This document shows, one piece after another, positions 1 through 43,394 of a DNA stretch of 43,394 bases. The translations under genes were made by a program, and so were the position numbers. Source of the stretch: a virus; the IMG/VR virus record IMGVR_UViG_3300020005_000016, positions 1 to 43,394 of that record; one strand, given 5' to 3'. Each line of letters begins with the position of its first letter. Position 1 is the first letter of the stretch. Below the pieces are notes generated by a model. It searched no databases. It was not told the origin of the DNA and saw only the letters and a program-made list of their open reading frames with translations.

Positions 1-137
1 GCAGCATAGAACCACGAGATGACACAAACCGACTCGCTAAACAGGAAAATATCTTGGAAGTATTCAAAAAGAATGTTGGACACTTTCCAAATCTGAAAAT
101 CGTGCAGTCTCCAGGAATGGAAGCGGTTAAAAATTAC
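1..137. repeat. Terminal direct repeat, left copy (circular genome overlap)
   Basis: These 137 bases are repeated at 43258-43394 with one difference (A at 11 against C at 43268, Glu/Asp in the encoded protein). The same reading frame passes through both copies, so the window is a circular or terminally redundant molecule opened inside a gene. It could be an assembly overlap or a short physical terminal repeat; the sequence alone does not decide. Confidence 0.95.
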
Positions 138-1535
138 GCAGACAATTCGATTGATATGGTTTTCATTGATGCAGGGCATACTTATGAGGAAGTTTTTGAA
201 GACATTACTGCTTGGTTGCCGAAAGTTAAAGATACAGGCATCATTTCAGGCCACGACTATATGCCACAGACGTGGATGGGCGTGTGCCAGGCCGTAGATG
301 AGATACTTGGACCGATAAACCGAGCTGATAGCATCTGGTGGATTCCAAAAGCCGAGATTAAAGCTGCCACAATCCCTAAAAAGATTCATACCATCTGGCT
401 TTCTGATGACCCAATTCCTGAAACTATCCAAAAAATCATAGATACCCAGAAAATTTCAGGTTATCAACATAGTTTGGTTACTATGTCTAACTTTCCACCA
501 GTCCGAAATGCTTACTTAGATGCTGCAATCCAGGCTAAAAAATGGGTGAAAGCTGCTGATTACTTGAGAATGTGGCTGATTGCTAATGAAGGTGGCATTG
601 TGCTTGACGCCGATATGGAAATATTGTCTGGTAAAAACTTTGATGATATGTTGAGCGACCCGATGTTCGCAGGTGTAGAAGAAAACGGATTTGTTGGATA
701 TAGCTTAGTTGGTGGTGTTAAGGGCCACCCTGTTGCCAAAGAATATTTGAAAGTTGTGCCAGAGAGATTCAAAGGCGATGATGACAAAAACTTTGAATCA
801 AGTATGGAGATATTTACTCATTTGGCTTTGGGCCGAGATGACGTGAAGATTTACAGCCCGTTATATTTCTTTCCCTACAACCACCAGACTGGAATAATTG
901 ATGTTCAGGATTATACCCGAACATTTCATCACTTTCTGAAGTCTTGGATTAACACTGAAGACAAATTGCCGACAGTTTCAATTATTATTCCGCAGCTTGG
1001 TCGTGAAGGTGGATTGAAGCGATGTCTGGATTCCATAGACGCACTTTATTACCCAAAACATTTACTGGAAGTGATTATTGAAAAGGGTGACGAGACTGTG
1101 CCAGTGAAGGTAGCGAATGCTTTGGCAAAGGCCGAAGGCGAAGTCATCGTTTACGCAGCCAATGACATTGAGTTCACCCGTGAAAGCCTCTACCGAGCAG
1201 TTAAACTTTCTGAAAAAGGTTATGGACTTGTAGCTTTCAATACTGGAGAAATTTATGAAGATGAAGGCAATATTTGCGAGCATTTCCTGATTACCGAGGA
1301 ATTGATTAAACAACTCGATGGTCAAATCTTTGACACAGACTTTCATCACGTAGGCGTGGATAATCTGCTTTGGGCTAAAGCTAAAAAGCTCAATCAGGCT
1401 ACTCGTTGTGAAGAAGCTGTCGTAATTCACCACCACTTTACTAAAGGCAATGTAATGGATGAGGTTTACGACAAAGGGTGGTCCAAGAATGTTGAAGACC
1501 GAGAACTACTTAAACAGAAATTAGCAGTCTTATGA
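1..1535 (+). CDS. C-terminal half of a giant glycosyltransferase-methyltransferase polyprotein (continues from 41922)
   Basis: The frame is open from base 3 and continues the gene that starts at 41922. Joined across the terminal repeat it encodes 956 residues. Numbered on the joined protein, this part completes a class I SAM methyltransferase (about 412-550; FIDAGHTYEEV about residues 500-510, then a GHDY loop). Next is a GT32/OCH1-like sugar transferase (about 570-763; IPKKIHTIW start, DAD metal-binding motif at 648-650 within IVLDADMEIL). The last part is a GT2-like domain (about 768-956; VSIIIPQLGR, with AANDIEF in place of a clean DXD). It overlaps the next gene by 4 bases (ATGA). The TTG at 54 is internal and not a true start. 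Domain calls come from motif reading; the donor sugar and acceptor are not visible. Confidence 0.88.
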   Translation, partial: SIEPRDDTNRLAKQENILEVFKKNVGHFPNLKIVQSPGMEAVKNYADNSIDMVFIDAGHTYEEVFEDITAWLPKVKDTGIISGHDYMPQTWMGVCQAVDEILGPINRADSIWWIPKAEIKAATIPKKIHTIWLSDDPIPETIQKIIDTQKISGYQHSLVTMSNFPPVRNAYLDAAIQAKKWVKAADYLRMWLIANEGGIVLDADMEILSGKNFDDMLSDPMFAGVEENGFVGYSLVGGVKGHPVAKEYLKVVPERFKGDDDKNFESSMEIFTHLALGRDDVKIYSPLYFFPYNHQTGIIDVQDYTRTFHHFLKSWINTEDKLPTVSIIIPQLGREGGLKRCLDSIDALYYPKHLLEVIIEKGDETVPVKVANALAKAEGEVIVYAANDIEFTRESLYRAVKLSEKGYGLVAFNTGEIYEDEGNICEHFLITEELIKQLDGQIFDTDFHHVGVDNLLWAKAKKLNQATRCEEAVVIHHHFTKGNVMDEVYDKGWSKNVEDRELLKQKLAVL

Positions 1536-3538
1536 AACTATTAGAGCCATTTTCGATGAGAGATTTCAGCAGAGGACGTATTGACAAGACTGTCGTTACG
1601 CCTGCTTTGACGCCTCTAAATTCTGTGGCTCAATCTGTAAACGTAGATTATTCGGAAGTGATTGGCGGAGCGATTGTTCGTAAAGGAAACAGACGATTAC
1701 AGAATTTGCAGAATGTTGTGACTACAGGTGAAGGTCAGACGACTCGGAATGGAAGTTCTGAAGTTTTCGATGTGAATTGGCTGGCTCAAACCTTTGTGCC
1801 GACAACCAACAAGAATGTTCAAATGGAAGTTGACCTTTTCTTAATTAAGACAGGTGCTCCAGGAGATTTGATTGTTCAGATTCAAAACACTACTGCAGGA
1901 GTTCCAAATGGAACAGTTCGAGGGTTTGCTACTATTCAAGCAAGCAAGGTTTCGGGTGCGGGCGGAGTAGTCCAGGTGCTCTTTGTGCCGATTACTCTAA
2001 CTGTCGGAACAACCTATGCGATTGTGCTTAAAAGTCCGACTAGCCCTGATGTTGCTAACAAGTATGACTGGGCAAAACAGAGTGCCAGTGTAGGTGGGGC
2101 AAAAGTTTCGACAAACTCTGGTGTATCTTGGTCTGCAGTTGGTGCAGCCGATACGTTTTACTTTCAGATGCGTGTAGTAAATGTTGCTGGAACTTATAGT
2201 GAAGTTCCGCTTGGTAACTTTGCGGGATTGATTGCAAGCACGGTGTTCAGCGTAGTCTCTTTTGTTTCTACTATCTTGGGATTAGGGGTTATTTATTGGT
2301 ATAGTTCGGCTACAGGCCAATGGGAAATTTCAAACGTCCAAGACTTGAACCCAGATTTTCCAGTGCGGTTTGCAGTCTTAAAGGCTGCTTTGTTTGAGGC
2401 TAACGGTGTTCAGGCAATGAGATATTCATTGGACCGAGGACAAACTTGGCAGGTAGGGACAACTAATAACATTACAATTACTGAAGACAGCGTTATACCT
2501 AGTCTGCTTTGGGTAGCAAAAAACCGAATGCTGGCTGCGGGTTATTCTGGATTCCCTTCACGAGTTTATTTCTCAAGCATCGTAGACCCAAACGCCTCCA
2601 ACTTTATTACCTGGAATACTGACCCAGATGACGGGGATTGGATTGATATTAACCCTGATGACGGTGGAAATATCACAGGCTTTTCGGATACGTCCAACCT
2701 AGTTCTGATTTTCAAAAACAATGCGATGTATCGCCTAAATACAATCAGCAAAACTGTTGATTCAGAAAACATTTTCAATATCGGAGCTGTCAGCCAAGAA
2801 GGGATTGTGAAATGTCTCGGATTGACTTACTTCTTTAGCAGATTTGGAATCTATCGAACAGATGGCGGATTCCCAGAGATGATTTCCAGAGCTGGAGTGC
2901 AAGACTTCTTGAATAAAATCCTGAACATTCGCAGAGTCTATGCTGGGACTGATGGATTCAATGTCTATTTCTCAATCGGGAACATTCGCTTAGACTTTGA
3001 CCAAACCAATTCCAGGCAACTGCAAAATGTTGTGTTGAAATTTTCTCCACGTGATGAATCGTGGCAGGTCTTCACTTATACCAAACGTCTCGGTCAGTTC
3101 GCTTATATGCAACTTGACCTAAATGACCCAACTTTGGACAGAGTTACGTCAGCCCAATTTAACGGCGATATTGGTCAGATAAATTATTTGACTACAAATG
3201 GTGATTCGACTGACTATGATTTACCGATTCCATACGAGCTTGAAACCCAGGAACTTGAGATGGGGAATCGGTCTCATCTAAAAGTTATCAGCGACCAGGT
3301 AGTTATTTATACGCTTTTTGGTGGCAATGGAGCGTTCCAAATCAGGGCCGATGATAATGATTTCAAACCATTTGATGTGACTCTGAACAATCGAGTGAAT
3401 ATTGCCATAAATGTAAACATAGAGGCTCGATTCTTTACCTTCAGATGGCAAGGCGAGGCCAATGGGATTCGGCCACAACTTCAAGGATTCTTACTGCCAA
3501 CATTAACAGACCAGGGAATAGTCAATGAACACTCCTGA
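1532..3538 (+). CDS. Large tail hub/nozzle-like structural protein with a beta-sandwich insertion
   Basis: This 668-residue protein starts with an ATGA overlap on the glycosyltransferase gene. Residues about 85-225 form a domain beginning LAQTFVPTTNKN and containing GVPNGT and a TTYAIVLKSP strand. It matches a domain in the 38702-40588 protein and resembles choice-of-anchor carbohydrate-binding-like modules. The remainder (about 250-560) has repeated aromatic beta strands such as WVAKNRMLAAGY and LVLIFKNNAMYRL. These resemble T7 gp12 and P22 gp10 nozzle/DNA-stabilising proteins. Its place before the ejection proteins fits a tail nozzle of a podovirus. The structural role is likely; the exact family is inferred. 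Confidence 0.72.
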   Translation: MKLLEPFSMRDFSRGRIDKTVVTPALTPLNSVAQSVNVDYSEVIGGAIVRKGNRRLQNLQNVVTTGEGQTTRNGSSEVFDVNWLAQTFVPTTNKNVQMEVDLFLIKTGAPGDLIVQIQNTTAGVPNGTVRGFATIQASKVSGAGGVVQVLFVPITLTVGTTYAIVLKSPTSPDVANKYDWAKQSASVGGAKVSTNSGVSWSAVGAADTFYFQMRVVNVAGTYSEVPLGNFAGLIASTVFSVVSFVSTILGLGVIYWYSSATGQWEISNVQDLNPDFPVRFAVLKAALFEANGVQAMRYSLDRGQTWQVGTTNNITITEDSVIPSLLWVAKNRMLAAGYSGFPSRVYFSSIVDPNASNFITWNTDPDDGDWIDINPDDGGNITGFSDTSNLVLIFKNNAMYRLNTISKTVDSENIFNIGAVSQEGIVKCLGLTYFFSRFGIYRTDGGFPEMISRAGVQDFLNKILNIRRVYAGTDGFNVYFSIGNIRLDFDQTNSRQLQNVVLKFSPRDESWQVFTYTKRLGQFAYMQLDLNDPTLDRVTSAQFNGDIGQINYLTTNGDSTDYDLPIPYELETQELEMGNRSHLKVISDQVVIYTLFGGNGAFQIRADDNDFKPFDVTLNNRVNIAINVNIEARFFTFRWQGEANGIRPQLQGFLLPTLTDQGIVNEHS

Positions 3539-4358
3539 AGACGAATATAACAATTTAGGGATTAAAAAAAATCTCCCGATGGACTTAAACCCCGTCAGTG
3601 AGAAGATTATTTATAATTCCGCCAAACGACCAACGCAAGGTGGAAGTTTATTGCCAGGCCAGACTATCGCAGACTTGACTTTTGTGTCAGGATATAGTCA
3701 AAGACGCATCCGAATTACGATGAATCCTGTGGACAACCCAGTCCAGAATGCAGGCTCAATCGCTATCATAGATGAAAACGGAAACTTCATTGCCGTATTA
3801 GGATTCTCGTCAGGCTCTTTTGGAACTCCAGTGTTATTGATTGCTCCGCCTAAAGACCAGATTGGTATTCAGGTTATTGGAGCTGATGACACAACTGCGG
3901 ATTTGGTAGACTTGCAACTCCCTGACCCTTCAGACGCAGAAGCTATCAGAATCACTCAAAATGGAGCAGGCGATGGTATCCTTATCAACATTGGACCTGC
4001 GGGCACGGGCAGAGGCATTGTTATAAACCTTGATAATAACAGTCCTGGAATAATTGTTACCCAAAGTGGAATTGGAAATGCTGTGGCAGGCCAGAGCACA
4101 GGTGGCAAGGGCGGAGACTTCACTAGCGTAGGAAACTTTGCAATCGGCCTACAGGACTTTGACCCTGCAGGCGGGATTTTCCAAAGAATTATCGAATTAA
4201 ATGGGAGTGCTTTGTTCGGACCAGTGGTGGTTCTGTCAGATGGCACTGACCCGAATGGCGTGTTGACTGCTCCTGTCGGTTCACTTTGCATACTAGCTTC
4301 ACCTACTGGTGATTTGGCAAAAAATGTAGATGGAGCAGATACGTGGGTCAACCTATAA
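3525..4358 (+). CDS. Tail fibre/spike-like repetitive protein
   Basis: This 277-residue protein overlaps the upstream gene by 14 bases. Residues about 130-230 are a run of short Gly-, Ile- and Asn-rich beta repeats (GDGILINIG, GRGIVINLD, SPGIIVTQSG), as in beta-helical or triple-stranded phage fibres. The end (VGSLCILASPTGDLAKNVDGADTW) resembles the C-terminal tips found on many fibre proteins. It lies between the nozzle-like protein and the internal virion proteins, so a tail-attached fibre or spike is the natural reading. The receptor cannot be predicted. Confidence 0.6.
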   Translation: MNTPEDEYNNLGIKKNLPMDLNPVSEKIIYNSAKRPTQGGSLLPGQTIADLTFVSGYSQRRIRITMNPVDNPVQNAGSIAIIDENGNFIAVLGFSSGSFGTPVLLIAPPKDQIGIQVIGADDTTADLVDLQLPDPSDAEAIRITQNGAGDGILINIGPAGTGRGIVINLDNNSPGIIVTQSGIGNAVAGQSTGGKGGDFTSVGNFAIGLQDFDPAGGIFQRIIELNGSALFGPVVVLSDGTDPNGVLTAPVGSLCILASPTGDLAKNVDGADTWVNL

Positions 4359-4371
4359 TTAACACAAACAT

Positions 4372-5214
4372 ATGGCAGGAAATGCAGAAAATCTAATTCA
4401 AGTTTATCTAAAACGACCAGACTTACAGGCTTTATACAAGCCGAGTGGGGAAGCCGTGAATCCCAAAGACCCGAAAGTTGCTGGTATTCCAACCTTGCTT
4501 GATTGGGCGAAACAATTTGGCTCAAAAGAAGAAGCCTCGTTGAAAGAATTTGCCCCAGCAGCCCCAGTTACAACTCCTGAATTTGACCCAGTGGCAAATG
4601 GGATTCCTTTGGATGTGTGGAACAGTCTGACTCCTGGAGACAAGGCTTTTGCTGAATCTACAGCAGGATTATTGAGAAAACAATATGACCAGGGCCAAAC
4701 CAATGTTTCTATTAACCAGGATTTACTGAACAAAGCTCTGCAGGCAGCTCAAACTGACCCAAACATTATCTCTAAATATGGGGATGCAGCAAAGGCTGCA
4801 GCCAGTGATGTGCAGTTTAACTTGGGTCAAATCAATGCTAATTACGCAACCCAGCAGAATCAACAACAGCTTGAAATGGCTAAACAGAAAAAAGATTTAG
4901 AAGACCAGCTTGCTGATGCAGGTCAGGCATATTCAGGATTCAGGAAACAAGCTGAAAATATGCTTGGTTCACAACAGGCCAATATTATTCAATCCACTCG
5001 CTCCCAGTTGCAGCAAAATCTGCAGAACTTGGGACGAAATTACGAGCAGACTTATGGCAGCGATGCTCTCTATGGTTTGGGTATTCCGTTTACCGCAGGT
5101 GGAATTGGTTATCAACCGCTTCAGGGAATTAAAGGCTCTGCTCCTATCGCTAAACAACAAGAGATTGAATCCCGACAGGCTCAAATCTTTAATAACGAGG
5201 CATTAACGAAATAA
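4372..5214 (+). CDS. Internal virion/ejection-like protein, coiled-coil rich
   Basis: This 280-residue protein is rich in Gln, Ala and Asn. A helical stretch at about 110-230 contains NQQQLEMAKQKKDLEDQLAD, and there is no membrane segment. It is the first of three consecutive Ala/Gln-rich proteins spaced 1-5 bases apart. That is the usual pattern for the internal core or ejection proteins of podoviruses. The start at 4372 (AACATATGGCA) has no Shine-Dalgarno sequence but matches the start context of its virion neighbours. No sequence family is recognised. Confidence 0.6.
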   Translation: MAGNAENLIQVYLKRPDLQALYKPSGEAVNPKDPKVAGIPTLLDWAKQFGSKEEASLKEFAPAAPVTTPEFDPVANGIPLDVWNSLTPGDKAFAESTAGLLRKQYDQGQTNVSINQDLLNKALQAAQTDPNIISKYGDAAKAAASDVQFNLGQINANYATQQNQQQLEMAKQKKDLEDQLADAGQAYSGFRKQAENMLGSQQANIIQSTRSQLQQNLQNLGRNYEQTYGSDALYGLGIPFTAGGIGYQPLQGIKGSAPIAKQQEIESRQAQIFNNEALTK

Positions 5215-5218
5215 ACAT

Positions 5219-7087
5219 ATGGCAGACGCATCCACAGTTCCAATTCAAACAACTCCAACCACTCCTGAAGGAAACTTGCAGGGCACGATGGTGACTCCAC
5301 CACCAGTAGCTCCAGTGCAAGCTCCTGTGACTCCAATTCCAACAGCGAATACGGGAAATTCAAATCAATTTGGATTGTCACAAGTGATGAGTGCTTTGGA
5401 AGCCAAGACTCAATCAAACAATGCGTTGATGACGCAGCGTAATTTGATTTTGAAACATTTATATGACCAACCGCTTACGGACCAGGAAAAACAACAGCTT
5501 GACCCGACTATTTTGCCTGGGGTAAATTCCAATGACAGGAATCAGCTTGATTTGTCACTTCGTTTAATTGGTGATGAGATTGCTGGCCGAAATAACACGT
5601 TGGACCAGAGTGTTCAGTTTTTAACAAACGCATATACCCAGTCACAGCAAGCTATAGAAAAACAGAAACAGGATGCGATTGATAATGTCCTGAATTTTGC
5701 TTCGACTTATAAAGAAAACGCAGGTCCAGCTCTTAGAGCACTCTATGGAGATGAATACGTTAAACAGCTCAAATCTCTTGGCATTGATGTAGACGCTTTG
5801 GCTCAAGTTGTGCCTGGACTTGGAGGCACTACTCAAACTTCTGCGGTTGTTTTAGGAAACCCAGTGGGCAATCTGCAAGGTTTACAGACTTATGATACTC
5901 GTTCTGCCAACCCAACACTTAACCGACCTACTCGAAATAACAATCCAGGAAATATTAAAGTTTCTGCTTTTACAAAGAGTATGCCTGGAGTTATCGGGGT
6001 TGAATCATCTGCAGCAGCAGATGGTGGAAATTTCTTGATTTTCGATTCTCCGCAAGCAGGATTAAACGCTATTGGTTCTTTGCTTCAACAAGGCAAGTCA
6101 TACCAGGGTGTGAATGCTGAAGTGGCGATGAAGAAATATTCTGGCGGTGGTTATGGTGCTGCAGCAGTCGGGCTTGACCCAGATGCAGACTTCCAGAGCC
6201 AGATTAAAGACCCAGCAAACTTGGATGCTGTAACTCAAGCGATTGCAAAGCGTGAAGGATTTTCAGGAGCGGGTTCAGGCACAGATGCCACAGGTTTATC
6301 TCCTGAAGCCATTGATTTGGCAGCTAACCAATACTTAGTGACAGGCTCTATGCCGTCACTCGGACTTGGCAGTTCAGCCCAAGTTAGGGCAGCTCGAACT
6401 GCTATCTTAAACCGTGCTGCTGAACTCGGAGCAGGGTCAATCCCAGGAATTAACAAAGCATTACTCACTACACTTACTGGCAGCTTGAAACAACAGACTA
6501 ATTATTTGAACACCATTCAGCGTTCCATCAATACGGTGCACGCTAACTTAGATATTCTGAAAGAAGCTGCGGGTAAAGTGAACAACTCCAATGTCCCAGC
6601 GATTAACCAACTAACTAATGACATTAAACTGAAAACTGGAGACGGTGCACTCAATGCCTTCAAAGCAGCCTTGCAGACTGTCCGTTCAGAATATGCTCAA
6701 ATCTTGGCTCGTGGTGGACAAGTTACTGATGCTGTCCGAGGTGAAGCAAGTATCTTGATTCCAGATAACATTTCCGCTTCTCAATTACAGCAGGTTATTG
6801 ATGTGTTGAATCGTGAAGCCGAAAACGTGGTCAATGCAGCTCAAGACCAAGTGGATTCAGTCCAGGGGCAGATGAGCGGGATACTTACAGGCCAGCCATT
6901 GCCAACGTCAACAGGAACTACAGGCTCAACTGGCAGCACAGCCGATGACATTCTTGCCAAGCACGGAATCTCTACTGCAGGTGGAAGCCCAACACCTACT
7001 CCGACCCCAACTCCTACGCCTACACCAGCTCCAAGTAATTTGAAGCGAGCTTTTGCAGGAATTGGTAAATTCTTAACAGGAAAATAA
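5219..7087 (+). CDS. Internal virion protein with a lysozyme-like domain
   Basis: This 622-residue protein begins 5 bases after the previous gene. Residues about 235-350 hold a module starting TRNNNPGNIKV, followed by FDSPQAGLNAIGSLL and KYSGGGYG. This NNPGNI signature marks virion-associated peptidoglycan hydrolases in many phages. The N-terminus is Pro/Thr-rich and the centre (about 400-550) is helical. Near the C-terminus is a threonine-proline tandem (TPTPTPTPTP, encoded near 6989-7030), a likely flexible linker. Its probable role is local cell-wall opening during DNA entry. The catalytic residue was not assigned. Confidence 0.7.
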   Translation: MADASTVPIQTTPTTPEGNLQGTMVTPPPVAPVQAPVTPIPTANTGNSNQFGLSQVMSALEAKTQSNNALMTQRNLILKHLYDQPLTDQEKQQLDPTILPGVNSNDRNQLDLSLRLIGDEIAGRNNTLDQSVQFLTNAYTQSQQAIEKQKQDAIDNVLNFASTYKENAGPALRALYGDEYVKQLKSLGIDVDALAQVVPGLGGTTQTSAVVLGNPVGNLQGLQTYDTRSANPTLNRPTRNNNPGNIKVSAFTKSMPGVIGVESSAAADGGNFLIFDSPQAGLNAIGSLLQQGKSYQGVNAEVAMKKYSGGGYGAAAVGLDPDADFQSQIKDPANLDAVTQAIAKREGFSGAGSGTDATGLSPEAIDLAANQYLVTGSMPSLGLGSSAQVRAARTAILNRAAELGAGSIPGINKALLTTLTGSLKQQTNYLNTIQRSINTVHANLDILKEAAGKVNNSNVPAINQLTNDIKLKTGDGALNAFKAALQTVRSEYAQILARGGQVTDAVRGEASILIPDNISASQLQQVIDVLNREAENVVNAAQDQVDSVQGQMSGILTGQPLPTSTGTTGSTGSTADDILAKHGISTAGGSPTPTPTPTPTPTPAPSNLKRAFAGIGKFLTGK

Positions 7088-7088
7088 T

Positions 7089-9197
7089 ATGGCATATACA
7101 GACGCACAAATTCAAGACTTAGCTAAACAGCTTGAGCAAAAAGGTGCTCCACACGCTGATATTGAAGCCTTTGTAAGTAAGGCCAAGTCAGAGCAGATTA
7201 CTCCGAGTGGTGGGACTTCTCAAGGTGAGGTTTTTCAACAGTCCCAGCAACAATTTAATCCAACTTTCGCAGCTTCAGGCGGAGCATCTGATGTAGCTAA
7301 AGTTGTAGGGAATATTCCAAAGAGTGCAGGTCAATTTGCCGTCAATACTGTTAAATTTCTTAATCCTATAGACAAGGTGATGAACGTGGCTAAGTTGCCA
7401 GGTGCTCTTATTGGCCTGAACCGAGACGTTAAAGCTGTCGGAGAAGGTGAAGCAAATGTGGCCAATGCGAATCAGCAGCTCATTGAAGCTATCCGAAAGA
7501 ACCGAGCTGAAGGTAAAGATACTTCACGACTCTTGAATCAATTAAAGATGAATGGTGTGAACGTGCCTCCTGATTTGGAGCAAGATTTGAAACCAACTGC
7601 AGTAGCGGGCAAAGCCGTATCAGCAGTCGTGCCTCCAGCAGCCCAACATTTATCCAGAGCAGTTTATTCATATATTAAAGGCGATGCTAATGCAGGAGAT
7701 AAGGCACTCCAAGAAGCTGAAGCTGCTATCGTCAATGACCCAGTGGGACAAATACTCCCATTTGTTTTGATGACCAAAGCTGTAGCGGACCAGGCAGGAT
7801 TTGGAGAAAAGTTTAATTCAATCGTAGAGAAAACAGCCAGTCCAGTCACTAAACCTATAACCGCAGCAGGCGAAAAGATAGTAGCTCCATTTAAGGGTTC
7901 TGCATTGCCTGAAACTGAAGCAGCGTTTGCGGAACAGGGAATCAAACCACCTTTGTCTGCAATCACTAAATCCCCAGTGCTTAAATCTGCCGAAGCTCTC
8001 GCTTCCAAAGGGTTATTTGGTCAGAAGATTATTGATACTGTAAACACCGCCCTGACCCAGATTCAAGAAAAGACTAATGCGATTGTGGAAAAAATAACTC
8101 CACAAAAAAGCATTACAGATGAGAACTTGGGCAGAACAATTCAGGAAGGTTTGACTGAATATGAAAATAATTTCAAAGTTACCTCCAGCAAGATTTATGA
8201 CCAGTTCAACAAAGAAGCTGGGAATCCGAAAGCTGTCGTGGACCGAACTTTAGAAGTTGGCCGTGAAGTTGTAAATCAACAGAGCAAGAGTCAATATGGG
8301 GGAGTTGACCCAAAGATTCTCAAGATGGTTGAACGGTTTAATGATACTCCTGACGCTATGCGATTTGATACTCTCAAAGCTACCAGAACCGCCGTAGGCG
8401 AGGCTTTGGGCAGAGACCCGCAGAATACTGGATTGAAACGAATTTATGGAGCATTGAGTGAGGATATGAATGCAACAGTTAAAAAAGTTGATTCAGGTCT
8501 TGGTGAAAAACTTGATGCTGTGGACGAAGCCTATAGGACTGGTAAGCAAAAGATTGAATCCAATATTTCTTCTTCAATCGAAAAGAGCAACCCAGAGCGG
8601 ATTGCCAATAATTTGGTGAAACGAAATTCTGCAGGAACTCTAAAACAAGTTAAAGAAATGATTGGTCCTGAACGCTTTGCTGAAGTATCCAAGACTTATA
8701 TGCGTGGTCTGATGCAGGACTCTGTTACCAGAGGAAAGTTTGATGTGACTAAATTTGAGAAAAATATCAATAAATTGGATGAAGCTACTCGCAATGAACT
8801 GTTAGGTCCAGAAAACCAGAAGTTATTGAATGACTCTTTGGTTGAACTGAAGAAATTGCAAGGTCTCGAAAAAGCTATGAAGCCAGGACAGAAAATTGCC
8901 GAAGGGAGTCAGACTGCGTATTTGATGAGACTTGCTCAAACGACAGGTGGACTTGGAGCGTTTGTAACTGCTGTTGTCACAGGACAATGGGGACTTGCTT
9001 CATCTATTTTGGCGGGACTTGGTGGAGAAGTAGCTGCTGTTAAATTTTTATCTTCAGATTTAGGCCAACAGTTTTTGACTAGAGGATTCAAACTTCCAAG
9101 CTCTCCGAATGTGCCATCAGTCAATACTCCGCTTGGTGCAATTAAAACTGCGATTCCAGTGTTAGGTCCAACGGCTGAACAGAATAGTAAGCGTTAG
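7089..9197 (+). CDS. Large internal virion/ejection-like protein with a C-terminal membrane segment
   Basis: This 702-residue protein starts one base after the previous gene (AATAATATGGCA, no Shine-Dalgarno). It is mostly predicted helix, rich in Ala, Lys, Glu and Gln. Hydrophobic stretches lie near residues 600-660 (TGGLGAFVTAVVTGQWGLAS and SILAGLGGEVAAVKF). Size, helicity and position as the third of a trio match podovirus ejection proteins that help DNA cross the envelope. The last codon (TAG) abuts the leftward cassette at 9194-9498, whose stop overlaps it on the other strand. No named family is recognised. Confidence 0.6.
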   Translation: MAYTDAQIQDLAKQLEQKGAPHADIEAFVSKAKSEQITPSGGTSQGEVFQQSQQQFNPTFAASGGASDVAKVVGNIPKSAGQFAVNTVKFLNPIDKVMNVAKLPGALIGLNRDVKAVGEGEANVANANQQLIEAIRKNRAEGKDTSRLLNQLKMNGVNVPPDLEQDLKPTAVAGKAVSAVVPPAAQHLSRAVYSYIKGDANAGDKALQEAEAAIVNDPVGQILPFVLMTKAVADQAGFGEKFNSIVEKTASPVTKPITAAGEKIVAPFKGSALPETEAAFAEQGIKPPLSAITKSPVLKSAEALASKGLFGQKIIDTVNTALTQIQEKTNAIVEKITPQKSITDENLGRTIQEGLTEYENNFKVTSSKIYDQFNKEAGNPKAVVDRTLEVGREVVNQQSKSQYGGVDPKILKMVERFNDTPDAMRFDTLKATRTAVGEALGRDPQNTGLKRIYGALSEDMNATVKKVDSGLGEKLDAVDEAYRTGKQKIESNISSSIEKSNPERIANNLVKRNSAGTLKQVKEMIGPERFAEVSKTYMRGLMQDSVTRGKFDVTKFEKNINKLDEATRNELLGPENQKLLNDSLVELKKLQGLEKAMKPGQKIAEGSQTAYLMRLAQTTGGLGAFVTAVVTGQWGLASSILAGLGGEVAAVKFLSSDLGQQFLTRGFKLPSSPNVPSVNTPLGAIKTAIPVLGPTAEQNSKR

Positions 9198-9313
9198 ACA
9201 GCACTGAATAATGCCATTGCAAATAGTATCAAAAAGAAAGCAGCCAAAGGCATCCATCCTATCATTGCTGCAAGTAACGCAAAACAGCCTGTTGCTAATA
9301 TAAAGTATCCCAT
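9194..9313 (-). CDS. 39-residue membrane peptide, second gene of the leftward cassette
   Basis: The ATG at 9313 shares its A with the TAA of the upstream leftward gene (TAATG coupling). The product is almost entirely hydrophobic (MGYFILATGCFALLAAMIGW, then LAAFFLILFAMALF), so one or two membrane passes are expected. It ends opposite the stop of the ejection protein gene, giving a tail-to-tail overlap. Coupling to a promoter-driven neighbour is the main reason to accept so short a gene. Its function is unknown; a role in altering the infected cell envelope is inferred from location and topology only. Confidence 0.6.
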   Translation of the reverse strand: MGYFILATGCFALLAAMIGWMPLAAFFLILFAMALFSAV

Positions 9314-9498
9314 TACTTTTTTACTGGCTTATATGGGACGTAAATAAAGATTGGTGCACGGACCTCGCATTTACCAGAGATTCTGATTGGGCCAGTTGTA
9401 GGGCACGAACTACCAGGCTTTACCAATATTCGTTCTATTCTGGGCATATTTGGAAGAATCATTAGACCTAAAACCATCATTATTGTCAAGTATTTCAT
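9313..9498 (-). CDS. 61-residue secreted or membrane-anchored small protein on the strand opposite the virion genes
   Basis: It starts with a hydrophobic signal-like segment (MKYLTIMMVLGLMILP) and continues as a basic, Pro-rich tail with two cysteines (SSC and GKC). A Shine-Dalgarno sequence AGAAAGGA lies just upstream, and a consensus promoter is at 9517-9545 on the same strand. It is encoded against the direction of the surrounding virion genes, so it is probably an independently expressed accessory gene (moron). Superinfection exclusion or envelope modification are plausible roles but are not shown. Confidence 0.7.
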   Translation of the reverse strand: MKYLTIMMVLGLMILPNMPRIERILVKPGSSCPTTGPIRISGKCEVRAPIFIYVPYKPVKK

Positions 9499-9516
9499 AA
9501 GTTCCTTTCTGTAGAT

Positions 9517-9545
9517 ACTATACTCCTATAACAACCGTTTGTCAA
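9517..9545 (-). promoter_or_regulatory. Consensus sigma-70-like leftward promoter with overlapping operator
   Basis: Read leftward: TTGACA (9545-9540), a 17-base spacer, TATAGT (9522-9517). The near-palindrome ACAAACGGTTGT (9542-9531) overlaps the -35 box. The same arrangement occurs at 23521-23549 and 24897-24925. It lies 19 bases upstream of the 61-residue leftward gene, with a Shine-Dalgarno sequence between. It also sits just before the start of the rightward gene at 9558. Confidence 0.85.
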
Positions 9546-9557
9546 TAAACTTAAATT

Positions 9558-10478
9558 ATGATAGACTTATCTAAGCTCCCTGCTTCAATAACCTCGAAAT
9601 TACCCAAGATTTCTACAGTTGTAGAGGATGTTAAAAACGCCTTCAATTCTGGAGTCAACCAGGTCAAAGAGGGGGTGAATCAGGCAGGCTATGCTAAAAA
9701 CCCATTGCAGCTATTTGAGGGGTCTCTTAAAATGGGAGCAGGAGCAGTCAATTCCGCTCTCGCTCCGATTGCTCCAGTGACCAAGCCTATCAGCAATGCC
9801 GTAAACGCTTTAGGGAATAAAATTGGTGATATTAAAGCGGTCCAGAAATTCGCAGATACTACGGCAGGTAAAATCACTTCAAGAGTAGCTGAAGATGTCA
9901 GCAACTTATCCACCATTGCGGGAGCTGCTGGCGGAGTCGAAGCTGCAGCAGGAAAGTTATTTCGTAGACCCTGGAGTTTACCTGAAGATGCTCAAGTTGC
10001 CGTGAAACAGGCTTATGACCTGACTCAAAAGAATGGCGGAGCTACTATCAACTTAAAAGGTGAGATTCCGAGTGAAGGGTTTTCAGTAGCTACGTCTAAA
10101 GCTACAGAGCGGATTATTCCGCAACTGGATTTTGGACTGGACCACCTGACTCAATACGCACGGGAAAACTGGAAGGCTTTGCAAGACCCGAATGCACATA
10201 TTGGAACTTGGATTGATAATGGCCAAGTCTATATGGATGTTCCATCAGTATTCAAAAACCAGGTGGAAGCTGTGAAAGCAGCGATAAAGGCCGACCAATT
10301 AGGAATATTTGATTTAAGTAAGTTTGAAACCATAGGAAAGGATTTATATGAAAAAATTATTAGTGATGATGCGTCCGCTTCCAGGGGAGTCTCCAGAGGA
10401 GTTCTCTCAAAGGATGTGGCAAACTCTGCAGGAAAGAAAATTGGTGGACCAGCAGGGAAAGTTAAGCGTTCCAGATAA
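9558..10478 (+). CDS. Virion-region protein with a polyvalent-like C-terminal domain
   Basis: This 306-residue protein resumes the rightward virion operon after the leftward cassette. The N-terminal half is Ala/Val/Asn-rich and helical, like the internal proteins before it. Residues about 190-270 (HLTQYARENWKAL, GTWIDNGQVYMDVP, ADQLGIFDLSKFE) resemble a domain I associate with phage polyvalent or co-injected proteins that carry small accessory domains. The tail is basic (GPAGKVKRSR). It may be packaged and injected with the DNA. This assignment is tentative, and no catalytic residues were identified. Confidence 0.55.
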   Translation: MIDLSKLPASITSKLPKISTVVEDVKNAFNSGVNQVKEGVNQAGYAKNPLQLFEGSLKMGAGAVNSALAPIAPVTKPISNAVNALGNKIGDIKAVQKFADTTAGKITSRVAEDVSNLSTIAGAAGGVEAAAGKLFRRPWSLPEDAQVAVKQAYDLTQKNGGATINLKGEIPSEGFSVATSKATERIIPQLDFGLDHLTQYARENWKALQDPNAHIGTWIDNGQVYMDVPSVFKNQVEAVKAAIKADQLGIFDLSKFETIGKDLYEKIISDDASASRGVSRGVLSKDVANSAGKKIGGPAGKVKRSR

Positions 10479-10503
10479 ACAAAATTAAAAAGGGAATTAC
10501 AAA

Positions 10504-11001
10504 ATGGAGACCAGGGATGTTATAGAACTGACACTCACAGTCGCATCGGGCATCGCTGTTATTACAGGAATCGTGGGAGCAGTTATATACGGGCTAAGGC
10601 GTGGAACACGCCAGGAGAAAAACGAAGTCATAAGCTCGGCTGCAGAGATTACGGCTTTTTGGAAGTCACAAGCTGAAGATTATAAAAAAATGAATGAAGC
10701 ATTGGTTGCTAAAATGGATGCTCAAAAGGCTGATTATACAACCCAAATACACGCCCTAAGCAAAGAGCTTTCGGAGATTCGTGGTAAGTTTGACCAGACT
10801 GAAAAACAGAAATTAGAATATCTTTCCATTCTGCAGAATCGTGACCCTGCATTGACCGAGTATATAAAGTTTGCACGTGAAACTACTATTTCTTTCCAGG
10901 CGATTGTTAAATCTATGATTGAGGATATACGGGATATAAAAGTAGGAGTGGGTAAAATAATTGGCAAAAGGGCGGAAGATGAGAAGCCTGTCATTAGCTA
11001 A
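10504..11001 (+). CDS. Membrane-anchored coiled-coil protein (spanin- or holin-like, lysis region)
   Basis: This 165-residue protein has a single N-terminal membrane segment (LTVASGIAVITGIVGAVIYG, about 11-30) followed by a long charged helix to about residue 115. That topology is seen in inner-membrane spanins and some lysis accessory proteins. It lies 6 bases before the M23 endolysin gene, which supports a lysis role. A weak Shine-Dalgarno (AAGGGA) precedes the start. An outer-membrane spanin partner was not found, so spanin is only one option. Confidence 0.5.
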   Translation: METRDVIELTLTVASGIAVITGIVGAVIYGLRRGTRQEKNEVISSAAEITAFWKSQAEDYKKMNEALVAKMDAQKADYTTQIHALSKELSEIRGKFDQTEKQKLEYLSILQNRDPALTEYIKFARETTISFQAIVKSMIEDIRDIKVGVGKIIGKRAEDEKPVIS

Positions 11002-11007
11002 AACTAA

Positions 11008-12249
11008 ATGTTTTTTATTAAAGACCAATATACACTTGGCTACAAATGGGGACAGCCTACTTACTACGGCACAAAACATTTGGGCCAGGATTATCTTTGC
11101 TCAACAGGGACTAAAGTTTACGCTCCATTTAACGGAACAGTGGTTCGGACGTTTTATGGAACAGAAGGCGGGTATACGACTTGGTTTGTCCCAGATGGTC
11201 AGAACCGAACTTTCCGATTTTTACATTTAAGCAAGCAGATTGCTCTCGCTGGGCTTCACGTTCAAGAAGGTGAACTGATTGCCCTATCAGGAAACACGGG
11301 AACACAGACGACTGCTCCACACATACATTTTGATGCTTTCAATGGATTGATTTTACCTTCACTGATATACACAAACTTTATCAATCCCGCTACAATTAAC
11401 TACGTAACTACACCACCGCCACCACCTATGAACATACACAGAATCATTGTTCTACTCTCTCACGTCACCCAGCCTCAATTAGACGCCTTAAAACAGGCTG
11501 TGGCTCTGGTCCAAGCTCGTGTGGCTCTACAGGGCAATATACGAGTTGAGGTGGATTATTACCCCACAGATGCGGTATTCCACACCATCACAACTGCTGG
11601 CGATAATGGGCAGCCGTTAGTTTTTGCTGACCCAGCAGAGATTGCTACAGTTGGCCATCAGGCAGAACTGGCTTTGAATAAACAAGTGGACAGTGTAGGG
11701 TTGATTTATGACGGAGCTTTGGTAGTCGGAACACCCCCAACCAATCCTGTGGAAAACCCAATTATCATTGAAGGGTTCAATCCTTTTTCAATCCCGACAA
11801 ACTGGTTTACCAACCCAACCACAGGTGAAGTGTTTATGGAATCTTGTGAATTATATTTTTACCACGAGATGCTCCACGCCTGGTATTACATAATCAATGT
11901 TGAAAATCCGACTATTGGAGTTCCCGATATGGTCCATTCATATGTGCCACCAACAGGACCAGGGGAAGCCACACTGGAAGCAAACTTAAAATATTTTGAT
12001 TCGCTGGTCTTACAATTAAAACCTTATTGGGCATCGCTTGCGAATAGCGACTCAATTACTGGAGAACCTATGCTTACTTACAAGTTTACGGATAATCCAA
12101 CCGAGTATGTTTTGTCAGATGATGCAACCCTCATCCCAATGACGGCTGCAGGTTTGACAAAGGTGCTCGCTGGTCGCCCTGAAAAACTGGTATTTTTAGC
12201 TCCATCAGAAAGAGCTAAATACAAGGTGGTAACTGCGGTAGTTAATTAG
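11008..12249 (+). CDS. Endolysin: M23 peptidase fused to an HEXXH-containing domain
   Basis: This 413-residue protein has two parts. Residues 1-120 form an M23 (LytM-like) endopeptidase, with zinc-ligand pattern H24xxxD28, H73 (FLHLS) and H105-I-H107 (HIHFD), which cuts peptide cross-links in peptidoglycan. A Pro-rich hinge (TPPPPPM, about 134-141) leads to a second domain. That domain contains YHEMLHAWYY, an HEXXH zinc-protease motif at 286-290, with E317 or a nearby residue as possible third ligand. There is no signal peptide, so release would depend on a holin. The fold of the second domain is not recognised; its protease activity is inferred from the motif. Confidence 0.8.
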   Translation: MFFIKDQYTLGYKWGQPTYYGTKHLGQDYLCSTGTKVYAPFNGTVVRTFYGTEGGYTTWFVPDGQNRTFRFLHLSKQIALAGLHVQEGELIALSGNTGTQTTAPHIHFDAFNGLILPSLIYTNFINPATINYVTTPPPPPMNIHRIIVLLSHVTQPQLDALKQAVALVQARVALQGNIRVEVDYYPTDAVFHTITTAGDNGQPLVFADPAEIATVGHQAELALNKQVDSVGLIYDGALVVGTPPTNPVENPIIIEGFNPFSIPTNWFTNPTTGEVFMESCELYFYHEMLHAWYYIINVENPTIGVPDMVHSYVPPTGPGEATLEANLKYFDSLVLQLKPYWASLANSDSITGEPMLTYKFTDNPTEYVLSDDATLIPMTAAGLTKVLAGRPEKLVFLAPSERAKYKVVTAVVN

Positions 12250-12273
12250 GTATAATTAAAGGGAAGGAGTTGT

Positions 12274-12408
12274 ATGGATGTTATATCCACCCTGCTTCAC
12301 AGCGTTCCTGTGGTCGTGGGAATTGCTCTTGTAGCCATAGCTTTGGGCGGTAGATTCCCGCTTTTGACGGGAATTGCTCTCATTGTTTTGGGTCTATTAG
12401 TAAAATAA
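12274..12408 (+). CDS. 44-residue membrane protein (holin candidate)
   Basis: It has an excellent Shine-Dalgarno sequence (GGAAGGAG, 12262-12269) five bases before the ATG. The product has two hydrophobic stretches separated by a short GGRFP turn (SVPVVVGIALVAIALGG and LLTGIALIVLGLLVK). A tiny two-helix hairpin directly after the endolysin gene suggests a holin or lysis regulator. A TATAAT hexamer at 12251-12256 sits just upstream, but no convincing -35 was found. Confidence 0.65.
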   Translation: MDVISTLLHSVPVVVGIALVAIALGGRFPLLTGIALIVLGLLVK

Positions 12409-12425
12409 TAAAGAAAGGTAAAACT

Positions 12426-12503
12426 ATGCCAGATGAAGATGAACAGAATGTTCCAGTGGAGACTCCAGCCGAGTCAAAGCCAGAACCAGAGGCTCAAGTC
12501 TAA
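12426..12503 (+). CDS. 25-residue acidic peptide
   Basis: The ATG at 12426 follows a Shine-Dalgarno sequence AGAAAGG at normal spacing. The product (MPDEDEQNVPVETPAESKPE plus five residues) is acidic and Pro-rich. A charged 13-codon frame beginning MFMPGEDDEKK occurs near 13819 on the other strand. It could be a genuine micro-gene in the lysis cluster or a translational spacer. Function unknown. Confidence 0.4.
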   Translation: MPDEDEQNVPVETPAESKPEPEAQV

Positions 12504-12550
12504 ACACTTGGGTATTGTGTGGAACATTTATTCTTAGTAATTAAGATTAT

Positions 12551-12862
12551 ATGGCCCTACGTAGGAGTAGGTCTCCTGCTCCTACTGTTGGCCAGAAAAC
12601 TAAAAAAGTTATGGAACTTGTAAATTTAGCTATCGTAGGTGCTGCGGTATCCGTATTGGTTCAGCTTATAAAGAAATATGCTGGAACTAATACCACAGCT
12701 ACATTGGCAACAGTGGTTGTCGTATCAGGTCTTGCGGGCTGGGGATATTTTGCCGTTCGTGATGCTGCCTTTTGGCCATCATTCGTGCAAATCTTGAGCT
12801 TCGCAGGTGCGGTTTATACATATTTGATTCAGCGTTTTCCAGACGCTTCCAACGCCAAGTAA
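12551..12862 (+). CDS. Small membrane protein, holin-like
   Basis: This 103-residue protein has a basic N-terminus (ALRRSRSPAP) and three hydrophobic segments: about 23-40 (LVNLAIVGAAVSVLVQLI), 48-67 (TATLATVVVVSGLAGWGYFA) and 76-92. Three short helices next to an endolysin gene fit a class I holin, which would form the membrane lesion that releases the hydrolases. The start follows the ATATGGC context with no Shine-Dalgarno. An internal Met at residue 21 is an alternative start, so a dual-start holin/antiholin arrangement is possible but unproven. Confidence 0.65.
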   Translation: MALRRSRSPAPTVGQKTKKVMELVNLAIVGAAVSVLVQLIKKYAGTNTTATLATVVVVSGLAGWGYFAVRDAAFWPSFVQILSFAGAVYTYLIQRFPDASNAK

Positions 12863-12888
12863 CTGTGGATAAATAGTTGACCTAAAAT

Positions 12889-12912
12889 AAAAAAACCCCT
12901 AAAATTCAGGGG
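12889..12912 (-). terminator. Rho-independent terminator for leftward transcription
   Basis: Read leftward, a CCCCT/AGGGG stem (12912-12908 with 12900-12896) with a seven-base loop is followed by seven T residues (12895-12889). The opposite strand lacks a T tract after the stem. It is a second barrier to leftward transcripts that escape the terminator at 13749-13779. Confidence 0.7.
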
Positions 12913-12993
12913 TGCATTTAGCTTTCCAGGAATAGTAAGGATGCTCCAACGAAAGCAAAAAGGCCCTATATAAAACGAATACTTTGTGCCTCG

Positions 12994-13581
12994 ATGGTGG
13001 CATTGCTTGCTTTTTCACCCTATCCCTGGCCAAATAAACCCTTAGAAGCTGCGTCAGAAAAGAATGCAGCTTTAGTCGTATCCGAGACCCCATTTATAGG
13101 CCCAAAATTACCAAATCCGCCCCCATTGATGATTCAAGCGGGGGTTTTATATAAGACGAATCCACCGAGCGAGCCTGCTCCACCGCCACCGCCAAAGCCT
13201 GTGAAACCAAAACCGAAATACTATGTGACGGCTGCCTTAGTTAGTTCAGATATAGTCTTGCCTGATGACCTTAGCACTGGCGATAAAGTCGGTGACGGCG
13301 AGTGCGTGACCTTTGCCAAAGCATATGTCGGAGTTGGCGGGACTTGGGGCTATGGTGGCAGGAATTTGAGCTTAAACAGTGGTCCAGCAATAGGAACTAA
13401 AGAGAATCCAGTTGTCATATTGTTTTATGGACACGTAGCTGTCATTATAGGAATGCAGGTTGACGGTGGACTCATTTTGATTGAATCAAATTGGCACTTA
13501 AACCATAGAGTTCTAATGGGCCGTATCGTCTACATAGGCGACCCATCCATCCGAGGCTATCACGATTTCAGCAAGCCGTAG
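12994..13581 (+). CDS. CHAP-domain peptidoglycan hydrolase with a proline-rich linker
   Basis: This is a 195-residue protein. After a hydrophobic start (MVALLAFSPYPW) there is a Pro-rich linker (PAPPPPPKPVKPKPK, about 61-75). A CHAP-like cysteine hydrolase core follows, with DGECVTFAKAYVG (C104), FYGHVAVIIG (H147) and LIESNWH (N166). CHAP enzymes are amidases or endopeptidases of the cell wall. The in-frame codons upstream encode a basic stretch (KAKRPYIKR) that would complete a signal peptide. However, there is no ATG, GTG or TTG before the stop at 12919, so the start, or a one-base error near the A run at 12957-12961, is uncertain. Confidence 0.75.
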   Translation: MVALLAFSPYPWPNKPLEAASEKNAALVVSETPFIGPKLPNPPPLMIQAGVLYKTNPPSEPAPPPPPKPVKPKPKYYVTAALVSSDIVLPDDLSTGDKVGDGECVTFAKAYVGVGGTWGYGGRNLSLNSGPAIGTKENPVVILFYGHVAVIIGMQVDGGLILIESNWHLNHRVLMGRIVYIGDPSIRGYHDFSKP

Positions 13582-13589
13582 GAGGTTCA

Positions 13590-13763
13590 ATGTGGAAACG
13601 AACGCTGTGCGACTGGTGCAATAAGATGATAGAGGCCAGTCATCAGAGAATCGAGCTAGACCACCACGTGTTTCACGTGAAACCTACCGATTGTGCGGAA
13701 GCCTATCGGGAGTATTGCCGTGAAAAGGTGAAACGAGCAAATCAAAAAGACCGCCCCAACTAG
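13590..13763 (+). CDS. 57-residue Cys-rich small protein, last gene of the rightward operon
   Basis: A strong GGAGG (13581-13585) lies five bases before the ATG. The product starts MWKRTLCDWCNKMIE (a CxxC pair) and has later cysteines (DCAEAYREYC) and two His-rich positions (LDHHVFH). A small zinc-binding fold is likely. Its stop codon lies inside the loop of the transcription terminator at 13749-13779, so translation and termination are physically linked. Function unknown. Confidence 0.7.
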   Translation: MWKRTLCDWCNKMIEASHQRIELDHHVFHVKPTDCAEAYREYCREKVKRANQKDRPN

Positions 13764-13779
13764 GGACGGTCTCTTTTTT
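13749..13779. terminator. Bidirectional terminator between converging operons
   Basis: The stem GACCG/CGGTC (13749-13753 with 13767-13771) continues after one mismatch as CCC/GGG around an AACTA loop. On the + strand it is followed by TCTTTTTT (13772-13779). On the - strand CTTTTTG follows. It sits where the rightward lysis genes and the leftward early operon meet, so it can stop both. Confidence 0.85.
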
Positions 13780-13819
13780 ACTTTACCTTTTTCTCGTCAT
13801 CTTCACCTGGCATAAACAT
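13778..13819 (-). CDS. Possible 13-residue charged peptide
   Basis: It reads MFMPGEDDEKKVK, with an AGGAG Shine-Dalgarno (13822-13826) just upstream of the ATG at 13819 and its stop next to the terminator. The well-placed ribosome site is the only strong evidence. It may be the last micro-gene of the leftward operon or chance. Confidence 0.3.
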   Translation of the reverse strand: MFMPGEDDEKKVK

Positions 13820-13875
13820 AGCTCCTGTTTAATGACATAAAAAGGCTATCAAATAGGCTAAATACTGTCTATGTG

Positions 13876-14331
13876 CTATTCAGCTAAAGTCTTTTTCTTG
13901 GATTCTTCGTCAAGTCTGGCTTGAGCTGCAGCCACCAAAGCTGCTTTGTTGGCTTCAAACATAATGCCGTCCAAAACTTCTTGGCCAGCATCAGTTAAGT
14001 CCAATTCGGAATCCAGATAACCTGCTTTCAAAAGAGTCTGGGTGTCTGCATCCAGCAATCTTTTTTGCATTGGGGTAAGTCTATTCATATTTTTTGCCTT
14101 TCGTTTAATTAGTTGACCTAAACCGTTTCCAAAAGTTCCAGGAAGGCTAGTTGGCCATACTGGGTCTGGAATTTGAACCTTAAATTCGTAATTTACTACG
14201 TCCTGCATAACTCTTGCCATATCTCTGTCCGATTCCTTACGGGGGTTGACCAAGAATGGTCCACCTCTAAGTGCGTATTGGCAGTCTGGACAGTTGCAAC
14301 CTTCTTTATACACTCTGTCTATTGTTGCCAT
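13876..14331 (-). CDS. Unrecognised protein with an N-terminal zinc-knuckle-like CxCPxC
   Basis: This 151-residue protein has three parts. The N-terminus carries KEGCNCPDC, a possible metal site. The centre (VWPTSLPGTFGNGLG) is loop-rich. The C-terminal third is helical, with a winged-helix-like block (MNRLTPMQKRLLDA, KAGYLDSELDLTDAG) and a charged tail. It is the last sizeable gene of the leftward operon and lies next to the SPFH gene. A DNA- or RNA-binding role is possible from the helices but is not shown. Confidence 0.6.
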   Translation of the reverse strand: MATIDRVYKEGCNCPDCQYALRGGPFLVNPRKESDRDMARVMQDVVNYEFKVQIPDPVWPTSLPGTFGNGLGQLIKRKAKNMNRLTPMQKRLLDADTQTLLKAGYLDSELDLTDAGQEVLDGIMFEANKAALVAAAQARLDEESKKKTLAE

Positions 14332-14345
14332 AGATTTTATCTTAA

Positions 14346-15194
14346 TTATTTACCTGTAGGAATTGGCAAATATTGGAGCGGGCCATTTGTCCCTGTGATG
14401 TAGTATTGTGGATAATCACCCTTCCAATGTTTTGCGAACTCCAGTTGAACTTCAAGCTCTTTTAAGCGAATGTAGTTAGATGAATTTGCTGCATCTCCCT
14501 GCAATCGGATTGACTGGGCTTCAGCTTGGGCCTTAGCGATTGACTGCTGGGCTTCAGCTTGAACTTGGACCAGTTTATTCTGTGCTTCTTTAGCACGCTG
14601 TTCGGCTGTTACTTTAGCTTCGATAGCAGCGTTGAACTGTGAACTAAAATCAAAGTCTACGATTGAAATGTTGTCCACAACTATACCAGTGCCAGATAGT
14701 TTATCTACAAAGTTAGTTTTAATTTCATCTCTGACTGCTTCTCGCTTTGTGACTAATTCCTCTGCCGTATATTTGGCTGTAGCAGCTTTAACTGCTTCCT
14801 GAATGTTTGGAGCAATATATCGGCTGGAGTAGTCTTGTCGAACAGCTTTGTAAATTTGCAGGACTTTAGTTTCGTCCAAGTGATATGTTACCGCAATCTT
14901 GGATGATACTGTCTGCAAATCTTTGGAAGCTGCGGATGCTGTGGTTTCTTCTTTTTGAACTCTCACGTCCATTTTAACCACGTCTGTGGAATATGGGTTG
15001 ATGAAAGTAAGACCTGTGCCAATTACTTGGTCTTGGGCTTGACCGAATTTCAAAACGATACCACGTTCTCCCTCTGAAACCTGAACAAAAGGCCAGGACA
15101 TTAGGATAGCAATTAAAAGAACCAAACACAACACTCCGAACCCAACTATTTTACCTGTTTTTGGGTCGCCTTCTTCGTCTGTGAAAAAACCCAT
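14346..15194 (-). CDS. SPFH/band-7 (prohibitin-like) membrane protein
   Basis: This 282-residue protein has one N-terminal membrane anchor (VGFGVLCLVLLIAILMSWPF, about 18-37). The SPFH core follows: VSEGERGIVLKFG at about 40-52, then VRVQKEETTASAASKD. An extended Ala/Gln/Glu-rich coiled coil runs about 195-245 (KAQAEAQSIRLQGDAA). Bacterial prohibitin and HflK/HflC relatives form oligomeric membrane rings that restrain FtsH or organise membrane domains. The start has a good AAGGAG and follows a 34-residue membrane peptide gene by 4 bases. The family call is firm. Its use by a phage (protecting phage proteins, stabilising the membrane, or resisting other phages) is inference. Confidence 0.9.
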   Translation of the reverse strand: MGFFTDEEGDPKTGKIVGFGVLCLVLLIAILMSWPFVQVSEGERGIVLKFGQAQDQVIGTGLTFINPYSTDVVKMDVRVQKEETTASAASKDLQTVSSKIAVTYHLDETKVLQIYKAVRQDYSSRYIAPNIQEAVKAATAKYTAEELVTKREAVRDEIKTNFVDKLSGTGIVVDNISIVDFDFSSQFNAAIEAKVTAEQRAKEAQNKLVQVQAEAQQSIAKAQAEAQSIRLQGDAANSSNYIRLKELEVQLEFAKHWKGDYPQYYITGTNGPLQYLPIPTGK

Positions 15195-15198
15195 ACGT

Positions 15199-15303
15199 TT
15201 ACTCCTTATCCTCTGGTTTGTTACCCAGAGCGTTAATAACTTGTGACGCCCCGAACCCGATGATGAACCCGAACACGAACATAATGACCGCTAATCCCAT
15301 CAT
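15199..15303 (-). CDS. 34-residue single-pass membrane peptide upstream of the SPFH gene
   Basis: It reads MMGLAVIMFVFGFIIGFGAS and then a polar tail (QVINALGNKPEDKE). A GAGAGGA Shine-Dalgarno precedes the start. Its stop is 4 bases before the SPFH start, with the AAGGAG for SPFH lying over its last codons, so the two are likely translated together. It may be a partner or regulator of the SPFH ring; that is inferred from coupling. Confidence 0.7.
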   Translation of the reverse strand: MMGLAVIMFVFGFIIGFGASQVINALGNKPEDKE

Positions 15304-15433
15304 TTTGTTCCTCTCTGCTCTAGTGAGCTTTAATTAACTAACGTCTGAACAGGTATGTTTACTTTGCTCTTTGGCCGTTATCATATGTTAGACCCAGGGT
15401 GCTATGTAACTCCACCGTTCAGAAGTCAGTCAA

Positions 15434-15613
15434 TTACCAGATTTTTTTATACGCTGACCGAACTGGCTGAACTTTCAAAGCAGCTTCAGCTTGTGCTTTG
15501 GTATGGCAGCCATAATATCTTTGCCCATCAATCTCAATCACCCATAATCCTGACACGGTAAGACGCAAGACGCTCGGCAATTCTTCTTCGGTTATTTGAT
15601 AAATTTTATTCAA
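15434..15613 (-). CDS. Small unrecognised protein, start uncertain
   Basis: From a TTG at 15613 this frame gives 59 residues ending VQPVRSAYKKIW, with an ordered middle (VLRLTVSGLWVIEIDGQRYY, then GCHTKAQAEAA). The beta-turn-beta plus helix pattern looks like a real small domain. The frame stays open upstream to 15745, over the previous gene, but has no ATG between. The TTG overlaps the stop of the previous gene by 8 bases, which suits translational coupling. No Shine-Dalgarno is seen. Confidence 0.5.
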   Translation of the reverse strand: MNKIYQITEEELPSVLRLTVSGLWVIEIDGQRYYGCHTKAQAEAALKVQPVRSAYKKIW

Positions 15614-15890
15614 TGTAGAGATTGTTAAGAAGCGAGACGCTGAATACTGCCAATCGGACCGAGGAATTTTTGACCTGATAGTAACTGTTATATTTATACG
15701 TAAAGTCTTTGATGTCTTGGGTTCGGATGATGTAAGAATTTCCATCGTAGCCGACTATCAAGTCTCTGTGGCCATTTACGTCATCAACTTTGAGGCCAAT
15801 TCCATAAATATTGAATCCGTCCTTGACCCAGCCGAATTGTTTTGGTGAACCTGCTCCATAAAAAGGGGCTTTGATGTCTATACGTTTCAT
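15606..15890 (-). CDS. Unrecognised beta-rich small protein
   Basis: This 94-residue protein (MKRIDIKAPFYGAGSPKQFG) contains repeated short strands (DGFNIYGIGLKVDDV, LIVGYDGNSYIIR) and no Cys or membrane segment. A GAGG precedes the start at long spacing. It overlaps the stop of the upstream gene by 4 bases (ATGA). No family is recognised. Confidence 0.6.
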   Translation of the reverse strand: MKRIDIKAPFYGAGSPKQFGWVKDGFNIYGIGLKVDDVNGHRDLIVGYDGNSYIIRTQDIKDFTYKYNSYYQVKNSSVRLAVFSVSLLNNLYIE

Positions 15891-16141
15891 TTGAGTTTAT
15901 CCTCTAGGACAGCTAATTCTTTTTGGATTCTGGTAAATTCTGCGTAGAACTGCATTCGCATTTGTTCTAAATGCTTCTGCAGCATATGCAGCAATACCTC
16001 ATCCTCAACGTAGTGGAACATTTCGTGAGAAAAAACAACTTCAACTCCGAATCGCCAGCGATATGTAAAATTATAGCCGTGTTCGGTGATTCCTAATTTT
16101 TGAATTAACTCTTTGCGGTCAATTTTAAGGGGTGTTTTCAT
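15887..16141 (-). CDS. Unrecognised 84-residue helical protein
   Basis: I chose the ATG at 16141 (MKTPLKIDRKELIQKLGITE) rather than the longer frame from 16261, because the longer form would run deep into the methyltransferase gene. The C-terminal half is a long charged helix (MLQKHLEQMRMQFYAEFTRI onward), probably a coiled coil. The middle has an FSHEMFHYVEDE segment that resembles HExxH but lacks its spacing (H-E-M-F-H is present as HEMFH). A metal site is therefore possible. Function unknown. Confidence 0.55.
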   Translation of the reverse strand: MKTPLKIDRKELIQKLGITEHGYNFTYRWRFGVEVVFSHEMFHYVEDEVLLHMLQKHLEQMRMQFYAEFTRIQKELAVLEDKLK

Positions 16142-16176
16142 AAAAGGGTGGGGCGTTGGTAGTCCGCCCCATTTGG

Positions 16177-16734
16177 TTAAATGTTTCCGACCAGTAACCC
16201 GCACTCGGTAGGCACAATCAGATGCGGGAACACGACCATTGCATCTAGGAAATTCTGGCATTCCTTTTGGCGGTCAATCACATTGTCCGCCACGACTGTG
16301 CAGTTCGGAGCAAGCAAATCGTGGTCCAGTAACGCCCGAAGCTGCTCGGCGTAACCGTCCTTGTTCGCATCCATAAACACGAAGTCGAACTTGCCAGTCA
16401 AAGTAGGGATAATCTTCATCGCATCCCCAGATAGAACCTTGACAGGCAAACTGGCTTCATCGAAGTTGCCTTGTGCTTCTAGTGCTCGTCTCTCGTCCCA
16501 TTCAATCGTGACCATCTCGCCCTTGAGCCTGCGGGCGAGGTAGCAGCCTGACAGCCCGTGAGCTGTCCCTATTTCCAGGATTCGTTTTGGCTGACGTGCG
16601 ATGACCAGGGCTTCGAGTAACGGTCCTGTGTCCTGACGGATGGGATTTGCCCAGCCGTGACGACCCTTGTGGTCGTAGCTTTCGCCTTGCTTCGGCATCG
16701 CTTCCAGTCTCTCGATTACTGTTTCAACACTCAT
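16177..16734 (-). CDS. Class I SAM-dependent O-methyltransferase
   Basis: This 185-residue protein has the COMT-like pattern. ILEIGTAHGLSGCYLA (about 52-67) is the SAM-binding glycine loop. MVTIEWDERR supplies the acidic ribose contact, and FDFVFMDANKDGY carries the metal/catalytic Asp region. A strong GGAGG precedes the start. Hand-counted G+C of sampled rows is 57% (16321-16380) and 63% (16501-16560), against 35% in row 17041-17100, so the gene looks recently acquired. Substrates of this family are usually small catechol-like or other hydroxyl compounds. The target here is unknown, and no link to the fused methyltransferase of the fibre region is visible. Confidence 0.85.
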   Translation of the reverse strand: MSVETVIERLEAMPKQGESYDHKGRHGWANPIRQDTGPLLEALVIARQPKRILEIGTAHGLSGCYLARRLKGEMVTIEWDERRALEAQGNFDEASLPVKVLSGDAMKIIPTLTGKFDFVFMDANKDGYAEQLRALLDHDLLAPNCTVVADNVIDRQKECQNFLDAMVVFPHLIVPTECGLLVGNI

Positions 16735-16750
16735 TGTCGTTGTCCTCCGT

Positions 16751-16864
16751 TTAGATTACTTGTGCTAACAAAAACCCAATAATAAATCCTAACAAGCAAA
16801 ATCCCCATTTGGTTATTTGTGCGTTGGTAGTAGTTATCATTCTATACTTAGGTGTTTCGTCCAT
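16751..16864 (-). CDS. 37-residue single-pass membrane peptide
   Basis: The reading frame gives a polar N-terminus (MDETPKYRMITTTNAQITKW) and one hydrophobic segment (GFCLLGFIIGFLLAQVI). It ends just before the GGAGG of the methyltransferase gene and starts 4 bases after the stop of a 25-residue frame, so it fits the tightly packed operon. Function unknown. Confidence 0.6.
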   Translation of the reverse strand: MDETPKYRMITTTNAQITKWGFCLLGFIIGFLLAQVI

Positions 16865-16868
16865 ATGA

Positions 16869-16946
16869 TTATATTTCCATTTCCAGTCTATTGGCTAATT
16901 TTTCGTGAGCTTGTTCGACCTCAAACTCGTGTAGAATACCTGACAT
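16869..16946 (-). CDS. 25-residue helical peptide
   Basis: It reads MSGILHEFEVEQAHEKLANR plus five residues, with AGGAG about ten bases upstream of the ATG. The charged amphipathic helix and operon position support it weakly. Function unknown. Confidence 0.4.
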   Translation of the reverse strand: MSGILHEFEVEQAHEKLANRLEMEI

Positions 16947-16994
16947 TTTAACTGCTCCTGCGGGATTGGATGTGTGAATTATAATTTTTGGCAA

Positions 16995-17321
16995 CTAATT
17001 AACTTGGCATTCGCCTCCTGTTCTTTCAGGACAATTTGCATTGAGACAAGTATGTTTTACTCCTACGTCTTTTTCCATTTTTCTCATAAGGATTCGGTCT
17101 GCGTTTTTGGCTTTGATGTAGTAAGCCACAGCCGTGAAGGTCTCATCGCAGGGATATGGTCGGGATAAGCTGCCCACACTTACTTGATGGCTGATGTCGT
17201 GGTCCAGGCTGATGACTTCAGGCTCAAAAGTTTCTAGGAATGAAATGGCAGCGTTGATAGTGCGGGCTACAGTCCAGGATTCGTCTGGTGCGTTTCGGAT
17301 GTCGTCTACAAATAATTTCAT
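16995..17321 (-). CDS. cREC-like cyclic-phosphate-processing receiver domain protein
   Basis: This 108-residue protein begins MKLFVDDIRNAPDESW and has a later EVISLDHDIS strand. The paired acidic motifs VDD and SLDHD are the hallmark of the cREC family of receiver-like domains. These are proposed to act on cyclic phosphate or RNA-end substrates rather than in two-component signalling. The C-terminus adds three cysteines (CLNANCPERTGGEC), a likely zinc site. It overlaps the upstream zinc-ribbon gene by ATGA. Family identification rests on the motif pattern; the activity is inferred. Confidence 0.7.
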   Translation of the reverse strand: MKLFVDDIRNAPDESWTVARTINAAISFLETFEPEVISLDHDISHQVSVGSLSRPYPCDETFTAVAYYIKAKNADRILMRKMEKDVGVKHTCLNANCPERTGGECQVN

Positions 17322-17491
17322 ATCACAAATCTTAATGTTGGTTTCGGTGTGTCCGCATCTTCAAAAACCACTTTGGAAATATCAATCCTGCTTGTTTTCC
17401 ATTGCCCGCATCGGCATTTCCAAATGGGTTTTTTATCTGAAGTTTGGAAGCTCTGAATCTCCAAATCTTGTTTACAAACTGAACATTTCAT
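17318..17491 (-). CDS. 57-residue zinc-ribbon protein
   Basis: MKCSVCKQDLE supplies a CxxC and KCRCGQWK supplies a CxC about 25 residues later, a compact metal knuckle or ribbon. The start and stop are both ATGA overlaps (with 17488-17658 upstream and the cREC-like gene downstream), so all three are translationally coupled. A nucleic-acid or protein-binding role is typical for such folds. The track lacks this frame because of its size. Confidence 0.65.
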   Translation of the reverse strand: MKCSVCKQDLEIQSFQTSDKKPIWKCRCGQWKTSRIDISKVVFEDADTPKPTLRFVI

Positions 17492-17658
17492 TGTTTTCGT
17501 TTCTTTCGGACCTTACTGGTTAGATGCCAGAAATTGCAAAATGGGCATTCATATATTCGGAAAAATTTGCCGTATGCTGCAGCAGAATTGCGGGCTGTTT
17601 GGGCCTGCTTCTTTCCGTATATAATTTTGCCACTACGTTTGCATCGCATAAAAGGCAT
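17488..17658 (-). CDS. 56-residue basic protein with a zinc pair
   Basis: The sequence MPFMRCKRSGKIIYGKKQAQ is strongly basic; YECPFCNFWH near residues 41-50 gives CxxC followed by His. It ends KVRKKRKQ. It overlaps the zinc-ribbon gene by ATGA. Small, basic and Cys-containing, it is probably a nucleic-acid-binding accessory protein. No family is recognised. Confidence 0.6.
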   Translation of the reverse strand: MPFMRCKRSGKIIYGKKQAQTARNSAAAYGKFFRIYECPFCNFWHLTSKVRKKRKQ

Positions 17659-17670
17659 ACGAATTGTTAA

Positions 17671-17940
17671 TTACTTTTTCAGACGTTTGGTATTTTCCTC
17701 TAAGTCAATTTCATAATGTAGAACCCACCTACCTTTTTTAACAGCTTTCATCGGGGTCACTACGGATAGATGGACCACGTTTGAACCGTCCTTGTTGTTA
17801 TCTGGCATTGCGTCTACGGTGCAGTAGCTATACATTCCGTCAGTGTGATGAAAAGTTATCCATTCTCCGATTCGTTCACCAGCTTTGTTGAACGTCTCAA
17901 CCTTAATTTTAGCTCCTCTGGGTAGGTCGTAGAGTTTCAT
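17671..17940 (-). CDS. Unrecognised beta-rich 89-residue protein
   Basis: The protein (MKLYDLPRGAKIKVETFNKA) has short alternating strands reminiscent of small barrel folds (GEWITFHHTDGMYSYCTV, VVHLSVVTPMKAV) and a charged tail (LEENTKRLKK). It overlaps the preceding membrane peptide gene by ATGA. Function unknown. Confidence 0.65.
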   Translation of the reverse strand: MKLYDLPRGAKIKVETFNKAGERIGEWITFHHTDGMYSYCTVDAMPDNNKDGSNVVHLSVVTPMKAVKKGRWVLHYEIDLEENTKRLKK

Positions 17941-18083
17941 TGGTTCTGATTAAATTTGTTAATTGCATCGTTCATAGTCTGGGCTAGGTATTGGTTATAT
18001 CGGATTTGCTCCACCACAAACCAGGTCACAGCAACCACCCATAACATTATTAGGACGCTAATTATGAGTTTATAGGATTTCAT
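17937..18083 (-). CDS. 48-residue single-pass membrane peptide
   Basis: It starts MKSYKLIISVLIMLWVVAVT and continues WFVVEQ into a polar tail (IRYNQYLAQTMNDAINKFN). The ends overlap both neighbours by ATGA, showing it is part of the leftward operon. Function unknown. Confidence 0.6.
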   Translation of the reverse strand: MKSYKLIISVLIMLWVVAVTWFVVEQIRYNQYLAQTMNDAINKFNQNQ

Positions 18084-18532
18084 TTGTTCTTAATTCGTTC
18101 GGCTAATTTCATAAGTTTTTTCAACTCGTAAATTGCTGTCCAGGCATCATCTTTGATTTCTTTAATGGTCCAGTTACGGTCTTCTTTTCCATAGTCTGAT
18201 AAACCTGGAACGTCAAAAACTAATTTGTCTCCAAGATGAGCGAAGTCATAACCATACCACCAAAAACCTTCAGGCCATTTGGGGATTTTTTCATCTAGCT
18301 TACGACCTTTGCGTTGCCCATCACTAGAAAAAGTTAATCCGCCGTGACAATCCAAAGGGATGGAATCATAATCAAACCCTGCAATCGGATGTTCTAATGG
18401 AACTCCTAAATAAACACAGAATGAACCAGGGCCACGCATTATAATGATACGCAAGCCTTCGTCAAACCAGTCAGCCACAATAGTGCCAACTTCTTTAATT
18501 TGGTCTGCAGTTGTAGTTTCTTCAAACTTCAT
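18080..18532 (-). CDS. Conserved-type phage hypothetical protein
   Basis: I chose the ATG at 18532 (150 residues, MKFEETTTADQIKEV) over the TTG at 18562, because a membrane peptide gene (18522-18641) occupies the upstream bases. Aromatic- and Gly-rich motifs (GFDYDSIPLDCHGGLTF, PEGFWWYGYDFAHLGD) form a pattern I have seen in phage and bacterial proteins of unknown function. The two His and several Asp residues could be catalytic. No activity is assigned. Confidence 0.7.
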   Translation of the reverse strand: MKFEETTTADQIKEVGTIVADWFDEGLRIIIMRGPGSFCVYLGVPLEHPIAGFDYDSIPLDCHGGLTFSSDGQRKGRKLDEKIPKWPEGFWWYGYDFAHLGDKLVFDVPGLSDYGKEDRNWTIKEIKDDAWTAIYELKKLMKLAERIKNK

Positions 18533-18641
18533 CGTGTTCAGCGTTAAATGATAGGAAGGCAATTATGAACCAGAATATACCCCAAGCGTGCGACCCGCTT
18601 GTGTAACAAATCATTCCAACAATGGCCCAGATAAACCACAT
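18522..18641 (-). CDS. 39-residue two-helix membrane peptide
   Basis: GGAGG lies about ten bases before the ATG at 18641. The product is MWFIWAIVGMICYTSGSHAW followed by GIFWFIIAFLSFNAEHDEV, giving two hydrophobic stretches. The start shares its A with the previous stop (TAATG), and its end overlaps the start of the next gene by 11 bases. Function unknown. Confidence 0.65.
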   Translation of the reverse strand: MWFIWAIVGMICYTSGSHAWGIFWFIIAFLSFNAEHDEV

Positions 18642-18796
18642 TATTCTTCAACCTCCACTAGAAAATAGTGCCAGACCAATCTAACTTTTCCTGATTTAGA
18701 ACTCATCGGGATTTCTTCAGCAACAGTGTTCATATACACTGACTCTTTTGGCACGATGTCTCCAGTGCCATATTTGTAAACTTTACTTACTTTCAT
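18641..18796 (-). CDS. 51-residue unrecognised protein
   Basis: It starts MKVSKVYKYGTGDIVPKESV with AAAGGA upstream at good spacing, and ends SGKVRLVWHYFLVEVEE. The strand pattern resembles a small beta domain. It overlaps the previous gene by 14 bases and the next by TAATG. Function unknown. Confidence 0.6.
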   Translation of the reverse strand: MKVSKVYKYGTGDIVPKESVYMNTVAEEIPMSSKSGKVRLVWHYFLVEVEE

Positions 18797-18986
18797 TAGT
18801 TTTTTCCTTTAAGATTAAGCCAAAATTCCAGGGGTCTTCAGCTTTCCAATCAAAACCAAGAATTTCGTGTTTTTCTAAACATTTTTCAAAAAATTCTTTG
18901 GTTTGCTTATCAAATCTGTAAAAAGCAGTTCCAGTGCCTACTACTGGGATATTGTCTTGGCTAATATTTATATCTAATGCAATCAT
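18783..18986 (-). CDS. 67-residue unrecognised protein
   Basis: This protein (MIALDINISQDNIPVVGTGT) has a mixed strand and helix pattern (KEFFEKCLEKHEILGFDW). It has no clear Shine-Dalgarno, but the start is one base after the stop of the upstream gene (18988), suggesting re-initiation. Function unknown. Confidence 0.6.
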   Translation of the reverse strand: MIALDINISQDNIPVVGTGTAFYRFDKQTKEFFEKCLEKHEILGFDWKAEDPWNFGLILKEKTNESK

Positions 18987-18987
18987 A

Positions 18988-19356
18988 TTATTCCAGTTCG
19001 CTTAATACTTGTTTCTCGTGCTCAATGTTGCGTTCCATTTTGATTTTATAGAACACCTCGAACTCAATTTTCTTACCTTGCTTAGTGGTGGGTTTGAGTT
19101 TTTCCCATTGGCGATAGTAGACAGACCGTAGCACTCGGCTGGGAGACTTAGCTTCAGGAAATTCCAACGATTCAGTTGGGATGTCTTTTTCGGTGATATT
19201 CTCAACTGTAGCGAAAACTAAATAACCTAACTGCTTACGGAGCTTGAAAATTTCCGCTTCATCAGTGGGGTCAACTTCCTGACAGTCAATCTGGAGACGG
19301 ATTGTGCCGTCTGCCATCGTGACTACTTTGCTAATTGTGCTAGGTATTTTCAACAT
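18988..19356 (-). CDS. 122-residue unrecognised protein
   Basis: It is a mixed alpha/beta protein (MLKIPSTISKVVTMADGTIR, LGYLVFATVENIT, then a long basic helix ending EHEKQVLSELE). An AAGG sits upstream of the start. It overlaps the upstream gene by 17 bases. The N-terminal half resembles host-nuclease-inhibitor-type or replication-modulator folds only vaguely; I do not assign a function. Confidence 0.6.
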   Translation of the reverse strand: MLKIPSTISKVVTMADGTIRLQIDCQEVDPTDEAEIFKLRKQLGYLVFATVENITEKDIPTESLEFPEAKSPSRVLRSVYYRQWEKLKPTTKQGKKIEFEVFYKIKMERNIEHEKQVLSELE

Positions 19357-19528
19357 AAATTTTAACCTTAACGACCTTGCTTCCGCTTATATGCAGTAAG
19401 TCTTTGGGCATAGACGGTTTCTCGGCGAAGATATAAAATCTGTTGTCGAGTCCGCTTGCGGGATAAACTTTAGTATTTTTAGCATTTGATTTATCAATCA
19501 ATGCGTAGCCTTCAATTACGTGTTTCAT
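19340..19528 (-). CDS. 62-residue unrecognised protein
   Basis: The ATG at 19528 is chosen because AAAAGGA lies at ideal spacing; a longer frame from 19555 has no such site. The product (MKHVIEGYALIDKSNAKNTK) is a beta-rich small domain with a VVKVKIYVENT end. It overlaps both neighbours. Function unknown. Confidence 0.6.
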   Translation of the reverse strand: MKHVIEGYALIDKSNAKNTKVYPASGLDNRFYIFAEKPSMPKDLLHISGSKVVKVKIYVENT

Positions 19529-19778
19529 CGGAGTTCCTTTTCTTGTTCCAGTCATAGACTTTATCAGCTTGTTTTACTAACCAGGGATAATCGTTTCGGT
19601 CCAAGTGAGCATCAACCATAGCGTTGATTATTTGGTTGGCATCATCGCCGTCCTTAATTTCGTGTAAAATCTTTTGGAGTTTACGTCCAACTGTGACACT
19701 GTGCCTTAACCATCCAATGATGTAGCACAGATACATATTTAGAGTAAACGTAGCGATAAAGACAAAAAAGTAAATCAT
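19512..19778 (-). CDS. 88-residue membrane-anchored protein
   Basis: An N-terminal hydrophobic segment (IYFFVFIATFTLNMYLCYII, about 2-21) anchors a helical cytoplasmic domain with LQKILHEIKDGDDANQIINA and a Trp-rich end. It starts with an ATGA overlap on the upstream gene and overlaps the next by 17 bases. Function unknown. Confidence 0.6.
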   Translation of the reverse strand: MIYFFVFIATFTLNMYLCYIIGWLRHSVTVGRKLQKILHEIKDGDDANQIINAMVDAHLDRNDYPWLVKQADKVYDWNKKRNSDETRN

Positions 19779-20056
19779 ACAGACCCTCGCATTGCCTTTT
19801 TCTGGATGAATGTGGTGTTGTTCATAGACTTATTTTCAGTCTCAACTTGTTCGGACGGCAAATATTCCCACATTTCCTTGACGCTGCAATCTTCGTTCAA
19901 TGCCCAGCCTAAACCAGTGATGGCTTCTTTGTTGCATTGCATATTTAATTCCCGTTTGAGTTCCTGGTAGTCCATATCGTCACGGACCATCTGGACCTGG
20001 CGGGTTATCATAGTATTCAAAATTCGTTCGATTTCTGCTGATTTAACTTTTTGCAT
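19775..20056 (-). CDS. 93-residue helical protein
   Basis: GGAGA precedes the start (MQKVKSAEIERILNTMITRQ). The protein is helical and acidic in the middle (DDMDYQELKRELN) with two cysteines. It lies between the NinG-like nuclease and the small-gene cluster. No family is recognised. Confidence 0.6.
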   Translation of the reverse strand: MQKVKSAEIERILNTMITRQVQMVRDDMDYQELKRELNMQCNKEAITGLGWALNEDCSVKEMWEYLPSEQVETENKSMNNTTFIQKKAMRGSV

Positions 20057-20429
20057 TTAGGGTCTCCAATAATAATTTAATTATGATTTTATCCATCTTA
20101 TCGTCTCGCTTTTTATAAGTGTGGGCCTGGACCATAAGGCTCTTAAACCTGGCCTCTCCCAGCTTACGAATTGTATAGTCCTTATATTGGTCTCGTTGGT
20201 CGCCGTGACCCCAGAGACGATGGCAACCGTAGCAAAGAGCAATACAGTTATCCACTTCAAATCTCGTTCCCTCGTGGCCTCGTCCCCAATAATGTGAATT
20301 ATGAAGCCCCTGCCTGTCCTCTGTTGAATATTTATCATACTTAGTCCTACAACGCTGACACGTCCAGTTGTCTCGCTCTCGAATGTAGTTAGAAAAGGCC
20401 GTGTCAGTGGGTCGTAGTTTTACTTTCAT
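20043..20429 (-). CDS. NinG-like HNH-type recombination nuclease
   Basis: This 128-residue protein has a C24xxC27 pair (WTCQRCRTKY), LHNSHYWGRG (H43 and H46), TRFEVDNC with N61, and LCYGCHRLW (C66, C69, H70). The layout matches lambda NinG/Rap and related HNH nucleases that act on branched recombination intermediates. Its start shares bases with the stop of the SSB-like gene, and the PD-(D/E)XK nuclease is nearby. That supports a recombination/replication module. Confidence 0.8.
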   Translation of the reverse strand: MKVKLRPTDTAFSNYIRERDNWTCQRCRTKYDKYSTEDRQGLHNSHYWGRGHEGTRFEVDNCIALCYGCHRLWGHGDQRDQYKDYTIRKLGEARFKSLMVQAHTYKKRDDKMDKIIIKLLLETLNAKS

Positions 20430-20782
20430 TAGTAAGGGATGTCAGAATCGTCAATCTGGATGTCTGGTGAATCGGTGGCTGCTCCTGGCTTACCCAAATT
20501 TTTCATTTGGTTTTCCAGCGACAATACTCGTGCAGTCAAGTCTTCAATCGGGTCAACTTTACTGAAGTTCAGATACTCGCCTCTAGTTTCAACATTGATG
20601 TTGACGCTATCGCCTTCGTTCCAAAAATCATTCCAGTTTCCGCCGAAGCCTGACAACCATTTATCGCCGTGCTCTTGAGTCTTGATTGAGATTCTCTCGT
20701 AAGCTCGGCCATCTTTGGTCTTGAGCAGTTCACCAGCCTTATTCTTGTTGGTTCGGTAAACCTTGCTTAGTGTTACTTTCAT
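20429..20782 (-). CDS. SSB-like single-stranded DNA-binding protein
   Basis: This is a 117-residue protein. The first ~80 residues form a beta-rich OB-like domain (MKVTLSKVYRTNKNKAGELL, ERISIKTQEHGDKWLSGFGG). A short linker is followed by the acidic tip DDSDIPY. Such tips on SSB proteins recruit replication and repair partners. AGAAAGG precedes the start. It lies between a recombination nuclease and a helical protein, all in the replication operon. Sequence similarity to host SSB is weak, so the call rests on the tip and the context. Confidence 0.75.
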   Translation of the reverse strand: MKVTLSKVYRTNKNKAGELLKTKDGRAYERISIKTQEHGDKWLSGFGGNWNDFWNEGDSVNINVETRGEYLNFSKVDPIEDLTARVLSLENQMKNLGKPGAATDSPDIQIDDSDIPY

Positions 20783-20945
20783 CTTGGGCCTTTCTTAATT
20801 TAATTTTAACAACCTTCATCATATAATCGGCTGACTTCGTTTGGTCCTGTAGCATCTCGTAAAATTCTTCTGGCGTGATGCCTGCTTTCATAGCCAGATG
20901 AGCCACAGCACTTATCAGCGATGCAATTTCTTGTTCGGGTAGCAT
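20739..20945 (-). CDS. Small helical protein, paralogue of 27934-28224
   Basis: The ATG at 20945 is shared with the TAA of the nuclease gene (TAATG), giving 68 residues. The segment AGITPEEFYEMLQDQ closely resembles AKITPQEFYDAFKNT in the 27934-28224 protein. The two therefore appear to be paralogues on opposite arms of the genome. It overlaps the SSB-like start by 44 bases. Function unknown. Confidence 0.65.
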   Translation of the reverse strand: MLPEQEIASLISAVAHLAMKAGITPEEFYEMLQDQTKSADYMMKVVKIKLRKAQDESNTKQGLPNQQE

Positions 20946-21676
20946 TAGTAAGTTTTCAATCCTCTGTATAAGTCCAGACAAGCTAGGAAAATCTTTTTAT
21001 CGGTATCGAAGTCCAGAGATTCTTTGACTTCAAATGAACCGTCCTTACCGCATCTGATGATTGTTCGGCCTTTGATGTCCAAAATTCCGTGTTCCTCTAA
21101 TGCTATCTGATACCCCGCCATTTGAGCAAACGGTGTGCGGTCATATAAAGCGTTTTGAGTCTTTACGTCCGCAATAAACTTATCTGGATTCTCGCCTTTG
21201 GTGTAAATCAAATCCATTGTGCCAGCATACCAGAATTTTTCCGAGTAAAGTCGGACTTCACTTTCAACGAAACGAATATCATTGTTAGTGGCCCACTTCA
21301 CAAAATTATCTGTGATGAAGGCAATCTTTTTTACAGGCTTAGGATTTTTACCTTTAGCAAATTTCTCAATCCAAGCGTGAGCCAGCGTGCCTAAATCGGC
21401 AGATGTGTCTCGCTTCGCTGTGTGAGCCTTGCGTGCAGCTTCGAGCAAGTCGTGAAGCTGTGCAGGGGTGTAGATGATTAAATCTTGACCGCCTACGTTG
21501 ACTAGCTTCGGCTCGTGTTCTTTTACATACTTAACGGCTTCATTAGCAGCCCAAGCGATTAAAGCAGGCTTGGCGATAACTCCGAGCACGGTGGTAACAC
21601 CAGTGAGCGGTTTGCCATCCAGCGTATATTTGTGGCTGCCTTCATCGAACTTAAATCTAGTTCCTTCTAGTTTCAT
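20945..21676 (-). CDS. PD-(D/E)XK nuclease, RecB/Cas4-like
   Basis: This 243-residue protein shows the RecB-family order: GTLAHAW (H100), an acidic residue in VESEVRLYS, AGTMDLI (D155), FIADVKTQ (D170-x-K172) and QMAGYQIALEE (Q185, Y189). These residues coordinate metal in DNA exonucleases. A near-perfect AAAGGAGA precedes the start. It is probably the phage recombination exonuclease paired with the SSB-like and NinG-like proteins. A Cas4 identity is not implied, because no iron-sulfur cysteines are seen. Confidence 0.85.
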   Translation of the reverse strand: MKLEGTRFKFDEGSHKYTLDGKPLTGVTTVLGVIAKPALIAWAANEAVKYVKEHEPKLVNVGGQDLIIYTPAQLHDLLEAARKAHTAKRDTSADLGTLAHAWIEKFAKGKNPKPVKKIAFITDNFVKWATNNDIRFVESEVRLYSEKFWYAGTMDLIYTKGENPDKFIADVKTQNALYDRTPFAQMAGYQIALEEHGILDIKGRTIIRCGKDGSFEVKESLDFDTDKKIFLACLDLYRGLKTY

Positions 21677-22577
21677 TATTCTCCTTTACCCATTTTGATA
21701 TTGAGTCTTGCATTACTGATAATGTGATTATGACTTCAGGCAAATACATTTTGCCGATGTCTCGATAAGATGTCTTTTTGGTCCAGTCCAGGAATGACTC
21801 ATAAATCTTAGTCAACTGGTCTGCGGGTTTCAATCCTGCTCCTATCATATCTGATAAGCGGGGCGAGATGATAGCTACGGCTTCGGCAACCTCTTGGCTT
21901 GTATTATATTTGGAATAATCCTTTGCCAGAATTTCCCTAGCTTTATCGGGAGTGCGGACAATCGCATTGACGATATAACGGGAAGCGTCCCGTGTTTTGA
22001 TTTCACCTTTCACTAATTTTTTTTCCATTGCAGCTCTGTGCTCTTTTGGAAGTTTATTCAATGAAGCTATGTGAGTTACTGGGAGTCCATCTTGAACTGC
22101 TTTTTGAAGCGGGTCAGATTGTTTAAGCAAATCCAGATACATTACTATATTGGATTCGTCCTCTCCCATTTTCTCTGCCAGTTCTTTGATACCAGTTTGG
22201 TAACGCTCTCCCTGGTGCTTGCTGTCCCTATCCAGTTTGGCCGCCAAATTGGATAGCAGTTTCTTGTAAGCCTTAGCTATTTCTAGCGGTTTCAGATTTG
22301 CCGAATGGATATTTTCAATCAACTGTCGGATGAAGCGGTCATCTGCAGAGATGTCCAAAATTTTAACTGGAACAGTCTTGAGTCCCACAAGTTTGGCAGC
22401 TCTCCAGCGATTTTCTCCTGTGATAATCATATATGATTTATCAACTTCAATCGGGTTGATTATGCCTGTGGTCCGAATCGTCTTCGCTAGTTTTTCAATT
22501 TTTTCTTCACTGAAAAACTTTCGTGGCTGATTCGGGTCAGGCTTAATCTTATTTGGTTGTAGTTGTATTATTTCCAT
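21657..22577 (-). CDS. ParB/Spo0J-like DNA-binding protein
   Basis: I chose the ATG at 22577 (306 residues) rather than the TTG at 22589. Typical ParB features are PNQPRKFFSEE near the start and the CTPase/nuclease-fold motif ITGENRWRAA. LIENIHSANL follows, then a helix-turn-helix region (IKELAEKMGEDESNIVMYLD). No ParA gene or parS-like site is visible, so it may act in replication or transcription, as other phage ParB-like proteins do, rather than in partitioning. It overlaps both neighbours. Confidence 0.8.
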   Translation of the reverse strand: MEIIQLQPNKIKPDPNQPRKFFSEEKIEKLAKTIRTTGIINPIEVDKSYMIITGENRWRAAKLVGLKTVPVKILDISADDRFIRQLIENIHSANLKPLEIAKAYKKLLSNLAAKLDRDSKHQGERYQTGIKELAEKMGEDESNIVMYLDLLKQSDPLQKAVQDGLPVTHIASLNKLPKEHRAAMEKKLVKGEIKTRDASRYIVNAIVRTPDKAREILAKDYSKYNTSQEVAEAVAIISPRLSDMIGAGLKPADQLTKIYESFLDWTKKTSYRDIGKMYLPEVIITLSVMQDSISKWVKENNETRRN

Positions 22578-23004
22578 CGGCTGCTTCAAGTTTCTTTAAT
22601 TCTTCCTTTTTATCAATCAGGAAACGCATATAATGGTTGGCTTCGGTCTCTGCCTCGGCAATCATCTTCGGCCATTTCATAATTGTTTCTTCCAGCAAAC
22701 GGAACTGACTTTTAAGTCGTGGGGTTGTCTCCTGTCTATTATTGCGGTTAATTATTTCCCTCGTGTGTTCTTTTGAATCCAGAATATTTTTGACAATACC
22801 TGGCGTGAACTCTCCCGAACTTGGGTTGCTTACTCCGCCTATCGGATAGAGCATAAATCCTCGTTTGCGAAGCGTCTTGAGTGCTCCACCGATTGAACCT
22901 CGTTTAACTTTGAAGTGCTTGGCCCAGTCTTGGATGGATTTTTCCTCGCCTGATTCAACTGCATCCAAAAGTTTGGCAGGCAAAGCATTCTTATGAAGTG
23001 CCAT
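22549..23004 (-). CDS. Winged-helix regulator-like protein
   Basis: This is a 151-residue protein. An N-terminal winged-helix pattern (IQDWAKHFKVKRGSIGGALK, TLRKRGFMLYPIGG) is followed by a helical C-terminal region. AAAGGAG precedes the start at 23004. It is preceded by another putative DNA-binding gene and followed by ParB-like, so this block is probably regulatory. Its target sites are not known. Confidence 0.65.
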   Translation of the reverse strand: MALHKNALPAKLLDAVESGEEKSIQDWAKHFKVKRGSIGGALKTLRKRGFMLYPIGGVSNPSSGEFTPGIVKNILDSKEHTREIINRNNRQETTPRLKSQFRLLEETIMKWPKMIAEAETEANHYMRFLIDKKEELKKLEAADGNNTTTTK

Positions 23005-23347
23005 TCGAGAACTCCTTTACTAACCCAATGCGGTAAAGATAATTGTAAACGGATGAGACGCTTTTGCGTCCTGTCTCGCCTGCGATAATCTTGGCTACAG
23101 TGGCCCAATTATTTGATTGCGGATAGAGCTGACGTGCCCGTCTCTCCATCAAGATTCTGTCACCATCCGAAAAGGGCACTCGGACTTTTGGAGTCTTCAT
23201 TGATACACCTGCGTCACTTCTGATTTTGCGTGGTCTCCCTACTCCTATTACTGGTCCTGTCCAGCTTTGCTTAACGTGTTTCTGTAGTATTTCCTCTGCT
23301 TGGTCCTCTCCAAGCAATTCGACTAAGAATTGTAAATGATTATTCAT
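22991..23347 (-). CDS. Basic DNA-binding-like protein
   Basis: This 118-residue protein has a basic central segment (GVGRPRKIRSDAG, KTPKVRVPFSDGDR) and a helix-turn-helix-like end (WATVAKIIAGETGRKSVSSV followed by YNYLYRIG). Its ATG overlaps the end of the small HTH gene. GRPRK is an AT-hook-like motif. It could bind the minor groove, but no family is firmly recognised. Confidence 0.6.
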   Translation of the reverse strand: MNNHLQFLVELLGEDQAEEILQKHVKQSWTGPVIGVGRPRKIRSDAGVSMKTPKVRVPFSDGDRILMERRARQLYPQSNNWATVAKIIAGETGRKSVSSVYNYLYRIGLVKEFSNGTS

Positions 23348-23519
23348 CGTGTTTTCCAGCTTTTAATGATGTATACTTGTGAACGATTCTGTGCACTGTC
23401 TGTTTGGAGCAACCCACTTGGTCCGCAACGAACTGATAGGACGGGTGGACGACCTTTGTTTTACTCCAGGCTTTCATAACTGCCTTTTCTAATTGTTGAG
23501 TCTCTTTTTTCATATCCAT
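23340..23519 (-). CDS. Small helix-turn-helix protein, candidate repressor
   Basis: This 59-residue protein (MDMKKETQQLEKAVMKAWSK) contains YQFVADQVGCSKQTVHRIV, a clear helix-turn-helix. The promoter at 23521-23549 has its -10 box 2 bases before the first ATG. Translation probably begins at the second ATG (23513), where the predicted +1 lies, giving a leaderless or near-leaderless mRNA. It overlaps the next gene. It is the best candidate for the protein that binds the shared operator; that link is inferred from position alone. Confidence 0.65.
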   Translation of the reverse strand: MDMKKETQQLEKAVMKAWSKTKVVHPSYQFVADQVGCSKQTVHRIVHKYTSLKAGKHDE

Positions 23520-23520
23520 A

Positions 23521-23549
23521 ATTGTAATTTATTTACGAACGGTTGTCAA
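23521..23549 (-). promoter_or_regulatory. Consensus leftward promoter with overlapping operator
   Basis: Leftward: TTGACA (23549-23544), 17-base spacer, TACAAT (23526-23521). The operator reads ACAACCGTTCGT leftward (23546-23535) and overlaps the -35 box as in the other two promoters. It directs transcription into the small HTH gene and the regulatory block, suggesting autoregulation. Confidence 0.85.
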
Positions 23550-23566
23550 ACCTACTTTTCCACAGC

Positions 23567-23689
23567 CTATTTTGGCAGGCAGTCAATATGGTAGTAGATT
23601 GGGCAATAGTCGTAAGTTGCGAGCCTCCATAGGCCAATTAAGATTAAACAAACACTGACGATAACGGCAATTATAACTAAGATTTTCAT
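23567..23689 (-). CDS. 40-residue single-pass membrane peptide
   Basis: It starts MKILVIIAVIVSVCLILIGL and ends with a short polar tail bearing Cys (YDYCPIYYHIDCLPK). The TAG is just upstream of the promoter at 23521-23549. It overlaps the next upstream gene by ATGA. Function unknown. Confidence 0.6.
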   Translation of the reverse strand: MKILVIIAVIVSVCLILIGLWRLATYDYCPIYYHIDCLPK

Positions 23690-23931
23690 TTGATTTTTTT
23701 GACCCAGTTGTTCTTTAGATAGACCAACTGATGCTCGGTGTCTCCTGTTTTCTCCATCCGCTCAATCGCTGTCATAGCATTAAACAGGGCAGAGCTAACG
23801 TCAATAATGTTAATTGGCTGGGAGCGGATAATATCTTTGTATTTGATAAATACTGCTCGGCTCAATCGGCTGGATTTCTTGCGATTCCAGCTCAATACGA
23901 ACCCGTTGGCGTCTTTGATTAGTTTTGACAT
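23686..23931 (-). CDS. 81-residue unrecognised protein
   Basis: It starts MSKLIKDANGFVLSWNRKKS and contains a helical block (SSALFNAMTAIERMEKTGD) and a basic end (NNWVKKIK). It overlaps neighbours by 1-4 bases on both sides. Function unknown. Confidence 0.6.
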   Translation of the reverse strand: MSKLIKDANGFVLSWNRKKSSRLSRAVFIKYKDIIRSQPINIIDVSSALFNAMTAIERMEKTGDTEHQLVYLKNNWVKKIK

Positions 23932-24263
23932 TAGATTTTGAACATTTCTGGCTCTTTAATAAAATTAACGTAAGCCACGTTATTGACCGTGCGGTCAGCG
24001 AGATTAACTTTGATTGTCGGAAATTCCTCATCAATCGGAAACGGTGCGATGCCGTAACCAGTTTCTTCTAAAACCTGGTCCTGAATCATACGGCTGAAAA
24101 TTATTCGAGCCAAGTATGAATGGTCATCCCAGCGACCCTTTCCAAATTCCAACGCCTCCGCTAACACTTTTTCTAACCCGTCTGCTCCCCAGTGTGTGTA
24201 AAGATAAATCTTAGTTTTCTTTTTATCATCATACTGGAGTGCGATGTTTCGTCTCATTCCCAT
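23931..24263 (-). CDS. 110-residue unrecognised protein
   Basis: The ATG at 24263 is chosen because AGGAAAGGAA lies directly upstream; the longer frame from 24317 overlaps the previous gene. The protein (MGMRRNIALQYDDKKKTKIY) has YTHWGADGLEKVL and an acidic-aromatic region typical of a phage small protein of unknown function. It adjoins genes with conserved-type sequences, so it is likely conserved in relatives. Function unknown. Confidence 0.65.
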   Translation of the reverse strand: MGMRRNIALQYDDKKKTKIYLYTHWGADGLEKVLAEALEFGKGRWDDHSYLARIIFSRMIQDQVLEETGYGIAPFPIDEEFPTIKVNLADRTVNNVAYVNFIKEPEMFKI

Positions 24264-24264
24264 A

Positions 24265-24534
24265 TTATTTCCTTTCCTGGGGATTGTTCCCCAAATAATC
24301 TTTGTGGCAGATGCCATCTTCTAATAATTGAATGGCTGCTCGACCATACCAGCCCTGGAGTTTCCAGACAGCCCCAGTATCAATGAGATACTGCCAGGCT
24401 TCAATCTGTTCCTCTTTCGTGTGTTCCTCTCCATCGAACCCCTCCACTATGCTGCAGGCCGTAAAGGTATCCATCTCTCGGCCCATTGTGTCCTCTGCTT
24501 GGTTCTGTTTATCTATTGGCATATTCGAGTTCAT
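24265..24534 (-). CDS. 89-residue acidic phage-type hypothetical protein
   Basis: It contains TFTACSIVEGFDGEEHT and IEAWQYLIDTGAVWKLQGWY, a pattern found in small phage proteins of unknown function. It overlaps the upstream gene by ATGA. Aromatic and acidic richness suggests a protein-interaction module or a nucleic-acid mimic. No function is assigned. Confidence 0.65.
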   Translation of the reverse strand: MNSNMPIDKQNQAEDTMGREMDTFTACSIVEGFDGEEHTKEEQIEAWQYLIDTGAVWKLQGWYGRAAIQLLEDGICHKDYLGNNPQERK

Positions 24535-24866
24535 ATAAAGATAACCTCCGTGTGCATATTTTCATACTGTGTGCCATAGCCATCATCAGATGAATAAGTG
24601 CCAATCCAACTACCAATTTTTTTAACTATGTCTCGTGCGATTTGTTCAATTTTATTTTCTTCTGCTCTGCTTAGGTCTCGGCAAATGCTGCATCGGTATT
24701 CCCCTGAACATTCGTGAGCTGGCTTAGGCATTGTTACTTTAATATTTATCCAGCCGTAAGCTGTGCCCCTGCTGCCGTGTAGTCCGACATTCTTACTCCC
24801 GTAAATTTCGACCAGAGCTTTTTTGATTGCTCTGTTGCGTTGAGCTACGGTTACTTGATTGTCCAT
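24531..24866 (-). CDS. First gene after a strong early promoter; conserved-type hypothetical
   Basis: The true start is the ATG at 24866 (111 residues). The promoter at 24897-24925 makes the longer frame from 24914 impossible, and AAAGGA lies six bases upstream of 24866. The protein (MDNQVTVAQRNRAIKKALVE) has a Gly-rich turn (LHGSRGTAYGWINI) and a CSGEYRCSIC metal site. I recall similar sequences as LPD29-like domains, tentatively. It leads a series of tightly overlapping genes. Function unknown. Confidence 0.7.
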   Translation of the reverse strand: MDNQVTVAQRNRAIKKALVEIYGSKNVGLHGSRGTAYGWINIKVTMPKPAHECSGEYRCSICRDLSRAEENKIEQIARDIVKKIGSWIGTYSSDDGYGTQYENMHTEVIFI

Positions 24867-24896
24867 AAAATCCTTTCGCTTAATTTCTATACTAGA

Positions 24897-24925
24897 ATTA
24901 TACACGAGGGACAAACGGTTGTCAA
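24897..24925 (-). promoter_or_regulatory. Perfect-consensus leftward promoter with overlapping operator
   Basis: Leftward: TTGACA (24925-24920), 17-base spacer, TATAAT (24902-24897). ACAACCGTTTGT (24922-24911) overlaps the -35 box. Predicted +1 is near 24890, with a Shine-Dalgarno (AAAGGA) before the ATG at 24866. This is the strongest promoter in the window. Confidence 0.92.
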
Positions 24926-24954
24926 GCGAATTAGCAAAGAAAATGAAGGGAAAT

Positions 24955-24974
24955 AATGGCTAAGATAAGCCATT
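24955..24974. terminator. Stem-loop upstream of the strong promoter, possible terminator
   Basis: AATGGCT (24955-24961) pairs with AGCCATT (24968-24974) around AAGATA. Rightward it is followed by TTT; leftward by ATTATTT. The tails are short, so it is a weak terminator at best. It may insulate the strong promoter from leftward transcription of the replication genes. Confidence 0.45.
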
Positions 24975-25002
24975 TTTAGGGTTATCCGAGTTTTCCACAG
25001 GT

Positions 25003-25233
25003 TTATAGGCTCTCAATATACCTCTTAAAGTTGGCCAGTCCAGCCTTTAATTCTTCGCTATTTTCGGGGTTCATTTTAGCTATTCGCTCTCCCATCTGGT
25101 AAAGCTGCTTGAGTGCAGCCAATCCGAACAGCCTATCGTTTGGGTCTTTGGATTCGGCCCATTCTTTTGCTTCCTTAAACAGTCGGGCCATATCTGGGCT
25201 ATTGGTTGTAGTAACTTGGGGGTGGTTCGGCAT
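25003..25233 (-). CDS. 76-residue helical protein after the DnaB-like gene
   Basis: It begins MPNHPQVTTTNSPDMARLFK and is helical and charged (KEWAESKDPNDRLFGLAALK). It overlaps the end of the DnaB-like gene by 35 bases and precedes the stem-loop at 24955-24974. A helicase-associated role is possible from position only. Confidence 0.6.
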   Translation of the reverse strand: MPNHPQVTTTNSPDMARLFKEAKEWAESKDPNDRLFGLAALKQLYQMGERIAKMNPENSEELKAGLANFKRYIESL

Positions 25234-26095
25234 AGGTTATTTTAACTTCCTGCAGCCTGCCGTCACGCAGTTCGGCTTTTATAAATTTAGTGTATCCAGT
25301 TCGGCGATTCTTTTGCAGCGAGATGCGGGAAAATGGGGTATATACGTCTCCCTCTGGCTCATCATCCTTAGTGGCCCACTTCGGTTTAGTGGATTTTACT
25401 TTGATGCGTTCGACCATAAACACGAAGTCAGATTCTTGCGGGATGCCAACCGAATGGGCGATGTCTTCAACGTCCAGGCTCTCTTTGGTCTTGCGTGTGT
25501 GTGCCAGTAGGACGATTATAATATTATGCTCCATAGCTAGGGTCTTGAGCTGGCGGGTAAGCTGCCCTAGATATGAGCTAAAGTTTTGGTCAAACTCACG
25601 GGCATTTGATTCATCCACGTCTGGGGTCAAAAAGCCCAGGTGGTCTATAAAAATTACTTGGGTCTTGTGCTTGAGTATCGTTTCTAAAATTTTCTGTTTA
25701 ATCCAAGATAGTTTACCGCCTTTGTTTGGTTTTGGAGCGTAGGCTTTGAAGTCTTCGGCCTTGATTCCCATATCTTTGAACTTGTCCCAAAGGTCTTTGA
25801 CGGTCAGCTCATAGCTGAACCAGGCTGTTGGGATTCCTATTTGACTTAAATGGTAGTTTATGGTCTGGGCAAAGGTAGTTTTACCCTGTCCAGTGCGTCC
25901 AGATATGAGCACTAAGTCACCGCCAGAAATTCCGCCTTTCATCACTGAATCGAATATCTCAAAACCAATCGGGAAATGGTCTTGCGTGCCAATTTTTGCT
26001 GCTTCTTCGGCAGCAATTTCGGGTATCAACTCCATCGTGGAGTCGGCGGTAAGTTTCTCGACTTGGTTCAGGTCTGGGATTTTATCGAAGTCCAT
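25199..26095 (-). CDS. DnaB-like replicative helicase (C-terminal ATPase type)
   Basis: This is a 298-residue RecA-fold ATPase. Walker A is SGRTGQGKTT (65-74), Walker B is VIFIDHL (147-153), a sensor-like LLAHTRK follows near 196, and a C-terminal basic loop reads LQKNRRTGY. The family signature of DnaB C-terminal helicases is visible, but the usual N-terminal domain is missing. This suggests a small phage helicase that is loaded by, or cooperates with, the host machinery. It follows the replisome-organiser-like gene, which fits an initiator-helicase pair. Confidence 0.85.
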   Translation of the reverse strand: MDFDKIPDLNQVEKLTADSTMELIPEIAAEEAAKIGTQDHFPIGFEIFDSVMKGGISGGDLVLISGRTGQGKTTFAQTINYHLSQIGIPTAWFSYELTVKDLWDKFKDMGIKAEDFKAYAPKPNKGGKLSWIKQKILETILKHKTQVIFIDHLGFLTPDVDESNAREFDQNFSSYLGQLTRQLKTLAMEHNIIIVLLAHTRKTKESLDVEDIAHSVGIPQESDFVFMVERIKVKSTKPKWATKDDEPEGDVYTPFSRISLQKNRRTGYTKFIKAELRDGRLQEVKITYAEPPPSYYNQ

Positions 26096-26099
26096 AGTT

Positions 26100-26522
26100 T
26101 TAATTTAATAATATTTGCGGGTTTTCTAAGATGTTTTCATACAGGGTTTTTCCACCACGCTGTATAGCATAAGGCAAAAATATCTGTTGCATCTGGGCCA
26201 TCTCAATTTCAACTAAAGCCATTTGCACGTCCACCCAGTCTCGCAGGATTCTCCAGGCCACTCGATAGGAATAATCATCATCACTGGCTCTTGGGTTGCC
26301 TTCTTTGGCCATAACCTTTTGAGCAGCACGCCAATTAAGGGGTAGCTTGAAGGCAATCTTTTGTTCACCGATTACCATTTGAAAAGCTAAACCAGAAATT
26401 CTGCCAGTGCCTTGTTCAAATTCAGTTAAAATCCCTGAAGCTCCGTGTTTTTGAAGCATATCCTGTATTTCTTGCACGGACCTGGCTGCTGGAACTTTGG
26501 TTGTATAATTTTTTAGGGCCAT
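26100..26522 (-). CDS. Conserved-type phage replication-region protein
   Basis: This 140-residue protein has the pattern YSYRVAWRILRDWVDVQMAL, then VEIEMAQMQQIFLPY and GGKTLYE. I know this as a recurring hypothetical near phage replication genes. It lies between the initiator-like and DnaB-like genes with abutting ends, so a role in replication is likely. Its biochemical function is not known. Confidence 0.7.
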   Translation of the reverse strand: MALKNYTTKVPAARSVQEIQDMLQKHGASGILTEFEQGTGRISGLAFQMVIGEQKIAFKLPLNWRAAQKVMAKEGNPRASDDDYSYRVAWRILRDWVDVQMALVEIEMAQMQQIFLPYAIQRGGKTLYENILENPQILLN

Positions 26523-27244
26523 TAAACTTCGTTAATAAATTTTGCCACAGTTTCGAGCGTCCACTTGTATTCAGCTTTGGCTTGGAGATAATCCATAGTT
26601 TTCATTATTTGCGTAGCTGGGTAGCCTTCCAACGCTTTAGCTGCCCGTAGTTCACGCTTCAAAGTTGCGGACATTGCGGATTTTGTGGGGAAGTTTATGC
26701 CTTTAACTCGCCAGTAAACGGAAATAATCTGAATGAAGGGTCTTGAATCACCTTGCATATAGGCAATGTATTTTTCTGAATCCCAATCTTCCGCAGCCAC
26801 AGGCTGCAATGTATTCTTATCTTCTCTTATCTTATCTATTCTATTGGGGGTGGACACTGTCCCTTCATCTGGGGTGGACAATGTCCTCTCTTGGTTATAT
26901 TTGGCTCTATATTTGGCTTTTTTCTCGGCTTCGGTGAGATAACCAGCCTGTCTTTTTTGAAAATGTGAGATTATAACCTCATCATCGTTCAGTTCAATCA
27001 TTTCCAGAGCCTCAAACTTTGTGAGCACTCCGACAACCACGTCCCATTCCTCGGATTGAAAGTCTAATCCCGATGCCAGCATTAGCTGTTGTTCTGTTAA
27101 ATGCGGAATTATTCCTGGTGTTGTGGACTGGCTTGCCAGACAAAGCAAAGTTATCCAACAACTCCGTTGACCAGAGTTCAGCCCAAATATCTTTGGGTCA
27201 GATAGATACTCACCGCCATAAAATTTGAACCAGGGTAAGGCCAT
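26522..27244 (-). CDS. Phage replisome organiser/DnaD-like replication initiator
   Basis: This 240-residue protein is the first gene of the leftward operon. The N-terminus (MALPWFKFYGGEYLSDPKIF) is the typical start of phage replisome-organiser winged-helix domains; a LNSGQRSCWITLLCLAS helix follows. A charged linker with KRIDKIREDK-like basic residues leads to a DnaD-like helical end (QIMKTMDYLQAKAEYKWTLE). Such proteins bind the origin and load DnaB. The divergent region at 27245-27734 is the natural candidate for its binding site. Confidence 0.8.
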   Translation of the reverse strand: MALPWFKFYGGEYLSDPKIFGLNSGQRSCWITLLCLASQSTTPGIIPHLTEQQLMLASGLDFQSEEWDVVVGVLTKFEALEMIELNDDEVIISHFQKRQAGYLTEAEKKAKYRAKYNQERTLSTPDEGTVSTPNRIDKIREDKNTLQPVAAEDWDSEKYIAYMQGDSRPFIQIISVYWRVKGINFPTKSAMSATLKRELRAAKALEGYPATQIMKTMDYLQAKAEYKWTLETVAKFINEV

Positions 27245-27271
27245 ACTACACCATAAATGTTAATTTTTTCC

Positions 27272-27404
27272 AAACAAAAGCCCTACTATCAACGGCTTTG
27301 GAAAGTCGTTTGCCATCAGTATTTGAATACTTATTGGCTGACAGTAGGGCTACTGGTCAGAAATTTCTGTATAAAAAAATACTGATTTTCGGACCTTCCA
27401 AAGC
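27272..27404 (-). promoter_or_regulatory. Structured leader RNA of the leftward operon, candidate attenuator
   Basis: Read leftward, three pairs interlock. Pair A is 27404-27392 with 27307-27295 (13 bp). Pair B is 27386-27377 with 27324-27315 (10 bp, perfect). Pair C is 27350-27339 with 27291-27280 (12 bp), then TTTTGTTT (27279-27272). Pair C crosses A/B, so the terminator-like C stem and the A/B stem are alternatives, or form a pseudoknot. The single imperfect position in A and in C is G-U in the leftward RNA but A-C in the rightward RNA, favouring the leftward transcript. The predicted +1 (27405) is the base before arm A. An origin-associated repeat is the other reading. Confidence 0.6.
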
Positions 27405-27411
27405 TGCAATT

Positions 27412-27440
27412 ATTATGGCCCTAGATAAACCAGTCGTCAA
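27412..27440 (-). promoter_or_regulatory. Main leftward promoter of the replication operon
   Basis: Leftward: TTGACG (27440-27435), 17-base spacer, CATAAT (27417-27412), five of six matches in each box. Predicted +1 is an A at 27405. It drives the leader RNA and then the initiator-like gene at 27244. Only a degenerate version of the 12-bp operator overlaps its -35 box. Confidence 0.75.
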
Positions 27441-27487
27441 CCCCGTATTTATACACATATCCCCAGGTTTATCCCCATTGTTTGCGT

Positions 27488-27516
27488 TTGACAACCAGAT
27501 TAAAAACCATCAGAAT
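27488..27516 (+). promoter_or_regulatory. Rightward promoter of the divergent region
   Basis: TTGACA (27488-27493), 17-base spacer, CAGAAT (27511-27516; four of six). The -35 runs into ACAACC, one half of the operator seen elsewhere. Predicted +1 falls on the A of the ATG at 27523. It would feed the leader peptide, the terminator at 27561-27600 and then the rightward arm. Confidence 0.6.
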
Positions 27517-27522
27517 ACCCGT

Positions 27523-27567
27523 ATGAACAGCTTTGGCCAAAAAGTTAAAGTTCAAGTTACCCCGTAA
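27523..27567 (+). CDS. Candidate 14-codon leader peptide
   Basis: It reads MNSFGQKVKVQVTP then TAA. Its ATG coincides with the predicted transcription start, so it would be leaderless. Its stop codon (27565-27567) lies in the 5' arm of the terminator stem (27561-27571). A ribosome at the stop would cover that arm. The arrangement resembles translation-coupled attenuation; the evidence is positional only. Confidence 0.4.
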   Translation: MNSFGQKVKVQVTP

Positions 27568-27600
27568 ACTCGGCTTTTGAGTTTCGGGCTTTTATTTTTT
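27561..27600 (+). terminator. Terminator hairpin in the rightward leader
   Basis: CCCGTAAACTC (27561-27571) pairs with GAGTTTCGGG (27579-27588) with one bulged T around a seven-base loop, followed by CTTTTATTTTTT (27589-27600). It lies between the rightward promoter and the first rightward genes, so it must be bypassed for their expression from that promoter. Confidence 0.7.
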
Positions 27601-27605
27601 GGGCA

Positions 27606-27719
27606 GCAGTATAACGATTATTCGTTCTGCAAGGGGCAGACAAATTAAAACAGGGCTATTGCGAGTTTTGGCTTGAATCGGCCTTTTATACCGATAGCAA
27701 ATCGTCAACTTTATACTGC
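27606..27719. ncRNA. Nested inverted-repeat element before the first rightward gene
   Basis: GCAGTATAA (27606-27614) pairs perfectly with TTATACTGC (27711-27719). Inside are GCTAT (27655-27659) with ATAGC (27694-27698), and ATCGG (27677-27681) with CCGAT (27691-27695), the last two sharing two bases. There is no open frame of note. It may be a structured 5' leader, a small RNA or an origin cruciform. Confidence 0.4.
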
Positions 27720-27734
27720 CCCTCAAGAACTAAA

Positions 27735-28079
27735 ATGCTAAACGACAAACAGCTCGTCAAACTCAACGATGCAGCAGCAAACGAGGCTGTGATACAGGTC
27801 CTAATTTACAACTTCAGGAAGCGGGAAGGCATCGTGTTCAACAAAAAAGCGAATACGCTGGAATGTATCTGCCCGTTTTGCAAAGACAACGCATTAGTCA
27901 AGACTAAAAGCCATATTAACGTCCAACCATTCTATGCCCAATTCCCCCAAGAAATTAAATACCCAGGAGCAGCTCCGCAAAGATTTAACCGAGATGGTCG
28001 AGGGGATAATGCTCAACTTGGTCCAGCAAATTCGAGCAACTCTACTGGCAGCCAAGATTACCCCCCAAGAATTTTATGA
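27735..28079 (+). CDS. Small protein with a zinc pair; C-terminal part overlaps the next gene
   Basis: The first ~60 residues look genuine (MLNDKQLVKLNDAAANEAVI, then NTLECICPFCKDN with CxCxxC). The rest (about 67-114) is of low complexity and runs 146 bases into the 27934 frame, so it may be a coding shadow. The protein may act as a small zinc-binding factor. The start has no Shine-Dalgarno. Start and C-terminus both need support. Confidence 0.55.
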   Translation: MLNDKQLVKLNDAAANEAVIQVLIYNFRKREGIVFNKKANTLECICPFCKDNALVKTKSHINVQPFYAQFPQEIKYPGAAPQRFNRDGRGDNAQLGPANSSNSTGSQDYPPRIL

Positions 28080-28224
28080 CGCTTTCAAGAACACGAAGGC
28101 ACAGGACCAGTTTTTTATAGACCTTCACGTCATACAAGACACCGAGAAAATGAAGGAAATGGCTGCGGGTGCTCAAGACTCCCCAGTGGGAGGGGACTCA
28201 ACATTGCCGAAAGGAATTACTTGA
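27934..28224 (+). CDS. Paralogue of the early 20739-20945 protein
   Basis: The protein (MPNSPKKLNTQEQLRKDLTE) contains IRATLLAAKITPQEFYDAFK, resembling MKAGITPEEFYEMLQD in the 20739-20945 product. The helical context before the motif also matches. A start at residue 21 (MVEGIMLNLVQQIRA) is a shorter alternative that would reduce overlap with the previous gene. Two copies on opposite strands and in opposite arms suggest duplication followed by divergence. Function unknown. Confidence 0.65.
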   Translation: MPNSPKKLNTQEQLRKDLTEMVEGIMLNLVQQIRATLLAAKITPQEFYDAFKNTKAQDQFFIDLHVIQDTEKMKEMAAGAQDSPVGGDSTLPKGIT

Positions 28225-28225
28225 A

Positions 28226-28495
28226 ATGAAGCGACTCATTTCGTGGGGTAGTCCGAAAGAGCTTCAAACTAACCACGTTCCGAGACGGATACACAAATTG
28301 AAGCCCAAGAGATACTGCAAAAAGCTCAAAGGCAAGCACGAGATGGTTGAATTTAGCAGGCGTGAAAGCTCAATTTGGCCAAAATTATTTATCGAACTTA
28401 GATGCTCGGCTTGCGGTCATAAAGATTATAAATTTGAAGATGAGAAAACGATTCAAAATCAAGAAGCGAGCGTGCGGTCTGTGCAAACCGTTTAA
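28226..28495 (+). CDS. Basic 89-residue protein with a zinc pair
   Basis: The ATG at 28226 lies one base after the previous stop (TGAAATG). The protein is basic (KLKPKRYCKKLKGKHEMVEF) and has C-x-many-CSACGH (CxxC). A zinc-binding role in nucleic-acid contact is likely. It overlaps the next gene by 56 bases. Function unknown. Confidence 0.55.
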   Translation: MKRLISWGSPKELQTNHVPRRIHKLKPKRYCKKLKGKHEMVEFSRRESSIWPKLFIELRCSACGHKDYKFEDEKTIQNQEASVRSVQTV

Positions 28496-28583
28496 GCAAG
28501 GCTGGCAGAATCGTTGGAAAGCTAAAGATTTAGCATTATTAAAGACTTATGAATTTGAAAGAAGCCAAGCGTGTAAGGCGTAA
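28440..28583 (+). CDS. 47-residue basic Cys-containing protein
   Basis: It starts MRKRFKIKKRACGLCKPFKQ (CxxC) and has a Trp-rich middle (GWQNRWKAKD). The ATG at 28440 lies inside the previous gene. The frame is open further upstream, but the strongly basic start and CxxC favour this ATG. Function unknown. Confidence 0.5.
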   Translation: MRKRFKIKKRACGLCKPFKQGWQNRWKAKDLALLKTYEFERSQACKA

Positions 28584-28797
28584 AAACCGAGTGATGGCCC
28601 AGATGCAGCGATACAGGCAGAGACACGAACCGCAAGCAGCCCCACAGCCCACGACAGCCAACCCGTTTGAGCATTCAATGTTCGAGATTAAATCGACTCC
28701 ATTCAACACCACAACGCCAACGATGAGCGTGCCAAGTGTCTGGATTAAAGAACCTACAACATTATGGGAAAGATTAAAAAGTTTCTTTGGTTTCTAG
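28549..28797 (+). CDS. 82-residue basic protein
   Basis: It begins MNLKEAKRVRRKNRVMAQMQ, highly basic and Gln-rich, then Pro/Thr-rich (PQAAPQPTTANPF), ending in an amphipathic tip (TLWERLKSFFGF). The pattern could suit a nucleic-acid-binding tail with a membrane- or partner-binding tip. It overlaps neighbours on both sides. Function unknown. Confidence 0.55.
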   Translation: MNLKEAKRVRRKNRVMAQMQRYRQRHEPQAAPQPTTANPFEHSMFEIKSTPFNTTTPTMSVPSVWIKEPTTLWERLKSFFGF

Positions 28798-28886
28798 CAG
28801 GCAACTGCACGAATTGCGGAAGCTCGGACATAAATGTCTGGAGTGCCAAGAAAGCCTGGTGCAATAGTTGCGGAGCGAAAAACTAA
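28764..28886 (+). CDS. 40-residue zinc-ribbon peptide
   Basis: The protein MGKIKKFLWFLAGNCTNCGS continues to WCNSCGAKN, giving two CxxC pairs about 19 residues apart, the classic ribbon layout. Its stop overlaps the next ATG (TAATG). Likely a small metal-binding protein with a nucleic-acid role. Confidence 0.65.
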   Translation: MGKIKKFLWFLAGNCTNCGSSDINVWSAKKAWCNSCGAKN

Positions 28887-29032
28887 TGCCCACGAAACAG
28901 GAATTCAAAAACCCCGTGAATCTAGTTGAGGAATATATTAAAGTCCACAGCATCACAGACGCAGAGACTATAAAGCATTTCAGGAATCTGGCAGAGATAT
29001 TAAACCAGAATTACACGATGCTCCCTAAATGA
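28886..29032 (+). CDS. 48-residue helical peptide
   Basis: It reads MPTKQEFKNPVNLVEEYIKV and continues as a helical acidic peptide ending LNQNYTMLPK. The start is coupled by TAATG to the zinc-ribbon gene. Function unknown. Confidence 0.5.
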   Translation: MPTKQEFKNPVNLVEEYIKVHSITDAETIKHFRNLAEILNQNYTMLPK

Positions 29033-29033
29033 T

Positions 29034-29204
29034 ATGAAAAAGGTCATAAGACACGAAAGCCCAAAGCTCACCAAGATTGAACGGGAAGCAGACAGGCAGC
29101 GTGAACTCAAACAACTTTTGATAAATGTAAGAAACGGTGCGATGATAACGCCAGTGATTTATAAAATTGAACAAATGTATGGCGAGAAAATCAGGACTGA
29201 CTGA
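29034..29204 (+). CDS. 56-residue charged helical peptide
   Basis: The protein MKKVIRHESPKLTKIEREAD is strongly charged and helical through RQRELKQLLINVRN. It starts one base after the previous stop and overlaps the YopX-like gene by 26 bases. Function unknown. Confidence 0.5.
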   Translation: MKKVIRHESPKLTKIEREADRQRELKQLLINVRNGAMITPVIYKIEQMYGEKIRTD

Positions 29205-29370
29205 CAAAAACGGGAAAGGAATACAGGAGGGCCAAGAAGTTTTGGTAAATGGTTTCAAATATAGAATTGTGTGGAATGAGTTATCTTGTGGATTCAAACT
29301 GGAAGACTCTCGGAATGGTATACAAATCTCAATGAGGCAGTTAAAAGGAAAAATAGTAGAAGTTTTATAA
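29179..29370 (+). CDS. YopX-like small protein
   Basis: The ATG at 29179 gives 63 residues starting MARKSGLTDKNGKGIQEGQE. The pattern GLTDKNGKxIxEGQEV, then YRIVWNELSCGFKL, resembles phage YopX-family proteins, whose role is unknown. It is the last small gene before packaging begins. The similarity is judged by eye. Confidence 0.55.
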   Translation: MARKSGLTDKNGKGIQEGQEVLVNGFKYRIVWNELSCGFKLEDSRNGIQISMRQLKGKIVEVL

Positions 29371-29375
29371 TATAT

Positions 29376-29816
29376 ATGGCAACTCTCAAGCAAAAGAAAG
29401 CGATTAAGAATATCGTGGAAAATCGGGGAAACGTGTATAAAGGGATGATTGAAGCAGGCTATCCGCATTCCACAGCAAAGAACCCTAGTAACCTAACGGA
29501 ATCTAAGGCTTGGCTTGAGTTGATGGATGATAATATCACTGACGAAGATTTAATAAAAGTTCACAAGCAAGGACTGAAAGCATACAGGAAATATCCGCAG
29601 ATTACTGACCGTGATGACAAGGGCAGGCCGATTTATGAATACGTGCAGCAGCCAGACTTTGACGCAAGACATAAATATCTTGAGACTGCCTACAAGCTCA
29701 AGGCCAGATATTCTGAAACTCCTGAATCTGCTCGTCCGCTTACGTTAAATATCCTAAACTTCTATGGCAAAGACGCAACCGCTAGAGATAACGATTCCAT
29801 ACCAATTCACACCTAG
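29376..29816 (+). CDS. terS: Terminase small subunit
   Basis: From the ATG at 29376 the protein has 146 residues (MATLKQKKAIKNIVENRGNV). The N-terminal helix-turn-helix block KGMIEAGYPHSTAKNPSNL is typical of small terminases, which bind the packaging site and present DNA to the large subunit. It immediately precedes and overlaps the large subunit gene by 53 bases. Earlier in-frame Met codons were rejected because the TATATATGGCA start context is shared by virion genes. Confidence 0.8.
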   Translation: MATLKQKKAIKNIVENRGNVYKGMIEAGYPHSTAKNPSNLTESKAWLELMDDNITDEDLIKVHKQGLKAYRKYPQITDRDDKGRPIYEYVQQPDFDARHKYLETAYKLKARYSETPESARPLTLNILNFYGKDATARDNDSIPIHT

Positions 29817-31119
29817 AGACTATCAGCTTCCGTTTCTTAGTGCGATGGATTCGGGTGTGCTTCGAGCGGTGCTTGTTTGGCACAGACGTTCAGGAAAAGA
29901 TAAAACAGTTTTACAGTATGTAGTGAAGTCAATGCTAAAGCGTGTCGGGACTTATTGGTATATCTTTCCGACATTCAACCAGGGCCGAAAGGCATTATGG
30001 GACGGCATAGACAAAGACGGCTTCAAGCTGATGAACCACTTTCCCGATGAGATTGTCACCGCACGCAATGAATCAGAAATGCGAATTGAATTGTTTAACG
30101 GTTCTGCATTCCAGATTATAGGCGGAGACACAATCATCAGTAACGTGGGAGCTAACCCGCTTGGCGTAGTGTTCTCCGAGTTTCCAGTGGGCAAAGCGAG
30201 TGCTTGGGACTATATTCGCCCGATACTTGCTGAAAACGGAGGCTTTGCAGTCTTTGACTTCACTCCTAGAGGAATGAATCACGGATGGAAGATATTACAG
30301 CAGGCCCAAGCCGAGCCAGGATGGTTCGCACAGATTTTAACAGTAGAGGATACGAAAGTTTTAAGTCCTGAAGTCCTGGAAGAAGAACGAAGGCAGATGC
30401 CTGAAGACTTGTTTTACCAGGAATACTATTGCAGGTTTATCGAAGGGGCAGGGCAGTTCTTTAGAAACATTGACCGATGTATATACGATGACAAGCTAGA
30501 GCCAGATGCGGACAAGAAATTCAGCATCACGCCAGCCAAGACGTTCAGGCTCGGTGTAGACTTGGGAAAGTATAATGACTTTACCGTGATTACTCCTGTG
30601 GACCTAAATACTTTCAAGGTTGGGCAGGCAGAGCGATTCAATCAGATTGATTACTCGCTGCAGAAGGCCCGCATTGAGTCGCAATACTTCAAATATCACA
30701 AGGCCGAGATACGAATAGACTCAACTGGCTTAGGCGAACCGATATATGATGACTTGCTTGAACGAAAATTAAGAGTTACTCCGTTTCACTTCACTGAAGT
30801 CTCACGCAGGAACTTACTGGTCAATCTACAATTACTGTTGGAGCAGGAGACAATCAAAATCCCGAATGACCCGATATTACTGGATGAGCTTAGAAGTTTC
30901 CAATACGAGCTTGGCGAGAATGGCAAGGTAAAGATTGTAGTGCCTGAAGGCATCCACGATGATATGGTGATGAGCTTAGCTCTCGCAGTCTGGGACTTGC
31001 CAGTCAAACCGATTCCCGAAAAGAAGTCATCAGAGCGGGCAGTTCTCAAAGAGTTCGATTACTTTAAGAAGCAGCACAAGGATAAATACTTTACAGGCTC
31101 AAGCTACTTACGCAAATGA
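29764..31119 (+). CDS. terL: Terminase large subunit
   Basis: This 451-residue ATPase-nuclease packages DNA into the head. An atypical Walker A is WHRRSGKDKT (39-48), Walker B is GVVFSEF (134-140), and FDFTPRG (164-170) resembles the coupling motif. The RNase H-like nuclease follows, with VDLGKYND (D266), RIDSTGLGE (D319) and HDDMVMS (D399/D400). It follows the small subunit and precedes the portal. Family and role are clear; its DNA-end type is not. Confidence 0.93.
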   Translation: MAKTQPLEITIPYQFTPRDYQLPFLSAMDSGVLRAVLVWHRRSGKDKTVLQYVVKSMLKRVGTYWYIFPTFNQGRKALWDGIDKDGFKLMNHFPDEIVTARNESEMRIELFNGSAFQIIGGDTIISNVGANPLGVVFSEFPVGKASAWDYIRPILAENGGFAVFDFTPRGMNHGWKILQQAQAEPGWFAQILTVEDTKVLSPEVLEEERRQMPEDLFYQEYYCRFIEGAGQFFRNIDRCIYDDKLEPDADKKFSITPAKTFRLGVDLGKYNDFTVITPVDLNTFKVGQAERFNQIDYSLQKARIESQYFKYHKAEIRIDSTGLGEPIYDDLLERKLRVTPFHFTEVSRRNLLVNLQLLLEQETIKIPNDPILLDELRSFQYELGENGKVKIVVPEGIHDDMVMSLALAVWDLPVKPIPEKKSSERAVLKEFDYFKKQHKDKYFTGSSYLRK

Positions 31120-31265
31120 AAATAACTCACGAACAGTGGAAACATTACACGATTACGCATATTGACCACGAAGATGGAAGGCACGAAACGCATTACGAGC
31201 CAGCGATAACCTTTAGAGACAGTGAAGAATATATAAAAGAGAAAAACATTAACCCAATTAACTAA
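31116..31265 (+). CDS. 49-residue His-rich peptide
   Basis: Its ATG overlaps the TerL stop (ATGA). The product MKITHEQWKHYTITHIDHED is rich in His and acidic residues. A metal-binding peptide is conceivable, but nothing further is seen. Function unknown. Confidence 0.55.
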   Translation: MKITHEQWKHYTITHIDHEDGRHETHYEPAITFRDSEEYIKEKNINPIN

Positions 31266-31266
31266 T

Positions 31267-31503
31267 ATGAATGACCATCAAGACAACGGGGCGACTGCTT
31301 TAGCTCCGAATGTGCCAACAAACAAGCACGCTGGCGTTACACAAGTGAAGAATGGGTATATAATTTATGCAGGAACGGCAACGCTGGTGGCTTACACCTT
31401 CGATGAGCTGGTGAAACACCTGGCGGAAGTCTTCGGAACACCCGCAGATATGACCCCAGTGCAGCCAGTGCAGTCTGAACCTGGTGCTCCGACAAGTAAC
31501 TAA
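31267..31503 (+). CDS. 78-residue unrecognised protein of the packaging region
   Basis: The protein begins MNDHQDNGATALAPNVPTNK and has a small beta-helix block (KNGYIIYAGTATLVAYTFDE followed by LVKHLAEVF) and a Pro-rich end. It sits between the terminase and portal genes. Function unknown. Confidence 0.55.
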   Translation: MNDHQDNGATALAPNVPTNKHAGVTQVKNGYIIYAGTATLVAYTFDELVKHLAEVFGTPADMTPVQPVQSEPGAPTSN

Positions 31504-31508
31504 ACCAT

Positions 31509-31691
31509 ATGAAATACTGTGAAGAAAATGGCCATCACTATACGCATTGTTTTAGGTCCAAGACCACACTTTACTGGGCTTGCACTCAATGCGGAGACCT
31601 AACCAAGTTCGATGTATCAGAGGCGTTAGCTCCCCTAGACGTAAGCTCGCTGCCCACTGTCAAAGCAGTTACACCGACACCAACAATTTAA
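31509..31691 (+). CDS. 60-residue zinc-binding-like protein
   Basis: It has HHYTHCF, then WACTQCGDLTKF (CxxC) and a Thr/Pro-rich end. A zinc site from the CxxC and His cluster is likely. It precedes the structured intergenic region upstream of the portal gene. Function unknown. Confidence 0.55.
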   Translation: MKYCEENGHHYTHCFRSKTTLYWACTQCGDLTKFDVSEALAPLDVSSLPTVKAVTPTPTI

Positions 31692-31706
31692 TAATCTTTA
31701 GGCCAA

Positions 31707-31805
31707 AGCTGGACACTTCGGGTTTTCCTTCGGGAGATTCGGAAAGTTGCGTCCAGCTCTTTCCGACTCCGTATGAGAACCTGTAACAAGGTTCTCTTTA
31801 TTTAT
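31707..31805 (+). promoter_or_regulatory. Two stem-loops in the portal gene leader
   Basis: AGCTGGAC (31707-31714) pairs with GTCCAGCT (31751-31758), with TTTCC/GGAAA inside. GAGAACC (31775-31781) pairs with GGTTCTC (31790-31796), followed by TTTATTTAT up to the portal ATG at 31806. The second is terminator-like. It may set the ratio of packaging to head gene transcripts. Confidence 0.55.
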
Positions 31806-33821
31806 ATGGCTACAGCAATAAACAAAATCAAAGAAGTAAACCAAAGCCTGCTCACTCCGACTTACCAGGCGAGTGATGAGGAAAAAGTTGCAATCCAAAA
31901 GGTTGCACGCAAGTTTGTGTCAGACAGGCTGGTTATTTTCCGTTCGTATAATCAGTTTAACAACCGCAGTCTGTTTGATTCGATTGATGACTGGACTAAA
32001 CGCTGGAACGGATATATCCCGCCGAATGATTTGGTTTCAGGCAACCCAACCTCAAACATTTTCTTAAACTTTACCCGCAATGTCATCATTGGTTATTTGG
32101 CGAAGGTGGCGATGCAACTGCCAGAGCCTAAAATCGTAGCCGTGAACAAAGCCACAGGCGTTATCAACAAGAAACTGGCTGATGTGCTCAAGGATTTGAA
32201 TGACTACAGTTTGAATGAGGAGAATGGCTCGGCTCGCCTGCTTGAAGTGGCCCTAGAGTGCACAGTCAAAGGCACAGCGATTGTTTATGAAGGCTACGTC
32301 AAGAACAGCCAGAAGGTTAAGACCCCGATTAAATACAACGAAGAAAACGGCCAGATTGAATATCAGACAGAGGAACGAACTTTATATGATAATTGTTTCC
32401 AGCAAGTAGTCCCGCTTGAGGATTTTTACCCATCCAACCCTTATGAGGCTGACTTGCAGAAGCAACCGCACGTGATTTGGAGACGAATCACCAGCTATGA
32501 CGAGGCGTGGAGCGAGTTTTCACATTACAGGAATTGGAAATACGTGAAGCCAGGCGGATACACGATGACCGCAGAGCCTACAACTTTTTACAGAAACAAA
32601 CTTTACACGGAACTCGCAGAGAACCAGGTAGAGATTTTAAGATACTACTGTCGCAGGGATAACGAGCACATTGTTACAGTCAACGGCATTGTGATGTATC
32701 AAGGGCCTATCCCGTTCAAGGATGGCAAGTATCCATTTGCAAAATATATATTTGAACCGTTTGAAAACGCATTCTTTTGGGGTGCAGGTGCTCCGAACAA
32801 GTTTATGGGCGAGCAGGATGTGCAGAACACCCTGATTAACCTGATGCTTGATAAGACCTACGCCAGCTTGCTGCCTTATGGTATGTCTTCAGACTTGGAT
32901 GACATTGTTGAAGATGACACGCTTGCTCCGAACAAGATTCGCAAGGTTTCCGACATTACCAAGTGGAAATTTGACACATTGCCTGGAGTATCGGCTGGTG
33001 AACAGACGATGTTTCAAACAGTGATGAACCTGGCCCGTGATAACTCTGGCTTAGTTGGTGCAGGACAGCAGTATTCTCCAAAGGGCGGGAAGCTCAACGT
33101 CAGACAGGTCCTATTACAACAGCAAGAGTCAATGCAAAAGCTGACATTCAATATGAATTTCTTAGAAGACGGCGAACGAGACCGCACTGACCTTAGAGTC
33201 TCCCACATTTTGCAGTTCTATTCCATCCCACGCATCGAGAAAGTCACAGGCAAGAATGGCAAAGAGGTTGAAGACTTATTTTACCGAGACATTCGCTTAA
33301 ATGACGTGGAACTTTCCGATGGCAAACGTGGCTCACGCATTATCAAGCTAACAGACCAGGATACTGCAATGAATCCAGATGAACGGCAGAAAATGGCAGA
33401 CCACTTATCAGTTCTGGAAGCTGCAGGTGAAGCATCGGGAACTCCAACCGAAGCCCTGGCTGTGCCTATTCAAATGTTTGAAGACCATAATGTCCAAGTT
33501 CAGATTGTTAAATCCAGTTCCTTTGAACGAAACCAAGCCCTTGACCAAGCTATGAGGCAGGAATACGCCCAGTGGCGTCTATCTCTCGCACAAATCGTGC
33601 CAGTAAATGCAAAAGAACTCGTAGCTTGGGTAGATGAATCCTACGATGTAGACCCAACCAGATTTGACGTTGAAGGAGTTAACCAGCCTAACGGAATGCA
33701 GCAACAGCAGCAGATGCAGGCAGCCTCGCAAGGCCAGACTGCAGCAGGACCAGTTGCCACGCCTCCAGGCCCGCCAGTCTCGGCAAATCCGATGACGGGA
33801 CTAGGAGAACTTGGCGGATGA
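31806..33821 (+). CDS. Portal protein
   Basis: The ATG at 31806 (671 residues, TATATGGCT context) is preferred to 31773, because the longer start would lie in the stem-loop leader. The position after terminase, the length and features such as RRITSYDEAW and PFENAFFWGAGAPN followed by FMGEQDVQNTLINLM (a clip/wing-like region) fit a podovirus-type portal. The end is Gln-rich (MQQQQQMQAASQGQ). Portals form the dodecameric ring through which DNA passes. Confidence 0.85.
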   Translation: MATAINKIKEVNQSLLTPTYQASDEEKVAIQKVARKFVSDRLVIFRSYNQFNNRSLFDSIDDWTKRWNGYIPPNDLVSGNPTSNIFLNFTRNVIIGYLAKVAMQLPEPKIVAVNKATGVINKKLADVLKDLNDYSLNEENGSARLLEVALECTVKGTAIVYEGYVKNSQKVKTPIKYNEENGQIEYQTEERTLYDNCFQQVVPLEDFYPSNPYEADLQKQPHVIWRRITSYDEAWSEFSHYRNWKYVKPGGYTMTAEPTTFYRNKLYTELAENQVEILRYYCRRDNEHIVTVNGIVMYQGPIPFKDGKYPFAKYIFEPFENAFFWGAGAPNKFMGEQDVQNTLINLMLDKTYASLLPYGMSSDLDDIVEDDTLAPNKIRKVSDITKWKFDTLPGVSAGEQTMFQTVMNLARDNSGLVGAGQQYSPKGGKLNVRQVLLQQQESMQKLTFNMNFLEDGERDRTDLRVSHILQFYSIPRIEKVTGKNGKEVEDLFYRDIRLNDVELSDGKRGSRIIKLTDQDTAMNPDERQKMADHLSVLEAAGEASGTPTEALAVPIQMFEDHNVQVQIVKSSSFERNQALDQAMRQEYAQWRLSLAQIVPVNAKELVAWVDESYDVDPTRFDVEGVNQPNGMQQQQQMQAASQGQTAAGPVATPPGPPVSANPMTGLGELGG

Positions 33822-34150
33822 CAGAGGAAAAGTTCACCAAGAAAGTAAACGATAGGTTGGAGAAACTGTTTGACCTTTACCCGATTGAAGATTTGAGACC
33901 CAGTGAAGTCAACGAAGAAATGAAGGCAGGATTAGCGAGGCTATATGCCGACAGAGGCCAAAGGATGTATCTTGAAAACGCAGTCAAAATTGCCATCAAG
34001 AATATGTCGGTAGCTCCCACTCCACTGGAAATAAATTATTATAAATCTCGCATTGACTGCTTGGAGCAGCTCTTGGCCAAAGGCCAACAGTGCTTCGCAA
34101 CAGGCGAGGTTGGGAAAGGTCTTAGAGACAATGCCACTAAAAAAGGGTAA
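33818..34150 (+). CDS. 110-residue head-region protein
   Basis: It overlaps the portal gene by ATGA. Its helical sequence ([40 protein letters not shown]) may interact with the portal or the scaffold. No family is recognised. It overlaps the next gene by 20 bases. Confidence 0.6.
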
Positions 34151-34322
34151 ATCTAAAAAAACTGTGAGTTCAAATATCTCCGAGCTTGTGAGAAGTGGTC
34201 GGCCTCAAAAGCAAGCCATTGCAATCGCAATGTCTAAGGCAGGTAAATCCAAGAAGAAAAAGTCCGACAAGCGGGCTTATGAAAACACTCGCAGAGCAGT
34301 ATTTGGAATTAAGAAGAACTAA
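34131..34322 (+). CDS. Small basic phage protein (DUF6496-like)
   Basis: From the ATG at 34131 the protein has 63 residues, with [20 protein letters not shown] and [17 protein letters not shown]. This [19 protein letters not shown] pattern is a common phage small-protein signature, often found near head genes. Its basic end could bind DNA. The function is not known. Confidence 0.75.
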
Positions 34323-34323
34323 T

Positions 34324-34533
34324 ATGACATACGCACAACGACACAAGAACGATAAATCGCTGAAAGGCGAACGCACTGGTGGCACTCGACCCGCAAGGGC
34401 CAGTGACGTAACCAAAGACCCGTCTGGGATGGTCCATAAACCGATTGACGGCTTGGCCTATACCACGATGAATGACTACGATGAGCCAGAAAGTTCGGAC
34501 AACCTCAAAGGTCGCAAAGGGAAAGGTAACTAA
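34324..34533 (+). CDS. 69-residue hydrophilic protein
   Basis: The ATG at 34324 follows the previous stop by one base. The product (MTYAQRHKNDKSLKGERTGG) is hydrophilic with a basic end (LKGRKGKGN). Function unknown; location suggests a head-assembly or packaged-protein role. Confidence 0.55.
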   Translation: MTYAQRHKNDKSLKGERTGGTRPARASDVTKDPSGMVHKPIDGLAYTTMNDYDEPESSDNLKGRKGKGN

Positions 34534-34534
34534 T

Positions 34535-34672
34535 ATGCCGAAAACTAAACTCAAAATTGTTAAGAAACACTCGAAGGTCAAGAAGTCAAAAGGCTATAAC
34601 GCTAAGGCTTATGGCAAGATGCACAGCAAAGTCTTTGGACTAGCCAAGTCTGAAGATTCAGGTAAGCGATAA
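34535..34672 (+). CDS. 45-residue very basic peptide
   Basis: MPKTKLKIVKKHSKVKKSKG has a very high Lys content, suggesting DNA binding inside the head. It starts one base after the previous stop and precedes a structured intergenic region. Function is inferred from charge only. Confidence 0.55.
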   Translation: MPKTKLKIVKKHSKVKKSKGYNAKAYGKMHSKVFGLAKSEDSGKR

Positions 34673-34685
34673 TCTAATTCTGTTC

Positions 34686-34737
34686 GGGCACATAGGTTCT
34701 CTCGCTTGTGTGCCCAATAGAGGATTAGAAAACCTCT
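34686..34737 (+). promoter_or_regulatory. Stem-loops in the leader of the scaffold-like gene
   Basis: GGGCACA (34686-34692) pairs with TGTGCCC (34709-34715). AGAGG (34719-34723) pairs with CCTCT (34733-34737). The remainder of the gap up to 34820 has a direct repeat (AGAGCGGTGGGTG and AGAGCGGTAGGTG) but no gene. No strong T tract follows, so RNA processing or stability is as likely as termination. Confidence 0.45.
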
Positions 34738-34820
34738 TATCATTAACCAGAGCGGTGGGTGGTATATCTCATCGGTAAGTGCAGAGCGGTAGGTGCACGC
34801 AAATATCCTATCGGAAACAT

Positions 34821-35549
34821 ATGGCAACAAATGATATTGATAATAAAGTCAACGATGACAAGGAGAAAGAAACTCCAGCTCCAGCGATAGAGCCTGAAAA
34901 GACTCCAGAGCCAAAAACTGACCCAGAAGTTGAGAAGAAGAAAGCGGAACTGGCCGAACTCGAAACAGCAAAAGAATCTGCCCTCGCAGAGCTGCAACGA
35001 ATCAGGTCCGAGAAACGGGATGCCAAGAAAGCTCCACCGAAAGATGGAGAAGAAGAAATCCCAACTATTGATGATAATGACCCGTCTGCAAAGGCGTGGA
35101 ATCAACGCATCAAAGACACGGTTAATCCCTATCAGCAACAGGTTGAGCAGGGACGAGCGGAAATTAGGCAGTTCGCATTTGATAAATTTTTGGCCGACAA
35201 GCCATCGTTATCAAAGAACCCAGCCAAAATCAAAGAGCTGATGGCGACTTATGAGAAAATAAGGACGGCATCAGAAAGCACAACGGAAGGCGTGCTGCTG
35301 GATTTGGACAAAGCCTACGCTGCAACTTTTCACAAGGAACTTTTGGACGCTGCACGGCAAGGCAGAATAGATGACGCTAAGAATAACGCTATCTTTTCTG
35401 ACATTGCAGTCAGCAGAGGTTCAACAGCTTATACAGCCCCGAAACTTACACTCCCTAAATTATCTCCTGAAGAAGAACTCCAATTAGCAAAATGGGGTAT
35501 GACCAAAGAAGAATGGTTTAAGATGAAGTCGGAAGTCAAAGAGCAGTAA
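34821..35549 (+). CDS. Scaffolding-like protein
   Basis: From the ATG at 34821 (AACATATGGCA) the protein has 242 residues. The N-terminal third is acidic and Pro-rich (IEPEKTPEPKTDPEVEKKKA), the centre is a coiled coil (AELETAKESALAELQRIR), and the C-terminus ends in a charged amphipathic segment (LAKWGMTKEEWFKMKSEV). This highly soluble helical protein directly before the capsid genes is typical of phage scaffolds that guide capsid assembly. Confidence 0.75.
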   Translation: MATNDIDNKVNDDKEKETPAPAIEPEKTPEPKTDPEVEKKKAELAELETAKESALAELQRIRSEKRDAKKAPPKDGEEEIPTIDDNDPSAKAWNQRIKDTVNPYQQQVEQGRAEIRQFAFDKFLADKPSLSKNPAKIKELMATYEKIRTASESTTEGVLLDLDKAYAATFHKELLDAARQGRIDDAKNNAIFSDIAVSRGSTAYTAPKLTLPKLSPEEELQLAKWGMTKEEWFKMKSEVKEQ

Positions 35550-35599
35550 GCGTGGTCGGGTTGAGCCTGGAGAATCATTAAATAGGATAATAGATTTTT

Positions 35600-36106
35600 A
35601 TGGCATTATTTGGAGCACAGGTGACAACTTCACCTAATAATCCTACAAACACTGACGGCGGACGTGTCTACGGTAAAAATTCGGAAGCATTTACTGCTAA
35701 CGACTTAGTAACCAACGGTGCGGGCGTGCTCGAAGTGGCTGCAGCAAGTGAATCTATCTACGGCGTTATTTTGAAAACTCAAACTATGGCTGCGGATAAC
35801 GTCACTGTTGCTAAAATCAAACCTCTCGTGTTCCCAGTTGACCAACAGTATGAATGGTTGATGGGAACTAACGCTGACCTCGACCCAGCAGCTTCCGTTG
35901 GTGTTTATTACAACATTACTGGAACAACTGGTGCTCAACAGGTTGACGTTACAGGCGGGGCTACGACTGGCTTAGGCCGTGTAGTTATCTGCACAGCAGT
36001 AGACCCTCAACAAAAGGGTGGAACTGGGGCAGGTTCAGGTTTGCGTGAAGGATTGTTCAAAATTGTCAAACCATCTGATATTCGACAGATTGGGCTTTCT
36101 AGCTAA
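35600..36106 (+). CDS. Capsid decoration/structural protein candidate
   Basis: This 168-residue protein is Gly-, Ala- and Thr-rich and largely beta (LEVAAASESIYGVILKTQTM, QVDVTGGATTGLGRVV). A small beta-rich protein between the scaffold and major capsid genes is usually a head decoration protein. It starts without a Shine-Dalgarno, in the TTTATGGCA context. No sequence family is named. Confidence 0.6.
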   Translation: MALFGAQVTTSPNNPTNTDGGRVYGKNSEAFTANDLVTNGAGVLEVAAASESIYGVILKTQTMAADNVTVAKIKPLVFPVDQQYEWLMGTNADLDPAASVGVYYNITGTTGAQQVDVTGGATTGLGRVVICTAVDPQQKGGTGAGSGLREGLFKIVKPSDIRQIGLSS

Positions 36107-36112
36107 AATTTT

Positions 36113-37036
36113 ATGGCAACAATTCAACAATTATTTGATTTGGCTGACCCCCGCATTCGGCATATCTGGGATGAAAAGCAAACACAGCTTTCCACCAGAA
36201 CCGAATACGCAAGATTAGGCTTTAAGGACTGGACTGCAGAAATATTGGATTCTAAGTTTGAGAATTTCACTGGCTTGGGCATTGCTCAACAGACTGGTGA
36301 ACAAGAACCATATCATCGTGATGATATTCAGCAAGCCAAACAAGTCACTATTACCCCAGTAAAGTTCACTTCAGCAATTTCTATTTCTGAAGAAATGCTT
36401 AGATTCAACCTCTGGCCAGAGATTAACAATTTGGTCGGCGGAGTGGCTAACGCATTGAACGCTCGTATTGATACCAACGCATCCAAGATTTATTACTTGG
36501 GCTTTGGCACTACGTTCTTCACTGGTGGCGATGGTAAGGCTTTGTTTGCTACTGACCATCCGATGAACGATGGAAGCACGCAGAGTAACTCATTGGTTAC
36601 GGCGTCTCTCTCTTATGACAATTTGAAAGCTGCTTTGCAAAGAATGGATTTGTTCTACGATGACCGAGGAATCCGCTTACTACCTTGTAAAAAGTATAAG
36701 CTGATTGTTGGTCGCAGGAACAAAGAAAGAGCATTGGAAGTTATGCGTTCCATTGGCAACCCTGATTCAGCTAACCGCATCTCAAACGTGTTTGGGATGG
36801 AAGGTGACATTGAGTTAGTGGTTTCCAACTGGTTTCCAGACGCTTTCCAATTCTACTGGTTCGTAGTTGACGAAGACCGTGCATCATATATGAATTTTAT
36901 GGTGTGGGGTTGGAGACCAAAGTTCGATGATGATAAAGTTATCAACAACGGCACTAAGGTTTACACTGGTTCAACGATGTTCCAGCCAGGCTTTCAGTCT
37001 TGGCAGTTTGCAATCGGTTCAGCAGCAACCACCTAA
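36113..37036 (+). CDS. Major capsid protein (Mu gpT-like, HK97 fold)
   Basis: This 307-residue protein has features of the Mu gpT-type capsid family: an N-terminal helical arm, then VTITPVKFTSAISISEEM and KALFATDHPMNDGSTQSNSL, with a beta-rich end. LFATDHP is a hallmark of this family. The gene follows the scaffold and decoration genes. It is expected to be abundant. It starts without a Shine-Dalgarno. Confidence 0.88.
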   Translation: MATIQQLFDLADPRIRHIWDEKQTQLSTRTEYARLGFKDWTAEILDSKFENFTGLGIAQQTGEQEPYHRDDIQQAKQVTITPVKFTSAISISEEMLRFNLWPEINNLVGGVANALNARIDTNASKIYYLGFGTTFFTGGDGKALFATDHPMNDGSTQSNSLVTASLSYDNLKAALQRMDLFYDDRGIRLLPCKKYKLIVGRRNKERALEVMRSIGNPDSANRISNVFGMEGDIELVVSNWFPDAFQFYWFVVDEDRASYMNFMVWGWRPKFDDDKVINNGTKVYTGSTMFQPGFQSWQFAIGSAATT

Positions 37037-37038
37037 CG

Positions 37039-37099
37039 AACCCTTGTCCTGGGTTTATCACTCAACAGGAAAAGGTTTGCGGTTCATCCATAAACCGCA
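37039..37099 (+). promoter_or_regulatory. Two stem-loops after the major capsid gene
   Basis: AACCC (37039-37043) pairs with GGGTT (37051-37055). TGCGGTT (37078-37084) pairs with AACCGCA (37093-37099) around eight bases. No T tract follows on the + strand. They may protect the 3' end of the abundant capsid mRNA. Confidence 0.45.
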
Positions 37100-37145
37100 T
37101 CAATAAAACTTGTATCTTTAATCGCCAAGAGCAAGAATCAGATAT

Positions 37146-37490
37146 ATGCGATTCCAACAACTTAAACTTCAAAAAGGACATTCTACTAAGGCCGAGCGAA
37201 GGTTTCTGGAGCTTTGCAAAAAGCTGCACATACCTTTCCAAGCCAAAGTTAAAATCAACGGTCAGGAAATTGATTTTCTTATCGGCAAGTATGCGATAGA
37301 GATTGATGGTCACACCCAGAACACCAGGAAAAATCTTATGTTGGTCGAGCAGGGATTCACTCCTATCCACATAGACAACTGGGCTGTAGATACTGGCCTT
37401 GAGGAATGGTTAAAAAATATATGTCAGCAGGAGCAGGAACAAATTTCTTCACCCCGCTTTCAGGGTCAACCCACACGCAGATTGCCTTAA
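37146..37490 (+). CDS. Small Vsr/DUF559-like nuclease
   Basis: This 114-residue protein has EIDFLIG (E41, D43) followed by AIEIDGHTQ (E52, D54, H56) and a mixed alpha/beta frame. The pattern is that of PD-(D/E)XK or Vsr-like very short nucleases, including homing-type free-standing enzymes. It stands between the major capsid gene and the first collagen-like gene, and its last 70 bases overlap that gene. Insertion into an otherwise structural series is typical of mobile homing nucleases; the activity is inferred. Confidence 0.7.
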   Translation: MRFQQLKLQKGHSTKAERRFLELCKKLHIPFQAKVKINGQEIDFLIGKYAIEIDGHTQNTRKNLMLVEQGFTPIHIDNWAVDTGLEEWLKNICQQEQEQISSPRFQGQPTRRLP

Positions 37491-37765
37491 CTGATTCAAA
37501 CCAGTTGGCAATGTTGGTCAGTTGTGACACGACTCCTGAAACGCAGGCTGCCACTTATCAAGTAGGCTGTATCTTAATCCGCACGGATAACGGAACACTC
37601 TATTCGATGACAGGCACGACAGCTTCCCCTTCGTGGACTCTAAACGGTGTTGGTTCAGTCGGACCTACTGGAGCTACTGGTTACAGTGGTTACACAGGAC
37701 GCACAGGCTACACTGGTTACACAGGTCCAACTGGGTATACAGGTTATACTGGCCCAGGTCCGTAG
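37421..37765 (+). CDS. Short protein with collagen-like C-terminal repeat
   Basis: From the ATG at 37421 the protein has 114 residues. A compact N-terminal part (MSAGAGTNFFTPLSGSTHTQ, then LAMLVSCDTTP) is followed, from about residue 82, by collagen-like triplets ([26 protein letters not shown]). It ends within the repeat. Collagen-like ends usually trimerise, so this could be a head or tail fibre bearing a Gly-X-Y stalk. The same repeat dominates the 40592-41899 fibre. Confidence 0.75.
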   Translation: MSAGAGTNFFTPLSGSTHTQIALTDSNQLAMLVSCDTTPETQAATYQVGCILIRTDNGTLYSMTGTTASPSWTLNGVGSVGPTGATGYSGYTGRTGYTGYTGPTGYTGYTGPGP

Positions 37766-37782
37766 TAACATTCGTTTTTCTC

Positions 37783-37835
37783 TCCCGCTCTCTTTTTCAG
37801 CTCCAAAAAAGGGCTAGTAAAACAGCAGAGCGGGA
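37783..37835 (+). promoter_or_regulatory. Long stem-loop before the 37870 gene
   Basis: TCCCGCTCT (37783-37791) pairs perfectly with AGAGCGGGA (37827-37835), nine base pairs, around 35 bases. It lies 34 bases before the next start. No T tract follows on the + strand, so a translational or stability role is as likely as termination. Confidence 0.5.
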
Positions 37836-37869
37836 TTCTAAAAGGTCGTAACCAAGAAAGAATAAATAT

Positions 37870-38253
37870 ATGGCATTGCCATTTTCAACAAACGTAAATG
37901 TATTAGATGCTGTCACAGCGACAGTTGCTAATACTGCTGCAAAGGTTTATGACGTTTCTGAACGCCAAGTAAAATCAATCCAGTTTACGACTGCTAATCA
38001 TACTTCTGGGAATGGAGTATTCGGAGTAGAAGTTTCTAATGATGGTGTAAATTTCGTTGTTTACAGCCGATTGATTCCTAATTTAGCGGGAACTAACGCC
38101 CAAACCAACGCTGCAGTTCCAGCCCCAACACAGAGCACTAATACCAGTGCAATCTTTTTCTTCCCTGTAGAAGATTACTTTAGGTATGTCCGTGTGTTCG
38201 TAACCGTTACTACTGACGGAACTTATACAGCTACTTTGCAAGCAGCAGGTTAA
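37870..38253 (+). CDS. Beta-sandwich structural protein
   Basis: The 127-residue protein (MALPFSTNVNVLDAVTATVA) is beta-rich, with VEVSNDGVNFVVYSRLIPN and FRYVRVFVTVTTDGTYTATL. The pattern resembles phage structural Ig/discoidin-like domains used as tail or head adaptors. It starts without a Shine-Dalgarno (ATATATGGCA). The position within the head-tail joining segment fits a connector or decoration protein. Confidence 0.6.
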   Translation: MALPFSTNVNVLDAVTATVANTAAKVYDVSERQVKSIQFTTANHTSGNGVFGVEVSNDGVNFVVYSRLIPNLAGTNAQTNAAVPAPTQSTNTSAIFFFPVEDYFRYVRVFVTVTTDGTYTATLQAAG

Positions 38254-38273
38254 TAATTAAGAAAGGTAAACAT

Positions 38274-38696
38274 ATGAGAGCTAACTTTTTTAGCAAACAA
38301 GAACTGATGGCGATGCCTTATGGCAAACTCGTCAGACTTGTTAGCAATGATGGTGTGCAGACACCAGATGAAGAAAAATTGGTCAATGAAATTATGGATG
38401 CCAAGCGTGGATTTGCCCCAAGACAGCAAACCGTGACTTTGCGAAAAGATATTGACATTGTGGACCAGAGACAAGAGAAACAATGGGAAGATGAATTGGC
38501 TTTGCGTATCAGACAGATTCGCCCAGACCTAGCCCCAATGAACACAGCTCCAGGCACTCCGCACGATGATGAAGCTGATGCAGAAGAATTGGCTGAACCT
38601 GTAGAGCCAGCAGTTCCAACGGCAGAAGGACAAGCTGCTCCTGTTGCTGTAAAGAAAGAACGTAAACCACGAACCAAGAAAGCAAAAGTAACATAA
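38274..38696 (+). CDS. Acidic/basic-tailed protein of the connector region
   Basis: The 140-residue protein has a helical N-terminal half (MRANFFSKQELMAMPYGKLV), a Pro/Glu-rich middle (AEELAEPVEPAVPTAEG) and a basic end (RKPRTKKAKVT). AGAAAGG precedes the start, unlike its virion neighbours. It could be a linker or DNA-binding structural accessory. Function unknown. Confidence 0.6.
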   Translation: MRANFFSKQELMAMPYGKLVRLVSNDGVQTPDEEKLVNEIMDAKRGFAPRQQTVTLRKDIDIVDQRQEKQWEDELALRIRQIRPDLAPMNTAPGTPHDDEADAEELAEPVEPAVPTAEGQAAPVAVKKERKPRTKKAKVT

Positions 38697-38701
38697 AATA
38701 A

Positions 38702-40588
38702 ATGCAAACAAGACCTAAAATCCTAATGCGTTATGGCCGAATCAATCTCCCGATTCGTGTCCCTATCATTGATGAATTAGTAGACCCGCTTGCCCAAACT
38801 TTTTTGGTCAACAACACTACTGGCGGTTCGACTAACTTAGTCGTGGCTAACATTATAGGATTTGAGATAAACCAGGTCTTGCTTATCGGTGAACCTGGAA
38901 ATGAAAATTCGGAAATTGTTTTCACTTCATCGGTGACTGCTCCAACTGGGTCAACTATTACTACGAATAGTGGAATTTTATTCCCTCACGCTGCCAATAC
39001 CCCAGTATATAGGCTACTTTTCAACAAGATTGAGTTATCCACAGCTTTGACGACAGGTGGCTCTAAAACTGTGCTAAACACTGTGAATATCGTGGCGGAT
39101 TCACCAACAACTGACTACAACGATTTGGTGGCTACAGGCGGATATTATTTTGCGAGATTTTTGAGCACACTCCAGCAGATTTATGAATTTCTTTATACTG
39201 GAGATAATGACGTGGCGATTGAAAATACTGGCCAATGGCAAGGACAATCTTTTGCTCCGCAGGTAGCTCATACAATCAATGGCGTGATTCTGAAACTTTA
39301 CAGAGTTGGCAACCCTGGGACTTTGACCTTGAGTGTTTACGCAACTTCAGGCGGATTCCCAACTGGCTCGCCTCTTGTGACAACTACATTTGATGGCAAC
39401 GTCTTAACAGCAGTTTCTCCTGGTGAGAACAAGACGATTACATTCGCAGCAGGCACTCCGCTTACTGCAGGTGTTACATATGCGATTGTTTTAAGCGGTG
39501 CAACCCAGGACTTAACCAACTACGTCAACTGGCGTAGAGACAACGCTTCCTCTGGAGCTACTTATCCACGAGGCACGGCTATTGTGTCATTGGATAATGG
39601 TGCAACTTGGATAAACGTGGCCAACACGGACAATATGTTCCAGGAATTTTCTACTGAAAATTATTCTCCATATTCCGACCCAGCTCCATATAACGGATAT
39701 ACCTTGCTGTCAGCTCGAAGCTGTATAGACAAGGCGTTGATGATGATTAACAAAAAAACGTCAGAAGTTTTATCTGACGAATACTCTTTTGCTGAAATTG
39801 ATAACTGCCAAACTGAATGTTTGCGTGAGTTTAAGCGATGGAGTTTTATGCAGAGCTTCGACACCATCATCGGCGAAACTGAAACGGGAACTTGGAAAGT
39901 AGCAGCTCCAGATGACTTGGATGACCAAGTGACTTACAGGTCTATCTATAATTTCCGCATCGGCAAAGAGCCAGATATGATGTGGGTGGATAAAGAGGAA
40001 TGGGATGCTATTATTTCAGGAATCGCTTATTCGACTTTGGCTGTGCAAGCTAACCCAGGCGACCCAACTCTGACTCTGGTTTCCAGCAAAGACTTTACTG
40101 ATGAAGGCACGATTCAGGTTGGTCCGAATCAATATAGCTGGACTGCGAATAATAGAACTACAAATGTTTTGACGCTTAATGGCTCGACTTTAGTGCTTGC
40201 TATCGCTCCTGTGAATCAGGATGTGTTTCAATATGCCAACTTGGGCTGGCCGTCTTACTGGTCAATCTGGGGCGGGTTTATTTACCACTGGCCTGCGATT
40301 GGTTCAAGCTACACGCACAGAAATTACTATATGGATTACTATAAAAAGCAGACGATGATTCAGCACGACTCGGATAACATTGTTTTGCCAGACCCAACTG
40401 TAGTCCAGTATTTCTTGGCTTGGAAGTTTTTACTACGCCTGAACAATGGTGAAACTAATGACGCCATCACGGGTATGTATAATAACTACATTCTCCGCCG
40501 AGAGAAGATGAAACAAAAGGAATCCATAAACAGGAACTTTATTCTTAATCCCGATATTGTAGACACCTACAACACTGGGGGATATTAA
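38702..40588 (+). CDS. Tail adaptor/connector-like protein with a carbohydrate-binding-like insertion
   Basis: This is a 628-residue protein. Residues about 175-315 contain QSFAPQVAHTINGVILKLYR, then GGFPTGSPL and TYAIVLSGATQD. They match the module in the 1532-3538 protein, so one domain is used twice. The C-terminal half (SARSCIDKALMMINKKTSEV onward) looks like a helical adaptor body, perhaps joining portal and tail. An inserted sugar-binding-like domain suggests a role at the virion surface. Confidence 0.65.
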   Translation: MQTRPKILMRYGRINLPIRVPIIDELVDPLAQTFLVNNTTGGSTNLVVANIIGFEINQVLLIGEPGNENSEIVFTSSVTAPTGSTITTNSGILFPHAANTPVYRLLFNKIELSTALTTGGSKTVLNTVNIVADSPTTDYNDLVATGGYYFARFLSTLQQIYEFLYTGDNDVAIENTGQWQGQSFAPQVAHTINGVILKLYRVGNPGTLTLSVYATSGGFPTGSPLVTTTFDGNVLTAVSPGENKTITFAAGTPLTAGVTYAIVLSGATQDLTNYVNWRRDNASSGATYPRGTAIVSLDNGATWINVANTDNMFQEFSTENYSPYSDPAPYNGYTLLSARSCIDKALMMINKKTSEVLSDEYSFAEIDNCQTECLREFKRWSFMQSFDTIIGETETGTWKVAAPDDLDDQVTYRSIYNFRIGKEPDMMWVDKEEWDAIISGIAYSTLAVQANPGDPTLTLVSSKDFTDEGTIQVGPNQYSWTANNRTTNVLTLNGSTLVLAIAPVNQDVFQYANLGWPSYWSIWGGFIYHWPAIGSSYTHRNYYMDYYKKQTMIQHDSDNIVLPDPTVVQYFLAWKFLLRLNNGETNDAITGMYNNYILRREKMKQKESINRNFILNPDIVDTYNTGGY

Positions 40589-40591
40589 AAT

Positions 40592-41899
40592 ATGTCAATT
40601 TTAAGACGCAGAAGAATTGTAGATAGACGTTTTATCCCATTTGAAGTCAGTGGACCTCAAGGTCCTACGGGCTACACTGGTGCGACTGGTCCAGGAAATT
40701 TTACTGGATACACAGGGCACACGGGATACACAGGACCAACTGGCGGGACAGGCTACACTGGCCCTGGCAACTTCACTGGTTACACAGGCTACACTGGCCA
40801 CACAGGCTACACTGGGCCAAGTGGTGTTTTAGGTGCAACTGGATTTACGGGTTTTACGGGTTACACTGGTCCAGGAAATTTCACGGGCTTTACAGGCTAT
40901 ACTGGGTATACAGGCTATACAGGTAACGGAGCAACTGGAGCTACTGGCTATACGGGTTACACGGGAGCTGGTGGAGCTGGTTCAATCGGTGCAACTGGCT
41001 ATACAGGCTATACGGGTTACACTGGTTATACTGGACCTTCGGGAACGAATGGAGCTACTGGCCCAACTGGATATACTGGGTATACAGGTCCAGGGAACTT
41101 TACAGGGTTCACAGGCTACACTGGTCCTGCGGGAGCTGGTGGAGCTGCAGGTGCGACTGGAGCAACAGGCTATACTGGGTATTCTGGATATACTGGATAT
41201 TCGGGCTTTACAGGATACACTGGTCCTACTGGTGCAGGAATAAGTCCAGCATCAACCTTCTTTGTCTATGATGACTTCCTGGGTGGGTTATTGACTAATG
41301 GAAATATTGGCGATTTAGGCTGGAACATAACTGGTAATACAGGTGACTTTAATTTGGCTGTAAACAATGACAGCACGGCAATCGGATGCTTACAGATAAA
41401 TGCTGGCAACGGGTCTGGGTTAGGTGCTATAACTCTTTTCAATGGTCAGACCGATGGCAATTCTTTCAATGGCCCTCGTGGAAATACAACAATGTCTTTC
41501 CGATTGAAAATTGGTAGCAATGCCAATGTTAAATGGTATTGGGGTATTATGCAGGGCACTGTTGCTACTGGAAGACCAGATAGAGGTATTTGGTGGGAAT
41601 TAGTAGGAGCGTCGGCTGCTAATTTCGTTGCTGTTTGTCGTGGTGGTAGTGGAACGACTGTTGGTGCTGCAGATTTTGACTACGATAGTAGCTATCATAC
41701 GTTTAAGATTGTAATGAACTCTGGTTTAACTCAAGTTGATTTCTATGTTGATGGAAGTCTAATAACCAGCATCACTACAAACATTCCAAGTGCCAATGAT
41801 GGCCAGAGCTTCTTCATTAAAGGTGAGTATGCGGGTTCAAATGGTATGTCTGCAAGTTTTGATTATTTTACAGCCGAAGTTACAGGTTTGAGCCGATAG
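40592..41899 (+). CDS. Collagen-like tail fibre with a lectin-like tip
   Basis: This is a 435-residue protein. A short basic head ([20 protein letters not shown]) is followed by about 195 residues of Gly-X-Y triplets, chiefly GYTG and GPTG (about 21-216), which should form a thin trimeric rod. The tip (about 217-435) starts with [15 protein letters not shown] and resembles a concanavalin-like sandwich ([22 protein letters not shown]). Thr occupies many Y positions, as in glycosylated BclA. The glycosyltransferase gene starts 22 bases after this one, suggesting the rod is its substrate. Confidence 0.82.
40652..41240 (+). repeat. Collagen-like coding repeat region
   Basis: This stretch encodes tandem Gly-X-Y triplets, mostly GYTG and GPTG, with occasional GPGNFTG inserts. 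It is a protein repeat rather than a CRISPR or mobile array. Unit length and wording vary at the DNA level, so recombination between units could alter fibre length. Confidence 0.9.
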
Positions 41900-41921
41900 T
41901 TAATTAAACGAGAGAACAAAT

Positions 41922-43394
41922 ATGAATTTTTCAGTCTGTGTGATTACAAAAAACGAAGCATTGACCTTGCCTAAATTAGTGGCAAGTCTGGGAGAATTTC
42001 AAAGAAAGGGCGGGGAAATTGTAGTCCTGGATACAGGTTCAACTGATGGAACTGCAGACCTTGCTCGAAGATTAGGATGCGTAGTCACAGAGGTTGGAGA
42101 ACAATTTTTACACACAGTAGACGCAGAGATGGCTGATGCCATCAATAAGAAGTTTATTGTGGATGGTGAAGAACCTGCCGTGAAAGCTGGGGAGAAATAT
42201 TTTGATTTTTCTTCTGCCAGGAATCACGCAGCATCGCTGGCTTCAAATGATTGGATTTGTTATGCAGATGCCGATGAAGCATTCACCAAATTGGATGTAG
42301 ACAAGCTCAATGAAATAATCTCAACCCCTGAAATTACCAATTTGATTTATGAATTTGTCTTTGCCCACGACCCACAAGGCCGTCCAGCAATTCAATTCCA
42401 TCAATCGAAGTTCTATAACCGCAAACGGATGCACTGGGAAGGCTTGGTTCACGAACTACTCCGTTCGACTGCGGGAAACACCAAAGAGCAGTATGTCGGT
42501 CCAGAGATTTTCTTTCTGGAACATTGGCAGAATCAAGAAACTGGCCGTCACACATACTTGCGTGGCTTGGCCGTTGATTGTTACTTGAATCCAAACAATG
42601 ACCGCAATAGCCATTATCTTGGCCGTGAGTTTGTTTGGGACAAGAGGCCAAAGAGTGCCATCAAAGAACTTACTAGGCATATTGCAATGAATGGCTGGCT
42701 GGCTGAACGCTCCGAATCCTATCTTTTTATGGGGGATGCGTATTCGCAGCTCAATCAAGCAGACAAACAGGCTGAATGTTTCTTCAAAGCCTTCCATCTT
42801 GATTCAACTAGACGTGCTCCGTTCATTCGGTTGGCACAATTTTACAGATTTTATAACAATCCGCAGGCTGCAGCGTGCTATGCAATGGCTGCTTTGCAGA
42901 TTCCCTGGTCGCCGTTTTATGCAAACACTGTCTCCCACTATCAGCAAGACCCTCACGATGTGCTTTACTGGGCTTTGGGTTGGCTTGGGAATACCGAAGG
43001 TGCTAAAGAGCATCTGCTGAAGTGCTTAGAATATCAACCCCACAATTCTATTTATTTAGGAGACACAAAATACTTTTTTGAGTATCCTGACCAGAAAATT
43101 GAGGGTTGGATGACCTTTCCAGAGCTGACCTGGCTTTACGAGACGGCCAAACGGCAGTCAACGATTGTTGAAGTTGGCTCTTGGAAAGGGAGAAGCACTC
43201 ACGCCTTGCTAACTGGGTGTAAAAATGGTGTAGTAACTGCCATTGATACCTGGGCAGGCAGCATAGACCCACGAGATGACACAAACCGACTCGCTAAACA
43301 GGAAAATATCTTGGAAGTATTCAAAAAGAATGTTGGACACTTTCCAAATCTGAAAATCGTGCAGTCTCCAGGAATGGAAGCGGTTAAAAATTAC
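41922..43394 (+). CDS. N-terminal part of a giant GT2-TPR-methyltransferase-GT32-GT2-like polyprotein (continues at base 1)
   Basis: The gene starts at the ATG at 41922 and runs off the window. It resumes in frame at base 3 and ends at 1535, for 956 residues in all. Here: a GT2 glycosyltransferase (about 1-205; FSVCVITKNEAL, VLDTGSTDGT at 35-44, DAD in YADADEAF at 114-121), then TPR-like helices (about 225-375), then the first half of a class I methyltransferase (IVEVGSWKGRST at 415-426, AIDTW). GAGAG lies upstream. Its place directly behind the Thr-rich collagen-like fibre suggests it decorates that fibre. Known relatives include bacterial surface-glycan enzymes; the donor is not visible. 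Confidence 0.88.
   Translation, partial: MNFSVCVITKNEALTLPKLVASLGEFQRKGGEIVVLDTGSTDGTADLARRLGCVVTEVGEQFLHTVDAEMADAINKKFIVDGEEPAVKAGEKYFDFSSARNHAASLASNDWICYADADEAFTKLDVDKLNEIISTPEITNLIYEFVFAHDPQGRPAIQFHQSKFYNRKRMHWEGLVHELLRSTAGNTKEQYVGPEIFFLEHWQNQETGRHTYLRGLAVDCYLNPNNDRNSHYLGREFVWDKRPKSAIKELTRHIAMNGWLAERSESYLFMGDAYSQLNQADKQAECFFKAFHLDSTRRAPFIRLAQFYRFYNNPQAAACYAMAALQIPWSPFYANTVSHYQQDPHDVLYWALGWLGNTEGAKEHLLKCLEYQPHNSIYLGDTKYFFEYPDQKIEGWMTFPELTWLYETAKRQSTIVEVGSWKGRSTHALLTGCKNGVVTAIDTWAGSIDPRDDTNRLAKQENILEVFKKNVGHFPNLKIVQSPGMEAVKNY
43258..43394. repeat. Terminal direct repeat, right copy (circular genome overlap)
   Basis: These 137 bases repeat 1-137 with one difference (C at 43268 where the left copy has A at 11). 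They lie inside the glycosyltransferase gene, so the frame continues from 43394 to base 138. Removing one copy gives a 43,257-bp circle. Confidence 0.95.

Follow-up and report, generated by a model that had tools for sequence, protein, structure and literature searches.

A candidate switching leader RNA with interlocking arms before the replication initiator genes of tailed phages

The replication initiator gene of the virus record IMGVR_UViG_3300020005_000016 is preceded by a leader RNA in which inverted repeats interlock, and the same folding plan, with unrelated sequence, occurs before the initiator at no fewer than nine other loci. From the sequences and the modelled folds we propose, with moderate confidence, that the leader may be a bistable RNA switch that controls how much initiator is made, chiefly at the level of translation.

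The window, by which we mean the whole stretch of 43,394 nucleotides that was analysed, is a 43.4-kb tailed-phage record encoding terminase, major head and tail proteins. Its operons diverge, and the cumulative GC skew has a minimum at approximately 27-28 kb. PF09681 (E <= 0.01) matched 11 of the 14 initiator homologues, and the initiator of the window itself scored under the gathering threshold. Searches with the initiator (tblastn) against INPHARED and PLSDB returned no relatives, so that no PLSDB plasmid record encodes one; DNA relatives of the leader region were not found in INPHARED, nor was a relative of the DnaB-like helicase in the viral contigs queried with it. One initiator relative sits in a Candidatus Nomurabacteria metagenome-assembled genome (MAG), from which Patescibacteria can be guessed as the host of the phage. 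When approximately 1160 genomes (three overlapping draws) were compared with this MAG, the only good match was the MAG itself, and therefore no further leaders were obtained from that source. The features used below are as follows, in window coordinates.

25199-26095, minus strand: DnaB-like replicative helicase gene, sharing an operon with the initiator (by homology)
26522-27244, minus strand: replication initiator gene (Phage_rep_org_N / DnaD-like / replisome organiser relatives; by homology)
27246-27254, minus strand: mini-ORF ATG GTG TAG, its stop 1 nt ahead of the initiator ATG
27262-27316, minus strand: possible leader ORF of 18 codons (MANDFPKPLIVGLLFGKN) covering A' and C', possibly by chance in the window phage
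27272-27279, minus strand: U-run TTTTGTTT directly after C', candidate terminator tail in the window phage
27275-27293, minus strand: arm C', 3' half of the long hairpin (core 27291-27279), ending 30 nt before the initiator ATG
27295-27307, minus strand: arm A', between C and C'
27312-27338, minus strand: local hairpin GCCAATAAGTATTCAAATACTGATGGC within C/C' in the minimum-free-energy (MFE) fold, with B' (27315-27324) in its 3' half
27337-27355, minus strand: arm C, 5' half of the long hairpin (core 27351-27339)
27377-27386, minus strand: arm B, nested within A/A'; no separate B pair was recognised in relatives
27392-27404, minus strand: arm A, at the start of the leader RNA (approximately +2 to +14), able to pair with A' in the C/C' loop
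27412-27440, minus strand: sigma-70-like promoter TTGACG-17-CATAAT (-35 at 27440-27435, -10 at 27417-27412, predicted +1 at approximately 27405)
27449-27457, plus strand: exact DnaA-box consensus TTATACACA, just upstream of the -35
27457-27465: DnaA-box-related site ATATCCCCA, two mismatches to the consensus
27469-27477: DnaA-box-related site TTATCCCCA, one mismatch to the consensus

The promoter agrees with 10 of 12 positions of the sigma-70 consensus, which is borrowed from other bacteria. On the leftward strand the arms follow in the order A-B-C-B'-A'-C', and C/C' therefore crosses both A/A' and B/B'. A/A' comprises 13 bp with one G-U and B/B' 10 bp; C/C' has a core of 13-nt arms (27351-27339/27291-27279) with one G-U, which extends to 19-nt arms with one mismatch (27355-27337/27293-27275). 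The linkers are 36 (A to C), 29 and 1 nt, and the loop between the arms of C/C' is 43 nt. Promoter, the three arm pairs, their crossing order and the U-run had all been named in the original prediction, and inspection of 27440-27245 confirmed each of them with its coordinates. The hairpin at 27338-27312, the exact DnaA box, the 18-codon ORF and the mini-ORF are additional to it.

Computation of minimum-energy and alternative folds, proposed together with the original prediction, relied on nearest-neighbour energies borrowed from other bacteria. The MFE of the whole leader was better than that of shuffled sequences (z = -3.97; 1 of 200 shuffles was equally good), and the two competing folds of the window were equal in energy (-53.2 vs -53.0). 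The best pair of crossing helices scored -52.7; shuffled sequences averaged -22.2, and none of the 300 did as well as the leader. In a scan of the genome with 160-nt windows on both strands, the leader ranked first of 4324 (-55.0, compared with a mean of -24.5 and sd of 3.8). Among balanced crossing structures in the genome, the one ranked second lies at 37743-37834 on the plus strand, before a structural-region gene at 37870 to which no function is assigned; here GTTATACTGGCCC/GGGCTAGTAAAAC occurs with TCCCGCTCT/AGAGCGGGA, and the hairpin loop likewise holds a strand complementary to upstream sequence.

Initiator homologues were gathered from viral contigs and MAGs, with the leader ignored in the selection. 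Interlocking arms were found before the initiator at L004, L009, L018, L025, L031, L032, L033, L034 and L047, that is, at at least nine loci besides the window, giving ten structured leaders with the window included. All follow one plan: a long C/C' hairpin stands close to the ATG, and the A' strand in its loop can pair with A, which lies near the 5' terminus of the RNA. Only this plan recurs, the arm sequences being unrelated between phages and too divergent for column-by-column covariation. A lies upstream of C and, for most of the leaders with a predictable promoter, within approximately 25 nt of the predicted transcription start; the linker from A to C is 0-1 nt in L004, L009 and L033. The 3' stem of C/C' ends 4-30 nt before the ATG, varying with the phage and with stem extension. 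The initiators of L031 and L033 are approximately 70% identical in their N-terminal domains and 66% across the whole alignment, and their coding DNA can be aligned from just 8 nt before the ATG; upstream of this, both keep A-C-A'-C' with different arms. Arms that change without compensation would count against the original prediction, and the opposite was found, as the arms differ while the pairing persists across relatives.

We next consider whether such complementarity is expected by chance. With the hairpin chosen blind in 12 leaders, as the strongest near the start with A disregarded (in L018 another hairpin was picked), complementarity of the loop to upstream sequence exceeded that of dinucleotide shuffles (Fisher combined p = 2e-8). 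Individually, the window (p = 0.003), L004, L032 and L047 reached p <= 0.003, and the same test was not significant for L009, L031 and L033. Among the 283 ATG codons that open ORFs of 80 aa or more in the collected loci, a score of -40 or below was reached at 7 of 18 initiator starts versus 1 of 265 other starts (Fisher p = 9e-9), with the cut-off picked after the scores were seen and with spurious ORFs among the controls. The crossing scan, which allowed no mismatch, overlooked L033 and L034.

The leader is not essential to the gene, since in L002, L003, L019, L028, L036 and L037 the initiator stands behind another gene in an operon, with neither leader nor structure, and since L027 and L030, with short unstructured leaders, and L035, with a strong hairpin, have no convincing crossing pair even though the initiator of each has an upstream region to itself. 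L005 was marginal. Several loci showed features of their own. In L025 (2878-2995) a 21-bp perfect hairpin carries CCGCGCCCAAT in its loop, another copy follows its 3' foot ahead of the initiator ATG, and a second perfect hairpin adjoins the first, making this a distinct, repeat-containing leader variant. In L002, where the initiator itself has no leader, a near-perfect 21-bp hairpin with a loop-upstream match is found at approximately 9440-9510 before a small ORF. L018 (JAIYDJ010000120.1), the end of a contig assigned to a Rhodobacter MAG, carries an initiator of the window phage's family with a structured leader, and is either a misbinned phage or a mobile element.

The strand on which pairing is maintained was deduced from the wobble pairs. 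When helices were sought with G-U and A-C treated as equal, 21 G-U and 1 A-C were found on the sense strand (p = 1e-5), indicating that the pairing is under selection on this strand, most simply as RNA of the gene's polarity. The original prediction had remarked that the imperfect pairs of the window are G-U, not A-C, in the leftward RNA; this holds and can be generalised across the leaders. Together with the recurrence at the other loci in unrelated sequence, it bears out the claim of a regulatory leader RNA before the initiator.

That the leader has two exclusive folds, as also claimed, was supported in part. Competing folds are present, and exclusivity is forced in L004, L009 and L033, where the linker of 0-1 nt does not permit A/A' and the full C/C' to coexist; these three leaders also rule out a strict pseudoknot as a general model. 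In the window the 36-nt spacing of A and C would permit a pseudoknot, and on the modelled folds exclusivity is likely there. The C/C' fold was favoured by 8-45 kcal/mol in the full-length form of the nine other leaders. According to constrained folding, before C' is synthesised A/A' is the MFE structure or within 1 kcal/mol of it in the window, L009, L031, L032, L033, L034 and L047. For each of the ten leaders, positions -25 to -1 were predicted to be less accessible when C/C' is formed than when A/A' is, and the contrast was small in the window (0.58 vs 0.47), where the 30 nt from hairpin to ATG exceed the distance in relatives. Clear Shine-Dalgarno sequences are found at few start codons of the window phage, which leaves sequestration less defined.

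These results are consistent with the following course of events. In the growing transcript A/A' would form first and represent the open state; once C' is made, the C/C' hairpin would take over as the closed state and cover the ribosome-binding region, the direction of control being the one we infer. Each new transcript would thus yield a limited burst of initiator, so that output would track promoter firing, which the upstream DnaA box may couple to the replication state of the host. Because the closed state is 8-45 kcal/mol more stable in most relatives, the open state would need kinetics, ribosomes or a factor, and the equal energies in the window would leave its switch poised. Where a leader ORF runs across the arms, ribosomes translating it could open the hairpin and then restart at the initiator gene. 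The U-run after C' could, in a few phages and perhaps in the window phage, let the closed state also end transcription.

This last point leads to the foremost alternative, a transcription attenuator in which C/C' with the U-run would be the terminator and A/A' (with B/B') the antiterminator, termination ahead of the initiator being regulated. We regard it as doubtful. The U-run immediately follows C' in the window, where the two folds are of equal energy, and U-rich tails follow the hairpin in L034, L047 and L032 as well, making approximately 4 of the 10 leaders; however, L004, L009, L025, L033 and L031 have no U-run despite an equally strong hairpin, the 43-nt loop of the window is long for an intrinsic terminator, and a consensus terminator scan, covering loops of 3-8 nt only, detected no intrinsic terminator in the window leader. 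Since the U-run is not conserved, a terminator is a local variant at most, plausible for the four leaders with U-rich tails and not for the rest, and the terminator which the original prediction assigned to one of the folds finds no support as a general mechanism.

Control through a leader peptide in the style of the I-complex or IncFII plasmids is an unlikely alternative to the bistable switch. Here, ribosomes on a short ORF would remodel the arms and reinitiate, while an antisense RNA or a factor would set leader translation. ORFs extending from approximately +1 over all arms to the initiator start are indeed present in L031, L032, L034 and L047, and from a GTG in L018, and the plasmid precedent includes modules that have no leader gene (PMC5304414). 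For 4 of 10 leaders, an ORF begins with an ATG in the first 14 nt and ends at -15 to +12 (0.2 expected, p = 1.4e-5), a statistic that is only suggestive because leader lengths were set by hand. On the other hand, the window, L004, L009 and L033 contain no spanning ORF, the 21:1 bias toward G-U would prevent an antisense RNA from folding alike, and no antisense promoter was apparent by eye.

An ATG 6-7 nt past the predicted -10 was observed in the leaders of L031, L032, L034 and L047 and at 27523 in the window, and the sequences suggest that leaderless starts are common in the hosts of these phages. The window site belongs to a divergent promoter on the plus strand (27488-27567; TTGACA-17-CAGAAT), whose ATG lies exactly 6 nt after the -10 and opens a 14-codon ORF, apparently a leaderless leader ORF belonging to the rightward transcript. 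To its 3' side are a hairpin (AAACTC..GAGTTT) and then T-rich sequence at approximately 27600. At 27590-27735 on the same strand, the inverted repeat TTTTATTTTTTGGGCAGCAGTATAA / TTATACTGCCCCTCAAGAACTAAAA (80%) has a 3' arm that abuts the start of the rightward gene at 27735.

It is quite improbable that the long hairpin is an RNase III site, at which cleavage would serve to mature the initiator mRNA or to destabilise it while A/A' blocks hairpin and cutting. Near-continuous stems of approximately 15-35 bp occur in most relatives, but that of the window is interrupted. The lambda cIII and N leaders, early-gene leaders with alternative folds and RNase III hairpins, offer a phage precedent and, like the present leader, have a long hairpin and can form alternative structures close to the start codon; unlike them, the present leader stands on a different gene and has no sequence relation to them, and a role of RNase III in it is only putative.

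It is very improbable that the inverted repeats are a DNA element, either dyads bound by protein or a component of a replication origin, with the RNA incidental: DnaA boxes lie upstream, the operons diverge and a GC-skew minimum lies near 27-28 kb, but the G-U excess on one strand is unexplained by dyads and led us to reject protein-binding ones, A and C differ in sequence inside one phage, and arms are unrelated even where initiators are 66-70% identical. The same strand bias and sequence turnover disfavour the origin role which the original prediction had offered for the repeats. An exact DnaA box (TTATNCACA) was found within 260 nt upstream in 5 of the 10 structured leaders (0.023 expected in each), and these boxes may belong to an origin. 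Between 26900 and 28000 no direct-repeat iterons were found, the direct repeats being merely two-copy and chance-like.

A search of Rfam with the window, nine relatives and the leader gave no match at E <= 1, and no description of such a leader was found in the open-access literature. The leaders of plasmid rep genes are its nearest working analogues. PMC10724649 cites the pseudoknot switch of repZ and the leader-peptide control of R1. In the plasmid precedent, rep expression follows translation of the leader peptide and not its product, and the leader gene is missing in some modules (PMC5304414). The REx-C modules of Pseudomonas RepJ replicons are, like the phage leader, portable control regions that precede the initiator and contain stem-loops and, optionally, a leader peptide; in contrast to the phage leaders, they are similar in sequence between replicons, and an antisense RNA is proposed (PMC5304414). 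The repY/repZ system of the I-complex (ColIb-P9) shares with the phage a structured leader on the initiator mRNA, pairing of a hairpin loop with a second segment of the leader, in some cases a leader ORF that stops at the start of the initiator, and proposed translational control. In the phage, however, the partner of the loop is the 5' end of the RNA, whereas in the I-complex it is a site beside the initiator start; the phage arms have no shared sequence, the carrier is a tailed phage and not a plasmid, no sequence-related initiator occurs in the plasmid records, and the G-U bias makes it less likely that an antisense strand would fold in this way. The rep attenuators of pT181 and pIP501 resemble the window leader in having exclusive folds before the initiator and, for the window only, a U-run after the 3' stem. 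They differ in that the phage leaders have no conserved terminator, that no countertranscript was found for them, and that A/A' and C/C' have no common segment and compete by topology.

Tentatively, the leaders could constitute an undescribed class of phage leader RNA, defined by architecture alone, that governs initiators across diverse tailed phages; arms would drift while complementarity stays, and passage of transcription or of ribosomes, rather than a ligand, would flip the state. The conserved ligand-binding (aptamer) core required of a riboswitch is not present, as the leaders share no sequence and have no Rfam match. Because the folding plan is conserved and the sequence is not, such elements are missed by homology-based RNA searches such as Rfam, and the strand-symmetric G-U test combined with initiator-anchored comparison would reveal more of them. 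The leader offers a candidate switch ahead of phage DNA replication that can be tested directly.
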